Below, in pieces: positions 1 through 64,000 of a stretch of DNA of 64,000 bases. The DNA is taken from contig OMVS01000003.1 in the NCBI GenBank assembly GCA_900314575.1, positions 1 to 64,000 of the forward strand, given 5' to 3'. Under the pieces are notes generated by a model. The model did no database searches. It saw nothing but the letters and a program-made list of their open reading frames with translations, and was not told where the DNA came from. The translations under genes and the position numbers were made by a program. Every line of letters begins with the position of its first letter. The stretch's first letter is position 1. This DNA is from an uncultured Olsenella sp. (GTDB lineage Bacteria; Actinomycetota; Coriobacteriia; Coriobacteriales; Atopobiaceae).

Positions 1-111
1 GAACTTGCGATAGACGGAGTGGGGACGCCCACAACGCTGGCAGCGGTTCTGCTTGCGCGTCGAGAACTTCGGCTCGCGGTTCGCCTTGACGATCATCGAA
101 GTCTTAGCCAC
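1..111 (-). CDS. rpsN: 30S ribosomal protein S14 type Z, 3' end outside window
   Basis: The first 37 codons of S14 are visible; the gene runs off the left edge. The product begins [16 protein letters not shown] and contains the first zinc-ribbon half, CQRCG. This marks the short zinc-binding (type Z) form rather than the long form without zinc. The start is GTG at 109-111, with an AGGAGG site 4-5 bases upstream. It follows rplE by 61 bases, as in a standard spc operon. S14 binds 16S rRNA in the small-subunit head. Identity is secure although only the N-terminal half is present. Confidence 0.93.
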
Positions 112-172
112 AAATCCTCCTTCAGGAAGAGGCCCCGACCTCCTGCCGGGGCAACCTTACTAACTCCTACCT

Positions 173-733
173 CTACTCCTGCTTGAACGGGAAGTGGAAG
201 GCCTCGAGAAGCGCCCTTCCCTCCTCGTCCGTGGGAGCGGTGGTAACGATGGTGATGTCCATGCCGCGCGTGTGGTCGATCTTGTCGAAGTCGATCTCCG
301 GGAAGATAAGCTGCTCGGTAACGCCCATGGAGTAGTTGCCACGGCCGTCGAAGCTCTTGGCGGACAGGCCGCGGAAGTCGCGGATGCGCGGGATGGCGAT
401 GGCGATCAGACGATCGAGGAACTCCCACATGCGGTCGCCGCGAAGGGTGACCTTGGCGCCGATGGCCTGACCCTGGCGCAGGTGGAAGGTCGCGATGGAC
501 TTACGGGCGTGGGTGACGAGCGGCTGCTGGCCGGTGATGGCGCGCAGGTCGGCGACGGCACCCTCGATGGCCTTGCTGTCCGTGGCGGCCTCGCCGACGC
601 CCATGTTGACGACGATCTTCTCGATCTTCGGGATCATCATCACGTTGGCGTAGTTGTACTTCTTCTGGAGCTGGTCGCGGACCTCGTCGTAGTACTTGGT
701 CTTCAGACGCGGGACGTACTTCTCCTCTGCCAT
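173..733 (-). CDS. rplE: 50S ribosomal protein L5
   Basis: A 186-residue L5, which binds 5S rRNA in the central protuberance. It starts [18 protein letters not shown] and contains the family signatures [12 protein letters not shown] and [19 protein letters not shown]. An in-frame start exists 14 codons upstream, but the ATG at 731-733 has GGAG eight bases ahead and gives the normal family N-terminus. The gene is separated from rplX by 279 bases that hold a terminator-like hairpin and a candidate promoter, so here rplE probably heads its own transcript together with rpsN. In most bacteria rplX and rplE are nearly contiguous. Confidence 0.97.
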
Positions 734-784
734 GTTCACTCCTTCGATCATGGTGGACTTATGCGCGGGGATCACCTCGCGCCC

Positions 785-803
785 CCTGGGTTGGCGCCCC
801 AGG
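785..803 (-). promoter_or_regulatory. Leader hairpin upstream of rplE
   Basis: A perfect 6-bp stem (CCTGGG/CCCAGG) with a 7-base loop lies about 50 bases upstream of the rplE start. It falls inside the leader that would be made from the candidate promoter near 857-885. No T-tract follows, so it is not a simple terminator. A regulatory role is conjecture. Confidence 0.3.
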
Positions 804-856
804 AGCCATTACGACGTCACGCGACAGACTAATCCCGCCTAGTGACGCAAGTTCAA

Positions 857-885
857 ATCATAGTGTTTCCGGCGCCCGGGCGCCA
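857..885 (-). promoter_or_regulatory. Candidate rplE promoter with 14-bp palindrome
   Basis: A TATGAT -10-like hexamer (complement of 857-862) lies about 125 bases upstream of rplE. The -35 position is weak (TGGCGC at 17 bp). A perfect palindrome, GGCGCCCGGGCGCC (871-884), occupies the spacer and -35 zone. The position just downstream of a terminator-like hairpin supports a separate promoter. The weak -35 is a reason for doubt. Confidence 0.4.
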
Positions 886-963
886 GTCGCCCGTCTTGAC
901 AAGGTGCTCTTCGCAATATCCCCACGTTTAGGGTCTGTCTCGCGGGTCTCCTCGCTATACGAA

Positions 964-993
964 AAGGGCCTCCCCCCGAGAGGAGAGGCCCTT
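964..993 (-). terminator. Terminator-like hairpin between rplX and rplE
   Basis: On the minus strand AAGGGCCTC pairs with GAGGCCCTT across a short loop, and the 3' arm runs into TTTTC. It lies just after the rplX stop codon. An intrinsic terminator here would divide the spc operon. Confidence 0.65.
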
Positions 994-1012
994 CCTTTTG
1001 CTGTCCTGGCTG

Positions 1013-1330
1013 CTAGAACCTGGCGCCGCACTTCTTGCAGACGCGAACGGGGTCACCGTTGTCATCGTGCTCGTGGCCGACGCGGGTCGGCTTGCCGCAG
1101 GAGGGGCAGACGAGCATGACGTTTGACACGTCGATCGCCGCCTCCTTCTGGACGATGCCGCCCTGCTGGTTCTGCTGGGTCGGGCGCTGGGCCTTCTTGA
1201 CGATGGCCACGCCCTCGACGACGACCTTGCCCTCCTGGGGCAGGGCGCGCAGGACGGTGCCCTGCTTGCCCTTGTCCTTGCCGGAGATGACCTGGACCTT
1301 GTCGCCCTTCTTGACACTCATCTTAGGCAT
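1013..1330 (-). CDS. rplX: 50S ribosomal protein L24
   Basis: A 105-residue L24, an early assembly protein that binds the 5' end of 23S rRNA. The KOW motif is visible as [18 protein letters not shown] near the N-terminus. The C-terminus carries two Cys pairs (CPSCG and CKKCG), a zinc-ribbon-like tail seen in some L24 proteins. The ATG at 1328-1330 has AGGAGG upstream; a second in-frame ATG three codons later is possible. It lies 14 bases after rplN. A terminator-like hairpin follows directly, unlike the usual tight junction with rplE. Confidence 0.97.
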
Positions 1331-1344
1331 TCGTCCACGCCTCC

Positions 1345-1713
1345 TTACAGCGTCTCGGGTGCGAGCGAGACGATCTTCATGTACCTGCGGTCGCGCAGCT
1401 CGCGTGCCACGGGCCCGAAGATACGGGTGCCCTTGGGCTCGCCCTCCTTGTCGACCAGGACGCAGGCGTTCTGGTCGAAGCGGATGTAGCTGCCGTCCTT
1501 GCGGCGGGTCTCCTTGACGGTGCGAACGATAACGCAGCGTACGACGTCGCCCTTCTTCACGGAGCCACCGGGGGTCGCCTCCTGCACGGCGCACATGACC
1601 ACGTCGCCGAGACCGGCATAGCGGCGCTTGGAGCCACCAAGGACCTTGATGCACTTCACACGCTTCGCGCCGCTGTTGTCAGCGACGTTGAGCATGGTCT
1701 CCATCTGAATCAT
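1345..1713 (-). CDS. rplN: 50S ribosomal protein L14
   Basis: A full-length 122-residue L14 beginning [19 protein letters not shown], with the conserved stretch [21 protein letters not shown]14 sits at the subunit interface next to L19 and forms part of bridge B8. The length matches the family exactly. It follows rpsQ with a 75-base gap and precedes rplX, the normal spc order. The gene looks ordinary. Confidence 0.98.
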
Positions 1714-1788
1714 TGCGAATCCTCCGAACCTAATCCCTGGAAGAGTCGCACCTTAAAGAGGTGCTCTCTCGGGAGCGGGTGTTTTCTA

Positions 1789-2055
1789 CTACTTTGCGCG
1801 CTCCACGATCTCCACGACTCTCCAGCACTTGGTCTTGGAGAGGGGACGGGTCTCCATGACGCGAACGGTGTCGCCGAGGCCGCACTCGTTCTTCTCGTCG
1901 TGGCAATGGAGCTTCTTGTGCAGGGTCATCATCTTGCCGTACTTGGGGTGGTGCTTGCGGTAGGTGATCTGCACGGTGACCGTCTTGTCGCCGGAGCGAG
2001 AGATGACGACGCCGGTGCGGACCTTGCGTGCGTTCCTGTTATCGGTTTCAGCCAT
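1789..2055 (-). CDS. rpsQ: 30S ribosomal protein S17
   Basis: An 88-residue S17, a primary 16S rRNA binding protein of the OB-fold class. Family signatures are [16 protein letters not shown] near the N-terminus and [16 protein letters not shown] near the C-terminus. It follows rpmC by 13 bases and precedes rplN, as in the canonical S10 operon. No anomalies. Confidence 0.98.
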
Positions 2056-2068
2056 TGCTCTCTCCTAC

Positions 2069-2278
2069 TTACTCGGCGGACTTGCTCTGGGCGATCTCGC
2101 GCGCGCGGATCTCGGTGAGGACGCGGGCGATGTCGCGCTTGACGAGCTTCACGCGCGAGGTGTTGTCCAGCTGGCTGGTGGCCATCTGGAAGCGCAGGTT
2201 GAAGAGCTCTGCGCGGCCATCCTCGAGCTTCTTGGCGAGCTCCTCATCGGAGAGCTCACGGATATCCTTGTACTTCAT
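2069..2278 (-). CDS. rpmC: 50S ribosomal protein L29
   Basis: A 69-residue L29, a helical protein at the exit-tunnel rim that contacts trigger factor and SRP with L23. The N-terminus [18 protein letters not shown] and the internal [13 protein letters not shown] are characteristic. It lies six bases after rplP, in the expected order rplP-rpmC-rpsQ. Confidence 0.97.
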
Positions 2279-2284
2279 CTTTGA

Positions 2285-2709
<425 letters not shown>

Positions 2710-2710
<1 letters not shown>

Positions 2711-3423
2711 TAGCGGGCCCTCCTCTCATTGCGACCACGGCGAGGACGCGAAGAGCCCTCGAGCTCGGGCTTGGGAGCGGCCTGGCCGGGCAGCTTCTCG
2801 CCGAGGTAGATCCAAACCTTGATTCCGACGGCACCCATGCTCGTGCGAGCGGTGGCCTCGCCGAAGCCGATGCGGGCGCGCAGGGTGTGCAGGGGCACGC
2901 GGCCCTCGCGGTACCACTCGCGGCGACCCATCTCAGCGCCGTTCAGACGGCCGGAGCACTGGATGCGGATGCCCTTGGCGCCGGCCTTGCGGGCGCTCTG
3001 GACGGCCTTGCGCATGGCGCGGCGGAAGGCGACGCGGCCCTCGAGCTGCTCGGCCATAGACTGGGCGACGAGGGAGGCGTCGAGCTCGGGGCGCTTGACC
3101 TCGATGACGTCGACGTTGACCTCGCCCTTGTTGACCTTCGCGACCTTCTCGAGCTCGGAGCGCAGGGCGTCGATTTCGGCGCCCTTCTTGCCGATGACGA
3201 TGCCCGGGCGCGCGGTGTAGATGGTGACCTTCACCTTGTCGCCGGCGCGCTCAATGTCGACGCGGGAGAGCGCGGCACGCGCGAGGCGCTTCTGCAGGAA
3301 CTCGCGGATGGCGAGGTCGTTGCCGAGGGTCTCGGCGTAGTTCTTCTTATCGGCGTACCAACGGGAACGCCACTCCTCGGTGATGCCGAGGCGGAAGCCG
3401 GTAGGCTGAACCTTCTGTCCCAT
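2710..3423 (-). CDS. rpsC: 30S ribosomal protein S3
   Basis: A 237-residue S3 with the expected order: N-terminal [18 protein letters not shown], a KH type II domain with [12 protein letters not shown], and a C-terminal domain with GAMGVKVW-type residues ([13 protein letters not shown]). S3 lines the mRNA entry tunnel and contributes to mRNA unwinding. The C-terminal tail is basic ([13 protein letters not shown]), as common in high-GC actinobacteria. It sits eight bases from rplV. Confidence 0.98.
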
Positions 3424-3430
3424 GCTTTCC

Positions 3431-3799
3431 CTACGCCTCCTTTCCAGGAGCGACGACGACGGTGATGTGGCTCGTGCGCTTGTTGATGCGCGACGCGGAG
3501 CCCTTGGCGCGCGGGCGGAAGCGCTTGAGCGTGGGGCCCTCGTCGACGTAGGCGGCCTTCACGACGAGCGTGTCGCGACGCAGGCCGTTGTTGTTCTCGG
3601 CGTTGGCCATCGCGGAGCGCAGGCACTTGGCCACGGGCTCGGCAGCGGCGACCTCGGAGAACTGCAGGATCTCGAGGGCCTTGTCGCAGGACTTGTTGCG
3701 GATCTGATCGACGACCAGGCGGGCCTTGCGCGGGGCGACGCGGACGTACTTCGCGACGGCCCTCACCTCGACGGCGCCGGTTTCGGTGTTGTTAGCCAT
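3431..3799 (-). CDS. rplV: 50S ribosomal protein L22
   Basis: A 122-residue L22 containing [19 protein letters not shown] and the beta-hairpin tip region [20 protein letters not shown], which protrudes into the nascent-peptide exit tunnel. The first ten residues ([10 protein letters not shown]) are an actinobacterial-type extension. It follows rpsS by 15 bases and precedes rpsC. The tip shows no obvious macrolide-resistance insertion or deletion. Confidence 0.97.
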
Positions 3800-3814
3800 T
3801 TACTCCCTAACCCC

Positions 3815-4075
3815 CTAATTGGCCTTGTGGCCACGGAACGTGCGCGTGGGGGCGAACTCGCCCAGCTTGTGACCGACCATGGACTCGGTGATATAGACGG
3901 GCACGTGCTTGCGGCCGTCGTGAACGGCGATGGTGTGGCCGACCATCTCGGGGAAGATGGTGGACGAACGCGACCAGGTCTTGATGACCTGCTTGTTGCC
4001 GGACTCGTTCATGGCAGCGACACGCGCGAGGAGACGAGTCTCTACGAACGGGCCCTTCTTGAGGCTTCTGCTCAT
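3815..4075 (-). CDS. rpsS: 30S ribosomal protein S19
   Basis: An 86-residue S19 starting [19 protein letters not shown], with [27 protein letters not shown]-type core residues. S19 forms a complex with S13 in the small-subunit head and contacts the A-site finger. It follows rplB by 29 bases in the standard order rplB-rpsS-rplV. Confidence 0.98.
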
Positions 4076-4104
4076 TCTTTCCTACTCCTACTACTCGTGT
4101 TGGG

Positions 4105-4941
<837 letters not shown>

Positions 4942-5007
4942 TGACTCTTTTCCCTTCTTGTCCGTTGGCCGACCCGCTCAGGGAATCGGTGGGTCGACAC
5001 CGGATTA

Positions 5008-5028
5008 CCACGGAGCCGCGCGTATCCA
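5008..5028 (-). repeat. Shared 21-bp ribosomal-operon motif, copy upstream of rplB
   Basis: CCACGGAGCCGCGCGTATCC plus A, read on the plus strand. It differs at one base from the copy at 15428-15448 upstream of rpsL, and the preceding TA is shared as well. A diverged copy lies at 6861-6881 upstream of rplC. All three have the same orientation relative to a minus-strand ribosomal gene. Function unknown. Confidence 0.6.
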
Positions 5029-5047
5029 TACCTTGCGCGGCAAGAGA

Positions 5048-5073
5048 CCCGCCCCCTCTCGCGAGGGGACGGG
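5048..5073 (-). terminator. GC hairpin between rplW and rplB
   Basis: An 11-bp stem (CCCGTCCCCTC with GAGGGGGCGGG on the minus strand, one G-T pair) around a GCGA tetraloop lies eight bases after the rplW stop. TCTCTTG follows, so the T-tract is weak. It may be a partial terminator or attenuator inside the S10 operon. Confidence 0.45.
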
Positions 5074-5080
5074 AGGTTAC

Positions 5081-5383
5081 CTACTCAGCGGCCTGCTGGT
5101 CGTTGGCGAAGATCTCGATCGACTCGCCCTCCTTGAGGGTGACGATGGCCTTCTTCCACTGGCGGGTCTTGCCCTGCTGCATGCGCACGCGCTTGTTCTT
5201 GGGCTTGACGTTGACCGTGTTGACCTTGACCACGTGGACGCCGAAGATCTTCTCCACGGCGTCACGAATCTCCTCCTTGGGTGCAGTGCGGGCAACCTCG
5301 AAGGTGTACTTGCCCTGCTCCATGAGGTCGTAGGAGCGCTCGGAGACGACCGGGCGGATGATCACGTTGTAGACGGAGTTCAT
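5081..5383 (-). CDS. rplW: 50S ribosomal protein L23
   Basis: A 100-residue L23, an exit-tunnel rim protein that docks trigger factor and SRP. The start [20 protein letters not shown] and the segment VEKIFGVHVVKVNTVNVKPK are typical. The ATG overlaps the final base of rplD (5383), implying translational coupling. It ends the rplC-rplD-rplW run; a hairpin and a 139-base gap follow before rplB. Confidence 0.98.
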   Translation of the reverse strand: MNSVYNVIIRPVVSERSYDLMEQGKYTFEVARTAPKEEIRDAVEKIFGVHVVKVNTVNVKPKNKRVRMQQGKTRQWKKAIVTLKEGESIEIFANDQQAAE

Positions 5384-6009
5384 TATGCGAGCACCTCCTC
5401 GAGCTGCTTGGCAATGTCGACCGTCATGACCAGGGCCTTGTTGTCGACAAGGATGCGGGTGTTGACCTCGGTGACGCCGAAGACCTCGGCACCGGGGATG
5501 TTGCGGAAGGAGAGGTAGGTCTCCACGTCGTCGTCGGGGACGACGATGGTGACGCGCTTGCCCTCCAGGCCGAGCGCCTTGAGGACGGAGACGGCCTTCT
5601 TGGTGCTGGGCTCCTCGAAGGTGAGGGAGTCGAGCAGGACGAGCTCGGAGTCGGCCAGCTTGCCGGAGAGCGCGGAGCGCATGGCGAGCTTCTTCTCCTT
5701 GTTGTTGGCACGCTTCTCGTGGCCGTGAGGCGTGGGCCCGAAGACAACGCCGCCGCCGGTGAACTGCGGCGCGCGGATGGTGCCCTGACGGGCACGGCCG
5801 GTACCCTTCTGGCGGAACGGCTTGACGCCGCCACCGGAGACGGCGGAGCGGTTCTTGGTCGAGTGGGTGCCCTGGCGCAGGCTGGACTCGTAGGCCACGA
5901 CGACCTGGTGCATCACGGGGATGTTCGGCTCGATGCCGAAGACGCCGTCGGCGAGCTCGACCTCAGCGGCCTTGCCCCCCTCAACGTTCTTTACTTCTAC
6001 CTTGGACAT
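5383..6009 (-). CDS. rplD: 50S ribosomal protein L4
   Basis: A 208-residue L4. The tunnel-loop region is visible as [23 protein letters not shown]-type sequence (residues about 60-85), followed by [15 protein letters not shown]4 contacts the exit tunnel and in E. coli also represses its own operon; whether it does so here cannot be read from the sequence. It follows rplC by 37 bases and overlaps rplW by one base. Confidence 0.98.
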
Positions 6010-6046
6010 GTGTCCTCCTTGTTAGCCTAAAGGTTTGCGTGTGGCT

Positions 6047-6667
6047 TTAGGCCATGCGGACCTGGACGAGAGCGTTCTTGCCGCCGGGGACAGCGCCCTT
6101 GACGAGCATGAGGTTCTGCTCAGCATCGATGCTGACGAGCTTGAGGTTCTTGACGGTGACGCGGGCGTCGCCCATGTGACCGGCCATGTGCAGGCCCTTG
6201 CGGACTCGCGCCGGGTAGGCGCACTGGCCGATGGAACCCGGCTCGCGCTGGTTGCGGGAGCCGTGGGCCATGGGGCCGCGGGAGAAGTTCCAGCGCTTGA
6301 TGGTGCCCTGGAAGCCCTTGCCCTTGGACACGCCGATGACGTCGACGCTCTTGACGTCGGCGAAGTCGGAGACGGTGACCTTGTCGCCGCACTTGAAGTC
6401 CTCGCCGTTCTCGACGCGGACCTCGCGGAGGTAGCGCATCGGCTCGACGCCGGCCTTGTTGAAGTGCCCGGCCATGGGCTTGTTGACGCGCTTCGCCTTG
6501 ATGTCGCCAAAGCCGATCTGGACGGCGTCGTAGCCGTCGGTCGCCTTGGTCTTCACCTGCGACACCGTGCAGGGGCCTGCCTGGATGACGGTGACGGGAA
6601 CGACGTTATCGTCTTCGTCCCACACCTGAGTCATCCCGATCTTGCGGCCAAGAATCGTGCTGACCAT
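6047..6667 (-). CDS. rplC: 50S ribosomal protein L3
   Basis: A 206-residue L3 beginning MVSTILGRKIGMTQVWDED, with the family signature FSRGPMAHGSRNQREPGSIG near residue 130. L3 is an early 23S rRNA assembly protein near the peptidyl transferase centre. It is the first gene of its transcript here: rpsJ, normally just upstream, lies 5.2 kb away beyond three envelope genes, and a good promoter (TTGTGA, 17 bp, TAATAT) sits 120-150 bases upstream of the start. Confidence 0.98.
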   Translation of the reverse strand: MVSTILGRKIGMTQVWDEDDNVVPVTVIQAGPCTVSQVKTKATDGYDAVQIGFGDIKAKRVNKPMAGHFNKAGVEPMRYLREVRVENGEDFKCGDKVTVSDFADVKSVDVIGVSKGKGFQGTIKRWNFSRGPMAHGSRNQREPGSIGQCAYPARVRKGLHMAGHMGDARVTVKNLKLVSIDAEQNLMLVKGAVPGGKNALVQVRMA

Positions 6668-6787
6668 ACTCGTTCCTTACCCTCGGTGGTCATGGGACCC
6701 AAGGGCGCCCTCGCGCCTTCCCCAGCGGACCACATCTTGTAGTCGCGCGCAGCCGAGACATGACTGTCCTAGTTACGCAGCCGTTCC

Positions 6788-6816
6788 ATATTACACGCGC
6801 GCCGCGCGCTTCACAA
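6788..6816 (-). promoter_or_regulatory. Promoter of the rplC-rplD-rplW unit
   Basis: On the minus strand a -35 TTGTGA (6811-6816) and a -10 TAATAT (6788-6793) are separated by 17 bases. The leader to the rplC start is about 115 bases. This fits independent transcription of rplC after its separation from rpsJ. Confidence 0.7.
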
Positions 6817-6860
6817 TGTCTTCGCAGAAGTCTCTCCCCATCTAGCAGGGGCTCCGCATT

Positions 6861-6881
6861 CCACTGTCCCGGGCGTATCTA
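6861..6881 (-). repeat. Shared ribosomal-operon motif, diverged copy upstream of rplC
   Basis: CCACTGTCCCGGGCGTATCT plus A on the plus strand, aligning with the motifs at 5008-5028 and 15428-15448 (common core CCGSGCGTATC after an initial CCAC). It lies about 45 bases upstream of the rplC -35 element and overlaps the very end of the yfhO-like gene. Confidence 0.45.
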
Positions 6882-9656
6882 TGCCCCCTCGCGGCCCTTC
6901 TGGCGCGGCCGCAGCCTCCTCTGGGCCAAGGCACGCCAAGCGAGGAAGCAGGCGATGGCGCCTGCGCTCATGGCCGCGCCCGCCTTGAGGCCGGGCGTCT
7001 CGTAGGTCAGAGTGATGACGTGTTCGCCGCGGGTGACGTCAACGCCGCAGAAGGCGCCGTAGATCCTCCTGAGCTCGACGGGCTCGCCGTCCACCTCGGC
7101 ACTCCAACCCTTCTCGTAGGGCACGCGGAGGAACACCGCCTCGTCCCTCGCGGCGCTGAAGCCCACCCTCACCCTTCCGTCACGCACGTCGAGGGACCGC
7201 TGGCCGAGGTCCAGGCCATTCAGGCCGCGGGAGAGGACGCCCTCGTCGAGCGTCACGACGCGCAGCAGCCTGGAGACGTCCTCACCGAGCTGCAGCTCGC
7301 GCAGGCCCTCGACGCTCGAGTCCAGGGTCGACGAGTCGTAGTCGAGCTCCACGGTGAGGACCTCTCCTGCCTGATGCGTCCCGAGGCAGATGACGTTGTT
7401 GTCGAACGCGCCGCCGAAGCACTGCACGCACGTCCCGTTGACCAGGACCCTTCCGCTCACGCACTTGCCCCTGCTCGAGATCTCGGTCTGCAGGGGAAGG
7501 TAGACGTAGGGCGTGCCCGTCGCCAGCACCTCGACCGTGAAGGTGCGGCGCAGCGTGCCCGGCGCGTCAGAGTCCGCGAGGCGCACGCGGTCCTCCACGT
7601 AGGGCGCCTCCGAGGAGCCGGTGGCGTCGGCGAACATCGCGACCTGGTTGGCGATGGCGTCCTCGGACCACGAGACGGAGCCGCTCGCCTCGGAGGCGAG
7701 CCCGTGGGCGAACGTCACGCCGTGCTCGTAGCGATGGACGGTGTGGCCGACTATCCCCTCGGAGGCCACGTCCGTCGCACCCGGGACCTCGCCCTCGTCG
7801 ATGACGTAGTCCACGCCGATCAGAGAGTCGGTCAGCTCCATGGGGCAGTTGTAGAAGTAGCCGAAGTAGCTCCGCTTGGACCTGGAGTAGCCAAGCGCCT
7901 GCATGAGCGTAACCGCGTCATCCGTGACCGTCGAGGAGTACTCGCTCATCCCCTGCGAGGGGATCGTGAAGCCCTCCGCGGTGGTGGCACCATCGTACCT
8001 GCGGAGGCCCATGTAGCCGACGGACGCCTGCCCCACCATGAGCGACGCCTCCTCTCCTGCGGCCACGCCGGCGTCCGCGTAGACCTCGTCGTAGACCCCG
8101 CGCAGGGCCGTGAGGTAACCGCGGTAGAAACCCGAGGTGGTCTTGCAGCGGGAGAAGGCGCACCGGGCGTCGAAGCCGCACTCTGCGCACGCCAGGGCGA
8201 CCACGAGCACCGAGGCCGCGACGGCCGGCCATGATGTCGGGCAGCCGCCGCGCGCGGGGCGGTTGGCGAGCTCGAGGGCCGCCTCAAGGACCGCCGGCTC
8301 CACGAGCAGGGCGCCCACCCCCACGCAGGCGTTGCGCAGCGTACCCTCCGGAGCCGAGCCGCCCGCGACGAGGCACCAGGTGGAGAGGCCCACGAGCAGC
8401 GCCGCCCCGGCGGCGGAGCCGGCGACGAGCATCCTGCGCTCGCGATCCGCCAACGGGCAGACCCCGTCGGCCGCCTCGCGCGCCACGACGACGAGCGCGA
8501 ACGAGATGACGAAGGCGTGCCGGTAGAAGAAGGAGTCCGCCTTGCGCAGGACGCTCCACAGGTTCATGGCCCCCATCACGAGGGTGCCCGAGAACACGAA
8601 CATGAGCAGCAAGGCAAGGGTCAGCCTGCGCGAGCGGCCCACGCGCCTGTTGGCGAGGCCAGCGATTGCGAGGACGAGCGGGAGCGCTCCCGTGAAGATG
8701 CAGGGGACGTTCGCCCAATCGTCGGGGGGCACGGTACCCGCCGCGTAGTACGCGAACAGGTCCTGCGGCCAGAGGACGCAGGTGTCGTCGAGGAGCACGT
8801 GCGCCGAGAGGTCCCCCTCGACCCCCTGGAGGAGCCCCAGCACCGCCGGCAAGAACACGACCGCGCTCGCCGCGAGCCCCAGCGCCATGGTGAGCGCGTA
8901 GCGCCCCAGCGTGCGCCACGCGCGCCTCTCGCCCGCGGGCTCCCCCTGGACGCACACGAGGACGTAGGCGACCGAGAAGAGACAGGCCATGTAGCTCGTG
9001 TACCAGTTGAACAGCGTCGCACACGCGACTGCGGAGAAGAGCGTCAGGCAGCGGCCGTCGTGGACGAGCCGCCAGGTCCCGAGCGCCACCAGGGGCAGCA
9101 TGTAGACGCCGTCGAGCCACATGACGTTGCTCGCCTGGCACACGGCGAAGCCGCAGAGCGCATAGCACGTCGAGAGGACGAGGCTCAGCATCCCTTGGGA
9201 GAAGCGCCTGCGCAGGAAGGCGTAGCAGGTGAGCCCGGCCAACGAGAGCTTCCCCAGGACCGCCACGGAGAAGAAGAGCGGCACGTCGGCGTAGTCGAAG
9301 AGCGCGAGCAGCAGGTTGAAGGGACTCGAGAGGTAGTAGGCGAAGAGCGCAGCCGTGCCACCACCCATGCCGTGGGAGAAGGAGTAGAACAGCGAGCCCT
9401 GCCCGTGCATAACCTGGCAGAGCCATCCGAAGAACCCGACGTACTGGATGTGCATGTCCGAGATTGAGACGGTCAGATCCCCGAAGGGGTAGATCCCGAG
9501 ACTCCAGAAGACCACGCAGAGCACGCCGAGGGGGATGAGTGCCGAGAGCGCATACTCCCACAGGCACCGGTCGCGCACGTCCTCCGACGCGCGCGGCGAC
9601 GCCACGGCCGCCCCCTCCCCCGTCTCGAGCGGCGCCTTCGCGTCTGTGCGCGTCAT
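6879..9656 (-). CDS. YfhO-family membrane glycosyltransferase-like protein
   Basis: A 925-residue integral membrane protein. After about 35 cytoplasmic residues comes a membrane segment and the family signature GIYPFGDLTVSISDMHIQYV, with acidic residues at the outer face as in GT-C glycosyltransferases. About a dozen hydrophobic segments fill the first 500 residues. A large soluble, probably extracytoplasmic region follows, and one last membrane helix lies near the C-terminus. In Bacillus subtilis YfhO works with CsbB to attach GlcNAc to lipoteichoic acid; a comparable polymer or lipid acceptor is inferred here. The start overlaps the upstream deacetylase gene by ATGA. It stands where rplC would normally follow rpsJ. 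Confidence 0.85.
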   Translation of the reverse strand: MTRTDAKAPLETGEGAAVASPRASEDVRDRCLWEYALSALIPLGVLCVVFWSLGIYPFGDLTVSISDMHIQYVGFFGWLCQVMHGQGSLFYSFSHGMGGGTAALFAYYLSSPFNLLLALFDYADVPLFFSVAVLGKLSLAGLTCYAFLRRRFSQGMLSLVLSTCYALCGFAVCQASNVMWLDGVYMLPLVALGTWRLVHDGRCLTLFSAVACATLFNWYTSYMACLFSVAYVLVCVQGEPAGERRAWRTLGRYALTMALGLAASAVVFLPAVLGLLQGVEGDLSAHVLLDDTCVLWPQDLFAYYAAGTVPPDDWANVPCIFTGALPLVLAIAGLANRRVGRSRRLTLALLLMFVFSGTLVMGAMNLWSVLRKADSFFYRHAFVISFALVVVAREAADGVCPLADRERRMLVAGSAAGAALLVGLSTWCLVAGGSAPEGTLRNACVGVGALLVEPAVLEAALELANRPARGGCPTSWPAVAASVLVVALACAECGFDARCAFSRCKTTSGFYRGYLTALRGVYDEVYADAGVAAGEEASLMVGQASVGYMGLRRYDGATTAEGFTIPSQGMSEYSSTVTDDAVTLMQALGYSRSKRSYFGYFYNCPMELTDSLIGVDYVIDEGEVPGATDVASEGIVGHTVHRYEHGVTFAHGLASEASGSVSWSEDAIANQVAMFADATGSSEAPYVEDRVRLADSDAPGTLRRTFTVEVLATGTPYVYLPLQTEISSRGKCVSGRVLVNGTCVQCFGGAFDNNVICLGTHQAGEVLTVELDYDSSTLDSSVEGLRELQLGEDVSRLLRVVTLDEGVLSRGLNGLDLGQRSLDVRDGRVRVGFSAARDEAVFLRVPYEKGWSAEVDGEPVELRRIYGAFCGVDVTRGEHVITLTYETPGLKAGAAMSAGAIACFLAWRALAQRRLRPRQKGREGA

Positions 9657-10555
9657 CGTGCGTCCCCGTCGAGAAGCGCGCTCCCGCCCGGACCCAGCGC
9701 CATGAGCGCCCGGCGCTCGACGTCACGTCCCCCCGAGAGGTAGAACTCGGGGAAGCCCTTGAGGGTGGGATCGAGGCACCGCGATGGGTCGTCAAGACCG
9801 CCCGGGTGGAACAGGAACTCGATTCCCATTCCACGCTCCTCGGCAAGCCTGGCGTAGGCAGGGAAGACCGCGCGCACCCGCCCCTCGCTCATGGAGCCCG
9901 AGAAGAGCACGCCGCAGAACAGGGCGCTCACCTCCTCGTAGTCTGCGAGCAGCCGCCTGTCGCGCCCCCAGCACCAGTTGAGGACCAGGTGCTTCGCCCA
10001 GTTGATCGGTCGGATCGAGGCGAGTATGGCGGGCTTTAGGAAGGGCGCGGTCGGCTCAGCGGGGATGCGCAGGTACTCGAGGTGGAAACCGCCCTCGCGC
10101 ACGGCGGCGAACGTTGCCGCGAAGACCGCCGGAATCAGCTGGAAGTGCTGGTGCCCGTCGACCCTGAGGCGGCTCGCCTCCTCGGGGAAGCGGCCCACGA
10201 AGCGGGCGACCTGGGCGGCGACCTCGAGGCCGATCTGCCGTCTCAGCTCCTCCGAACCCGGTGCCTCCGTACGTGCGAGGAGCTCGGCGAACCCGCGGCA
10301 GAACATGCCCCTCCCGTCGACGAGCAGCGGGATGCTGGCTGGGTCCGCGCAGCAAGGGCCCTCGACCAAGTTGAGGTGAACGCCGATCCTCACGCCTTCG
10401 GGCCTGGCGTCCAGGAGCCGTGCGCACTCCTCGAAGCACGGGCTCGTGACCATCACGGAGGTGGAGTTGAGCGCACCGCCCTCGGCGCACGAGAGGATCG
10501 CCTTGGACTGCTCGGCGTCTATGCCGAAGTCGTCCGCGTGGAACACTACCTTCAT
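9653..10555 (-). CDS. YdjC/ChbG-family carbohydrate deacetylase
   Basis: A 300-residue protein of the YdjC (ChbG/HpnK) family of metal-dependent amide hydrolases, which remove N-acetyl groups from amino sugars. The metal-site motifs are all present: HADDFG at residues 6-11, His60 in GVHLNL, and DGHQHFQ at 133-139. No signal peptide is visible, so it should act in the cytoplasm. The ATG at 10553-10555 was chosen because it starts directly at MKVVFHADDFG; a 17-residue upstream extension lacks family similarity. It overlaps the yfhO-like gene by four bases and is divergent from the glycosyltransferase. Together they suggest addition of a deacetylated amino sugar to an envelope acceptor. Confidence 0.85.
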   Translation of the reverse strand: MKVVFHADDFGIDAEQSKAILSCAEGGALNSTSVMVTSPCFEECARLLDARPEGVRIGVHLNLVEGPCCADPASIPLLVDGRGMFCRGFAELLARTEAPGSEELRRQIGLEVAAQVARFVGRFPEEASRLRVDGHQHFQLIPAVFAATFAAVREGGFHLEYLRIPAEPTAPFLKPAILASIRPINWAKHLVLNWCWGRDRRLLADYEEVSALFCGVLFSGSMSEGRVRAVFPAYARLAEERGMGIEFLFHPGGLDDPSRCLDPTLKGFPEFYLSGGRDVERRALMALGPGGSALLDGDAR

Positions 10556-10662
10556 TTCTCTTCGACTCCTCGGTCCGGCCACGCGCCGCCCGTCGCCCCG
10601 TCGCACGCGGAGCGGACGACTGTGTAGGCGCAGCGACGCTTTCAGAGGACCCGTTTATCGAC

Positions 10663-10688
10663 GGTTATCATCAGCTAAGGTTATCATC
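10663..10688. repeat. Direct repeat GGTTATCATC in the divergent intergenic region
   Basis: Two exact 10-bp copies, GGTTATCATC, at 10663-10672 and 10679-10688 (16-bp spacing), with a partial third copy (GTTTATCG) at 10653-10660. They lie between the divergent deacetylase and glycosyltransferase genes. Evenly spaced AT-rich repeats in GC-rich DNA could be promoter elements or a regulator site. Confidence 0.45.
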
Positions 10689-10694
10689 GTTCGA

Positions 10695-10720
10695 GTCTCG
10701 GCCGGCGTCATGGCCGAGAC
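10695..10720 (+). promoter_or_regulatory. Perfect 9-bp inverted repeat in the glycosyltransferase leader
   Basis: GTCTCGGCC and GGCCGAGAC flank an 8-base loop, 27 bases before the glycosyltransferase ATG. There is no T-tract. It could be an operator or a leader hairpin affecting translation. Confidence 0.4.
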
Positions 10721-10747
10721 CACCGCCCGAACGCACAAAGGGATCTC

Positions 10748-11749
10748 ATGGACCTCTCCGTCATAGTCCCCTGTTACAACGAGGCTGAAAGCCTCCCGTC
10801 CTTCGTAGACGCCGCCACGTCCGCCCTCTCGCAGCTGGGAGACTCTTGGGAGCTGATCTTCGTGAACGATGGCTCCTCTGACGGCACCGAGGGCCTCCTG
10901 AGGGCGTTCGTCGGCTCTGGGCGGGCTCCGCACGCGACCCTCGTTAACTTCTCGCGCAACTTCGGCAAGGAGCCGGCGCTCCTCGCTGGGCTCAGACAGG
11001 CGCGCGGGTCGGCCGTCGCCTTCATCGACGCGGACCTCCAACAGCCTCCCGCGACGCTGGTCGAGATGTACCGCCTGCTCGAAGGGCACGACGAGTACGA
11101 CGTCGTCGCCGCCTGCCAGCGCGAGCGACCGGACCACTCGCTCAAGAGTCGCCTCAGCGCAGGGTTCTACGGCCTCTTCAACCGTGTGTCCGACGTTACC
11201 CTCGAGCCCGGCGCCTCTGACTTCCGCGTCTTCCGTCGCGAGGTCGCAGATGCCCTCCTGTCGCTTCCCGAGTGCCACCGCTTCACCAAGGGGCTCTTCG
11301 CCTGGGTCGGCTTCAGGACGCTTCCCTACCCCTACGCTCCCGACGAGCGCGTCTCCGGCAAGAGCAGGTGGAGCATGCGGGGGCTCACCCGCTACGCTCT
11401 GGAGGGGATGGTATCGTTCACTACCGTCCCCCTGCGCATCTCGGGCTACGTGGGCGCCGTCGCCGCCGTCGTCGGCTTCGTATACATCATCTTCGTCCTC
11501 GTCGACGCGCTCGTCCTGCGCAACACGCCCGCCGGCTATCCCACGCTCCTCTCCGTGATGCTCCTGCTCGGCGGCCTCATCCTGCTCTCCCTCGGCATAA
11601 TCGGTGAGTACGTGGCCCGCATCTACCTCGAGGGCAAGCGCCGTCCCGCCTACATCGCCGCCTCCATCGTCAGCTCCGACGCGACGAATGAGGACGAACG
11701 CCCCACGGCATCGGGCATGGACGCGCGCGTTCCCACCCCCACGCGCTAG
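10748..11749 (+). CDS. CsbB/GtrB-like polyprenyl-phosphate glycosyltransferase, family GT2
   Basis: A 333-residue GT2 enzyme. The GT-A fold begins MDLSVIVPCYNEAESLP, followed by FVNDGSSDGT (donor binding) and the metal-binding DAD at 94-96 within AFIDADLQQPP. Two hydrophobic segments (about 224-255 and 266-300) anchor it to the membrane, and the tail is short and polar. This is the layout of GtrB/CsbB enzymes, which load a sugar from a nucleotide donor onto undecaprenyl phosphate. It is the only plus-strand gene in the first 41 kb and is divergent from the deacetylase. With the YfhO-like protein it forms a plausible donor-maker and transferase pair. Confidence 0.88.
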   Translation: MDLSVIVPCYNEAESLPSFVDAATSALSQLGDSWELIFVNDGSSDGTEGLLRAFVGSGRAPHATLVNFSRNFGKEPALLAGLRQARGSAVAFIDADLQQPPATLVEMYRLLEGHDEYDVVAACQRERPDHSLKSRLSAGFYGLFNRVSDVTLEPGASDFRVFRREVADALLSLPECHRFTKGLFAWVGFRTLPYPYAPDERVSGKSRWSMRGLTRYALEGMVSFTTVPLRISGYVGAVAAVVGFVYIIFVLVDALVLRNTPAGYPTLLSVMLLLGGLILLSLGIIGEYVARIYLEGKRRPAYIAASIVSSDATNEDERPTASGMDARVPTPTR

Positions 11750-11772
11750 CTCCCCTCATACGAACCGACGAG

Positions 11773-11802
11773 AAGGCCCCCGCCTCGTGAGACGGGGGCC
11801 TT
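11773..11802. terminator. Terminator of the glycosyltransferase gene
   Basis: AAGGCCCCCG and CGGGGGCCTT form a 10-bp perfect stem with a short loop, followed by TTCCT on the plus strand. The A-rich flank means it may also act from the other side. It lies 24 bases after the stop codon. Confidence 0.7.
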
Positions 11803-11856
11803 CCTGCGCGGCGCGGGGAGGCCTGACGAAGGCACCCAACGCCCGCAAAACGAGAG

Positions 11857-11887
11857 GGCGGCCCCGGACTCGTCATCCGGGGCCGCC
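11857..11887 (-). terminator. Terminator of the rpsL-rpsG-fusA-rpsJ operon
   Basis: A 12-bp perfect stem (GGCGGCCCCGGA/TCCGGGGCCGCC) lies 25 bases after the rpsJ stop on the minus strand, with CTCTCGTTTTG downstream. It ends the str operon directly after rpsJ. Confidence 0.7.
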
Positions 11888-11911
11888 CCTGGTCAGACCT
11901 TCTGACCTGGC

Positions 11912-12220
11912 CTAGAGCTTGATCTCGATGTCGACGCCGGCAGGGAGGTCGAGACGCATCAGCGAGTCGACGGTGCTGCTGGACGGGTCGAGGATGTCGA
12001 TGAGACGCTTATGGGTGCGCATCTCGAACTGCTCGCGCGAGTCCTTGTCCTTGTGCGGCGAGCGGATGACCGTGTAGAGGTTGCGCTCGGTGGGCAGGGG
12101 GATGGGGCCCGAGACGCGGGCGCCGGTCTTCTGCGCGGTGTCGACGATGAGCTTCGCGGACTGATCCACTACCTCGTGGTCGTAGCCCTTGAGGCGGATC
12201 CTGATCTTCTGGCTGGACAC
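11912..12220 (-). CDS. rpsJ: 30S ribosomal protein S10
   Basis: A 102-residue S10 ([18 protein letters not shown], then [19 protein letters not shown], then VDIEIKL at the end). S10 serves in the small-subunit head and, as NusE, in antitermination complexes. The start is taken as GTG at 12218-12220: GGAGG lies seven bases upstream and the length is then the usual one. A longer frame beginning at 12244 would pass through the ribosome-binding site. It follows fusA by 45 bases and is followed by a terminator, not by rplC. Confidence 0.96.
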
Positions 12221-12265
12221 TTCAGTACCTCCATGAACGAGCACCTGGTGCTCTGACTAATCTGA

Positions 12266-14365
12266 CTAGGACTCCTTGCCGCCGTTCTTGCTCACGATCT
12301 CGTCGCGGACGGCCTTGGGAACGGGCTCGTAGGCGTCGAACTGCATCGTGTAGCTCGCGCGGCCCTGAGTCTGGGAGCGGAGGTCGGTGGCATAGCCGAA
12401 CATCTCGCCCAGGGGCACCTTCGCGCGGATGACCTTGGTGTTGGAGCGATCCTCCATGCCCTCGATCTTGCCGCGACGGCTGGACAGGTTGCCCATGACG
12501 TCGCCCATGTACTGCTCGGGGGTCTCGACCTCGACCTTCTCGACGGGCTCGAGCAGGACCGGGTCGGACTCCTGCAGGGCCTTCTTGATGGCCATGGAGC
12601 CGGCGACCTTGAAGGCGGCCTCGGAGGAGTCGACCTCGTGGTAGGAGCCGTCGACGAGGGTGACCTTGATGTCCTGGACCGGGTAGCCGGCGATGACGCC
12701 GGAGTTCAGCGCCTCCTGGATGCCCTTGTCGACAGAGGGGATGTACTCCTTGGGCACGGAGCCGCCAACGGTGGCGTCGACGAACTCGTAGCCGAAGCCG
12801 GGCTCCATGGGCTCGAGGTCGATGACGGCGTCGCCGTACTGGCCGCGGCCGCCGGACTGGCGGACGAACTTGCCCTGGACGCCCTTGACGGCGTGGCCAG
12901 CGGTCTCGCGGTAGGCAACCTGCGGCTTACCGACGTTGCAGTCGACCTTGAACTCGCGGCGCAGGCGGTCGATGATGATCTCGAGGTGCAGCTCGCCCAT
13001 GCCGGCGATGATGGTCTGACCGGTCTCCTGGTCGGTGTGGACCTGGAAGGTCGGGTCCTCCTCGGCGAGCTTCTGCAGGCCGACGCTCATCTTGTCCTGC
13101 TCGGCCTTGGTCTTGGGCTCGACGGCGACGTCGATGACGGGGTCCGCGAACTCGATGGACTCGAGGATGATCGGGTGCTGCTCGTCGGCCAGGGTGTCAC
13201 CGGTGGTGGTGTTCTTGAAGCCCACCGCGGCGACGATGTCGCCGGCGGAGCACGCATCGCGGTCGACGCGGTCGTTCGCGTTCATCTCGAGGATCCTGGA
13301 GAGGCGCTCGCGGTCGTCCTTGTTCACGTTGTAGACGTAGGAGCCCGAGTCGAGGTGGCCGGAGTACACGCGGAAGTAGGTCAGCTTTCCGACGTAGGGG
13401 TCGGTCATGATCTTGAAGGCCAGGGCGCTGAAGGGCTCCTTGATGTCAGCCTTGCGGGTGATCGTCTCGCCGGTCTTGGGGTCCGTGCCCTCGACGGGCG
13501 GGATGTCGAGCGGCGACGGCAGATAGTCGACGACGGCGTCGAGCAGCTCCTGGATGCCCTTGTTCTTGTAGGCGGAGCCCACGAAGACGGGGTTGAGCTG
13601 GTTGGAGATGACGCCGGCGCGGATGGCGGCCTTGAGCTCGTCGACCGTGACCTCCTGCTCGTCGAGGACCTTCTCCATGAGCTCGTCGGAGAACTCGGAC
13701 GCAGCCTCGAGGAGCTCCTCGCGCTTCTCGGCGACGATGTCAGCGAACTCGTCGGGAATCGCGTCCATGGCCTCCGGGTAGATCATGCCCTTGGAGTCCT
13801 CCTTGAAGTCCCACGCGGTCATCGTGACGAGGTCGATGAGGCCCCAGAAGTTGCTCTCGGAGCCCATGGGAACCTGCGCGGCGACGGCGTTGGCGCCAAG
13901 GCGCTCCTTCATGGTGTCGATGGCGTGCCAGAAGTCGGAGCCCACGCGGTCGAACTTGTTGATGAAGGCAATGCGCGGGACGTTGTAGTTGGCAGCCTGG
14001 CGCCAGACGGTCTCGGACTGCGGCTGGACGCCGGCGACGGCGTCGAAGACGGCGACGGCACCGTCGAGGACGCGCAGGGAGCGCTCGACCTCGGCCGTGA
14101 AGTCAACGTGCCCCGGCGTGTCGATGATCTGGATGACGTAGTCCTTCCAGAAGCACGTGGTGGCCGCGGAAGTGATGGTAACGCCGCGCTCCTGCTCCTG
14201 GACCATCCAGTCCATGGTGGCAGCGCCGTCGTGGACCTCGCCGATCTTGTGCGTCTTGCCCGTGTAGTACAGGATGCGCTCGGTCGTGGTGGTCTTGCCG
14301 GCGTCGATGTGGGCCATGATGCCGATGTTGCGAAGCTTGTGAAGGTCGTACTTGTTCTTAGCCAT
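12266..14365 (-). CDS. fusA: Translation elongation factor G
   Basis: A 699-residue EF-G, the GTPase that drives translocation. G1 is visible as [16 protein letters not shown]3 as DTPGHVDF, G4 as NKFDR and G5 as GSAYKNKG. Later domains include the domain IV stretch [14 protein letters not shown]. The length is standard and no internal deletion marks it as an EF-G2 or Tet-type paralogue. It sits 14 bases after rpsG in the str operon rpsL-rpsG-fusA-rpsJ; tuf, often next, is 15 kb away here. Confidence 0.99.
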
Positions 14366-14379
14366 GTGTCGCTAGCCCC

Positions 14380-14850
14380 TTAGAAACGGTAGTGCGAGAA
14401 GGCGCGGTTGGCCTCGGCCATCTTGAACAGGTCCTCGCGACGCTTGACGGAGGCGCCGACGCCGTTCGCGGCGTCCATGATCTCGTTGGCGAGGCGCTCG
14501 GCCATGCTGTTCTCCTTGCGGGCACGGCTGAAGTTGACGATCCAACGGATGGCGAGGGTCGTGGCACGACGGGAGTTGACCTCCATGGGCACCTGGTAGG
14601 TGGCGCCACCGACACGCTTGGGCTTGACCTCGAGGGTCGGGCGGACGTTGTCCATGGCCTTCTTGAAGACGGCCAGCGGGTCGGACTCGGTCTTCTTCTG
14701 GACGAGGTCGAAGGCGGTGTAGACGATGCGCTCTGCGGTGGCCTTCTTCCCGTCAAGCAGGACCTTGTTGATGAGCTGGGTCACGAGACGGTTGTTATAG
14801 ACGGCGTCGGGAGTTACCTCACGACGGACTGCTGCTGCACGACGCGGCAT
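14380..14850 (-). CDS. rpsG: 30S ribosomal protein S7
   Basis: A 156-residue S7, the primary binder of the 16S 3' domain, beginning [20 protein letters not shown] and containing the beta-ribbon region [20 protein letters not shown]. It is of standard length, follows rpsL by 43 bases and precedes fusA by 14 bases. Confidence 0.98.
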
Positions 14851-14893
14851 ATGATATCTCCTCTAATCAAGATTCCGGATTCGCCTGGAGTCC

Positions 14894-15268
14894 CTACTCC
14901 TTGGGGCGCTTGGCACCGTAGCGGGAGCGGGCCTTCTTGCGGTTCTGGACTGCAGCGCAGTCATAGGCGCCGCGGATGACCTTGTAGCGGACACCGGGGA
15001 GGTCACGGACGCGGCCGCCGCGGACGAGCACGATCGAGTGCTCCTGGAGGTTGTGGCCCTCGCCGGGGATGTAAGCGGTGACCTCGATGCCGTTGACGAG
15101 ACGGACACGCGCGACCTTGCGGAGGGCGGAGTTCGGCTTCTTCGGCGTGGTGGTGAAGACGCGGGTGCAGACGCCACGCTTCTGCGGGTTGTGCTGCAGC
15201 GCTGCGTTCTTCGACTTCGAGGCAGTACGGGTGCGCCCCTGGCGTACGAGCTGGTTGATAGTAGGCAA
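14894..15268 (-). CDS. rpsL: 30S ribosomal protein S12
   Basis: A 124-residue S12 at the decoding centre. The start is assigned to TTG at 15266-15268, preceded by AGGAGAG, giving the usual N-terminus (M)[11 protein letters not shown]. An upstream extension to 15313 would run through the ribosome-binding site. The loop [18 protein letters not shown] and the second loop [16 protein letters not shown] are wild-type in appearance, with no common streptomycin-resistance change visible at the Lys of KKPNSAL or in GGRVKD-type residues. It is the first gene of the str operon and has a near-consensus promoter upstream. Confidence 0.97.
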
Positions 15269-15394
15269 AGCTCTCTCCTTCTCAGAGACATACGGATGGC
15301 GGTGCGCGAGCACCTATGTATCAGGGACGACGCAGCACCGCCCTCCCGGATTGTCTATCTGCGCACGTGTCCCCTCCTGGCGGCACGCGGAGAA

Positions 15395-15423
15395 ACTTTA
15401 CGCCCACGCACCGCTGTTGTCAA
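15395..15423 (-). promoter_or_regulatory. Promoter of the rpsL operon
   Basis: On the minus strand, consensus -35 TTGACA (15418-15423), 17-bp spacer, -10 TAAAGT (15395-15400), about 130 bases before the rpsL start. It drives rpsL-rpsG-fusA-rpsJ. Confidence 0.85.
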
Positions 15424-15427
15424 AATA

Positions 15428-15448
15428 CCACGGAGCCGGGCGTATCCA
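15428..15448 (-). repeat. Shared 21-bp ribosomal-operon motif, copy upstream of rpsL
   Basis: CCACGGAGCCGGGCGTATCC plus A on the plus strand. It lies only four bases upstream of the -35 hexamer of the rpsL promoter, in the position of an UP element or activator site. Other copies are at 5008-5028 (one mismatch) and 6861-6881 (diverged). Confidence 0.6.
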
Positions 15449-15482
15449 CATTCCACGAGAGCTGCACAAGGAAGATGATGAA

Positions 15483-15511
15483 GGCCCCCGCCGGTCGTGC
15501 CGGCAGGGGCC
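15483..15511 (-). terminator. Terminator of the rpoB-rpoC operon
   Basis: GGCCCC(T)GCCGG pairs with CCGGCGGGGGCC on the minus strand, about 50 bases after the rpoC stop. The following TTCATCATCTTCC is pyrimidine-rich but not a clean T-tract. Confidence 0.55.
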
Positions 15512-15561
15512 TCCTCGTCTCTCTCGTACGGGCCCGCAGTTATCGCGAGCCTAGGTCGGGG

Positions 15562-20016
<4,455 letters not shown>

Positions 20017-20021
20017 GTTCG

Positions 20022-23000
20022 CTACTCCTTATCAGTCTTGGTTGCGTCGCCGACGAGGTCCTCGTCCGCGGTCGCGGAGGGGGCCACGGCGCCGATCAGG
20101 TCGTCCGCGCTGTTGGCGCCAGCGAGCACGTCGAGGGGATCCTCGACCGTCTCCTCCTGGGCCGCGTCGGAGCGACGCGGCTCCTCGCGGTACTTGAGCG
20201 GCTCGATGTCCAGGGCGAGGGAGCGGATCTCCTTGACGAGGACCTTGAAGGACTCGGGGATGCCGGGGTCGGGCACGTTCTCGCCCTTGACGATGGCCTC
20301 GTAGGTCTTGACGCGGCCGTTGGTGTCATCGGACTTGACCGTGAGGAGCTCCTGCAGCACGTTGGCGGCGCCGTAGGCGTACAGGGCCCAGACCTCCATC
20401 TCGCCGAAGCGCTGGCCACCGAACTGGGCCTTGCCGCCGAGCGGCTGCTGGGTGACGAGGCTGTAGGGGCCGGTCGAGCGCGCGTGGATCTTGTCGTCGA
20501 CCATGTGGCCGAGCTTCAGGATGTAGGAGGTGCCCACCGTGATCTTGCTCTTGAAGGGCTCGCCGGTGCGGCCGTCGTACAGGGTGGTCTTGCCGCGCTC
20601 GTTGAGCTGAGGCACGAAGTCCGCGTCCATGTGCTCGCCGTAGGTGATCATGGCCTTGTTGATGAGGTTGATGTTGCTGCGGCGGATGGCCTCGGCGACC
20701 TCAACGTCGGTCGCGCCGTCGAAGACGGGCGTGGAGACGTACATGGGGCCGGGGACGTAGCGCTTGGAGTCGGCGTCCTCGGTGTCCCAGCCGTGGGCGG
20801 CGGCCCAGCCGAGGTGGCACTCGAGGAGCTGGCCGACGTTCATACGCGACGGGACGCCCAGCGGGTCGAGAAGGACGTCGACGGGCGTGCCGTCGGCCAT
20901 GTAGGGCATGTCCTCGATCGGCAGGACCTTGCAGACGACGCCCTTGTTGCCGTGGCGGCCGGAGATCTTGTCGCCCTGCTGGATCTTGCGGCGCTGCGCG
21001 ACGAAGACGCGGACGAGCTCGTTGACTCCGGGCGGCAGGTCGTCGCCGGCCTCGCGGCTGAAGCGCACCACGTCGACGACGCGGCCGTAGGCGCCGTGCG
21101 GCATCTTGAGGGAGGTGTCGCGCACGTCGTGCGCCTTTGCGCCGAAGATGGCGCGCAGCAGCCTCTCCTCGGCCGTGAGCGCGGTCTCGCCCTTGGGCGT
21201 GACCTTGCCGACCAGGATGTCGCCGGGGCCGACCTCGGCGCCGATGCGGATGATGCCGTCGTCGTCGAGGTTGGCGAGCATATCCTCGCCCACGCTCGGG
21301 ATCTCGCGCGTGATCTCCTCGGGACCGAGCTTGGTGTCGCGGGCGTCGATCTCGTGGCGGGAGATGTTGACCGAGGTCAGGAGGTCCTGCTGGACGAGCC
21401 TGTCGGAGACGATGATGCCGTCCTCGTAGTTGTAGCCCTCCCACGGCATGTACGCCACGGTGAGGTTGCGGCCGAGGGCGAGCTCGCTCTGGTCGATGGA
21501 GGTGCCGTCGGCGAGCGGCTGGCCGGCCACCACGTGGTCGCCGACGTGGACGATCGGACGGTGGTTGATGCAGGTGCTCTGGTTGGAGCGCTCGTACTTG
21601 GGCAGGTCGTAGTTCTCCGGGCCCTTGTCGGTCGTGACCACGACGTGGGCGGCGTCGACCTCGGTGACGGTGCCGTCGTGCTCGGCACAGATGATCTCGC
21701 CGGAGTCGATGGCGGCGCGCGCCTCCATGCCGGTGCCCACGTAGGGGGCGTCGGTCTGGATCAGAGGCACGGCCTGGCGCTGCATGTTGGCGCCCATGAG
21801 CGTACGCTTGGCATCGTCGTGCTCGAGGAAGGGGATGAGGTTGGCGGCGACGGACAGCATCTGGCGGGGCGAGACGTCCATGTAGTCGACGTCGGCGATG
21901 TCGACCTGGGCGGGAGCGCCGAAGGAGCCGTCGAAGTCCACCGTACGGGCGATGACGCGGTCAGGGTGCGTGAGGTTGCCGTCGGCATCCGTGATCACGA
22001 ACTCGCCGGTCTTGGGATCCACCGGCGTGTTGGCCGGGGCGATGTTGTGCTTCTCCTCCTCGTCGGCGGTCATCCACACGATCTCATCGGTGACCTTGCC
22101 GTCGACGACCTTGCGGTAGGGGGCCTCGATGAAGCCGTAGGGGTTCACGTGCGCGTAGAGCGCGAGCGAGCCAATGAGGCCGATGTTGGGGCCCTCGGGG
22201 GTCTCAATCGGGCACATGCGGGAGTAGTGCGAGTTGTGGACGTCGCGCACGGCGGTCGGGACGTTGGTGCGGCGGCTGGAGCCAGACTTGTGGCCCGCGA
22301 GGCCGCCGGGGCCGAGCGCCGAGAGGCGACGCTTGTGCGTGAGGCCGGAGAGCGGGTTGTTCTGGTCCATGAACTGCGACAGCTGCGAGGAGCCGTAGAA
22401 CTCCTTGATGGCCGCCACGATCGGGCGGATGTTGATCAGCGACTGCGGCGTGATGTCGTCGGCGTCCTGGGAGGCCATACGCTCGCGGACGACGCGCTCC
22501 ATGCGACTCATACCGATGCGGAACTGGTTCTGGACCAGCTCGCCCACGGTGCGGATGCGGCGGTTGCCGAAGTGGTCGATGTCGTCGAAGCTCTTGGTGG
22601 TGTCGCCCTCGTGCAGCGCGAGGAGGTAGCGCAGGGCGGTGACGATGTCGTCACTCGTAATGACGCGCGAGCCGCCCTCGTCGTCCACGCCGAGCTTCTT
22701 GTTGATCTTGTAGCGGCCGACGCGCGCGAGGTCGTAGCGCTGGTTGTTGAAGTAGAGGCCCTCGAGCAGCGACTTGGCGGAGTCGACGGTGGGAGGCTCG
22801 CCGGGGCGCTGGCGACGGTAGATCTCGAGGAGGGCGTCCTCGCGGTTGGTCGCGAGGTCGCGCTCGAGCGTGGAGCGGACCACGTCGGAGTCGCCGAGGA
22901 GGTTCATGATCTCGTCGTCGCTCTCGGCGATGCCCAGGGCGCGCAGCAGCAGGGTCGCGCTCTGGCGACGCTTGCGGTCGATGGAGACGACCAGGTGGCC

Positions 23001-23537
23001 GCGCTTGTCGACCTCGAACTCGAGCCAGGCGCCGCGGGCCGGGATGAACTGGCAGCGCTGGACCTCGACGCCGTTGTCCATCTCCTGGGAGAAGTAGACG
23101 CCCGGGGAGCGGACGAGCTGGGAGACGACCGCGCGCTCGGTGCCGTTGATGATGAAGGTGCCGCGGCCCGTCATGAGCGGGAAGTCGCCCATGAAGACGA
23201 GCTGCTCCTTGATCTCGCCGGTCTCCTTGTTGATGAAGCGGACGTCGACGAAGAGCGGTGCCTGATAGGAGATGTCCTTGGCGCGGCACTCGGCGATTGT
23301 GTTGGCCGGGTCGCCGAACTGGTGCTCGCCGAAGGTGACCTCCATGGTGTGCGCGGAGTTCTCGATGGGCGAGAACTCGGCGAAGGACTCTGCAAGGCCC
23401 TCCGTCATGAAGCGCTCAAAGGACTCCTTCTGCACCGAGATCAGGTTGGGCAGCTCCATCGCGGGAGGTATCTTGCTGAAGCTCACGCGCTGGCGCATCG
23501 TTTGGGCAGTGTTTTGGGAAGACTTTGCGGTAGTCAC
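20022..23537 (-). CDS. rpoB: RNA polymerase subunit beta
   Basis: A 1171-residue beta subunit. The rifampicin-binding cluster reads [16 protein letters not shown] followed by [14 protein letters not shown], that is with the wild-type Gln, Asp, His and Ser residues. The C-terminal [21 protein letters not shown] anchors the clamp. The tail after RYREEPRR is a variable acidic extension. An ATG with GGAGGAAG upstream marks the start. The promoter region contains an unusual 13-bp inverted repeat. In studied actinobacteria rplJ-rplL and rpoB-rpoC can be separately transcribed; the terminator after rplL supports that here. Confidence 0.99.
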
Positions 23538-23590
23538 CAGGCACTTCCTCCTTCGAAAAAGTGGAAAAGCGGCATTTGTCGCAATCTAAT

Positions 23591-23619
23591 AAACTACCCG
23601 GGCGCAAACCACAAGTCAA
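23591..23619 (-). promoter_or_regulatory. rpoB promoter
   Basis: On the minus strand a -35 TTGACT (23614-23619), 17-bp spacer and -10 TAGTTT (23591-23596) lie about 55-80 bases before the rpoB start. The -35 lies in one arm of a 13-bp inverted repeat. Confidence 0.6.
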
Positions 23620-23641
23620 TGTAAACCCTTGACTTGTGGTT
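23607..23641. repeat. 13-bp perfect inverted repeat over the rpoB -35 region
   Basis: AACCACAAGTCAA (23607-23619) and TTGACTTGTGGTT (23629-23641) are exact inverse complements around a 9-base centre. A run CTTTTTCC follows on the plus strand, so it looks like a terminator there, but no plus-strand gene leads into it. An operator or paired -35 elements are more likely. Confidence 0.65.
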
Positions 23642-23735
23642 CTTTTTCCACTAGGTTTGCTTGAATACCCCTCTAGCTGCGCAATCTTCGTCGAGGTTGT
23701 GGAGCGGCTGTGAAGGCATGATTGCGAGCACAAAA

Positions 23736-23762
23736 AAGGCCGGCCCCGGTGGGGCCGGCCTT
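23736..23762 (-). terminator. Terminator after rplL
   Basis: GGCCGGCCCC and GGGGCCGGCC with a 3-base loop, followed by TTTTTTG on the minus strand; a textbook intrinsic terminator 24 bases after rplL. Confidence 0.9.
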
Positions 23763-23785
23763 CTCAGTAGGCGCGGAGTGCGAGC

Positions 23786-24160
23786 TTACTTGAGGGAGAC
23801 GGAAGCGCCAGCCTCCTCGAGCTCCTTCTTGGCGGCCTCGGCCTCGTCCTTCTTGACGCCCTCCATGAGGGTGCCCTTCTTCTCGACGGCCTCCTTGGCC
23901 TCCTTCAGGCCAAGGTTGGTGAGCTTGCGGACGACCTTGATGACGGCGATCTTCTGGGCGCCGAAGTCGTCGAGGACGACGTCGAAGGAGTCCTTCTCCT
24001 CCTCGGCGGGAGCGGCGGCCGCAGGGGCAGCGGCGACGGCGGCGACGGGGGCGGCGGCGGAGACGCCGAAGACGTCCTCCAGCTCGTGAACGAGCTCAGA
24101 GAGCTCGAGGGCGGACATGCTCTTGAGAGCCTCGACGATCTCATCCTTGGTAACAGCCAT
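23786..24160 (-). CDS. rplL: 50S ribosomal protein L7/L12
   Basis: A 124-residue stalk protein. The N-terminal dimerisation domain ([20 protein letters not shown]) is followed by an Ala/Pro hinge (residues about 35-52) and the globular C-terminal domain with [20 protein letters not shown], which recruits translation GTPases. The length is usual. It follows rplJ with a 70-base gap and ends in a strong terminator before rpoB. Confidence 0.98.
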
Positions 24161-24230
24161 GCTGGTTCTCCTTTAAACGGGCACCCTCCTGGGTGCCTGG
24201 TCAAGACGTGCGAACGAACGTGCGCGGGGG

Positions 24231-24758
24231 CTAGGCAGCCTCCTTCTCCTTCTGCTCGGCGACCTGGCTGAGCGCGGTGACGAGACCACGAGCAGGGCCG
24301 GCGCAGACGGAAGCGATGCCGCGGAGCGGCGCCGCCAGGACGTACACGAGCTGGGCGACGAGCTCGTCGTGGGACGGAAGCTCGGCGTAGGCCTTCGCGG
24401 ACTCGGCGTCGAGCGCCTTGCCGTCGGCGATGCCTGCGACCCACTCGATCTTCTTCAGGGCCTCGGACTCCTTCTTGATCGCCTTGGCGGCGTCGACGGG
24501 GTCGTTCTCGAAGAAGACGTAGGCGCAGGTGCCCTTCAGCTTGTCGCTGATGTCAGGCAGGCCCGCGTTCTTGAGGGCGATGTTCACGATGTTGTTCTTG
24601 TAGACCTTCATCGTGGAGTTCGCGTCCCTCAGGGCGTGGCGAAGCTCCTGGGTCTCCTTGACGGTGAGACCGCGGTAGTCAATCACGAAGACGCCCTTGG
24701 AGGACTCGAGGGACTCGGTGACCTTCTGGAGCATGTCGATGTTTGCTTGTGCTGGCAT
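24231..24758 (-). CDS. rplJ: 50S ribosomal protein L10
   Basis: A 175-residue L10 that carries L12 dimers on its C-terminal helix. It begins MPAQANIDMLQKVTESL; the segment FVIDYRGLTVKETQELRHAL is characteristic. The ATG at 24756-24758 has AAGGAGG upstream. A frame extending to 24899 would run through the leader hairpin and is rejected. The leader has the hallmarks of an L10-regulated attenuator, so the L10/L12 complex probably controls its own transcription. Confidence 0.97.
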   Translation of the reverse strand: MPAQANIDMLQKVTESLESSKGVFVIDYRGLTVKETQELRHALRDANSTMKVYKNNIVNIALKNAGLPDISDKLKGTCAYVFFENDPVDAAKAIKKESEALKKIEWVAGIADGKALDAESAKAYAELPSHDELVAQLVYVLAAPLRGIASVCAGPARGLVTALSQVAEQKEKEAA

Positions 24759-24814
24759 TGAGTACACCTCCTTGTAATGCGATCTGGCACGAACTGCCGC
24801 AGAGGATGCACTCC

Positions 24815-24853
24815 AAAAAGGAGGGCTCCGCCTGACGCAGCCAGACGGAGCCC
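24815..24853 (-). terminator. Attenuator terminator in the rplJ leader
   Basis: GGGCTCCG and CGGAGCCC form the lower stem of a long GC hairpin that runs into TCCTTTTTGG on the minus strand. It lies upstream of the rplJ start, between the L10 leader motif and the ribosome-binding site, which is the geometry of a transcription attenuator. Confidence 0.75.
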
Positions 24854-24879
24854 CTGAAGTGACGCCTTCGAAGCTACCT

Positions 24880-24945
24880 CGGCAGGCGGGATACCCCATT
24901 GAGCCTCACGGCACCGGCTGTCTCTGGCAGATAACGTGCAACGGT
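24880..24945 (-). promoter_or_regulatory. L10 leader, autoregulatory RNA element of rplJ-rplL
   Basis: The minus-strand transcript carries GCCAGAGACAGCCGGTGCC, then a short hairpin, CTCAATGG, and CCCGCCTGCCGAGG. This is the arrangement of the known L10 leader (Rfam L10_leader), where L10 or the L10/L12 complex binds a kink-turn. A terminator hairpin follows at 24853-24815, so binding probably switches transcription read-through. The 315-base stretch between rplJ and rplA is explained by this leader, its promoter and the rplA terminator. Confidence 0.8.
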
Positions 24946-24970
24946 ACGTATGCCCTTTCGGGCTCATAGA

Positions 24971-24999
24971 ATTCTCGCAGCCCCGGCTGGGCTTGTCAA
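24971..24999 (-). promoter_or_regulatory. rplJ-rplL promoter
   Basis: Consensus -35 TTGACA (24994-24999), 17-bp spacer and -10 GAGAAT (24971-24976) on the minus strand, just upstream of the L10 leader. Confidence 0.75.
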
Positions 25000-25000
25000 C

Positions 25001-25038
25001 AAAAAATGGCCGCCACGGGAGCCTGCCCCCGTAGCGGC
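25001..25038 (-). terminator. Terminator after rplA
   Basis: GCCGCTACGGG pairs with CCCGTGGCGGC on the minus strand (one mismatch) and runs into CATTTTTTG. It lies 36 bases after the rplA stop and just upstream of the rplJ promoter. Confidence 0.85.
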
Positions 25039-25073
25039 ACATTTTCTACACCCGAGAAGCTCCTCGGGCTAGC

Positions 25074-25778
25074 CTACTCGGCCATGAAGTCGCGGGTGAC
25101 GCTCGGGTCCACCTTGACGCCAGGGCCCATCGTCGAGGAGACGACGACGGACTTGATGTACTTGCCCTTCGCGCTCGACGGCTTGACGCGCAGCAGCTCG
25201 GTCAGCAGGGCGCCGTAGTTCTCCACGAGCTTCTCGGTGTCGAAGGACGCCTTGCCCATGGGGACGTGGCAGATGCCGTAGCGGTCGGCGCGGTACTCGA
25301 CGCGGCCGGCCTTGAGCTCCTTGACCATCTTCTCGACGTCCATGGTGACGGTGCCGAGCTTGGGGTTCGGCATGAGGCCGCGGGGGCCGAGGACGCGACC
25401 GAGGCGGCCGACCTTGCCCATCATGTTCGGCGTCGCGATGGCAGCGTCGAAGTCGATGTTGCCCTTCTGGACCTGCTCGACGAGGTCGTCGGAGCCGACG
25501 ATGTCGGCGCCGGCAGCCTTTGCCTCCTCGGCCTTGGCGCCCTCGGCGAAGACCGCCACGCGGACGCTCTTGCCGGTGCCGTTGGGCAGGCTGATGGAGC
25601 CGCGGATGTTCTGGTCGGCCTTGCGGGTGTCGACGCCCAGGCGGATGGCGACCTCGACGGTCTCGTCGAACTTCGCGCTGGCGAGCTCCTTGACGAGCGC
25701 CATGGCTGCCTTCGGCGCGTAGAGCTTCTTCTCGACCTTCTCGGACGCGTTGTTGTACTTCTTGCCGTGCTTCGCCAT
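25074..25778 (-). CDS. rplA: 50S ribosomal protein L1
   Basis: A 234-residue L1 of the mobile L1 stalk. It starts [20 protein letters not shown] and has the family motif [20 protein letters not shown]. The ATG at 25776-25778 has GGAGG upstream; a frame open to 25820 adds 14 residues without family similarity. The 87-base gap to rplK contains two small GC hairpins (GCGCCCC/GGGGCGC and CGTGG/CCACG) that could be L1 targets, as L1 represses the L11 operon in E. coli; this is untested. Confidence 0.97.
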
Positions 25779-25865
25779 TCTCTTACCTCCTGTGGTCACA
25801 GGGCGGCGTGGCCCTCCCACGTAGGCGCCCCGGGGGGCGCGGATTGATACTGCGAGCAGCTCCTG

Positions 25866-26294
25866 CTACTCGGCGATGGTGACGCCCATGGAGCGGGCGG
25901 TACCGGCGACGATCCTCTTGGCGGCCTCGATGTCGTTGGCGTTGAGGTCCGGCATCTTGATCTCGGCGATCTTGGTGAGCTGCTCCTGCGTGAGCTGGCC
26001 GACCTTGTCGCGCTGGGGCACGCCGGAGCCGCTCTTGAGGCCGAGCTCCTTCTTGATCAGCTGGGCCGCGGGAGGGGTCTTGGTGATGAAGGTGAAGGAG
26101 CGGTCCTCGTAGACGGTGATCTCGACGGGGATGATGTCGCCGGCCTTGTCCTTCGTCTCAGCGTTGAACTGCTGGCAGAACTGCATGATGTTGACCTGCG
26201 CGGCGCCCAGAGCGGGGCCGACGGGAGGCGCGGGGTTGGCCTGGCCGGCAGGAATCTGGAGCTTGATGAAGTGCACTACCTTCTTCTTGGGCAT
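25866..26294 (-). CDS. rplK: 50S ribosomal protein L11
   Basis: A 142-residue L11 of the GTPase-associated centre. It shows [20 protein letters not shown] near the N-terminus and the C-terminal rRNA-binding domain with [20 protein letters not shown]. The length is typical. It follows nusG by 98 bases and precedes rplA. L11 is the thiostrepton target; the Pro residues at the N-terminal domain look unchanged. Confidence 0.98.
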
Positions 26295-26392
26295 GTTCCC
26301 TCCTAGGAACTCGTTGCTCTAACGAAGCTATGTCGCTGCCAGGCACAGAGAAGCATTCCTCACCGAATCAGTGGCTGGCAAGGTTGACCTGT

Positions 26393-26959
26393 CTACTCCA
26401 GGACGGTTACCTGGTCGAGGGTGAGCTCCACGGGCGTCTCGCGGCCGAAGATCATGAGCATGACCTTGACCTTGCCAGCCTCGAGGTTGACCTCGCTGAC
26501 CTGGCCGTCGAAGTCCGCCAGTGGGCCGGAGACGACCTTGATCGCCTGGCCGACCTCGAGGTTAGTCGAGGTGCGCTTGGGAGTTGCCTGCTGCTTGGGA
26601 CCGACGTTGCCGGAGCGGCGCATGATCTTGTCGTACTCGGAGCGGCGAAGCGGCATGGGCGTGCCGTCGATGCCGACGAACCCGGTTACGCCCGGGGTGT
26701 TGCGCACGACGGCCCAGGTATTGTCGTCCACCTTGCGGTGGTCTGCCTCGATGTGGACGAGGACGTAGCCCGGGAAGACCTTGGACTCCTTGGTGGTGCG
26801 CTCGCCACCGTCCTTGATCTCCGTGACCTCCTCCATCGGGATCTGGATGTTGTCGATCTTGTCCTCGAGGTTGTAGGTCTCAATCCGGTGCTCGAGGTCG
26901 GTCTTGACCTTGTTCTCGTAGCCGGAATAGGTGTGCAGCACGAACCAACGCTTAGGCAT
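26393..26959 (-). CDS. nusG: Transcription termination/antitermination protein NusG
   Basis: A 188-residue NusG. The NGN domain starts MPKRWFVLHTYSGYENKVK and contains FPGYVLVHIEADHRKVDD; the C-terminal KOW domain shows VVSGPLADFDGQVSEVNLEAGKVKVMLMIFGRETPVEL-type residues. It links RNA polymerase to Rho or the ribosome. The ATG at 26957-26959 follows GAGGGGGT; the open frame continues upstream to 27022 only because it overlaps secE. It sits two bases from the secE stop, a coupled pair. Confidence 0.98.
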   Translation of the reverse strand: MPKRWFVLHTYSGYENKVKTDLEHRIETYNLEDKIDNIQIPMEEVTEIKDGGERTTKESKVFPGYVLVHIEADHRKVDDNTWAVVRNTPGVTGFVGIDGTPMPLRRSEYDKIMRRSGNVGPKQQATPKRTSTNLEVGQAIKVVSGPLADFDGQVSEVNLEAGKVKVMLMIFGRETPVELTLDQVTVLE

Positions 26960-26961
26960 TT

Positions 26962-27342
26962 CTACCCCCTCAAGCTCGTGAAGGCGACGAGCCCCGCCAC
27001 GAAGCCCGTGTCGACGAGCCACACGCAGACGCCGAAGACGACGAGCATGGCGATGACGGCGAGCGAGTAGTTGCGCAGCTCGGTGCGGGAGGGCCAGACG
27101 ACCTGGTGCATCTCGACGCGCACGTCCTTGAAGTACGAGGACATGCGGGAGAGAGGCCCTCTCTTCTGCTTCTTCTCCGCACCCTTCCTAGAAGGTGCTG
27201 AACTCTTGCTGGCCTTCTTCACGTCAGCGCCCTTGGTAGGAGCGACGTCGACGCCGGACGCCTCATGGAGGGCCTCCAGCTCGGCGCGTTCCTGCTGCCG
27301 CGCCTTGCGAGCCGCCCTCTTGTTGCGTTCTTTCTTGGCCAT
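26962..27342 (-). CDS. secE: Preprotein translocase subunit SecE
   Basis: A 126-residue single-span SecE. The conserved amphipathic region and membrane helix are at the C-terminal half (FKDVRVEMHQVVWPSRTELR, then about 20 hydrophobic residues). The first 65 residues are a Lys/Arg/Ala-rich cytoplasmic extension, longer than the minimal protein but common in actinobacteria. It precedes nusG and follows tRNA-Trp, the usual secE-nusG context. Confidence 0.96.
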   Translation of the reverse strand: MAKKERNKRAARKARQQERAELEALHEASGVDVAPTKGADVKKASKSSAPSRKGAEKKQKRGPLSRMSSYFKDVRVEMHQVVWPSRTELRNYSLAVIAMLVVFGVCVWLVDTGFVAGLVAFTSLRG

Positions 27343-27412
27343 CCGTGCACCTCCTAAAACCTGTATTCATAGAAACCGGCTAACCCCGAAGGGAAAGCCG
27401 GTGGTCAAAAGC

Positions 27413-27488
27413 TGGCACGCCAGGAAGGATTCGAACCCTCAACAAACGGTTTTGGAGACCGCCGCTCTACCATTGGAGCTACTGGCGT
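27413..27488 (-). tRNA. tRNA-Trp (CCA)
   Basis: A 76-nt cloverleaf on the minus strand with acceptor ACGCCAG/CTGGCGT, anticodon loop CTCCAAA with CCA, T-loop TTCGAAT and encoded 3' CCA. It lies between rpmG and secE, the conserved place for this tRNA. A hairpin with a weak T-tract follows before secE. Confidence 0.96.
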
Positions 27489-27502
27489 AGGTGGAAACTA
27501 TT

Positions 27503-27652
27503 TTAGCGCGTTTCCTTGTGCACGGTGTGCTTCTGGCACCACGGGCAATACTTCTTCATCTCAAGACGCTCGGGGTTGTTAGCCTTGTTCTTGGTGATGG
27601 TGTAATTGCGACGCTTGCACTCGGTGCATGCGAGAGTAACCATTGTACGCAT
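27503..27652 (-). CDS. rpmG: 50S ribosomal protein L33
   Basis: A 49-residue L33 beginning [19 protein letters not shown], with two Cys pairs (CTEC and CPWC) that make it the zinc-binding form. The ATG at 27650-27652 follows GGAGGACT. It is part of the conserved run rpmG, tRNA-Trp, secE, nusG. The Cys-containing form would be under zinc control if a second, Cys-free copy exists elsewhere; that cannot be seen here. Confidence 0.97.
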
Positions 27653-27709
27653 GAGTCCTCCTGTATGGCAACCGCGAGCAAGACCACCTCGCCCGTGGCA
27701 CGGGTAAAG

Positions 27710-27739
27710 AACTTACCATTCTAGCGTGGGAGCTGTCAA
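27710..27739 (-). promoter_or_regulatory. Promoter of rpmG-tRNA-Trp-secE-nusG
   Basis: Consensus -35 TTGACA (27734-27739) and -10 TAAGTT (27710-27715) with an 18-bp spacer on the minus strand, about 60 bases before rpmG. It follows the tuf terminator and starts a new transcript. Confidence 0.65.
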
Positions 27740-27836
27740 ACCCCACAGGCATCAAAGTCTAGGCGCCTACAAAACGTCCAAATATGAGTCCCGAAGCGTG
27801 GCTCTGTATTAGTAGCAAAGCATTGTTCGGCCATGC

Positions 27837-27868
27837 AAAAGGCCCGGCACCCAAGGGCACCGGGCCTT
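27837..27868 (-). terminator. Terminator after tuf
   Basis: GGCCCGGTGCCC pairs with GGGTGCCGGGCC on the minus strand, ending in TTTTG, 20 bases after the tuf stop. Confidence 0.85.
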
Positions 27869-27887
27869 ACAGCTCTAGAGGCTAGAG

Positions 27888-29093
27888 CTACTCGACGATC
27901 GTGGAGACACGGCCGTCGCCGACGGTGTGGCCGCCCTCGCGGATTGCGAAGCGCAGGCCCTCCTCCATCGCGATCGGGTGAATCAGGTCGCAGGAGATGG
28001 TGACGTGGTCACCCGGCATGGCCATCTCGACCTTGTTGCCGTCCTTGTCGGTCAGCTCGTAGATGTCGCCAGTGACGTCCGTGGTGCGGAAGTAGAACTG
28101 GGGACGATAGCCGGAGAAGAACGGGGTGTGACGGCCACCCTCCTCCTTGGTCAGAACGTAAATCTCACCGGTGAACTTGTGGTGAGGGGTGACGGTGCCG
28201 GGCTTGCAGATGACCTGGCCGCGCTCGATGTCCTCGCGACGGATGCCGCGGAGCAGGATGCCGACGTTGTCGCCAGCCTCGCAGAAGTCGAGCGTCTTGC
28301 GGAACATCTCGATGCCGGTAGCGGTGGACTTCTGGGTCTCCTTGATGCCGACGATCTCGACCGGGTCGTTGAGGTTCAGGACACCGCGCTCGACACGGCC
28401 GGTTGCGACGGTACCACGACCAGAGATGGTCATGACATCCTCGATGGCCATGAGGAACGGCTTCTCGTCGTCGCGAGCGGGCGTCGGGATGTAGGAGTCG
28501 ACGGTGTGCATGAGCTCGATGATGGAGTCGACCCACTTCTGCTCGCCGTTGAGGGCGCCAAGGGCGGAGCCACGGATGATCGGCATGTTGTCGCCATCGT
28601 AGCCGTACTCGGAGAGAAGGTCGCGGGTCTCCATCTCGACGAGGTCGATGAGCTCCTCATCGTCGACCATGTCGCACTTGTTCAGGAAGACGACGATGTA
28701 CTTGACGCCGACCTGACGGGCGAGGAGGATGTGCTCGCGCGTCTGGGCCATCGGGCCGTCGGTAGCGGCGATGACGAGGATGGCACCATCCATCTGAGCG
28801 GCGCCGGAAATCATGTTCTTGATGTAGTCGGCGTGGCCGGGGCAGTCGACGTGAGCGTAGTGGCGCTCCCAGGTCTCATACTCCTCGTGGGCGACGGAGA
28901 TGGTGATGCCGCGCTGACGCTCCTCGGGAGCCTTGTCAATGTCCTCGAAGGGGACGAACGTCGCCTTGCAGCCCGGGGTCTCAGAAAGAACCTTGGTAAT
29001 AGCGGCGGTAAGGGTGGTCTTACCGTGGTCAACGTGACCAATCGTTCCGATGTTTACGTGAGGCTTCGAACGATCAAACTTCTCCTTGGCCAT
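27888..29093 (-). CDS. tuf: Translation elongation factor Tu
   Basis: A 401-residue EF-Tu that delivers aminoacyl-tRNA. The G motifs are [17 protein letters not shown] and NKCD, and the family C-terminus [12 protein letters not shown] is intact. The length is a few residues above the E. coli protein. It is separate from the str operon, encoded downstream of tRNA-Tyr, tRNA-Thr and tRNA-Met on one probable transcript. The GDP-site and kirromycin-site residues show nothing unusual by eye. Confidence 0.99.
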
Positions 29094-29180
29094 GCGCCGT
29101 CCTCCTTACATGAAACGGCCACCACGGCCGCTTCAATTACCTACCTGCTATATATCTTCGGTATCGCTACCGGAAGAATC

Positions 29181-29257
29181 TGGTACCGGTGACTGGATTC
29201 GAACCAGTGACATCGCGGGTATGAGCCGCGTGCTCTAACCAGCTGAGCTACACCGGC
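29181..29257 (-). tRNA. tRNA with CAT anticodon, probably elongator Met
   Basis: A 77-nt cloverleaf: GCCGGTG...CACCGGT, anticodon stem CGCGG/CCGCG with loop CTCATAC, T-loop TTCGAAT, CCA encoded. The three G-C pairs typical of initiator anticodon stems are absent, so it is not the initiator. A lysidine-modified isoleucine tRNA cannot be excluded. The terminal acceptor pair is G-U. Confidence 0.9.
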
Positions 29258-29276
29258 AGGTGTGCCTGCTTGAAAA

Positions 29277-29352
29277 TGGAGCCCGCGACCGGATTCGAAC
29301 CGGTGACCTCTTCGTTACCAACGAAGTGCTCTACCGACTGAGCTACACGGGC
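29277..29352 (-). tRNA. tRNA-Thr (GGT)
   Basis: A 76-nt cloverleaf with acceptor GCCCGTG/CGCGGGC, anticodon loop TTGGTAA (GGT), T-loop TTCGAAT and encoded CCA. Second tRNA of the Tyr-Thr-Met-tuf unit. Confidence 0.96.
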
Positions 29353-29358
29353 ATGGAA

Positions 29359-29442
29359 TGGTGGGGATGCTTGGACTCGAACCAAGGAACCCAGAGGGAG
29401 CGGATTTACAGTCCGCCGCAGTTGCCGCTGTGCCACATCCCC
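29359..29442 (-). tRNA. tRNA-Tyr (GTA)
   Basis: An 84-nt tRNA with a long variable arm. Acceptor GGGGATG/CATCCCC, anticodon loop CTGTAAA (GTA), T-loop TTCGAGT, encoded CCA. First gene of the Tyr-Thr-Met-tuf unit, 61 bases downstream of a strong promoter. Confidence 0.96.
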
Positions 29443-29502
29443 ATATTCCGTTCTCAAGCTCTTGCTCGTTCCGCCGTGGGGCGTCCCTTGCAAGCGGATG
29501 GT

Positions 29503-29531
29503 ATCTTACGCCCTGCCAAAACCCTTGTCAA
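29503..29531 (-). promoter_or_regulatory. Promoter of the tRNA-Tyr/Thr/Met-tuf unit
   Basis: Minus-strand -35 TTGACA (29526-29531), 17-bp spacer, -10 TAAGAT (29503-29508). One of the best promoters in the window. The rest of 29532-29683 shows nothing recognisable. Confidence 0.85.
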
Positions 29532-29683
29532 CTGGAAGCGCCCGAAAGTTCGCGATGCTTTCGTGTGCCCTCATCAATCCTGCACAACTCTCACGACGCA
29601 CCCCTAGCCACCTGCGGCTTCGCGTTGTGGGCGGTCCGTCAGACGGCTCGCGGCCGGCATGGGGCGCACCTCGCCTACGAGAA

Positions 29684-29707
29684 AGGCCACGGGGTCACCC
29701 GTGGCCT
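29684..29707 (-). terminator. Terminator after tRNA-Thr (TGT)
   Basis: AGGCCACGGG and CCCGTGGCCT form a 10-bp stem followed by TTTCTC on the minus strand, 12 bases after the tRNA. Confidence 0.8.
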
Positions 29708-29719
29708 CGCGTGCGTCGG

Positions 29720-29792
29720 AGCTGGTGGCCGGGCTCGAACCGGCGACGACTAGTTTACAAGACTAGGGCTCTGCCAACTGAGCTACACCAGC
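29720..29792 (-). tRNA. tRNA-Thr (TGT)
   Basis: A 73-nt cloverleaf with acceptor GCTGGTG/CACCAGC, anticodon loop CTTGTAA (TGT) in a CTAGT/ACTAG stem, and T-loop TTCGAGC. The 3' CCA is not encoded, unlike the other tRNAs here. It has its own promoter and terminator. Confidence 0.94.
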
Positions 29793-29800
29793 GCAGGAAC

Positions 29801-29830
29801 ATAGTAGCGCCTTCGTGCGCGCGCCGCCAA
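29801..29830 (-). promoter_or_regulatory. Promoter of tRNA-Thr (TGT)
   Basis: Minus-strand -35 TTGGCG (29825-29830), 18-bp spacer and -10 TACTAT (29801-29806), eight bases before the tRNA 5' end. Confidence 0.6.
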
Positions 29831-29847
29831 CCCCCCGCCCCAAGGCA

Positions 29848-30426
29848 CTACATGCGACCGAGCAGGCGGTTGAGCTTCTCGCGCGTCTCCGAATCGAGCC
29901 GGTCCTCTACCGTGAGGCGGTGGTGGCTGCGCTCCTCGCGCTCGCGCTCCACCTCGCGAGCGATCTCGTTCACGTCGTGGACGAGCACGTCGCTCGAAAC
30001 GCGGGTCACGGGGATTCCGCCCACGGTCGCACGGATCGTGTTGTCCGAGGTGATGACCGTGACCTCCCTTGGCTGTCGGCGCGCCGTGGTGACGAGGCGC
30101 TCGATCACGCTGTCGGCGCTCTCGCCGGTCTCGGAGAAGACCACTCTCACGCCCGCCTTGGGGAGGTTGGGCCTGTCCGGCGAGACGTTACCCGCGGCGT
30201 CGAAGACCACGACGGCCTCGTAGCGCCCCTGCGCATAGGCGGCCACATCCGAGACGAGCCTCTCGCGCGCAGCCTCGAAGGGGTCGGCGGCGTCGGACTC
30301 GTCCATGAGCGAGGTGTAGCGCTCGCCCTTGAAGATGACGTTGTAGCCGTCCACGACGAGGAGCTCCCTCTTGCCCGAGAGCCTGAGGCTCCCCTTGGGC
30401 GCCGCGCCGTTCGAGCCCCTAGACAT
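29848..30426 (-). CDS. yacP: YacP-like NYN-domain ribonuclease (Rae1 family)
   Basis: A 192-residue protein with a PIN-like NYN fold. The acidic active-site residues are visible in LLVVDGYNVIFKG and in VVVFDAAGNV and VITSDNTIRAT. In B. subtilis the homologue Rae1 (YacP) cleaves mRNA in the ribosomal A site. The ATG at 30424-30426 overlaps the end of rlmB by eight bases. A longer frame to 30579 would lie almost wholly inside rlmB and is not used. The rlmB-yacP pairing is conserved in Firmicutes, which supports the call. Confidence 0.85.
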   Translation of the reverse strand: MSRGSNGAAPKGSLRLSGKRELLVVDGYNVIFKGERYTSLMDESDAADPFEAARERLVSDVAAYAQGRYEAVVVFDAAGNVSPDRPNLPKAGVRVVFSETGESADSVIERLVTTARRQPREVTVITSDNTIRATVGGIPVTRVSSDVLVHDVNEIAREVEREREERSHHRLTVEDRLDSETREKLNRLLGRM

Positions 30427-31504
30427 CTCCGCCCGAGCCTTCCTGCAGCCCGTCTCGTCCCGGGGCGTCACCCTCTCGGCCTGCGCCCTGCCGGCCACCC
30501 GGCTCCTGTCCAGACGGGGCCTCGGCGAGCTCCTCGCGCCGCAGCCACTCGTAGCACATGACGGTCGCAGCCTGCGCAACGTTGAGCGACTCCACGCGCC
30601 CGCGCTGGGGCAGGCGGCAGGTGAAGTCGCACGCCCTCAGCACCAGCTGCGAGACGCCCTCCCCCTCCGAGCCCATGACCAGGCAGAAGCGGCCCTCGAC
30701 GGGGGCGTGCCAGACGTCGTCGCGCGCGTGCTCGCTCGCGGCCCCCACCCAGAAGCCCGCGTCCTTGAGCTCGTCGATGGCGCGGGCGAGGTTGGCGACG
30801 CGCGCGATCGGCACGTGCAGCACGGCACCGGCCGACGTCTTGTACGCGGCGGTGCCGACGCGGGCGGCGCGGGCGTTGGCGACCACGACGCCCGCCGCGC
30901 CCACGACCTCCGCCGAGCGCACGATGGCGCCGAAGTTGCCCTCGTCGGTCACGTGGTCGAGAAGGACGACGAGGGCGTCGCCCTCCCCCGCCGCCGAGAC
31001 GACGTCCTCGAAGGTCGCGTAGGAGAAGGGCTCGGTCTCGAGCATGATGCCCTGGTGGGCACCGTGCGAGCTGAGCTTGTCGAGCCGCGCGCGCGGGACC
31101 TCCTCGACGCGCACGCCCGCCCCCTCGAGGGTGTGCACGAGGCGCTCGAGGGTGGCGTCCTGCTCGCCCCGCGTCTCGGCCACGAGGGCGCGCCGGATGG
31201 GGACGCCCACCTCGAGGGCCTCGGCGCAGGCGCGCCTGCCCTCGATGAGGTCGCTCTCGCGCCTGCGCTCGGGGCGGCGCTGCCCCCTCGGGGCCGACCC
31301 CGTGCGCCCGGAGCCCCGCCCGGCACCGCGCGGCGCGCTGCCGTGGCCGTCCTGGCGCCTCCCCGAGGCGAGGCGGCCAGCCCCTTTGCGGGCGGCGGCC
31401 CTCCCCTCGGGACCCTTCCTGCCGGCACCTGCGCCTGCGCCCTGCGGGCGCTGCCCCCTGCCGGGCCGGCCGGCTCCCGTCTGACCCCTCCTGCCAGCTG
31501 CCAT
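30419..31504 (-). CDS. rlmB: 23S rRNA (guanosine-2'-O)-methyltransferase RlmB, SpoU/TrmH family
   Basis: A 361-residue SPOUT methyltransferase. The substrate-binding domain begins near residue 86 (LIEGRRACAEAL). The three SpoU motifs follow: NFGAIVRSAEVVGAAGVV, LVMGSEGEGVS and LNVAQAATVMCYEWL. The first 80 residues are an Arg/Gly/Ala-rich, probably disordered tail, and a shorter polar tail ends the protein. Such basic tails are known in actinobacterial homologues and may bind RNA. It sits between cysS and yacP, as in Firmicutes. Confidence 0.9.
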   Translation of the reverse strand: MAAGRRGQTGAGRPGRGQRPQGAGAGAGRKGPEGRAAARKGAGRLASGRRQDGHGSAPRGAGRGSGRTGSAPRGQRRPERRRESDLIEGRRACAEALEVGVPIRRALVAETRGEQDATLERLVHTLEGAGVRVEEVPRARLDKLSSHGAHQGIMLETEPFSYATFEDVVSAAGEGDALVVLLDHVTDEGNFGAIVRSAEVVGAAGVVVANARAARVGTAAYKTSAGAVLHVPIARVANLARAIDELKDAGFWVGAASEHARDDVWHAPVEGRFCLVMGSEGEGVSQLVLRACDFTCRLPQRGRVESLNVAQAATVMCYEWLRREELAEAPSGQEPGGRQGAGREGDAPGRDGLQEGSGGDV

Positions 31505-31513
31505 CTCTCCCCC

Positions 31514-32986
31514 TTACGCCCTGCGCAGGCGCGCGCCCGAGGCGGTGTCCTCGAGCACGAGGCCGAGCGCGGTGATGCCGTCGCGGATGGCGTCCGCCGT
31601 CGTCCAGTCCTTGGCCTTGCGCGCGGCCTGGCGGGCGTCGAGAAGCGCCTGCGCGGCGTCGGCGGGCGCATCCCCCTCGAAGCCCGCGCGCTCGCGGGCG
31701 AGGTCGACGAGGCCGGCGGGCAGCTCCTCCTCCTGCGCCTGGACGAGCTGGATGCCGAGGACGTCGGTGAGCTCGCAGACGGTGTCCGCGGCGCGCAGCG
31801 AGAGGGCGCGCGAGACGCGCTCAGCGGCGTCGGCGAGGTAGCGGTTGGAGGCGGTGACGAGCTCGAAGATGGCGGCGAGCGCGCCGGGGGCGTTGAAGTC
31901 GTCGTCCATCTGGCGCGAGAACTCGGCGCGCGCGCCGTCGATGGCCTTCGCGAGCGCGCGGTCCTGCTCGCCCAGCTCGCACGCGCAGGCGCCGTTCTCA
32001 GCCGCCCAGCGCAGGTTCTTAACGCAGGTGCGCAGGCGCTCGAGCGTGCCCGTGGCCCCGTCGAGCTGGTCGGTCTGGAAGTCGAGCGCGGAGCGGTAGT
32101 GGGTCTGGAGCATCAGCAGGCGCACGGCGTCGGCCGGGTACTTGTCGAGGACCTCCTTGAGCGTGAGGAAGTTACCGAGGGACTTGGACATCTTCTCGCC
32201 GTTGACGCGGAGCATCCCCGTGTGCATCCAGAGGTTGGCGAGGGGAGCGTGCCAGGCGCACATGGCCTGGGCGGTCTCGTTCTCGTGGTGGGGGAAGATG
32301 AGGTCCTGGCCACCGCCGTGGATGTCGATGGGCGTGCCGAGGTAGCGGTGGATCATGGCGCAGCACTCGGTGTGCCAGCCGGGGCGACCTTCGCCCCACG
32401 GGCTCGGCCAGCTGGGCTCACCCGGCTTCGCGGCCTTCCAGAGCGCGAAATCAAAGGGATCGCGCTTCTCCTGGTTGACCTCCACGCGCTCGCCGGCGCG
32501 CAGCTGGTCGAGGTCGCGGCCAGAGAGCACGCCGTAGCGGGTGTCCGAGCGGACCGAGAAGTACACGTCGCCGTTGGCCGCCACGTAGGCGTTGCCCTGC
32601 TCGATGAGGAGGGAGATCATCTCCTGCATGGCCTCGATCTCGCGGGTCGCACGCGGGCGGATGTCGGGGTCGAGGATGCCGAAGCGGTGCATCTGCTCGA
32701 TGAAGGCCGCCGAGAACTCGCCGGCGACCTCCTCGGCGCTCCTGCCCTCCTCGTTGGCGCGGTTGATGATCTTATCGTCCACGTCGGTGAGGTTCTGCGC
32801 GAAGGTCACCTGGTAGCCCTTGTAGATGAGGTAGCGGCGGATCACGTCGAAGGAGAGGAAGGTGCGGGCGTTGCCGATGTGGATCTGGTCGTAGACCGTC
32901 GGCCCGCACACGTACATGCGAATCTTGCCCTCCTCGATGGGCTTGAGCTCCTCCTTGCGGTGGGTCTGGCTGTTGTAGACGAGCAT
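31514..32986 (-). CDS. cysS: Cysteinyl-tRNA synthetase
   Basis: A 490-residue class I synthetase. Visible are YVCGPTVYDQIHIGNART (zinc Cys and HIGH-like HIGN), the zinc ligands in GWHTECCAM and HHENE, and the KMSKS loop as GEKMSKSLGN. The ATG at 32984-32986 follows CAAGGAG; an upstream extension of 19 residues has no family similarity. No T-box leader is visible in the 210-base gap before it. It is followed by rlmB after nine bases. Confidence 0.97.
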   Translation of the reverse strand: MLVYNSQTHRKEELKPIEEGKIRMYVCGPTVYDQIHIGNARTFLSFDVIRRYLIYKGYQVTFAQNLTDVDDKIINRANEEGRSAEEVAGEFSAAFIEQMHRFGILDPDIRPRATREIEAMQEMISLLIEQGNAYVAANGDVYFSVRSDTRYGVLSGRDLDQLRAGERVEVNQEKRDPFDFALWKAAKPGEPSWPSPWGEGRPGWHTECCAMIHRYLGTPIDIHGGGQDLIFPHHENETAQAMCAWHAPLANLWMHTGMLRVNGEKMSKSLGNFLTLKEVLDKYPADAVRLLMLQTHYRSALDFQTDQLDGATGTLERLRTCVKNLRWAAENGACACELGEQDRALAKAIDGARAEFSRQMDDDFNAPGALAAIFELVTASNRYLADAAERVSRALSLRAADTVCELTDVLGIQLVQAQEEELPAGLVDLARERAGFEGDAPADAAQALLDARQAARKAKDWTTADAIRDGITALGLVLEDTASGARLRRA

Positions 32987-33196
32987 GCTGTCTCCTTGTG
33001 GCCGACGCGCGGGCGCGGGCCGTCGATACTTGCCGCCCACCACGCGGCGGGCACTTGTCTGCTTGGGGCCGGTGCCTCTGCCACGGGGCCGGGTCCGGCG
33101 GGGGCGGCAACTGCGACCCCGTCGCTCGCCATTGTAGCCCCTCGCGGTCGCGCGGGGCCCCGGCCGCGCCGGCGCCGTCGCGGCCGGCGCAGGCGC

Positions 33197-33727
33197 CTAC
33201 CCGACGCGCTCCAGGAGGGCGACCGCCCAGGCCGCGACGCCCTCCTCGCGGCCCACGAAGCCGAGCCGCTCCGTCGTCGTGGCCTTGACGCCCACCGACT
33301 CCACGCCCACGCCGAGGGCGCGCGCGAGGTTGGCGCGCATGGCATCGCGGTGGGGCGCAAGCTTGGGGGCCTGTGCAGCCACGGTGCAGTCGCAGTCCAC
33401 GATCCGGAAGCCCTCGCGGCGCACGAGATCGGCGACGCGGGAGAGCAGCACCAGGGAGTTCGCCCCCTCGAAGGCGGGGTCGGTGTCGGGGAAGAGCTGC
33501 CCGATGTCGCCCAGGCGGGCGGCGCCGAGAAGGGCGTCGGCCAGCGCGTGGGCGAGGACGTCGGCGTCGCTGTGGCCCACGAGCCCCCGCTCGCTCGGCA
33601 CGTCCACGCCCCCGATGACGCATCTGCGCCCCTCGCCGAAGGCGTGCACGTCGAAGCCGTGACCGATCCGGAGCGCGCCCGCGGCGGGCGCGGTGCCCGC
33701 GGCGGCGCCGCCTGTCTCCCCTGCCAT
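33197..33727 (-). CDS. ispF: 2-C-methyl-D-erythritol 2,4-cyclodiphosphate synthase
   Basis: A 176-residue IspF, the MEP-pathway enzyme that cyclises the product of IspE. The zinc site GHGFDVHAF and HSDADVLAHALADALLGAA are present, as is the C-terminal VGVKATTTERLGFVGREEG. The ATG at 33725-33727 overlaps the ispD stop as ATGA. The first 16 residues are an Ala/Gly-rich extension. The 210-base gap after it (32987-33196) is GC-rich and shows no clear feature. Confidence 0.96.
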   Translation of the reverse strand: MAGETGGAAAGTAPAAGALRIGHGFDVHAFGEGRRCVIGGVDVPSERGLVGHSDADVLAHALADALLGAARLGDIGQLFPDTDPAFEGANSLVLLSRVADLVRREGFRIVDCDCTVAAQAPKLAPHRDAMRANLARALGVGVESVGVKATTTERLGFVGREEGVAAWAVALLERVG

Positions 33728-34656
33728 CAGATCCTCCCTCCGGGCGCGCCCGCGGGGCCAGTCCCCTGGGGGCCCTCCGTAAGACCGCAGCCCTCCTCGT
33801 CGATGCGCCTGCCGAGAAGCGCCTGCGCCACGACGAGGTCCTCCGGCACCGTGACCTTGAGGTTGGCGCGCGAGCACTCGACGCAGCGCACCTTGCCGCC
33901 TCTGCGCTCGATGAGCGAGGCGTCGTCGGTGCCCACGTAGTCGTCCCAGACGCTCGCTCGATGTGCCGCGAGGAGCTTCTTGGTCCTGAAGGCCTGAGGC
34001 GTCTGAGCGTTCCAGTAGTAGTCGCGGTCAGGCGTGCCCACGATGAGCCCGTCCTCGACGAGCTTCAGCGTGTCCGTCGCGCGTACGGCGGCGATGGCGC
34101 CCGCAAGCTCGGGATCCGAGCGCAGGGTGCCGACCACGGCGTCGATGGTCTCGGGACGCACGAGCGGGCGCGCGCCGTCGTGGACCGCGACCAGGGGGAA
34201 GCCAGGGGGCATGGCGATGAGGGCGCTGAAGACGGAGTCCTGGCGGGTGGCCCCCGCCTGGGCCAGCGTCACGTCGCAGCGCAGCGTCAGCGGGGAGAGG
34301 ACGTCGAGCATGTCGTCGAGCCTGCCGGGCGGGTAGACCACCACGAGGTGGCCCACCGAGGCGGCGCGGTCGAAGGCCATGATCGACCAGCTCACGAGCG
34401 GCAGGCCGCACAGGTCGACGAACTGCTTGCCCCTGGGGTCCCCGAAGCGCTCGCCAGAGCCTCCGGCGACGATGACGGCGCAGGTGTCGGCCCCGCCGGA
34501 CGCACCGTGCGGGCCGATTGGCTCGCAGGCGGGCTCGGGCGTGGCAAGGCAGGACTCGGCGGGGGCGCAGGCGCAGGCGGCGCCTCGGGAGGAGGCGGCA
34601 CCTCGCAGCCTCGCCACCTCGCGCGCGATCCCGTCGGTCGGGGCGACGCGTATCAT
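33727..34656 (-). CDS. ispD: 2-C-methyl-D-erythritol 4-phosphate cytidylyltransferase
   Basis: A 309-residue IspD that makes CDP-methylerythritol. The CTP site is VIVAGGSGERFG; DGARPLV and AIAAVRATDTLK are further signatures, as is the stretch YYWNAQTPQAF. About 55 Ala/Cys/Pro-rich residues precede the catalytic domain and about 25 follow it, so it is longer than the usual 230. The ATG at 34656 overlaps the disA stop and has GGGGGAAG upstream; a GTG at 34671 is an alternative. It overlaps ispF by three bases. Confidence 0.94.
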   Translation of the reverse strand: MIRVAPTDGIAREVARLRGAASSRGAACACAPAESCLATPEPACEPIGPHGASGGADTCAVIVAGGSGERFGDPRGKQFVDLCGLPLVSWSIMAFDRAASVGHLVVVYPPGRLDDMLDVLSPLTLRCDVTLAQAGATRQDSVFSALIAMPPGFPLVAVHDGARPLVRPETIDAVVGTLRSDPELAGAIAAVRATDTLKLVEDGLIVGTPDRDYYWNAQTPQAFRTKKLLAAHRASVWDDYVGTDDASLIERRGGKVRCVECSRANLKVTVPEDLVVAQALLGRRIDEEGCGLTEGPQGTGPAGAPGGRI

Positions 34657-35729
34657 TGGCGCTTCCCCCACATGCGGTAGAGGCTATCGGCCAGGACGTC
34701 GGGGTTCTTGACGCCGATGTCGTCGAGGCGCGAGGGGTTCTCGTCCAGCTCGTCCATGAGGTGCTGGAGCGAGCCGTACTCGTCGACGATCTTGTCCGCC
34801 ATGCCCTTGCGCACGACCGAGATGTTGGAGAGGGTGCGCAGCCCCAGCGGTGTCATGATGCTGTCCTCGGTCCTGTCGTCGTAGCCGAGCAGGCGTGCGA
34901 CATTGGCCGCGTCGTGGATCGAGGAGTTGTCCGCGCTGTGGAGGGCGCGCCGGATCACGCGGGCGTTGTCCTCGGAGGAGTCGCGCGCGTAGTCGCGAAT
35001 CATGAGGGTGTACTCCTCGTCGACGTCGCCCATGTACTCCTCGCGCTGCATCTGCACCGTCTTGCCCTCGGAGCCGAGCTGCAGGATGCAGGCGTCGAGC
35101 TCCTCGTTTACGGAGAGGATGACCTCGAAGAGGTAGAAGATGTCCGCGATGTCGCCCAGGGTGACGTAGTTGTCGAGCTCGAGCGTGGTGAGGCGCAGCA
35201 GGCGCCGGTCGATCTGCTGGCGCGTGCTCTGCATGGCCACCAGCAGCTGGTTGACCGAGCTCATGATCTCCGGCACGGTGCGCAGCTGGTAGCCCCAGCC
35301 GTCCACGTAGACGTTGACGACTTGGCGGCGCTCGGAGACGGAGATGACCGTCGCCTGGGTGAGCAGGCTCATGCGCGCGGCGGTCCTGTGGCGCATGCCC
35401 GTCTCGGTAGTGGGCAGCGCCGGGTCGGGGTTGAGGTGGTAGTTGGCGCGCAGGATCTGGGTCATGCCCTTGTCGACCACGATGGCGCCGTCCATCTTGG
35501 AGAGCTCGAAGAGGCGGTTCGCCGTGAAGGAGATGTCGAGCTTGAAGCCGTCATCTCCGGCAGCCAGCACGTTCTCCGTGTCGCCGACGCAGATGAGGGC
35601 CCCCATGTGGCCCGCGATGATCATGTCGAGCGCGTGGCGCAGGGCGGTCCCCGGAGCCGTGAGCCTGATGGCTGCGTCGCGGCGCCGCTTGGATTCGCTC
35701 TCCGCCTGGTCGAGCTGGGCAGAGTCCAT
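34653..35729 (-). CDS. disA: DNA integrity scanning diadenylate cyclase DisA
   Basis: A 358-residue DisA that condenses two ATP to c-di-AMP. The DAC domain carries DGA at 80-82 (KMDGAIVVDKG) and RHRT at 113-116 (GMRHRTAARMS). A helical spine follows, then a C-terminal helix-hairpin-helix DNA-binding region (DIGVKNPDVLADSLYRMW). The full octamer-forming architecture is present. It lies between clpC and ispD as in Firmicutes, but radA and a PIN/TRAM gene found there are missing. c-di-AMP commonly controls Ktr potassium uptake; ktrAB lies 8 kb away. Confidence 0.97.
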   Translation of the reverse strand: MDSAQLDQAESESKRRRDAAIRLTAPGTALRHALDMIIAGHMGALICVGDTENVLAAGDDGFKLDISFTANRLFELSKMDGAIVVDKGMTQILRANYHLNPDPALPTTETGMRHRTAARMSLLTQATVISVSERRQVVNVYVDGWGYQLRTVPEIMSSVNQLLVAMQSTRQQIDRRLLRLTTLELDNYVTLGDIADIFYLFEVILSVNEELDACILQLGSEGKTVQMQREEYMGDVDEEYTLMIRDYARDSSEDNARVIRRALHSADNSSIHDAANVARLLGYDDRTEDSIMTPLGLRTLSNISVVRKGMADKIVDEYGSLQHLMDELDENPSRLDDIGVKNPDVLADSLYRMWGKRQ

Positions 35730-35787
35730 GGTCCCCCCTGTTCGGTTGTGTCGGCGCCAGCGGCGCCGGCCGGATGCTCGGGACTCA

Positions 35788-35793
35788 AGTATA
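35788..35793 (-). promoter_or_regulatory. Candidate -10 element for disA
   Basis: TATACT on the minus strand, 59 bases before the disA start and downstream of a GC hairpin after clpC. No clear -35 is visible at 17 bp. Confidence 0.35.
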
Positions 35794-35837
35794 AGGCGCG
35801 CCGGGGCCGGCGTCGTGCCAGCCCCGGCGCACCCGAG

Positions 35838-35855
35838 CCCCGGCGGGTGCCGGGG
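35838..35855 (-). terminator. GC hairpin after clpC
   Basis: CCCCGGC and GCCGGGG flank a 4-base loop 15 bases after the clpC stop. A second GC-rich inverted repeat (GCGCCGGGGC/GCCCCGGCGC) follows. There is no T-tract, so termination may be partial. Confidence 0.4.
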
Positions 35856-35870
35856 ACTCCGTCCCCTTGG

Positions 35871-38501
35871 CTACTCGCTCTCGCCCGACTCCAGGACGTC
35901 CGTGCCCTCCGGCGCAGCCTCGTCGACAGGTGCGGCCGGCTCGTCCTGCGCCCAGCCGTCGCGTGCCTCCGGACGCTCGAGGTGGAGGCGCCTTTCGGGG
36001 GCGGGTATCTCGCCCGTGCCCTTGGAGAAGCTGAGCGCGTCACCTGAGGGCGCAGCGTCCACGAGGATGACGTCCCCCTCGCCCCACTTGCCGGCAAGGA
36101 GCTCCTCGGAGAGCGGGTCCTCGATCATGGTCTGGATGGCGCGGCGCAGCGGGCGGGCGCCGTAGATCTTGTCGGTCCCGCGCTTGGCCACCAGGTCGCG
36201 CGCGGCGTCCGTGAGCTCGATGGACATGCCGTTGGCGATGAGGCGGTTGCGCAGCTCGCCAACCATGAGGTCCACGATGCCGCGCAGCTGGGCCGCCGTG
36301 AGGCTCTTGAAGACGACGATCTCGTCCACGCGGTTCAGGAACTCCGGTCGGAAGAGACGCTTCAGGTCCGACATGACGCGGGAGTTGATCTCCTTGTCGG
36401 ACAGGCCGTCGCCCGAGCCGGTGAAGCCGAGCGTGGTGGTCTGCGCGATGTCGCGCGCGCCGATGTTGGAGGTCATGATGATGACCGTGTTGGAGAAGTC
36501 CACGTGGCGGCCCTGGCCGTCGGTGAGCCTGCCCTCGTCCAGAATCTGGAGAAGGACGTTGAAGACGTCGGGGTGCGCCTTCTCGATCTCGTCGAACAGG
36601 ACCACCGAGTAGGGGCGCCTGCGCACGGCCTTGGTGAGCTCACCGCCCTCGTCGTAGCCCACGTATCCGGGAGGGGCGCCGACGAGCTTGGAGACGGTGT
36701 GCTTCTCCATGAACTCGGACATGTCGAAGGTGATAAGGGCGTCCTCAGAGCCGAAGAGGAACTCCGCCAGCGACTTGGCGAGCTCCGTCTTGCCGACGCC
36801 GGAGGGGCCGAGGAAGATGAAGGAGCCGCCGGGACGGCGGGGGTCCTTGAGGGGGCTCCGGCTGCGCCTGATCGCGCGGGCGACCGCCGACACCGCCTCG
36901 TCCTGGCCGATGACGCGCTGGTGGAGGGCGTCCTCGCAGCGCAGGAGCTTGCTCGCCTCGGCCTCGGTGAGGTTGGAGACGGGCACGCCCGTGATGTCGG
37001 AGACCACGTCGGCGATGGCGCGCTCGTCCACGACCACGACGTTGGCGTCCTGACGCTCGCGCCATGCGCGCTCGAGCTCTGCCTTCTTGGCGGTGAGGTC
37101 CTTCTCCTCGTCGCGAAGCCGCGCCGCCTCCTCGAACTCCTGGGCGGCGGCCGCCTTGGACTTGCGGTCCTTGATGTCGGCGAGCTGCTCGTCCACCTGC
37201 GTGAGCTCGGGCGGCAGCACCATCTTGTGGACGCGCGTGCGCGCGCCGGCCTCGTCGATGAGGTCGATGGCCTTGTCCGGCAGGAAGCGGTCCTGGACGT
37301 AGCGGTCGGAGAGGGTCACCGCCGCGGAGAGGGCCTCCTCGGTGTACTTGACGTGGTGGTGCTTCTCGTAGCGGTCCTGCAGGCCGTGGAGAATCTTGAG
37401 CGTGTCCTCGGGCGTGGGCTCGCCGACGTCGACCGGCTGGAAGCGACGCTCGAGCGCGGAGTCCTTCTCGATGTGCTTGCGGTACTCCTCGGCCGTGGTG
37501 GCACCGATGACCTGGATCTCTCCTCGGGAGAGGGGAGGCTTCAGGATCGCGGCCGCGTCCACGGAGCCCTCGGCGGAGCCGGCGCCCATGATGGTGTGGA
37601 TCTCGTCGATGAAGAGGATGACGTTCTTGCTCTCCTCGACCTCGTTGATGACCTTCTTCATGCGCTCCTCGAACTCGCCACGGTACTTGGAGCCCGCGAC
37701 CAGCGAGGCGACGTCCAGGGTCCAGATCTGCTTGCCGCGCAGGATGTCCGGCACGTCGCCCGAGGCGACGAGCTGGGCCAGCCCCTCGACGACGGCCGTC
37801 TTGCCGACGCCCGGGTCGCCGAGGATGAGCGGGTTGTTCTTCTGGCGACGAGCGAGCACCTGCATGACGCGCTCGATCTCGCGGCCGCGGCCGATGACGG
37901 GGTCGAGCCTTCCGTCGGACGCCTGCTTGGTGAGGTTGCGGCCGAACTGCTGGAGCGTGGAACCCTCGTCGGAGGAGCCCTGGGCGGGTCCCGCGGTCGA
38001 GAAGCCCGACGGGTCCATGCGCATGTCGCCCACGGTGGCGGCGGTGTTGCGCTCGGGCGAGCGGCCGTCGGAGATGAGCTCGTTCACGGCGTTGCGGACC
38101 GCGTCGCCCGAGACGCCCATGCGGCTCAGCGCCTCCATGGCGCGGCCGTTGCCCTCGGCGACGATGCCGAGGAGCAGGTGCTCGGTCGCGATGTAGGTCT
38201 GGCCGTGCGTCATGGTCTCGCGGTAGGCGTCCTCGAGCACGCGCTTGGCGCGCGGCGTGAAGGGGATGTGGCCCCCGGGCACCGGCTCGCCGTCGTTCTT
38301 GGAGAGCTCCTTCACCGTGGCGAGGGCCTCCTCGTAGGTGATGTCGAGCTTGGAGAGCGCCTGCGCGGCCACGCCGTCGCCCTCCTTGATGAGGGCGAGC
38401 AGCAGGTGCTCCGTCCCCACGTACATGCGGCCGAGGCCTCTCGCCTCGTCCTGCGCAAGGTTCATGACCTTGCGCGCCTTGTCTGTGAACTTCTCGAACA
38501 T
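35871..38501 (-). CDS. clpC: ClpC AAA+ chaperone/protease subunit
   Basis: An 876-residue Hsp100. An N-terminal double Clp-N repeat (starting [16 protein letters not shown]) is followed by AAA-1 with Walker [14 protein letters not shown], a UVR-containing middle domain ([21 protein letters not shown]-like region), and AAA-2 with Walker [14 protein letters not shown] and a ClpP-contact loop region. The tail is acidic. The ATG at 38499-38501 gives the family N-terminus; a frame extending to 38606 does not. No ctsR, mcsA or mcsB lies next to it, so the Firmicutes-type control is absent. Confidence 0.97.
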
Positions 38502-38529
38502 GCGGGATTGACCCCCTCGAGTCCCGAGC

Positions 38530-38558
38530 GCCCCTCCCCGCTGGCGGGAAGGGGCAGC
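38530..38558. other. GC hairpin upstream of clpC
   Basis: GCCCCTTCCCGC and GCGGGGAGGGGC (minus strand, near-perfect) lie about 35 bases upstream of clpC, between it and lysS. On the plus strand a CTTTTTGC run follows, but no plus-strand gene leads into it. It could be a terminator-like element or a clpC leader structure. Confidence 0.35.
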
Positions 38559-38662
38559 CCTTCGCTTTTTGCTTGTCGGTATGTACCCAAGGCCCCCGGA
38601 GGCCAATCCCCGCGATCTGCCTGCACGCTTCCCACATTTTGGGAGCGCGCGGCACGTCCGCG

Positions 38663-40927
38663 CTACTCGGCGGCGGACGCACCGTCCTGCTCGCCCTGGG
38701 CGCCCTTGGCGTAGATGTCACCCACCGGGGCGATGGCCTTCATGGCGTCCAGGACGTCCGCGAGGAGCTCGTCGAGCTCCAGGCCGTTGAGCTCGGCGCC
38801 ACGACGGATCACGTCGCGGTCACAGCCGGCGGCGAAGCGCTTGTCCTTGAACTTCTTCTTGAGCGACTTCACGGGCATGTCCACGACCGAGCCCGAGGGA
38901 CGCATCTTCGCGGCGGCCTGGATGAGGCCGGAGAGCTCGTCCACGGCGAACAGCACGCACTCCATCTTGGAGGCCGGGGCGGGCAGCTCCGGGTTGTTGT
39001 CGGAGTTGTGCGTCTGGATCGCACGGGCGAGCTCCTGGGTGCCGCCCGCCTCGGCGATCAGCTCGGCCGCCTTCACCGTGTGCTGCACCGGGTCCTGGAA
39101 CCTCTCCCAGTCGAGGTCGTGGAGAAGGCCGACCTGTCCCCAGAACTCGACGTTTGCCGGGTCGTACTTGCCCGCGAAGTGTCGCATGAGGCCCTCGAGG
39201 GTCTCGCCGTGCTCGATGTGGAAGGGGTCCTCGTTGTAGCGCTCGAGCAGCTCGTGCGCCTGCTCGCGCGTCAGGCCGGTCGAGAGCGCGGGGGCCGCCT
39301 GCTCGCGCGCGGCCTCCTTCGTAGCGCCCTCCTCGGCGTCGTCGGCGATTGCGTCCACGGAGGCGGCGGCGTTGTCGGTCGCGTCGGGAAGCTGGGAGGC
39401 GATGTCCGCGCGGGTCACGACCTCGGGCTTCATCTGCGGGAAGAGAAGGACGTCTCGGATGGCGGGCTGGTCGCAGAAGAGCATGATCATGCGGTCGATG
39501 CCGTAGCCGATGCCGCCCGCGGGGGGCATGCCGTACTCGAGGGCGCGGACGTAGTCGTAGTCGTAGCCCATCGCCTCGTCGTCGCCGAAGCCCTTGGCGG
39601 CGACCTGCTCGGCGAAGCGGCCGGCCTGGTCGACGGGGTCGTTGAGCTCGGAGAAGGCGTTGGCGTACTCGTGGCCGCAGATCACGAGCTCGAAGCGGTC
39701 GGTGAGGCGCGCGTCCTCCTCCTTGCGCTTGGAGAGCGGGCTCACCTCCTCGGGGTAGTCGCAGACGAAAGTCGGGTCGACCAGGGTCTTCTCGCCCAGC
39801 TCGTCGTAGAGCTCGAAGAGGAGCTTGCCGGCGCCCCAGTTGTCCTGCACCTCGATCTGGTGGTCGCGGCACAGCTCGCGCAGGCGCTCGACCGGCGTGT
39901 CCATGTCCACGTGCTCGCCCACGACCGCCGAGGCGACCTCGGAGAGGGGCACCGAGCGCCAGGTGCCGCTCATGTCGACCTGCTGGCCCTGGTAGGCGAT
40001 GACCTCGTGGCCCTCCTCGCAGCCGCACACCTCGCGCGCGATGGACTTGAAGAGCCCCTCGGTCAGGCGCTTCATGCCGTCGAGGTCGGAGTAGGCGCAG
40101 TAGGCCTCCATGGAGGTGAACTCGGGGTTGTGCGTGAGGTCCATGCCCTCGTTGCGGAACTGGCGGCCGATCTCGAAGACGCGCTCGAGGCCGCCCACGA
40201 TGAGGCGCTTGAGCGGCAGCTCCGTGGCGATGCGCAGGTAGAAGTCGCGGTCAAGCGCGTTGAAGTGCGTGACGAAGGGCTTGGCGTTGGCGCCGCCGAG
40301 GATGGCGTGCATCATGGGGGTCTCGACCTCCATGTAGCCGTCGGCCTCCATGTAGCGGCGGATCAGGCTGATGATGGCGCTGCGCTTGCGGAAGACGTCG
40401 CGGACCTCGGGGTTCATGATGAGGTCGACATAGCGCTGGCGGTAGCGCACCTCGCGGTCGGTGAGCCCGTGGAACTTCTCGGGCAGCGGGCGCAGGGACT
40501 TGGAGAGCAGGCGAACGGAGGTGGGGCTCACGGAGAGCTGGCCGCGGCGGGTGCGGACCACGGGGCCCGTGGCCTCCACGATGTCGCCGAGGTCGAAGCC
40601 CTTGAGGAGCGCCCAGTCCCCCTCGCTCAGGTTGTTCACGCGGCAGAAGAGCTGGATCTGGCCAGTGACGTCCTCGAGCACGACGAAGGCGATCTTGCCG
40701 GAGTCGCGCAGGGCGCGCACGCGCCCCGCGACCGTCACGACGTCTGACGTGTCGGTGCCGACGGCCAGCTCGGCGTAGTTCTCCTCGAGCTCGGCGGCGT
40801 GGGCCGTGACCTCGGAGCGGATGGGGTAGGGGTTGACGCCGGCCGCGATGAGGGCGCTGCGCTTCTCGCGCCTGATCGCCCTCTCGTCGGTGGGGGCCAT
40901 CTTCGCTTGCGATGTGGAATCGGACAT
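38663..40927 (-). CDS. lysS: Lysyl-tRNA synthetase fused to a C-terminal HD-domain
   Basis: A 754-residue two-part protein. Residues 1-505 are a complete class II LysRS: an N-terminal OB anticodon domain (TVAGRVRALRDSGKIAFVVL), motif 2 region FRNEGMDLTHNPEFTSMEAY and motif 3 GGIGYGIDRMIMLF. An Ala/Asp/Glu-rich linker (about 505-550) leads to a second domain at 551-740 with HD-superfamily residues: HIEHGETLEGLMRHFA, LLHDLDWE (His603-Asp604) and THNSDN. It matches stand-alone HD hydrolases ending in KSLKKKFKDKRFA. The ATG at 40925-40927 follows AAAGGAG. The hydrolase substrate is unknown. Confidence 0.93.
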   Translation of the reverse strand: MSDSTSQAKMAPTDERAIRREKRSALIAAGVNPYPIRSEVTAHAAELEENYAELAVGTDTSDVVTVAGRVRALRDSGKIAFVVLEDVTGQIQLFCRVNNLSEGDWALLKGFDLGDIVEATGPVVRTRRGQLSVSPTSVRLLSKSLRPLPEKFHGLTDREVRYRQRYVDLIMNPEVRDVFRKRSAIISLIRRYMEADGYMEVETPMMHAILGGANAKPFVTHFNALDRDFYLRIATELPLKRLIVGGLERVFEIGRQFRNEGMDLTHNPEFTSMEAYCAYSDLDGMKRLTEGLFKSIAREVCGCEEGHEVIAYQGQQVDMSGTWRSVPLSEVASAVVGEHVDMDTPVERLRELCRDHQIEVQDNWGAGKLLFELYDELGEKTLVDPTFVCDYPEEVSPLSKRKEEDARLTDRFELVICGHEYANAFSELNDPVDQAGRFAEQVAAKGFGDDEAMGYDYDYVRALEYGMPPAGGIGYGIDRMIMLFCDQPAIRDVLLFPQMKPEVVTRADIASQLPDATDNAAASVDAIADDAEEGATKEAAREQAAPALSTGLTREQAHELLERYNEDPFHIEHGETLEGLMRHFAGKYDPANVEFWGQVGLLHDLDWERFQDPVQHTVKAAELIAEAGGTQELARAIQTHNSDNNPELPAPASKMECVLFAVDELSGLIQAAAKMRPSGSVVDMPVKSLKKKFKDKRFAAGCDRDVIRRGAELNGLELDELLADVLDAMKAIAPVGDIYAKGAQGEQDGASAAE

Positions 40928-40969
40928 GCGCACTCCTTTGGCGCCGATCGCGGACTGGGACTCATGCAA

Positions 40970-41003
40970 GGAGGGGCCCGCGCCCTCCGGCACGGGCCCC
41001 TCC
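40970..41003 (-). terminator. Terminator after greA
   Basis: GGAGGGGCCCG and CGGGCCCCTCC form an 11-bp stem on the minus strand, 17 bases after the greA stop, with TTGC downstream. It also lies just upstream of lysS. Confidence 0.6.
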
Positions 41004-41020
41004 TCAGGTTTTAGCGGTAC

Positions 41021-41491
41021 CTACTGACGCCTGATGCTGATGATTGTGTACTCGCGGACCTTGCCGGAGGGGGTGGAGAAGGACACCTTGTCGCCGGTGG
41101 CGCGGCCGATCAGCGTGGCGCCGGCGGGGGACTCGTTCGAGATCTTGTGCGCCAGGGAGTCGGTCTCGGTGGTGCCCACGATGGTGAAGGAGGTCTTCTT
41201 GCCCTTGGCGTCCTCCAGCTCGACCGTGCAGCCGATGGAGACCTCGAGGTCGTTGGAATCCTCGGCGACACGGGCGGTCGCGAGGATGTGGCGAATCTCG
41301 TTGATGCGCGACTCGTTCTGGGACTGGTCCTCCTTCGCCGCATCGTACTCGGCGTTCTCGGAGAGGTCGCCCTGGGCGCGCGCCTCGCGGATGGCCTCGA
41401 CGATCTCGTCGTGCCTCTCGCCCTCGCGCCACTTGAGCTCGTCGACGAGCTTCTGCCTACCCTCGGGGGTAAGGATCATTACGTTTGCCAT
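41021..41491 (-). CDS. greA: Transcription elongation factor GreA
   Basis: A 156-residue GreA that stimulates transcript cleavage by stalled RNA polymerase. The coiled-coil tip QGDLSENAEYDAAKE carries the acidic catalytic residues, and the globular C-terminal domain ends in GKVREYTIISIRRQ. The length is standard. It precedes lysS; the greA-lysS neighbourhood is common in actinobacteria and Firmicutes. Confidence 0.97.
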   Translation of the reverse strand: MANVMILTPEGRQKLVDELKWREGERHDEIVEAIREARAQGDLSENAEYDAAKEDQSQNESRINEIRHILATARVAEDSNDLEVSIGCTVELEDAKGKKTSFTIVGTTETDSLAHKISNESPAGATLIGRATGDKVSFSTPSGKVREYTIISIRRQ

Positions 41492-41564
41492 GTGCTGCTA
41501 TCCCGTTCCTTTGACTTGCGTGCCGGCGCGCCGGATGCCCAGCTTGGGGCCAGGGCCGCCTGGG

Positions 41565-41789
41565 CTACTTGGACTCCTTGACGTCCTCGACGTCAGCGTC
41601 CTCGCTTGCGACCTCCTCGGGCTTGTCGTCCTTGCCCTTGCTGTCGTCCTCGCTCTCCATGCCCTCGCGGACGCTCTTGACCGTCTTGCCCAGGGCGTTG
41701 CCGAGCTTGGGAAGGTTCTTGGGCCCGAAGATCACGAGCACGACGATGAGGATGACGATGAGCTCAGGTGCACCCATACCAAGAAACAT
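41565..41789 (-). CDS. tatA: Twin-arginine translocase subunit TatA
   Basis: A 74-residue TatA/E protein: an N-terminal membrane helix (APELIVILIVVLVIFGPKNL), the FGP hinge, an amphipathic helix (KLGNALGKTVKSVREGM) and an acidic tail. It would form the Tat pore. No tatC or tatB is adjacent. It lies upstream of greA with a 73-base gap and has a TATACT -10-like hexamer about 60 bases before the start. The SD is GGAGG. Confidence 0.93.
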   Translation of the reverse strand: MFLGMGAPELIVILIVVLVIFGPKNLPKLGNALGKTVKSVREGMESEDDSKGKDDKPEEVASEDADVEDVKESK

Positions 41790-41850
41790 CAGAAAAACCT
41801 CCGGAATAGCCTTTTGGTGTTGAGACCGCTCGGGGTCATTTGCATCAAGT

Positions 41851-41856
41851 AGTATA
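41851..41856 (-). promoter_or_regulatory. Candidate -10 of tatA
   Basis: TATACT on the minus strand 62 bases before tatA. A TTGTCG lies 20 bp upstream, longer than ideal. It is divergent from the promoter of the neighbouring plus-strand gene. Confidence 0.4.
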
Positions 41857-41863
41857 GCCGAGA

Positions 41864-41893
41864 TTGAATCCGCCTACGACAAATGCGTAAATA
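41864..41893 (+). promoter_or_regulatory. Candidate promoter of the spermidine-synthase-like gene
   Basis: TTGAAT (41864-41869), 18-bp spacer, TAAATA (41888-41893), about 80 bases before the start. Confidence 0.5.
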
Positions 41894-41971
41894 CGGGACG
41901 TTTCCATAAGCGCAGCCCCTGCGCCCTCGCGCGGGGCGCGCGGGGGCGCCCTGGGATCGGAGCGCCTCGCG

Positions 41972-42853
41972 ATGAAGCCCGCCCTCATAGCCGTAGCCGT
42001 CCTCGCCGCGATCTCGTGGGGGCTCTGGCTGCTCCTCCCCTGGCTGCTCAAGCGGCGCGGGGTGGTGGCCAGGCGCACCAGGTTCGGCCTGGCGCTCGTC
42101 TTCGACTCGTCGGACGCCGACGGCACGCCGGTGCGCCTGCTCAGCGTCAACGGCGTCTACCAGAGCATCTGCTACACCGCTCCCGACCTCCTGTGGGAGC
42201 CGGTCTGCGCCTACCACCGGGCCTTCGCCGACGTGCTCGCCGGCTCCAACCTGCACCACGTGCTCGTGATCGGCGGGGGCGGCTACTCCTTCCCCAAGTA
42301 CCTCGTGGCGCACACGCGCCGGCTGCTCGTGGACGTCGTGGAGATCGACCCCGCGATCACCGAGCTGGCGCGGGACCACTTCTACCTGGACGAGCTCATC
42401 GCAAGGTTCTGCGGCGCGGACGGGAGCCCCGTCGAGGTCCCCTGCGACGTCGAGGGTGTGGCGAGCGTAGAGCAGGACGGGCGGCTGAGGCTCGTCGAGG
42501 GGGACGGCTGGAGCTACCTCACGGCCCAGGAGGCCGGCCTCTACGAGTGCATCGTGAACGACGCCTTCTCCGGCAAGCGTCCGCTCGGCCCCATGGAGAC
42601 CGGCGAAGGCGCACGCCGCGTGCGCGAGCACCTCGCTCCCGACGGCTTCTACCTCGCCAACGTCCGCTCTGCGCTCGAGGGGCGCCACGCGGGGCCGCTG
42701 CGCGAGTGCACCGAGGCCTTCGGCTCGACCTTCTCCCACCTCTACCTCGTGCCTGACAAGCCGGAGACGCCCGAGAAGGTCGGCTACAACGCCTTCGTGG
42801 CGACCGACCGCGAGCTTGACTGCTCCCGCTTCGGGGGGCGCAGGCTCAAGTAG
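41972..42853 (+). CDS. Membrane-anchored spermidine synthase-like protein
   Basis: A 293-residue protein with one N-terminal membrane helix (about residues 3-25) followed by a Rossmann methyltransferase-like domain of the SpeE class. The nucleotide-binding loop is VLVIGGGGYSFPKYL, followed by VDVVEIDPAI and later YECIVNDAFSG. In true spermidine synthases an Asp in the D-x-x-D motif binds the amine; only a similar IVNDAFSG is visible here, so aminopropyl transfer is uncertain. No speD or speA is adjacent. Similar proteins are annotated as fused-MFS/spermidine synthase. The start is an ATG after GCCTCGCG, a weak ribosome-binding site. Confidence 0.72.
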   Translation: MKPALIAVAVLAAISWGLWLLLPWLLKRRGVVARRTRFGLALVFDSSDADGTPVRLLSVNGVYQSICYTAPDLLWEPVCAYHRAFADVLAGSNLHHVLVIGGGGYSFPKYLVAHTRRLLVDVVEIDPAITELARDHFYLDELIARFCGADGSPVEVPCDVEGVASVEQDGRLRLVEGDGWSYLTAQEAGLYECIVNDAFSGKRPLGPMETGEGARRVREHLAPDGFYLANVRSALEGRHAGPLRECTEAFGSTFSHLYLVPDKPETPEKVGYNAFVATDRELDCSRFGGRRLK

Positions 42854-42872
42854 CGCCCAGGGCGCGGGACAC

Positions 42873-43526
42873 CTAGTCGATCCTGAAGCAGCGGCGGATG
42901 TCCGCAGGCCTGCCGAACACGACGAGGTTCTCCTCGGCCGTGAGCTTCTCGTCGGGGTCCACGTTGGGGCGCGTGACCTCGCCGCTCCTGAGCGCGATGA
43001 TGTTGAGCCCGTACTCGGAGCGGACCTTGAGGTCGCGCACGCTCCTGCCACGCCACGACTCGGGCACCTCGACCTCCATGATCACGAAGTCGTCCCCCAG
43101 CGGCAGGTAGTCCAGGACGTGGTTGTTGGCGTAGCGGATGGCGGTCCACTCGGCGTAGGAGCGCTCGGGGAAGATGACCTTGTCCGCCCCGTTGCGCAGC
43201 AGGAACTTCTCCTGCACGTCCGAGGAGGCGCGCGAGACCACGTAGCGGGCGCCGTTGTCCTTGAGCAGGGCAGTGGCCTGCAGCGAGCTCATGAAGTCGT
43301 CGCCGATCGCGACGATGCAGACGTCGTAGTCGTCGACGCCGAGGCTCTTGACGAAGGCCTCGTTGGTGACGTCGCCGATGCGGGCGTTGGTGACGAAGCC
43401 GAGGCAGTCGTCGACGCGCTCCTCGTCGATGTCGACGAGCATGACGTCCTGGTGGTACTCGATGAGCTTCTCGGCGACCTTGGTGCCGAAGTAGCCGGCG
43501 CCTATCAGGAGGATGTTGTTCTTCAT
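42873..43526 (-). CDS. ktrA: Potassium uptake regulatory subunit KtrA (TrkA family)
   Basis: A 217-residue RCK protein. The Rossmann N-terminus is NNILLIGAGYFGTKVAEKL, ending the nucleotide site in MLVDIDEERV. The RCK_C domain follows from about residue 140 (VIMEVEVPESWRGRSVRDL). It gates KtrB in response to ATP/ADP and, in some species, c-di-AMP through RCK_C. The ATG at 43524-43526 has a weak SD; an apparently longer frame upstream is inside ktrB. It is eight bases after ktrB. Confidence 0.93.
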   Translation of the reverse strand: MKNNILLIGAGYFGTKVAEKLIEYHQDVMLVDIDEERVDDCLGFVTNARIGDVTNEAFVKSLGVDDYDVCIVAIGDDFMSSLQATALLKDNGARYVVSRASSDVQEKFLLRNGADKVIFPERSYAEWTAIRYANNHVLDYLPLGDDFVIMEVEVPESWRGRSVRDLKVRSEYGLNIIALRSGEVTRPNVDPDEKLTAEENLVVFGRPADIRRCFRID

Positions 43527-43534
43527 GCCTACCC

Positions 43535-44866
43535 CTAACCTACGTTGACGTCTTCCGTGGGGAAGTGCCCCGACTCCACGCGCGCCCTGGGCGCGGCGGC
43601 GAACAGGAAGGTGAGCGCGCCTATCCTTCCGACGAACATGAGCGCCATGAGGACCGCCTTCGAGAGGGCGTGCAGGGTCGGCGTGACTCCCAGGGTGAGC
43701 CCCACCGTACCGATGGCAGAGGAGGTCTCGAAGAGGCAGGTCAGGAGCGGCAGCCCCTCGAGGGAGCAGATCAGCATGGCGCCGACGAGCGCTCCCGAGA
43801 GGTAGAGCACGAGCAGCCCCGCCGCGGACCGGACCGTCTCGTGGGGGATGCGACGCTGGAAGAGGACCGTGTCGTCGCTCCTGCGCGCGATTCCCGCGAT
43901 GGTGGCCACGAGGACGGCGAAGGTCGTCGTCTTCATGCCGCCCGCCGTGGACCCCGAGCAGCCGCCCACAAGCATCAGGAGCACCATCATCATGATGCAG
44001 TTCTGCGAGAGGCTCGTGAGGTCGGTCGTGTTGAAGCCCGCGGTCCTCGTGGTGACCGACTGGAAGAGCGAGGCCAGGACGCGCTCGCCGAGGGGCAGCC
44101 CCGCGTAGGCCCTGAGCCCGAGGACGAGGGCGGGCACCCCTATCAGGAGGGCTGCGGTGGCGAGGCTGACCTTGGACTGCAGGCGGAAGCGCGAGAGCGC
44201 GAGGCCGTGCTCGGCGAAGTCGCGCCACGTGTAGAAGCCGATGCCGCCGACGACGATCAGGGCCATGATGACGAGGTTGACGAGGGCGTCTGCGCTGTAG
44301 GAGGTCAGCGAGGAGAACTGCGCCCGCACGCCCATGAGGTCGAAACCGGCGTTGCAGAAGGCCGAGACCGAGTGGAAGAGGGCGTACCAGAGGCCGCGCA
44401 CGGGTCCGAAGTCACGCGCGAACACGAGGTAGAGCAGGGCAGCGCCCGAAAGCTCGACAGCGACGACCACCTTGAGGATGAAGAGGGACATCCTGATGAT
44501 GCCTGCCACGTTGTCGCCCGAGATGGAGTCCTTGAGGAGGCTCCGTTGGATCAGCGAGACCTTGGACCCCGAGAAGACGCGCACGATGAAGGCCGTCAGG
44601 ATGACGCCGAGGCCGCCCACCTGGATCAGGGCGAGGATGACGGCCTGGCCGAAGCCGCTCCAGTAGGTCGCCGTGTCCTTGACGACGAGGCCCGTCACGC
44701 AGGTGGCGGATATCGCGGTGAAGAGGGAGTCGAAGTAGGGGGTCCACTGGCCGTCGGCGCTCGAGACGGGCAGGGACAGGACGAGCCCCCCGAGCAGGAC
44801 CACCCCCAGGAAGCTGAGGAGGATGACCTGAGACGAAGTGAGCCTCCACCGTTTTCGTGCGCGCAT
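43535..44866 (-). CDS. ktrB: Potassium transporter KtrB (TrkH family)
   Basis: A 443-residue channel-like K+ transporter with four M1-P-M2 repeats. The four selectivity-filter segments are ATCVTGLVV, FCNAGFDLMG, RTAGFNTTDL and SAIGTVGLTLG, each with the key Gly. The intramembrane loop GGCSGSTAGGMKTTT, which gates the channel in KtrB, is present. The ATG at 44864-44866 is preferred; an upstream start at 44899 adds 11 residues. It is co-transcribed with ktrA from a promoter at 44965-44993. Confidence 0.95.
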   Translation of the reverse strand: MRARKRWRLTSSQVILLSFLGVVLLGGLVLSLPVSSADGQWTPYFDSLFTAISATCVTGLVVKDTATYWSGFGQAVILALIQVGGLGVILTAFIVRVFSGSKVSLIQRSLLKDSISGDNVAGIIRMSLFILKVVVAVELSGAALLYLVFARDFGPVRGLWYALFHSVSAFCNAGFDLMGVRAQFSSLTSYSADALVNLVIMALIVVGGIGFYTWRDFAEHGLALSRFRLQSKVSLATAALLIGVPALVLGLRAYAGLPLGERVLASLFQSVTTRTAGFNTTDLTSLSQNCIMMMVLLMLVGGCSGSTAGGMKTTTFAVLVATIAGIARRSDDTVLFQRRIPHETVRSAAGLLVLYLSGALVGAMLICSLEGLPLLTCLFETSSAIGTVGLTLGVTPTLHALSKAVLMALMFVGRIGALTFLFAAAPRARVESGHFPTEDVNVG

Positions 44867-44964
44867 CTGACCCCAGTCACCGAGTCGGGCCGGCCGCACC
44901 GAGGTGCCGCCCGCCCCGCGAGGGCGGCCCTCCGGCCTCGCCCCCGCCCCTTCACGACTCCGCT

Positions 44965-44993
44965 ACGGTAGGCGTTCGGCCCGGGGTTTTCAA
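44965..44993 (-). promoter_or_regulatory. Promoter of ktrB-ktrA
   Basis: Minus-strand -35 TTGAAA (44988-44993), 17-bp spacer, -10 TACCGT (44965-44970), about 100 bases before ktrB. Confidence 0.55.
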
Positions 44994-45009
44994 TCCCGCA
45001 CACGAACGC

Positions 45010-45032
45010 GGCACGCCGCGTCGGCGTGCGGC
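45010..45032 (-). terminator. Possible prfC terminator
   Basis: GCACGCCG and CGGCGTGC surround a 3-base loop in the 188-base gap after prfC. The surroundings are GC-rich with related short repeats and no T-tract, so the assignment is weak. Confidence 0.3.
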
Positions 45033-45054
45033 GCGGCGCGTCGGCATGCGGAGC

Positions 45055-46668
45055 CTAGAACGCGATGTTGCCGAACTCGGAGAGCCTGAGCCCCGGGTTC
45101 CTCTCGAGCGCCCAGTTGACGTTCCACTCGTTGGTGAAGAGCAGCAGCTTTCCGCCACGCATGTCCTCGACCTTGCAGGTGTCACGCGAGAGGTTGAGCT
45201 GGGCTACGTCGACCTCGTCAGGGCCGTTCTGGATCCAGCGGATCTCCGTGTAGGGCAGGGGCTGCCGCCTCACGGTGACGTGGTACTCGCTCTTGAGCCG
45301 ACGCTCGAGGACGTCGAGCTGCAGCACGCCTACGACGCCGACGATCACGCTCTCCATGCCGCCGCCGACCTCGCGGAAGATCTGTATGGCGCCCTCCTGC
45401 GCGAGCTCCTCCACGCCCTTCACGAACTGCTTTCGCTTGAGGGTGTCGACCTGCGTGACGCGCGCGAAGTGCTCGGGCGCGAAGGTCGGGATGCTGGGGT
45501 AGCGGACCTCCCTGCGGCCGGCGCAGACGGTGTCACCGATCGAGAAGATCCCGGGGTCGAAGAGGCCCACGACGTCGCCCGCGAAGGCCTCGTCCACCGT
45601 GGCGCGGTCGTCGGCCATCATCGCCGTGCCGGTGGCGAGCTTGAGCTTGCGGCCGCTCTGCACATGGCGGGCGTCCATGCCGCGCTCGAACCTTCCGGAG
45701 CAGATCCGCAGGAAGGCGATGCGGTCGCGGTGGTTCTTGTCCATGTTGGCCTGGATCTTGAAGACGAAGCCCGAGAAGTCCTCTGAGGCGGGGTCGACCT
45801 TCTCGCCCGTGAGGCTGTCCGTGTAGGGCAAGGGTGACGGCGCGAGGTGCAGGAAGTCCTTGAGGAAGGGCTCCACGCCGAAGTTGGTGAGGGCGGAGCC
45901 GAAGAAGACCGGGGTCAGGCGGCCCGTCTGCACGGCCTCGAGGTCGAACTCCTCGGAAGCGCCGTCGAGCAGCTCGATGTCGTCGGCGAGCGCCTGGTGG
46001 TTCTCCGCGCCGATGAGCTCGTCGAGCGCGGGATCGCCGAGCTCGGCCTCCACCTCGGCGACCCGCTTGGTCGCGTTCGCGCGACCGTCGCCCTCGAAGG
46101 CGAGGACGCGGCGCGACGCGCGGTCAAAGACGCCCTTGAAGTTGCGGCCGCTGCCGATGGGCCAGTTCATGGGATAGGTGTCGATCCCGAGGACCGTCTC
46201 GATCTCCTCGACGAGGTCGAAGGGGTCGCGGGCGTCGTGGTCGAGCTTGTTCACGAAGGTGAAGATGGGGATGTGGCGCAGGGTGCAGACCTTGAAGAGC
46301 TTCTTGGTCTGGGCTTCGACGCCCTTGGCGCCGTCGATGACCATGACGGCGGCGTCCGCCGCCATGAGCGTACGGTAGGTGTCCTCGGAGAAGTCCTGGT
46401 GACCGGGGGTGTCGAGGATGTTGACGCAGTAGCCGTCGTAGGTGAACTGCAGCACGGAGGAGGTGACGGAGATGCCACGCTCCTTCTCGATGTCCATCCA
46501 GTCCGAGACCGCGTGGCGCGAGCTCGCCTTGCCCTTGACCGATCCCGCCGTCTGTATGCTGCCGGTGTAGAGCAGGAGCTTCTCGGTCAGGGTCGTCTTG
46601 CCGGCATCCGGGTGCGAGATGATGGCGAAGGTGCGGCGAGAGCGTATCTGGTCTTGGACGCTGGGCAT
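45055..46668 (-). CDS. prfC: Peptide chain release factor 3
   Basis: A 537-residue RF3, the GTPase that releases RF1/RF2 after termination. The G motifs are ISHPDAGKTTLTEKL, DTPGHQDFSEDTYR and NKLDHDARD. Its domain order (G, then two beta-barrel domains) and the C-terminal ERNPGLRLSEFGNIAF fit RF3 rather than EF-G. The ATG at 46666-46668 follows GGGGGGATC; the long upstream open frame has no family similarity. Confidence 0.95.
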   Translation of the reverse strand: MPSVQDQIRSRRTFAIISHPDAGKTTLTEKLLLYTGSIQTAGSVKGKASSRHAVSDWMDIEKERGISVTSSVLQFTYDGYCVNILDTPGHQDFSEDTYRTLMAADAAVMVIDGAKGVEAQTKKLFKVCTLRHIPIFTFVNKLDHDARDPFDLVEEIETVLGIDTYPMNWPIGSGRNFKGVFDRASRRVLAFEGDGRANATKRVAEVEAELGDPALDELIGAENHQALADDIELLDGASEEFDLEAVQTGRLTPVFFGSALTNFGVEPFLKDFLHLAPSPLPYTDSLTGEKVDPASEDFSGFVFKIQANMDKNHRDRIAFLRICSGRFERGMDARHVQSGRKLKLATGTAMMADDRATVDEAFAGDVVGLFDPGIFSIGDTVCAGRREVRYPSIPTFAPEHFARVTQVDTLKRKQFVKGVEELAQEGAIQIFREVGGGMESVIVGVVGVLQLDVLERRLKSEYHVTVRRQPLPYTEIRWIQNGPDEVDVAQLNLSRDTCKVEDMRGGKLLLFTNEWNVNWALERNPGLRLSEFGNIAF

Positions 46669-46972
46669 GCAGATCCCCCCTGCCGCGGGGGCGGCATCGA
46701 GTGGCTTGTGGATGGTGGGCCTTCCCGGGGCTGTGTGCGCCCGTCGGGTACGGCCCCAAGAATTGTAGTCAGCGCCGACGCCCGGCGGGCCCTGGAGCCC
46801 CCGAGGCCACTTGCCTTTCACATCTCCCCAGGCTCGACTACGATATGGGAGGGCTGTCCCCATGCGCGCGACGCAAGGGCGTGCGTCGCCGCGGGCCGCG
46901 CGTCGCCACAGGTCACGCGTCACTCGGATGGGGACTGGTCGCGGCGACACCGCCCGGACGCTAGGAGGTAGC
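46669..46972. promoter_or_regulatory. Divergent region between prfC and the oxidoreductase
   Basis: A 304-base region without genes. On the minus strand a TACAAT -10-like hexamer (46762-46767) may serve prfC. On the plus strand TTTCAC (46816-46821), 17 bp and TACGAT (46839-46844) form a candidate promoter of the oxidoreductase. An 8-bp inverted repeat, GCGACGCA/TGCGTCGC (46868-46889), lies downstream of it and could be an operator. Confidence 0.45.
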
Positions 46973-47971
46973 ATGAAGCTCGGCATGGTCGGCACCGGCC
47001 TCATCGTGAGCGAGCAGCTCCAGCAGATGGAGCACCGCCCCGGCTACACGGTGGAGGCGATCGCGAGCACGCCCCGCTCCCTCCCTCGTGCCAGGGAGCT
47101 TGCGGCGCGCCACGCCATCCCCGCCTGCTACGACGACTTCCTCGAGATGATCGTGGACGCAGACATCGACACGGTCTACGTCGGCGTCCCCAACGCGCTG
47201 CACCTCGCCGTCACGCGCGCCGCACTCGGGGCGGGCAAGAACGTGATCTGCGAGAAGCCCTTGGCCATGGGGCTCGAGGAGGCCCAAGACGCGAGCGACC
47301 TCGCCCGCGAAAGGGGCCTCTTCCTCTGGGAGGCCATGAACATCCCCTACCTGCCCAACTACGAGACCCTCCGGAGCCTCTTGCCCAAGGTCGGCGAGCC
47401 CAAGGTGGCCGCATGCAGCTACATCCAGCGCTCGCGCCGCTACGACGCCTTCCGCGCCGGCGAGACCCCTTCGGTCTTCGACCCCGCACGCGGCGGGGGC
47501 GCCCTCATGGACCTCGGCATCTACGTCATCCACTACCTCGTGGGGCTCTTCGGCGAACCCGAGCGGGTCTCGTACGCGGCCAACGTCGTGCGGGGCGTGG
47601 ACACCTCCGGCATCCTCACCCTCGACTTCGGCGGCCTCGTTGCAACCGGCGTCGTAGCCAAGGACGCAGAAGGCCCCTCACGCTGCCTCGTCGAGGGGAC
47701 GGAGGGCTACCTCCTGCAGGACTCGAAGCCGAGCTCCTGCGGCCCCATCACCTGCCACCTCAGGGACGGGAGCGAGACCCGCCACGACGACAATGGCTTC
47801 GCCGCTCCCGAGAGGCGCTGGGACGCGGAGTTCGCCAGCTTCGAGCGCGACTTCGAGACGGGCGACCTGGGGCACTGCTACCGGATGCTCGACCTCAGCC
47901 TCGCAGCCGCCCGGGTGCTCGATGAGGCCCGCACCTCCGCTGGGATCGCGCTTCCCGACTCGCACGGATAG
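46973..47971 (+). CDS. Gfo/Idh/MocA-family oxidoreductase
   Basis: A 332-residue NAD(P)-dependent dehydrogenase. The N-terminal Rossmann fold begins MKLGMVGTGLIVSEQLQQM. The family's EKP motif, whose Lys is catalytic, is seen in NVICEKPLAMGLEEA. The C-terminal domain has GGGALMDLGIYVIHY. Substrates of this family are mostly sugars or cyclitols; this one cannot be identified. The ATG follows AGGAGG. A long upstream open frame is not used. It ends in a strong bidirectional terminator. Confidence 0.9.
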   Translation: MKLGMVGTGLIVSEQLQQMEHRPGYTVEAIASTPRSLPRARELAARHAIPACYDDFLEMIVDADIDTVYVGVPNALHLAVTRAALGAGKNVICEKPLAMGLEEAQDASDLARERGLFLWEAMNIPYLPNYETLRSLLPKVGEPKVAACSYIQRSRRYDAFRAGETPSVFDPARGGGALMDLGIYVIHYLVGLFGEPERVSYAANVVRGVDTSGILTLDFGGLVATGVVAKDAEGPSRCLVEGTEGYLLQDSKPSSCGPITCHLRDGSETRHDDNGFAAPERRWDAEFASFERDFETGDLGHCYRMLDLSLAAARVLDEARTSAGIALPDSHG

Positions 47972-48017
47972 CGTCGCCCGGGCCCTCCCTGCCCGCGCGC
48001 CCGACGCCCGTAACGAA

Positions 48018-48053
48018 GGGGAGGCCACGGCCCTTCCGGACCGTGGCCTCCCC
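48018..48053. terminator. Bidirectional terminator between the oxidoreductase and the fimbrial gene
   Basis: GGGGAGGCCACGG and CCGTGGCCTCCCC form a 13-bp perfect stem with a 10-base loop, placed between two converging genes. TCTTCG follows on the plus strand, so the T-tract is weak. Confidence 0.7.
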
Positions 48054-48091
48054 TCTTCGTAGACGTCCGTCGCCCTAGCTTGCCGGCCTCC

Positions 48092-51000
48092 CTACTTGGA
48101 GACGCCGCGCCTGCGCAGGATGGCCGCGATGGCGACCACGCCGGCACCGAGCAGCGCGATGCCACCTGCACCGAGGGCGTAGTCCCCCGTGCTGGGCGTC
48201 CTGCCCTGGGTCCTGGGCGCAGGCTTGGTGCCCGCGGTGGTCGGGGTCGTAGACGGAGTCCTGGGGCTCTCCGGGACGGAGGAGCCGGGCTTCTGGTAGG
48301 AGTTGGTGAAGGTCGCCTCGCCCACCGCATCGCCCGTTACGTCTCCGGCTACGGGCCGGACGGTCAGCCGAGCGACCAGCTGCCCCTTGCCATCGTCCGT
48401 CACCTCGTACGTGAGCAGGAACTGGGTCTGGTCGCAGGTCCAGCCCTCCACGTGGAGCTGCTTCTCCCAGACGCGATACGTGTAGGTGCCGGGCTTGTCG
48501 AAGGTGATCCTGCCGAACTCGACCTTGCCAGGCCCCTCGAGAAGGACCGTCTTGCTGCCGGACGTCGAGCCCTCGGGCATGGGAGAGGCCTTGTCCTCGG
48601 CTCGCATCGTGAAGGAGAAGGTCGGGTAGGCGTCGCCCTCATAGCCGGTGACCTTCTTCTCGACCGGCGGGTCGGCCACGGTGACGGGCTTGGCGCTGTA
48701 GGTGTTGACGAAGCTCATCGCATTCACCTCGTCGCCGATGCCGTCGCCGGTGACGCGCTGGATGGTCCGGGCCTGCTCGAACTGGCCCGCCCCGTCGTCC
48801 TTCACTTCATAGGTGACGAGGTACTGGGTCTGGTCGCAGGTCCAGCCGCCCCGGTTGTCCCTCACCTCGAAGACGAGGTACTGGTAGGTGCCGGCCTTGT
48901 CGAAGGTGATGGTGCCGAAGCTGACGTTGCCGGGGCCTTGCAGCTCGACCGTCTTGGATCCGCCCTCGGAGCCCTCGGGCATCGGGTTGGCCGCGTCCAG
49001 CGCCTGCATCCTAAAGGAGAAGATCGGGTACTCGCCGCCCTCGAAACCGGAGACGTCCTTCCTGGCCGTCAGCTCGTCCGTAGTGACCTCCGTGGCCTTG
49101 TAGGTGTTGGTGATGATGAGCGTCTCGGGCGAGACCGTCGCCTGGAGCTGGCCGTCGACGTCTCGCACCTCGACCGTGATCTTGTGGGTCTCGGTGTCGT
49201 AGGTGATGCCGGGGCCCTCGCCCTCGAGCTCGCACACCTCATAGGTGTAGGTGCCCGCCTCGGTGTAGGTCCACGTACCGAAGATCACGTTTCCGCCGGC
49301 GTCGTTTGTCGCCGTTACCGTCTCACCCGTAGCCTCGTCTTTGAGCTGGAACTTGAACTCGTCGGCCGCGAGCGGGGTCCCGCGACCCTCAAGCCGCTTC
49401 TGGACGCGAAGCTGGACGGAGGTCTCGAGCGGCTTGTAGGAGTTTTTGAACGTCGTGGTCGTGGCAGAGCCCTCCTGCTCGGTCGGAGACAGGGAGAAGA
49501 CCGGTTCGCTCACCTTGAGCGTACCGTCACCGTTGTCCTCGACGTGGACCTTCACCCACCTCGGCGCGGCGTCGTAGGTGTAGCCGCGGGCGGCGTTGCC
49601 GTTCTCGGTCAGGACGAAGTAGTTGTCGCCCACCTGGGACTCGTCGAAGGTGACAGGGAAGGAGACGGTGCCGTCGGCCGCGTTGGTCGTGGTCGCCACC
49701 TCCTCCCTGCTGGCCTCGTCGGTCAGCGTGAAGCTGAACTGGCCGGCCTCGAGGGCCTTACCCTCGAGTTCCTTCTTGGCGGTGATGGTCGTAGAGCCGG
49801 TCGCCTCGTAACCGTTCACGAAGGTCGTGTCGCCCGTGTAGGTGGCGACGGCGGTGATCTTGCCGTTGCCCTCGTCGGTCACGGTGACCGTAACGGGGAC
49901 GGTGTTAGTGGCGTAGGAGTAGCCGGCCTTGCCATCGTTGACCTCGCGGATGGTGTAGGCGAAGGCCTTGGTGCGCTTGCCGGAGGAGGAGGCGCCGTCA
50001 GCCTCGGCGGCGTTGGCCTCGGTCGCGAGCAGACCCTCGAGGCCCTTGGCCAGGCTGGCGCCAGCGGAGTCGTCCTCAGGGGCGCTCGCGGCTGCGGCGC
50101 CGGACTCGGACGGGGAGGTCGCGGCTTCGGTCGCAGCAGGGGAGCCATCGCCGGAGGCGGCGCCGGTGGTCGCTGATGCGTCGGTGCCAGTCGTGGCGGC
50201 AGCGGAGGCGCCGGCGGCGGTACCCTCGGACGTGGCGCCCGTGGCCTCGTCGGCCGCGGTCATGGCGGTCACGGCGTCACCGGACGTGGGGCTCGTGGCG
50301 CCCGTGGTCGCGTCGGACGCGGCGCTCGTCGCGGAGGCGTCGGCGGACCCCGCGTCAGCGAAGATGCTCTCGTCGTAGTGGAGGTTGAACTTGACGCTCT
50401 CGCCCTCGTTGGTCGTGGTCTGGATTACCTTGCCTTCGGCGTCGCGGAGCTCGAAGGTGAACTGCCCATCCTTGATCTGCCTGCCGTGGAGCGTCTTCCT
50501 CGCGGAGACCGTGAGGTCGCCGGAGGCGGTGTAGGAGTTGTCGAAGGTCGTCTTGGAGTACTCGGGCGAGGCGGAGAGGGTGCCGTCCCCGTTGTCGGTG
50601 ACCGTGACCTTCACCGTGCTGGCGGTGGAGTCGTAGGTGTAGCCCGGTTCACCGTCGTTGCGCTCGGAGATGGTGTAGGTGTAGGTGCCGGCCGACTCGT
50701 AGGAGAGACCGCTGAAGGTCACCCTGCCGTCCACGTCGTTGGACGCCTCGGAAACAAGGGTGCCGTCCGCGTTCCTGAGCTCGAAGGTGAACAAGCCTGC
50801 GCTGAGATCGGCGCCGGAGAGGCTCTTCGTCACCTGGAGCGTGGCGTCGGTGACGGGGGTGGTGGCGTAGGTGTTGGTAATCACTGCAGGCGTCTGCACC
50901 TCGGCCTTGAGCGTGCCGTTCCCGTTGTCGGTGACTTTGATCGTCACGTCGTGGACGTTGTTGTCGCACGTCCAGCCGTCACCGGACTCGGTCGTCTCGA

Positions 51001-51526
51001 AGACCTGGTAGCTGTAGGTACCGGGCTTTCCGAACACGATCTTGCCGAAGGGCACCGTCTTCGTGCCGGCCTCGCTGAAGGTGACGGAGGCCGTGAGGTC
51101 CTCCGGCTCGGGCGAGCCCGTCAGCGGGACGAGCTGGAAGCTGAAGGTCTTGTCGGCCCATGCGGTGCCGTCGGCCACGACCGTCTTCTCGAGGACCGCT
51201 GTCGTGCTCGTGTCGAGCTCGCCGGTAGCGCTGTAGGTGTTGGTGAAGTTGGTGGTGGCGGAGCCCTCGGTCACGGAGGCGTGGAGCTGGCCCACTCCGT
51301 CGTCGGTCACCTTGACCACGACCGTCTTGCCGCTCGTGGCCTGGGAGTCGTTAGTGACGCCCGCGACCTCGCCGGACTCGGTCACGGTGTAGGTGTAGGT
51401 GCCGGGTTTGGTGTAGGTGACGTTGCCGAACGAGCTCGCGCCGCCCCTGCCGTCGACGTTGGTGACGCTGGTCGTGCCGGGCAGGGGGGCGCCGTCGGCG
51501 GCGGAGAGCGTGATCTTCCAGTGCAC
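48092..51526 (-). CDS. Wall-anchored isopeptide-domain fimbrial/adhesin protein, N-terminus missing
   Basis: An 1144-residue protein made of eight Spy0128/FctA-like domains of about 100-130 residues (approximate limits 1-102, 103-223, 224-336, 337-577, 578-700, 701-812, 813-945, 946-1080). Each begins with a Lys-containing strand, has a TYTYxVxE-type Glu and ends in TNTY- or NSY-like Asn, the residues that form Lys-Asn isopeptide bonds. A Pro/Thr linker leads to a sorting signal with TPSTG at 1110-1114, a membrane helix and RRRGVSK. Domain 4 carries a roughly 130-residue Ala/Ser/Thr/Gly-rich insertion. There is no signal peptide: the frame opens at a GTG inside domain 1. It is probably a 5'-truncated gene or silent cassette. 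Confidence 0.85.
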   Translation of the reverse strand: MHWKITLSAADGAPLPGTTSVTNVDGRGGASSFGNVTYTKPGTYTYTVTESGEVAGVTNDSQATSGKTVVVKVTDDGVGQLHASVTEGSATTNFTNTYSATGELDTSTTAVLEKTVVADGTAWADKTFSFQLVPLTGSPEPEDLTASVTFSEAGTKTVPFGKIVFGKPGTYSYQVFETTESGDGWTCDNNVHDVTIKVTDNGNGTLKAEVQTPAVITNTYATTPVTDATLQVTKSLSGADLSAGLFTFELRNADGTLVSEASNDVDGRVTFSGLSYESAGTYTYTISERNDGEPGYTYDSTASTVKVTVTDNGDGTLSASPEYSKTTFDNSYTASGDLTVSARKTLHGRQIKDGQFTFELRDAEGKVIQTTTNEGESVKFNLHYDESIFADAGSADASATSAASDATTGATSPTSGDAVTAMTAADEATGATSEGTAAGASAAATTGTDASATTGAASGDGSPAATEAATSPSESGAAAASAPEDDSAGASLAKGLEGLLATEANAAEADGASSSGKRTKAFAYTIREVNDGKAGYSYATNTVPVTVTVTDEGNGKITAVATYTGDTTFVNGYEATGSTTITAKKELEGKALEAGQFSFTLTDEASREEVATTTNAADGTVSFPVTFDESQVGDNYFVLTENGNAARGYTYDAAPRWVKVHVEDNGDGTLKVSEPVFSLSPTEQEGSATTTTFKNSYKPLETSVQLRVQKRLEGRGTPLAADEFKFQLKDEATGETVTATNDAGGNVIFGTWTYTEAGTYTYEVCELEGEGPGITYDTETHKITVEVRDVDGQLQATVSPETLIITNTYKATEVTTDELTARKDVSGFEGGEYPIFSFRMQALDAANPMPEGSEGGSKTVELQGPGNVSFGTITFDKAGTYQYLVFEVRDNRGGWTCDQTQYLVTYEVKDDGAGQFEQARTIQRVTGDGIGDEVNAMSFVNTYSAKPVTVADPPVEKKVTGYEGDAYPTFSFTMRAEDKASPMPEGSTSGSKTVLLEGPGKVEFGRITFDKPGTYTYRVWEKQLHVEGWTCDQTQFLLTYEVTDDGKGQLVARLTVRPVAGDVTGDAVGEATFTNSYQKPGSSVPESPRTPSTTPTTAGTKPAPRTQGRTPSTGDYALGAGGIALLGAGVVAIAAILRRRGVSK
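48287..49090 (-). repeat. Duplicated domains 7 and 8 of the fimbrial protein
   Basis: The last two isopeptide domains are close copies. Both contain NPMPEGS/SPMPEGS, SKTVxLxGPG, FGxITFDKxGTY, GWTCDQTQ and YEVxDDGxGQ in the same order, which is much closer than the other six domains. This suggests a recent tandem duplication. Confidence 0.75.
49967..50365 (-). repeat. Low-complexity Ala/Ser/Thr/Gly insertion in fimbrial domain 4
   Basis: Residues about 388-520 consist of short degenerate repeats (SGDGSPAATEAAT-like) placed between two strands of an isopeptide domain. The flanking halves align with other domains only when the insert is removed. It may be a flexible stalk or a glycosylated mucin-like segment. 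Confidence 0.65.
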
Positions 51527-51692
51527 GAGGGGCGTGCTCGTGAACCTCGACTTCGTGTCCGACCTCGACGGATCGGACTTCGTCCTCTACGACGGTAGAC
51601 GGGTGCCCATCAGCCGCAGACTGCTCCCGACCGCGCGCACCGCGATGGCGGAGTGGGGGTTCTCGCGCATGCGCGAGGAGGGGCGGCGGTGA
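51522..51692 (+). pseudogene. 3' remnant of a LytTR-type response regulator
   Basis: The plus strand encodes CTRGVLVNLDFVSDLDGSDF and then VLYDGRRVPISRRLL, the end of a LytTR DNA-binding domain (normally RSYLVNL and L-x-DG-x-x-x-P-I-S-R). The receiver domain and the first half of LytTR are missing: upstream of about 51,522 the frame is antisense to the fimbrial gene. The stop overlaps the GTG start of the histidine kinase, as in a regulator-kinase operon. AgrA/VirR-type regulators are the nearest relatives. Confidence 0.8.
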
Positions 51693-53092
51693 GCGGCGAG
51701 CTCGCCTCCGCCGTCGCGGGCGCGCTCTCGGCGCTCCCGCAATGGGCCCTCGCCCTCTCGGAGCTGCTCGGCTGCCTTCCGGCGCTCGCCCTCGTCGTCC
51801 GCATCGTCTGGCTCGCGAACCTGGAGGGACCCCGTCGCTGGGGGATGGCTCCGCTACCGGTCGCGAGCGCAGCGATCCTCGCCCTCGAGGCCTGGCTCTG
51901 CTCCGAGGCAGGGCTGCCGACCGCCCCCCTCCTGCTGCTCGACGTCGCGCTGTTCCTCCCCGTCCTCACGTGGATGACGGACCTCGGCGCCTGGCGGGCG
52001 CTCTACCTGTGCGCCCTCGCCACCCTCCTCACGTCGGACATAAGCTTGCCCGCCGTGCTCGTGGACGCGGCGGTCGTCGGAAACGACCTGTCGGAGCTGT
52101 TCCTCGCCTGGCCGGGCCTGCTCGTCCAGTGGGCGCTCTGGGGCCTGCTCGCGCCGTTCCTCTGGAGGCGCGCCTGCCCGAAGCTCGCTCGGTTCCTCAC
52201 GAGCCAGTTCGTCACCCCCGGGAACTGGCACACCCTCTGGATGGTTCCCGTGCTGCTGTCCGCAAGCTTCTCGTTCGCCCGACCCTACCCCTCCGACTCG
52301 CCGTCGATCGGGGACTCGATCATCGCCTCCGCCATCCTCTGGATCTCCCTCAACCTTCTCTTCCTCCTCGCCTTCAGGCAGGTCGCCAGCTTGATCCAGA
52401 TGGCATCGCGCTCGTTGCGGACGGAACGGGAGCAGGGGCAGACCAACCTGCAGAACGAGCAGATGAGCCATCTCGCCGAGCGCATCGGGGAGGCGCGCAG
52501 GCAGCGTCACGACCTGAGGCACCACCTCAACGCCCTCGCTGTGCTCGCCGACAAGGGCGACCTGGACGGCATGCGGACGTACCTCGGCGAGCTCTCCGAG
52601 GTCGCCCGCCGTGGCGACGCCCCGATCGAGTACTGCGAGAACGGCGTCCTCAACGCCGCCCTCGTCTACTTCGCCGACCGCGCCCGTGCCGCGGGGGCGG
52701 AGGTGGACATCTCCACTCGCATCCCCTCCTCCCTCCCGCAGCGCGAGACGATGGTCGCCTCGGTCCTTGCGAACCTGCTCGAGAACGCCGTCGCGGGCAT
52801 CCAGGACTTCGCAGCCGTCCGCGAAGAGAGGCCGCTCCTGCGCGTGCGCGCCGAGCTCCGTGGGCGAGACCTCTTCCTCGTCGTCGACAACTCGTGCGCC
52901 CCGGAGCTCGTGAGGCAGGAGCGGGGTACCTTCCGCACCACCAAGGGGGCGCACCATGGCCTGGGCATCGCATCCGTGCGCGCGGCGGCGCGGGAGAGCG
53001 ACGGCGTGGCGAGCTTCGAGGTCGCAGGCGAGACGTTCCGCGCCTCGGTCATGCTCGGAGGGGGCCGCCCTCACGCGCGCGGGGAGCGCTGA
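51689..53092 (+). CDS. AgrC/LytS-like sensor histidine kinase, GHKL type
   Basis: A 467-residue kinase. About seven hydrophobic segments fill the first 245 residues, followed by a coiled linker. The phosphoacceptor box is QRHDLRHHLNALAVLADKG. The ATP-binding domain has the N-box ANLLENAVAGI and the G-box GLGIASVRAAA; no D-box of classical HisKA kinases precedes it. This is the layout of peptide-sensing kinases of the AgrC/HPK10 family. The GTG at 51689 overlaps the regulator's stop codon and has GAGGAGGGG upstream. The partner regulator is truncated, so the system is probably broken here or serves another regulator. No AgrD-like peptide gene was seen. Confidence 0.87.
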   Translation: MSGELASAVAGALSALPQWALALSELLGCLPALALVVRIVWLANLEGPRRWGMAPLPVASAAILALEAWLCSEAGLPTAPLLLLDVALFLPVLTWMTDLGAWRALYLCALATLLTSDISLPAVLVDAAVVGNDLSELFLAWPGLLVQWALWGLLAPFLWRRACPKLARFLTSQFVTPGNWHTLWMVPVLLSASFSFARPYPSDSPSIGDSIIASAILWISLNLLFLLAFRQVASLIQMASRSLRTEREQGQTNLQNEQMSHLAERIGEARRQRHDLRHHLNALAVLADKGDLDGMRTYLGELSEVARRGDAPIEYCENGVLNAALVYFADRARAAGAEVDISTRIPSSLPQRETMVASVLANLLENAVAGIQDFAAVREERPLLRVRAELRGRDLFLVVDNSCAPELVRQERGTFRTTKGAHHGLGIASVRAAARESDGVASFEVAGETFRASVMLGGGRPHARGER

Positions 53093-53156
53093 GGGCGTCT
53101 GACGCCAGCAGGCTCCGCACGGAAGGCACCGTGCGGAGCCGCGCCCCTCGAGCGGC

Positions 53157-54092
53157 CTAGCAGCAGGCGGGTTCCGGACGGGCCGCGGAGGTCTGCGTCT
53201 CGCGGAGCTGGGCGATGGAGGCGTCGAGCTTCGCGAGGATGCGCTCGCGGCCCTCGGGCAGCTTCGCCTTCGTGTGGACCCACTGGGTGATGGCGCGCTG
53301 CCACTCCGGGCCGTCGCCCGCTGCGACCTCCTCGCCGCAGGCGACGTGCTTGGTGTGGTAGCCCTCGAACACGGTGTCGATCGCGAGCCCGCTCACGAGC
53401 AGGCGCTCCTCCTCCATGCACTCGAGGTCACTCGCCCGAACGAACCGGCCCTCCCGCTCCCAGCGGCCTAGCTCGGTCAGCGGGTTGACGCCGAGGTTGA
53501 AGTTGGTGATGAAGCTCGGGCGGAGCTCGTTCAGGAGGCGCGCCGTGGCACGGGCGTTCTCCGCGCCGCGACCTGCGCCGGCGACGCCGGTCATGATGTG
53601 CGCGCCGAGCTCGAAGCCCGCCGCATGCAGGCGCCTGACCTGCTCGCGCGCCTGGTCGTTGGTGTGGTCCTTGTGCATCTGGCAAAGGACGTCGTCGAGC
53701 CCGGTTTCGATGCCCACGTACACCATGGCGTAGCCGCGCTTACGCAGCTCGCGCAGCTCGCCGTCGGTCTTCCTTGCGATCGAGGGCACCGTGGCGTCGC
53801 TCGTGACCCGCTCCACGGAGGGCAGGTAGCGCCCGATGAGGTCCAGGATGGCCATGAGGCGGTCCATGTCCATGTGGAGGGCGTCGCCGTCACCCAGCAT
53901 GAGGTTGGTGGGGGTGCCGCCCACGTCGTGGACGCGCCTGAGCTCCGCCTCGATCCTCTCGAGCGGAACCTCGCGGTAGGTGGTGTCCTTGTAGAGGTCG
54001 CAGAAGGCGCAGCGGTTGTACGGGCAGCCCCGGGAGACCACGAGCCCAAACGCCCCGCGCTCGTTGGAGGACTTGCAGATTGTTCCTGGCAT
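53157..54092 (-). CDS. Radical SAM protein of unknown function
   Basis: A 311-residue radical SAM enzyme. The cluster motif is SRGCPYNRCAFCDLYKD, that is C-x4-C-x2-C rather than C-x3-C-x2-C, a spacing found in one COG1032-like subgroup (GCxxNxCxFCxMYK). Further strands carry GGTPTNLMLGDGDAL and YVGIETGLDDVL, which bind SAM. The C-terminus ends EPACC. The ATG at 54090-54092 follows AGGTGAT; a GTG three codons upstream is an alternative. It lies 99 bases after an HxlR regulator on the same strand. The substrate is unknown. Confidence 0.85.
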   Translation of the reverse strand: MPGTICKSSNERGAFGLVVSRGCPYNRCAFCDLYKDTTYREVPLERIEAELRRVHDVGGTPTNLMLGDGDALHMDMDRLMAILDLIGRYLPSVERVTSDATVPSIARKTDGELRELRKRGYAMVYVGIETGLDDVLCQMHKDHTNDQAREQVRRLHAAGFELGAHIMTGVAGAGRGAENARATARLLNELRPSFITNFNLGVNPLTELGRWEREGRFVRASDLECMEEERLLVSGLAIDTVFEGYHTKHVACGEEVAAGDGPEWQRAITQWVHTKAKLPEGRERILAKLDASIAQLRETQTSAARPEPACC

Positions 54093-54191
54093 GCGGATCA
54101 CCTCACGACGGTAGTCGCCTGTCCCCGGCCGGCCGGCGCCGACGGGACCCTTCCTCTGCCGCGGCGCGGCACCGGGCCCGCGCCGCGGCGG

Positions 54192-54575
54192 CTATGCGTA
54201 GTGACTGGCGGTCGCCACGAGCGGTCTCTCGGGATTCGCCGCCTGGTAGCCCTCGCCCCAGTCCCTGAGGGCGTCGAGCACGGGGGCGAGGCTCGCGCCC
54301 AGCGGCGTCAGCTCGTACTCCACGCGGGGTGGCACCTCGGGATAGGCGGTGCGGGTGAGCAGACCGTCCGCCTCCATCTCGCGCAGGTTGCTGGTGAGGA
54401 CCTTCTGGGAGATGCCGCCCAGGGAGCGGCGCAGCTCGCCGAAGCGGCGACGGCCCCCGGCCAGGTCCCTCAGAATCAGCACCTTCCACTTGCTGCCGAT
54501 CAGCAGCAGGGTGGTCTCCACGGGGCAGGCGGGCAGCCCCATGGAGCGCGAGAGCTTCGTCGCGACCTTCTCCAT
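54192..54575 (-). CDS. HxlR-family transcriptional regulator
   Basis: A 127-residue winged-helix protein. Family signatures are CPVETTLLLIGSKWKVLILR, FGELRRSLGGISQKVLTSNL and LTPLGASLAPVLDALRDWG. The Cys of the N-terminal CPVE may sense electrophiles or redox stress, as in HypR. The ATG at 54573-54575 has GGAGG five bases ahead; a TTG at 54614 would add 13 residues. HxlR genes usually control a divergent neighbour; here only a 38-codon remnant remains on that side. Confidence 0.92.
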   Translation of the reverse strand: MEKVATKLSRSMGLPACPVETTLLLIGSKWKVLILRDLAGGRRRFGELRRSLGGISQKVLTSNLREMEADGLLTRTAYPEVPPRVEYELTPLGASLAPVLDALRDWGEGYQAANPERPLVATASHYA

Positions 54576-54728
54576 CCATGCCTCCAGCGCGCCGGCGAAC
54601 GATACGATACGCAAAAGATACCAGCATCACAATTGTACCCAGGGCACGAGGGGATACACTTGCGCTCACCTGCACGAAGGCGCCACATCCTCGCGAGGCG
54701 CCTATCATGTGCGTATCCGAGCGCCGGA

Positions 54729-54842
54729 TTCCTCAAGCGGACCGGTGCCTTCTGCTTCGACACCTTCCAGAACGGCTACTACGCCATCGGCGAGAAGGTC
54801 GGCGAGGCCTGGGGCAGCGGCAAGGCCCTCATGCATAATTAG
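54729..54842 (+). pseudogene. 3' remnant of an unidentified coding sequence
   Basis: An open stretch of about 38 codons, ending in TAG, encodes FLKRTGAFCFDTFQNGYYAI followed by GEKVGEAWGSGKALMHN. The composition and strong third-position GC bias fit real coding DNA, but no start codon lies in frame nearby. It is on the plus strand, divergent from the HxlR gene, where a regulated gene would be expected. Family not recognised. Confidence 0.4.
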
Positions 54843-54925
54843 AAGGGCATAGTCGGCGCTCGCCGGGCTCGGGCGCCGCCGGCAGGCCGAAGCCAGAGAA
54901 GGACGTCCGGAAGAGAGGGGTTCGC

Positions 54926-55228
54926 ATGGTCACCACGGAAGTGCTCACGATAGGAAGCGGCAAGGCGGAGGGCCTCATCGTGCCCGCCCTGGCGGGCGAG
55001 GGCCACGCCAACCTCATCGTCATCCGCTGCGCCAGGGGCTTCCTCATGTGCGGCTACCTCAGCCTCGAGAAGGCCGAGCAGCTCGGCGACGTCGCCGTGC
55101 GCGTCGCGGGCGCGAGCTTCGAAGACGTCCTCGCCAACAAGGTCACCGGCATGACCCCCCAGGCGGCCGAGCTCGGCGTCAAGGAGGGCATGACCGGCCT
55201 CGAGGCCGCAGAGCTGCTGAACTCGTAG
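54926..55228 (+). CDS. DUF1805 domain protein, YunC-like
   Basis: A 100-residue protein that matches the YunC/DUF1805 pattern: IVIRCARGFLMCGYLSLEKA, then EQLGDVAVRVAGASFEDVLANKV, ending in a short helix. The structure of YunC is known, its function is not. The ATG follows GAGAGGGG. It stands alone, followed by two large GC inverted repeats (55235-55265 and 55270-55310) that probably end the transcript. Confidence 0.8.
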   Translation: MVTTEVLTIGSGKAEGLIVPALAGEGHANLIVIRCARGFLMCGYLSLEKAEQLGDVAVRVAGASFEDVLANKVTGMTPQAAELGVKEGMTGLEAAELLNS

Positions 55229-55234
55229 GCGCAA

Positions 55235-55310
55235 CGCGTGGCGGCGGAGTGGCCCGCCGCCACGCTCGCCTCAGGCGGACGGTGGGGGTGCGCCCGCCGT
55301 CCGCCTGAGG
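55235..55310 (+). terminator. Tandem GC hairpins after the DUF1805 gene
   Basis: GCGTGGCGGCGG/CCGCCGCCACGC and CCTCAGGCGGACGG/CCGTCCGCCTGAGG are two long perfect stems in series directly after the stop. Neither has a T-tract. Confidence 0.45.
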
Positions 55311-55318
55311 ATAGGCAC

Positions 55319-55363
55319 CACTGGCGATTGCAGGGATTCCTCGAGATTCCAGTGCGAATCCCT
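55319..55363. other. Interleaved inverted repeats, possible pseudoknot
   Basis: CACTGG (55319-55324) pairs with CCAGTG (55349-55354), and AGGGATTC (55332-55339) with GAATCCCT (55356-55363). The order A-B-A'-B' is that of an H-type pseudoknot or of two exclusive hairpins. It lies between a protein gene and the tRNA-Pro terminator with no obvious transcript. Confidence 0.35.
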
Positions 55364-55364
55364 A

Positions 55365-55394
55365 AAGAAAAACCCGGAGAAAGACCTCCGGGTT
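55365..55394 (-). terminator. Terminator after tRNA-Pro
   Basis: AACCCGGAG and CTCCGGGTT form a 9-bp stem that runs into TTTCTTT on the minus strand, 11 bases after the tRNA. Confidence 0.85.
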
Positions 55395-55404
55395 GACCAA
55401 TCTA

Positions 55405-55481
<77 letters not shown>

Positions 55482-55496
55482 TTGCGACGCCTTATG

Positions 55497-56444
55497 TTAG
55501 CAGAGTTTCCGGGCTTTGGCCACGGGAATTTGGCTCGGGGAGGAAATGGTCACAGCGGCCCGCGACCACCACCTCGGACGTCCGTCCGCGCCCGCCGAGA
55601 CGAGCCGGGCCTCGGCCGCGGCGGCCTCCGCCGCCGCACGGGACTCGCAGACGGCGAACACGCAGCTGCCCGAGCCGGTGACCTGGCAGGCGACGACGCC
55701 CTCCCGGGCACTGAGCCAGCCCCTCACGCGGTCGACCTCCGGCAGGAGGCGCCGGGCGACGGGGTCGAGGTTGTTCTCGAGCAGGCCCGCGACGGCGCGG
55801 GCGTCCGAGGCGCGCAGGGCGGAGCAGATCGGCGCGGGGTCGGCGGCGGGATCGTGCAGCCGGTCGAACTCCCGGTAGGCCGCAGGCGTGCTCACGCCCG
55901 GGCCCTCGGCGCGCACGAGCGCGACGGGCACGCCGTCGAGCGGCGGGAACTTCTCCCTGGGGACATCGCCGGCGCCTGCGAGCAGCGTGGGGCGCGGGTC
56001 GAGGAAGAAGGGGACGTCGGCGCCCACGGCGCGCGCGGCCTTTGCCACGCGCGCGTCGAGCGGGTCGAGACCCCAGAGCTCGCACAGGGCGAGCAGGACG
56101 CTGGCCGCGTCCGAGCTCGAGCCACCCATGCCGCTCTGCTCGGGGATGTGCTTCTCCAGGGTGACCCGGACGTCCGCGGGGCGCCCCAGGGCGTCCGCGA
56201 GGAGCGACGCCGCCCGGAAGGCGGTGTTGCTCTGCTCGGGGAAGCCCGCGGGCGGCACGCAGGTGACCGAGAGGGAGCCAGCGGGCTCCACGGTCACGAC
56301 GTCGGCCAGGTCGAGGGCGACCATCACGGAGTCGACGCGGTGGTAGCCCCGCGCGTCCTTCTCGGCATGCACGCCGAGGTGCAGGTTCACCTTCGCGGGC
56401 GCCAGGCGCGTGACGGCGCGGACGTCTTGGGTGCGGGCGCGCAT
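55497..56444 (-). CDS. ispE: 4-diphosphocytidyl-2-C-methyl-D-erythritol kinase
   Basis: A 315-residue GHMP kinase of the MEP pathway, acting between IspD and IspF, both encoded 22 kb to the left. The N-terminus has APAKVNLHLGVHAEK, the ATP loop IPEQSGMGGSSSDAASVL, and the C-terminal GHMP motif VTGSGSCVFAVC. The ATG at 56442-56444 lies four bases after the veg stop; veg-ispE is a conserved pair in Firmicutes. tRNA-Pro follows after 15 bases. Confidence 0.96.
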   Translation of the reverse strand: MRARTQDVRAVTRLAPAKVNLHLGVHAEKDARGYHRVDSVMVALDLADVVTVEPAGSLSVTCVPPAGFPEQSNTAFRAASLLADALGRPADVRVTLEKHIPEQSGMGGSSSDAASVLLALCELWGLDPLDARVAKAARAVGADVPFFLDPRPTLLAGAGDVPREKFPPLDGVPVALVRAEGPGVSTPAAYREFDRLHDPAADPAPICSALRASDARAVAGLLENNLDPVARRLLPEVDRVRGWLSAREGVVACQVTGSGSCVFAVCESRAAAEAAAAEARLVSAGADGRPRWWSRAAVTISSPSQIPVAKARKLC

Positions 56445-56448
56445 GGCC

Positions 56449-56739
56449 CTAGTCCACGGCCTCGAAGTCGAACATGCGCTCGTTGGTGTTGGCGTCGAAG
56501 AGCTCGACGGTGCCCGTGAGCACGTCCACGTACTGGTAGGACTGGCGGGCCTTGCGGCCCCTGCGCTCCTCGACCTCGATCACGAAGAGGGAGGGGTGGG
56601 CCTGCACGAGCACGCCCGTACGCTCCACGATGCGCGAGCGGCCCATGTTGGCGCGGACCTTGATGCGCTGGCCGACGTAGTGGCCCAGCTCCTCGTGGAT
56701 GAGGTCTACCCTGTTCACTGGAGGTATCTCGTTCTCCAT
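56449..56739 (-). CDS. veg: Veg family protein
   Basis: A 96-residue Veg protein. The core HVGQRIKVRANMGRSRIVER-like stretch (HYVGQRIKVRANMGRSRI) and FVIEVEERRGRKARQSYQYVDVLTGTVEL are characteristic. In B. subtilis Veg promotes biofilm formation; its molecular role is unsettled. It is directly upstream of ispE and has a typical strong promoter. Confidence 0.9.
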   Translation of the reverse strand: MENEIPPVNRVDLIHEELGHYVGQRIKVRANMGRSRIVERTGVLVQAHPSLFVIEVEERRGRKARQSYQYVDVLTGTVELFDANTNERMFDFEAVD

Positions 56740-56779
56740 ACCATCACTCTTCCCGGCGCGGACGCCTTGGAAAATAGCC

Positions 56780-56807
56780 AGAATAATGTCAGGCTAGTTA
56801 TCGTCAA
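56780..56807 (-). promoter_or_regulatory. Promoter of veg-ispE
   Basis: Minus-strand -35 TTGACG (56802-56807), 16-bp spacer and -10 TATTCT (56780-56785), about 35 bases before veg. The rest of the 285-base gap to the M24 peptidase is GC-rich and shows no clear second promoter. Confidence 0.6.
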
Positions 56808-57024
56808 ACTAGATTAGAATAGCTTGTTACCTCGCGCGCATGCGCCGGTTTGGCGCAATCGCGCAATCTCCATCTCGCGACGAGGCTCTCCGTCGCAGGC
56901 CCGGGGGCCGACGCCGGCCGTCCGCGCCGCGGGCGCGAGCGCTACACTTGCCGGGGCCGCCCGTTCGCGCCATACCCCGCGCGTCCGGCCGGCGCCGCAC
57001 GCACACCGCGACCTGGGAGCAGGA

Positions 57025-58113
57025 ATGAACAAGCAACGCGCCAGCAAGGTGCTCGCGAACCTCCGCGAGCTCGGCCTCGGCCAGGCCATCGTCACGGACC
57101 CGCTGTCGATCTGGTACCTCACCGGCTACTACACCGAGCCCTACGAGCGCTTCCTTGCGCTCTACCTCACCGAGGAGGGCGGCGTTCCCCGCTCCACCCT
57201 CTTCTGCAACCGCCTCTTCCCCGACGCGACGGGCGCCGCGGACGAGGTCGTCACCTTCGACGACACCGATGACCCGGTGCCGCTCGTGCTCGCGGCGACC
57301 GACCACGCCGAGCCCCTCGGGGTCGACAAGGACCTGGCGGCGCGCTGGCTGCTCCCCCTCATGGAGGCGGGCGCCGGCGCCTCCGTCCGCCTCGCGTCCG
57401 TCGCCGTCGACCGCGCCCGCTCCATCAAGGACGACGCCGAGCAGGAGCTCATGCGCGAGGCCTCGCGCATCAACGACCGCGCCATGGCCTGGCTCGCCGA
57501 CCAGGTGCGCGTGGGCGTGACCGAGCGCTCGATCGCCGAGGGGCTCCTCGGCGAGTACCGCTCCCTCGGGGCCGAGGACCACAGCTTCTCGCCCATCGTC
57601 TCCTTCGGCGCCAACGCCGCCGACCCGCACCACGAGCCCGACGGCACGCGGCTCGAGAAGGGCGACATGGTCCTGTTCGACGTGGGCTGCAAGTACCGCG
57701 CATACTGTTCGGACATGACGCGCACCTTCTTCACCGCCGCGCCGACCGCCCACCAGGTCGAGGTCTACGACACGGTCAGGCGCGCGAACGAGACGGCCGA
57801 GGCCCTGATAGCCCCTGGCGTCGAGTTCGCCGAGCTCGACCTCGCTGCGCGCAGGGTCATCGAGGACGCCGGGTACGGCAGGTACTTCACGCACCGTCTG
57901 GGCCACCAGATCGGCCTCTCGGACCACGAGCCCGGCGACGTCAGCTCCACGCACCACGAGCCGGTGCTGCCCGGCATGTGCTTCTCGATCGAGCCCGGCA
58001 TCTACATCCCCGGCGACATCGGCGTTCGCATCGAGGACCTCGCCATCGTCCGCGAGGACGGCCACGAGATCCTGAACGCCTACACGCACGAGCCGACCAC
58101 GCTCGACGCCTAG
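57025..58113 (+). CDS. M24-family Xaa-Pro aminopeptidase/dipeptidase
   Basis: A 362-residue creatinase-fold peptidase. An N-terminal domain (to about residue 140, with DPLSIWYLTGY) precedes the pita-bread catalytic domain. The five metal ligands are visible: LFDVGCKYRAYCSDMTRTFF holds both Asp, then HRLGHQIGLSDHE, then SIEPGIYIPG and GVRIEDL. It should cleave X-Pro bonds in the cytoplasm. The ATG at 57025 has GGGAGCAGG upstream. No partner gene is adjacent. Whether it is PepP- or PepQ-like cannot be decided from the sequence alone. Confidence 0.9.
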   Translation: MNKQRASKVLANLRELGLGQAIVTDPLSIWYLTGYYTEPYERFLALYLTEEGGVPRSTLFCNRLFPDATGAADEVVTFDDTDDPVPLVLAATDHAEPLGVDKDLAARWLLPLMEAGAGASVRLASVAVDRARSIKDDAEQELMREASRINDRAMAWLADQVRVGVTERSIAEGLLGEYRSLGAEDHSFSPIVSFGANAADPHHEPDGTRLEKGDMVLFDVGCKYRAYCSDMTRTFFTAAPTAHQVEVYDTVRRANETAEALIAPGVEFAELDLAARRVIEDAGYGRYFTHRLGHQIGLSDHEPGDVSSTHHEPVLPGMCFSIEPGIYIPGDIGVRIEDLAIVREDGHEILNAYTHEPTTLDA

Positions 58114-58169
58114 GCGCCGGCCAAGGCAGCCTTCGCCGCCGCGGCGGCTCGCGCGCGGGGCACAAAAAC

Positions 58170-58201
58170 GGAGCCCGCGTCCCCGAGGGGGCGCGGGCTC
58201 C
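58170..58201. terminator. Bidirectional terminator between the M24 peptidase and nagB
   Basis: GGAGCCCGCG and CGCGGGCTCC form a 10-bp perfect stem between two converging genes. On the minus strand TTTTTG follows directly. Confidence 0.85.
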
Positions 58202-58223
58202 TATCCTTGCGCGTTCGAGCGCC

Positions 58224-58958
58224 CTACTCGGCGGGGCAGAGCGAGAGGGCGGCGGCGTCCGCGATGAGGATGCAGTTGGCATGCAGCTGGAGGATCGAGG
58301 CGGGGCAGTGCGGGGTGACCGGTCCGTAGATGGCGTCGCGCACGGCCTCGGCCTTCTCCTCGCCGGAGGCGATGAGAAGGATCGTGTGGGCGTACATGAT
58401 GGTCTGGACGCCCATGGAGAAGGCCTGGCGGGGCACGTCGTCGACGCTGTCGAACAGGCGGCTGTTGGCCTCGATGGTGCTCTCGGTGAGGTCCACGAGG
58501 TGGGTGCCCTTGGAGAAGGCGTCGTCCGGCTCGTTGAAGCCGATGTGCCCGTTGCGCCCGATGCCGAGGAGCTGCAGGTCGGGGTAGCCGGCGTCGCGCA
58601 CCATCGCGTCGTAGCTTGCGCAGTAGGCCTCGGGGTCGGCCGCGAGGCCGTCGGGCACGTGGGTGTTGGCCAGGTCGATGTTCACGTGGTCGAAGAGGTT
58701 GGTGCGCATGAAGTAGTGGTAGCTGTTGGGGTCCTCAGGCGCCAGGCCGCGGTACTCGTCCAGGTTGTAGGTGCTGACCTGCGAGAAATCGATGTCGCCC
58801 TTCTTGTACCAGTCGATCAGCTGCCGATAGGTGCCGATGGGCGTGCTGCCGGTCGCCAGGCCGAGGACCGTGTCGGGCTTGAGGATGGTCTGCGCGGAGA
58901 TGACGTTGGCGGCCTTGCGGCTCATGTCGTTGTAGTCGGTGGTGCGGACGACTCTCAT
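58224..58958 (-). CDS. nagB: Glucosamine-6-phosphate deaminase
   Basis: A 244-residue NagB that converts glucosamine-6-phosphate to fructose-6-phosphate and ammonia. Signatures are LGLATGSTPIGTY, STYNLDEYRGL (catalytic Asp) and GIGRNGHIGFNEPDDAF. The protein is of the short, Gram-positive length. It is not linked to nagA or a transporter. An inverted repeat at 59042-59057 in its upstream region may be the operator of a GntR-type regulator. Confidence 0.96.
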   Translation of the reverse strand: MRVVRTTDYNDMSRKAANVISAQTILKPDTVLGLATGSTPIGTYRQLIDWYKKGDIDFSQVSTYNLDEYRGLAPEDPNSYHYFMRTNLFDHVNIDLANTHVPDGLAADPEAYCASYDAMVRDAGYPDLQLLGIGRNGHIGFNEPDDAFSKGTHLVDLTESTIEANSRLFDSVDDVPRQAFSMGVQTIMYAHTILLIASGEEKAEAVRDAIYGPVTPHCPASILQLHANCILIADAAALSLCPAE

Positions 58959-59041
58959 GGTTCCCCCTCTTGTAAGAAACCTTCCCTGCCAAGGCCCCTC
59001 GCGCGGAGCGGCCTCCTACCTTCCGACCACAGGGTACCGCG

Positions 59042-59057
59042 ATTTGTTATGACAAAT
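59042..59057. promoter_or_regulatory. Candidate nagB operator
   Basis: ATTTGTTATGACAAAT is a 6-bp perfect inverted repeat with a 4-base centre, 84 bases before nagB. Its right half contains TTGTCA on the minus strand, which could be a -35 element. It resembles GntR/NagR-type sites in form only. Confidence 0.5.
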
Positions 59058-59079
59058 GTCGAAAACGGGTAAGCGCGCG

Positions 59080-59118
59080 AAAAAGCCCGCGAGCGACACC
59101 TGCGTGCCGCCCGCGGGC
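59080..59118 (-). terminator. Terminator of rph-rdgB
   Basis: GCCCGCG and CGCGGGC with a 20-base loop on the minus strand, followed directly by TTTTTCG; about 75 bases after rdgB. Confidence 0.65.
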
Positions 59119-59138
59119 GCGGGTCCTGCTGAGGGCTA

Positions 59139-59188
59139 GGCCGAGAAGGGCCGCGAGTCCTGGCCAGCGCCGGCCGAGAAGGGCCGCG
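59139..59188. repeat. 17-bp direct repeat after rdgB
   Basis: GGCCGAGAAGGGCCGCG occurs twice (59139-59155 and 59172-59188), 33 bases apart, between rdgB and its terminator. It is noncoding as far as can be seen. Confidence 0.5.
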
Positions 59189-59193
59189 GGCCC

Positions 59194-59823
59194 CTACTGC
59201 AGCTTCGAGGCGAGGTCCTCGAGGGCGCGGAAGCGGTGCGAGAGGCGGTTCTTCTCGTCCGGCGAGAGCTCGGCCATGGTCCTGCCGGGGACGTCGTCGA
59301 GGAGGAAGAGCGGGTCGTAGCCGAAGCCGTTCTCGCCGCGTCGCTCGTGGCCGATCCTGCCCGGGCAGTCGCCGTCGCCCGTCAGCACGCGGCCGTCGGA
59401 GCGGACGAGGACCACGGTGGAGTGGAAGTGGGCGCCGCGCTCCGGGTCGGGCACTCCCGCCATCTCGCGCAGGAGCTTCTCGTTGTTGGCATCGTCGTCG
59501 CCGTGCTCGCCCGCCCAGCGCGCCGAGTAGATGCCCGGGGCCCCGCCGAGCGCGTCCACCACGAGCCCGGAGTCGTCGGCGACGGCGATCTTGAGGCCGG
59601 TCTCCTGGAGCGCTGCGCGGGCCTTGATCAGGGCGTTGGCGAGGAAGGTGTCGCCGTCCTCCACCGGGTCGGGGAAATCTCCGAGCTCACCGAGGGCGCA
59701 GAAGCGGTAGCCCTCCATGATCGGTCCGAGGATGGCCTCGATCTCCGACACCTTGTGCGCGTTGCCCGTGGCCACGACCACGGTCCTCTCGGCGTCGAGC
59801 GCCGTCGCGTCCACAGCTGGCAT
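59194..59823 (-). CDS. rdgB: dITP/XTP pyrophosphatase, RdgB/Ham1 family
   Basis: A 209-residue house-cleaning NTPase. The N-terminal VVVATGNAHKVSEIEAIL, then VADDSGLVVDALGGAPGIYSAR and the C-terminal GFGYDPLFLLDD...LSPDEKNRLSHR are family signatures. It hydrolyses deaminated purine nucleotides. It follows rph by 27 bases; rph-rdgB is a conserved pair. Confidence 0.96.
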   Translation of the reverse strand: MPAVDATALDAERTVVVATGNAHKVSEIEAILGPIMEGYRFCALGELGDFPDPVEDGDTFLANALIKARAALQETGLKIAVADDSGLVVDALGGAPGIYSARWAGEHGDDDANNEKLLREMAGVPDPERGAHFHSTVVLVRSDGRVLTGDGDCPGRIGHERRGENGFGYDPLFLLDDVPGRTMAELSPDEKNRLSHRFRALEDLASKLQ

Positions 59824-59850
59824 GATGCTCCCCTCCGTCCAGGCGCTGGC

Positions 59851-60600
59851 CTAGGACCTGAAGTTGGTGACCTCGTCCTGCAGGGCGACGAGCCTCTCGA
59901 TCGCGGGCAGGCCCATGTCGAGAAGGGCGTCGAGCTGCTCGCGCGTGAAGGGGCTCCTCTCGCCCGTCCCCTGGATCTCCACGATGCCTCCGTCGCCCGT
60001 GCCCACGAGGTTGAGGTCCACCTGGGCGTGGCTGTCCTCGCGGTAGTCGAGGTCCAGCAGCAGCCTGCCGTCCACCTCCCCCATGGAGATGGCGGCAACC
60101 TGCCCCGTGAGCGGGAGGCGCTGGATGTTGCCGCGCTCCTCCCACGAGCGCAGGGCGTCGTGCAGGGCGACCCACGCGCCGGTGACGGAGGCGGTGCGCG
60201 TGCCGCCGTCGGCCTGGATCACGTCGCAGTCGACCGTCACGGTCGCCTCGCCCAGGGCGGCGAGGTCGCAGACCGTGCGCAGGCTCCTGCCGACCAGGCG
60301 CTCGATCTCCATCGAGCGCCCCTTGCGCCCGCGGTACTCGCGTGGGGTGCGGCGGCTGGTGCTGGCCGGGAGCATGGCGTACTCCGCCGTGACCCAGCCG
60401 GCGCGCGAGCCCTTGCGCCAGCGCGGCACGCCCTCCTCCACGGTGGCGGCGCACAGCACCCGCGTGTCGCCGAACTCCACGAGGCACGAGCCGTCCGCGT
60501 TCTTCATCACGTTGCGCGTGAGCTTGGCGGGGCGCATCTCGTCCGCCGCCCGCCCGAAGCTGCGCTCGAGCGCCCTCTCGGCGCCGGGGTCACCTGGCAT
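59851..60600 (-). CDS. rph: Ribonuclease PH
   Basis: A 249-residue phosphorolytic 3'-5' exoribonuclease that trims tRNA 3' ends. Signatures are GSCLVEFGDTRVLCAATVEEG, the RNA-binding RGRKGRSMEIERLVGRSLR and CDVIQADGGTRTASVTGA. The ATG at 60598-60600 follows GGAGGAAC; a start at 60624 would add eight residues. It sits downstream of tRNA-Val. Confidence 0.96.
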   Translation of the reverse strand: MPGDPGAERALERSFGRAADEMRPAKLTRNVMKNADGSCLVEFGDTRVLCAATVEEGVPRWRKGSRAGWVTAEYAMLPASTSRRTPREYRGRKGRSMEIERLVGRSLRTVCDLAALGEATVTVDCDVIQADGGTRTASVTGAWVALHDALRSWEERGNIQRLPLTGQVAAISMGEVDGRLLLDLDYREDSHAQVDLNLVGTGDGGIVEIQGTGERSPFTREQLDALLDMGLPAIERLVALQDEVTNFRS

Positions 60601-60640
60601 GTTCCTCCACCTGCCCGCCGGCAAGCGCCGGCCCTACAGA

Positions 60641-60671
60641 ACGGGCCCCTCCCGCGAGCGGAGGGGCCCGT
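60641..60671 (-). terminator. Terminator after tRNA-Val
   Basis: ACGGGCCCCTCC and GGAGGGGCCCGT form a 12-bp perfect stem on the minus strand, followed by TCTGT. Confidence 0.75.
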
Positions 60672-60681
60672 CCGGCTTCTC

Positions 60682-60757
60682 TGGTGGGCGATGAGGGGTT
60701 CGAACCCCCGACCTTGTGCGTGTAAGGCACCTGCGCTAGCCACTGCGCCAATCGCCC
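60682..60757 (-). tRNA. tRNA-Val (TAC)
   Basis: A 76-nt cloverleaf with acceptor GGGCGAT/ATCGCCC, anticodon loop CTTACAC (TAC), T-loop TTCGAAC and encoded CCA. A TACACT -10-like hexamer lies 14 bases upstream (771-776 of this kilobase). Confidence 0.95.
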
Positions 60758-60814
60758 TTGTCGCGGAGAAAGTGTAACACAGCCCAGGCGCCCCTCGGCC
60801 CCACCACGAGGGGC

Positions 60815-60820
60815 TATACT
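60815..60820 (+). promoter_or_regulatory. -10 element of the MurE-like gene, likely leaderless
   Basis: TATACT ends only seven bases before the ATG at 60828. Transcription would start at or next to the A of the start codon. There is no Shine-Dalgarno sequence. No convincing -35 is visible. Confidence 0.5.
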
Positions 60821-60827
60821 CAAGCGC

Positions 60828-62357
60828 ATGGATACGACAACGCTTACATCGCTCGCAGCGGCACTCGAGTCCGAGGGCCTGCTCGTCCGCACGCACGCGC
60901 TCCCCGCCGACCCGCTGCCCGTCTGCGGCGCGGACTCCGACTCGCGCTTCGTGCGCCCGGGCCACCTCTTCGTCTGCAAGGGCGCGGCCTTCCGGCCCGC
61001 CTACCTCACCTCCGCGCTCGAGTCCGGCGCCGTCGCCTACCTCACGGGCGAGGAGCGCGCAGACGAGCTCGCGCGGCTCGCGCCCGGGGTGCCCGCGCTC
61101 GTCGCGAGCGACGTCCGGCGCGCCATGGCCCTCGTCGCACTCGAGGCCTGGGGGCACCCGGACCGCGACCTCACCTGCGTGGGCATCACGGGCACCAAGG
61201 GCAAGTCCACCACGAGCTACATGCTCCGCTCCATCCTGGACGCCGGTTCCCCGGAGCCCCGCTGCGCGATCGTCGGCTCGATCGAGACCTTCGACGGCAT
61301 CGAGCGCGCCGAGAGCATCAACACCACGCCCGAGGCCTGCGACCTGTGGCGCCATGTCGCCAACGCGCGCGACTCCCGCCTCCCCGACCTCGTGATGGAG
61401 GTCTCGAGCCAGGCGCTCAAGTACGACCGCATCGTGGGCCTCCACCTCGACGTGGCCGCCTTCCTGAACATCGGGCGCGACCACATCTCCCCCCTCGAGC
61501 ACCCCACCTGGGAGGACTACTTCGCCTCCAAGCTGCGGATCTTCCAGCAGGCGCGCACGGCCGTGGTGAACCTCGCGACCGACCACCTCGACCGGGTCCT
61601 CGAGGCGGCAGCCTCCTGCGAGCGGACGCTCCTCTTCTCCGCCACGGGCCCCGAGGTCGCCGGCAGGCGCGCCGACGTCTGGTGCGACGAGGTGGAGTCC
61701 GGCCTCGGCAGGAGCTCCTTCGTCGCCCATACGCCCAGCTGGGAGGCCCGCGTGGAGCTGCCCATGCCCGGGCTCTTCAACGTGGAGAACGCCCTGGCGG
61801 CCATCTGCGCGGCGGAGCTTCTCGGCGCCGGGCGCGACCAGGTGCTCGCCGGCCTCGCGCGCGTGAGCGTGCCCGGCCGCATGGAGCTCGTCTGGAGCGA
61901 CGACCGCCGCGTCGTGGGCATCGTGGACTTCGCCCACAACGCCATGGCCTTCTCGAAGTTCGGCCCCAGCGTCCGCGAGGAGTTCCCGGGGTACCGCGTG
62001 ATATCGGTCTTCGGCGCCACGGGCGACAAGGCCGTGGAGCGCCGCCGCGAGCTCCCCGTCGAGGCCGCCCGCTGGTCGGACCTCCTCGTCTTCACCAAGG
62101 ACGACCCCGGCCACGAGCGCGTGGAGGACATCTGCCGCGAGATGGCCGAGGCCACTCCGGCGGGCATGCCCCACGAGACCGTCTGCGACCGCGCCGAGGC
62201 CATCCAGCACGCCGTGGACCTCGCCTTCGCGGGCACGGGGCCGTGCGTGGTCTGCGTGCTCGCACGGGGCACGGAGGGCTACCAGCACGAGATGGGCGGC
62301 CTCACGCCGGCACCGCTCGACATGGACCTCCTTAGGGCCGCGATGGCGCGACACTGA
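60828..62357 (+). CDS. MurE-like Mur ligase
   Basis: A 509-residue three-domain Mur ligase. The ATP loop GITGTKGKSTTSYML, the carbamylated-Lys region EVSSQALKYDRIVGLHLD and the C-terminal domain start (GIVDFAHNAMAF) match UDP-MurNAc-tripeptide synthetases. Two motifs differ: the usual DYAHTPD is DFAHNAM, and the DNPR that selects meso-diaminopimelate is replaced by DDPGHE, so a different third amino acid (for example L-lysine) or a paralogous role is likely. It may be translated from a leaderless mRNA. The next gene follows after 18 bases. Confidence 0.85.
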   Translation: MDTTTLTSLAAALESEGLLVRTHALPADPLPVCGADSDSRFVRPGHLFVCKGAAFRPAYLTSALESGAVAYLTGEERADELARLAPGVPALVASDVRRAMALVALEAWGHPDRDLTCVGITGTKGKSTTSYMLRSILDAGSPEPRCAIVGSIETFDGIERAESINTTPEACDLWRHVANARDSRLPDLVMEVSSQALKYDRIVGLHLDVAAFLNIGRDHISPLEHPTWEDYFASKLRIFQQARTAVVNLATDHLDRVLEAAASCERTLLFSATGPEVAGRRADVWCDEVESGLGRSSFVAHTPSWEARVELPMPGLFNVENALAAICAAELLGAGRDQVLAGLARVSVPGRMELVWSDDRRVVGIVDFAHNAMAFSKFGPSVREEFPGYRVISVFGATGDKAVERRRELPVEAARWSDLLVFTKDDPGHERVEDICREMAEATPAGMPHETVCDRAEAIQHAVDLAFAGTGPCVVCVLARGTEGYQHEMGGLTPAPLDMDLLRAAMARH

Positions 62358-62375
62358 CGCACGAAAGGAGAATCG

Positions 62376-63473
62376 ATGGCGTTTGACCCCCAGCGGGAGG
62401 ACTACCAGCGCCTGGGGCTCCGCTTCGCCCGCACGCTCGACGGGGGCGACGCGACCGCCGCGGCGCACGCCTTCTCCTCCTTCGGGCTCAGGTTCCAGCA
62501 GGACCGCGACTCGCTGCCGCAGACGGACGAGGACAGGGCCTTCCACCTCGTGACCCTCGCCGCGGCCGACATCGACTACCGCCTCCCCTTCGCGGACGAG
62601 CGGGAGGCCGAGAAGCTCGTCGCGCACGGCCACCAGCTGCTGAAGGAGGCGCTCGCCCTCGACGCTGGCTGCTTCGACGCCGCGCGCATGCAGGCGGCCT
62701 CCGAGAAGCCCTCGTTCGACGGCTACCTCGCCTACCTCGTCGAGGGCGAGCCGGAGGTCCGCGCGCGCTGCCTCGCCGAGCGCGACCGCGCGCTCGAGGG
62801 ACCCGACTCCCCCGAGCGGGCCCGCCTCGCCGCCGACCTTGCGTGCGCCCCCTACCTGCGCTGGCTCGCCGCCGAGGCCGAGGAGGCGCTCATCTGCGGT
62901 AGGAACCGCGAGGCGTTGCGCGTCTGCCGTGAGGCCCTCGAGCTCGACCCGCACGACCAGGCCGACGTCCGCTTCACCGAGGCGCTCGCCCTCGCGAAGC
63001 TCGAGGACGAGGCCGGCCTCGACGCCGCCTGCGCCCGCCGTCAGCCCCACGGCCGCCGCACCCCCGCCGACGACGCCTGGGCGCGTCTCGCGCGCCTCGC
63101 GCTCGCCTACAAGGCCCACGAGATGGACCGGGCTCGAGGCGAGCTCCGTGGCCTCGTCGAGACCTACCCCAACGCCGCCGAGTCCCTGATCCGCCAGGCG
63201 GAGCTGCCCGACGGCGTCTTCGCCCGCCTCTGCGTCCTGCCCTACAGCGAGGACGAGCTGATCCTGGCCCTCTCCGAGGGCACGGTGCTCCTGCAGGAGG
63301 GCCGCGACCCCCGGGGCGCAGGCGCGCTCTCCGCCTGGGTCGCCCGCGAGACGAGCAAGCTCGCCCCGCGGGCCTCGAGCGCCGTGATGCGCGAGCGCAT
63401 GGCCGAGAGCGCCGCCGGCGCCGACGGCTGGCAGGGCCCCGACGCCAACCTTCCGCGAGGCGGTCGCCCATGA
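62376..63473 (+). CDS. Uncharacterised protein with TPR-like helices
   Basis: A 365-residue, mostly helical, acidic and Ala-rich protein. A stretch around residues 165-210 (EEALICGRNREALRVCREAL followed by ELDPHDQADVRFTEALALAK) has the spacing of TPR repeats. No catalytic motif, signal peptide or membrane segment is visible. AAAGGAG lies ahead of the ATG. It is probably co-transcribed with the MurE-like gene and overlaps the next gene by ATGA. No function can be assigned. Confidence 0.75.
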   Translation: MAFDPQREDYQRLGLRFARTLDGGDATAAAHAFSSFGLRFQQDRDSLPQTDEDRAFHLVTLAAADIDYRLPFADEREAEKLVAHGHQLLKEALALDAGCFDAARMQAASEKPSFDGYLAYLVEGEPEVRARCLAERDRALEGPDSPERARLAADLACAPYLRWLAAEAEEALICGRNREALRVCREALELDPHDQADVRFTEALALAKLEDEAGLDAACARRQPHGRRTPADDAWARLARLALAYKAHEMDRARGELRGLVETYPNAAESLIRQAELPDGVFARLCVLPYSEDELILALSEGTVLLQEGRDPRGAGALSAWVARETSKLAPRASSAVMRERMAESAAGADGWQGPDANLPRGGRP

Positions 63474-64000
63474 TGGACGTGCGCGCAGAGAGGTGCCTGA
63501 GGCTCGCCCTCAAGCGCCGCGAGAAGCTCGCCGACCTCTCCGACGAGGCCTTCCACGAGCTGGAGCTCGCCGTCAGGGAGAACCCCGACGCCTTCGTGGA
63601 CGACGACGAGGAGCGCGCCTTCGCCCTGCTCGAGCAGGCGCTCTCGCGCTACGCGGACGCGCGGGCCGACGACGACCTCCTCGACGACGACGAGTACGCC
63701 GAGGCGCGGGCGAAGGCCCTCGGACGGCTGCGCGAGGCCTGCGAGCGGGCGTGCGCCGTCTCCCCGGCGTGCGTCGACGCGCGCGTCTGCGGCCTGCTCG
63801 CCCAGGACCTGGACGGCGACGCCCTGCTCGACGCCCTCCTCGCGCTCGAGGGCGAGCTCGACGACGAACGGGGACCGCTCGCCACGCCGGCTACGGGCGA
63901 CGCCTGGACCGACGTCTTCAACCGGCCGCGCCTGCGCCTCAGGGCCCACGTCGCGCGCACCTGCGTCGACGGCGCGCGCTACCGCATGGCCGCCGACGAG
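63470..64000 (+). CDS. Uncharacterised protein, 3' end outside window
   Basis: The first 177 codons of an open frame that leaves the window. The ATG at 63470 overlaps the preceding stop as ATGA. The product (MMDVRAERCLRLALKRREKL and on) is helical and rich in Asp, Glu, Ala, Leu and Arg, with a run of acidic residues (DDDLLDDDEY). It resembles its neighbour in composition and may be a related helical-repeat protein. No known motif is seen. Confidence 0.65.
   Translation, partial: MMDVRAERCLRLALKRREKLADLSDEAFHELELAVRENPDAFVDDDEERAFALLEQALSRYADARADDDLLDDDEYAEARAKALGRLREACERACAVSPACVDARVCGLLAQDLDGDALLDALLALEGELDDERGPLATPATGDAWTDVFNRPRLRLRAHVARTCVDGARYRMAADE

Follow-up and report, generated by a model that had tools for sequence, protein, structure and literature searches.

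Surface proteins built from FctA/Spy0128-type isopeptide pilin or adhesin repeats (PF12892) are anchored by sortase and carry a signal peptide and a C-terminal sorting signal. In LytTR/GHKL two-component systems of the AgrA-AgrC type, a response regulator with a receiver domain and a LytTR domain is followed, with overlapping stop and start codons, by a GHKL kinase whose N-terminal part is long and hydrophobic. Remnants or members of both families lie back to back in the window, the whole stretch of 64,000 bases analyzed here (bases 1-64,000 of contig C124, which has 66,467 bases). The source assembly, from an uncultured Olsenella sp., an actinobacterium of gut or rumen type, is a 2.13 Mb draft of 144 contigs, 96.5% complete. 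The nearest named relatives found belong to the RUG series of uncultured Olsenella/Coriobacteriaceae genomes, in agreement with a place in Atopobiaceae, and a literature search found no paper on this locus.

Two truncated genes and their junction

The minus-strand open reading frame at 48092-51526 (1144 codons) was identified by Pfam search and frame reading as the gene for a 5'-truncated sortase-anchored surface protein with eight FctA repeats. All eight repeats score above the Pfam cut-off (476 bits and E 4.6e-145 for the FctA family on this frame) and the first is incomplete, matching the profile of 120 positions from position 17 onward. Direct reading of the translation reveals a cell-wall sorting signal at 48095-48202 (minus strand), consisting of PSTG-D, a hydrophobic stretch and an RRR tail, and two sortases are encoded in the same genome. 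In its eight repeats and its sorting signal the protein resembles known FctA/Spy0128-type proteins, from which it differs in that it has no signal peptide; because of this absence the remnant would be expected neither to be exported nor to reach sortase and become anchored. A VWA domain is absent from it as well. Homology to FctA relatives begins at the residues H/W (51523/51520), and upstream of this point the frame continues, antisense to the LytTR gene, for only about 20 codons to a stop, with no hydrophobic N-terminus up to that stop. A different functional start for the adhesin was considered and rejected in view of this stop and the lack of an in-frame signal peptide. An Ala/Ser/Thr-rich low-complexity stretch of about 125 residues (49981-50360) lies inside one of the FctA repeats.

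On the plus strand, profile search and alignment with a relative identified 51513-51692 as the 3' remnant of a receiver-LytTR response regulator gene, of which only the second half of the LytTR domain is left. The sequence matches positions 46-95 of the 98 positions of the LytTR profile (PF04397; E 0.0013, 19.3 bits against a cut-off of 22.6) and corresponds to residues 184-240 of an intact regulator in the related genome G081 (60% identity, E 1.5e-15); it is a remnant and not a complete LytTR domain. LytTR homology begins at 51513 and the stop codon is at 51690-51692, whereas the open frame extends back to a GTG at 51417 and in that part is an antisense-derived chimera. No receiver domain (PF00072) was found upstream of the LytTR remnant, and intact relatives carry one. 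The gene that follows, identified by Pfam search and alignment at 51689-53092 (plus strand), encodes an intact GHKL-type histidine kinase whose likely GTG start at 51689 overlaps the regulator stop (GTGA). It matches PF14501 (HATPase_c_5) with E 1e-9 and conserves RHDLRHH and NLLENAV, and thus keeps the histidine, N and G boxes of a GHKL ATPase domain. The window therefore resembles AgrA-AgrC type systems in the second LytTR half, the subsequent kinase with overlapping stop and start, and the long hydrophobic N-terminal part of that kinase, and differs from them in lacking the receiver domain and the first LytTR half. A promoter scan of 51300-51800 found none, the consensus employed being a poor model for this phylum. 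The locus as a whole is bounded by a Gfo/Idh gene that ends at 47,971 and a radical SAM gene at 53,157.

From the homology starts of the two genes, their junction was placed at 51513-51523 (no strand assigned). Around TTCCAGTGCAC, FctA homology either abuts LytTR homology or runs into it for up to about 11 bp, a possible microhomology. This stretch could be assigned to either gene, since IFQCTRGVLVNLDFV of the window corresponds to FFRCTRGVLVNLDYV in G081. In that relative the CTRG residues of the join belong to the LytTR sequence proper (FFRCTRGVLVNLDYV), so that the overlapping bases fit both genes, as microhomology would. A preliminary description of this DNA had proposed that two divergent genes without 5' ends meet near 51,522, their homologies coming within about ten bases of each other at GTGCAC, and that a fimbrial protein with a sorting signal and no signal peptide opens inside its first domain; all of this was borne out. 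It had also recognized that only the 3' part of the LytTR regulator is left, and here only the length needed revision, from about 55 to about 57-60 codons.

The same description had considered a misassembly, in which the assembler would have connected separate positions of an intact locus, or variants from two strains, and left out the intervening DNA. Such an error is conceivable in a draft of 144 contigs that is 96.5% complete, the more so as the adhesin is a repeat array and hard to assemble. However, the joined FctA repeat and LytTR gene have no long repeat in common that could drive a misjoin, and the at most about 11 bp that they do share fall short of the usual assembly k-mers. A 21-mer across the junction is unique in the same genome when up to three mismatches are allowed, and 251 bp around the junction gave no other match in that assembly, so that no second version of either side was detected. 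A junction 30-mer was not found in viral contigs either. The GC content is even on both sides (0.66-0.70), and with no break in composition nothing points to an origin of the two flanks from different sources. Because the 251 bp and the 21-mer are unique and the GC content is even, a repeat-driven misjoin is unlikely; chimeric molecules or mixed strains are possible sources of error, and an artefact of one kind or another is on the whole improbable, if to be taken seriously.

Intact divergent loci in related genomes

In a kinase search that took in 140 genomes of the family, close relatives of the window kinase were found in G081, RUG025 (G076, locus L103) and RUG13628 (G007, locus L104). The best adhesin matches to the first FctA repeats came from the latter two genomes, in each of which adhesin and kinase share a contig. 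In both, a large adhesin gene stands back to back with a gene for a complete receiver-LytTR regulator, which is followed by a kinase of the same GHKL family; their kinases are 41-42% identical to that of the window, and the first two FctA repeats of the window are 53-56% identical to theirs. The adhesin of RUG13628 is a single frame of 2344 aa with a VWA domain and 12 FctA repeats that begins with MKWLRKHLAYALAAILVAVGVFAAGG, a signal peptide by reading, and 441 bp separate its gene from the start of the complete regulator gene. The window agrees with both loci in gene families, order and orientation, and differs in that they keep the 5' part of the adhesin gene, the DNA between the two genes and a complete regulator gene, all three of which it lacks. 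When the window junction was mapped onto RUG13628 and RUG025, 5.5 kb and 4.0 kb, respectively, were missing, lengths that are only guides because repeat number differs between species. In RUG025 the adhesin is split between frames, with the VWA part off-frame from the repeat array (G076:C31:41183-43361; L087, about 8184-10361), and this gene seems to be broken or frame-shifted as well.

The kinase is absent from the two genomes of the same genus; the intact loci therefore belong to genera other than that of the window, and none of them shows the exact ancestor. This absence, together with a regulator-kinase pair in G081 that adjoins prfC and has no adhesin beside it, might be taken to indicate that the two truncated genes were never neighbors in this lineage and were brought together by separate rearrangements. 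Against this, members of the same families are neighbors in the same divergent orientation in RUG13628, RUG025 and two Clostridia, so that one deletion suffices, and a history of separate rearrangements is very improbable. One of the same-genus genomes (G002) has a separate VWA/FctA adhesin (L097:77-3343), and at a distance of about 6 kb lies an HxlR regulator that shares 80% identity with the one encoded at 54192-54614 of the window, so that an adhesin gene may have been lost or moved in the vicinity of the window locus.

Absence of the 5' halves and origin of the junction

The remaining alternative, also raised in the preliminary description, is an inversion or phase switch of which the junction represents one state, with the 5' ends stored elsewhere and restorable. 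Adhesins are frequent targets of phase variation, and GTGCAC at the junction is a palindrome; yet a 6-bp palindrome is common by chance, and among inverted repeats none was found that has one of its arms at the junction. Within the source genome, FctA gave no match outside the frame at 48092-51526, and the N-terminal 700 aa of the RUG13628 adhesin gave none at E<=10, although the same query matched seven of nine other genomes (G001, G002, G076, G141, G146, G033 and G007 itself), positive controls that include both same-genus genomes and the source of the query. Each of the 11 receiver domains found in the genome belongs to a protein with its own output domain, none of them being unpaired, and its two other LytTR domains are of full or almost full length, covering the profile from position 3-5 to 96-97. 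Neither the signal-peptide/VWA part of the adhesin nor the receiver part of the regulator was thus recovered, and, as far as a draft of 96.5% completeness can show, the missing halves lie nowhere else in the genome. With no alternative 5' parts and no flanking inverted repeats, classification as a phase-variable invertible locus was rejected. A reversible switch would place the 5' halves in the unassembled few per cent or in another subpopulation, and its other state would restore adhesin and regulator together, but we regard it as barely credible.

The best explanation of the junction is that one deletion within a divergent locus left it as a scar, a reading to which we assign a probability of roughly three in four and which the preliminary description had put first; the complete divergent pairs in RUG13628 and RUG025 support it. 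The ancestor would have carried a large sortase-anchored adhesin gene on the minus strand, with signal peptide, VWA domain and many FctA repeats, and on the plus strand, to its right, an operon for a LytTR response regulator and a GHKL kinase. An illegitimate deletion of roughly 4-5.5 kb, perhaps mediated by microhomology, would then have taken the N-terminal part of the adhesin, the promoter region that served both sides and all but the last quarter of the regulator. We infer that this was one event, as well as its size and mechanism, from the remnants, the two intact relatives and the absent 5' parts. The deletion is probably recent, as no stop or frameshift interrupts the adhesin remnant and the catalytic motifs of the kinase are preserved; open frames are weak evidence of recency, because they are common in such GC-rich DNA, where the antisense strand also has an open frame of 698 codons. 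With no receiver and only half a DNA-binding domain left, the regulator is predicted to be inactive, and the kinase, itself intact, would be orphaned, with neither partner nor native promoter. The locus thus appears to be an ordinary scar of pseudogenization and loss of function and not a switch, an assembly error being less likely.

A recurrent adhesin and LytTR-GHKL pair

A contig search with the window kinase alone returned nothing, and with the kinase alignment it returned 49 loci. FctA adhesins lie within reach of the related kinase in four of these (L103, L104, L113 and L126), all in the same divergent orientation, and L113 and L126 are from Clostridia. In the two clostridial loci, stand-alone receiver-like frames of 127 and 159 aa, identified by eye (L113:8483-8863 and L126:8334-8810, both minus strand), sit between the FctA/VWA adhesin and the LytTR regulator on the adhesin strand, and their products are possibly a third component of the system.

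That VWA/FctA adhesin and LytTR-GHKL genes recur as a divergent pair in Atopobiaceae and some Clostridia suggests, as a reasonable reading of gene order, that the LytTR-GHKL system may control the adhesin. As a deletion scar the locus is ordinary, since loss of large surface adhesin genes is frequent; here the neighboring regulator would have gone with the adhesin. The conserved pairing is mildly interesting, and the scar is of use to it indirectly, through comparison: if the adhesin is indeed under the control of the two-component system, the window would come from a lineage in which that unit has been lost naturally.
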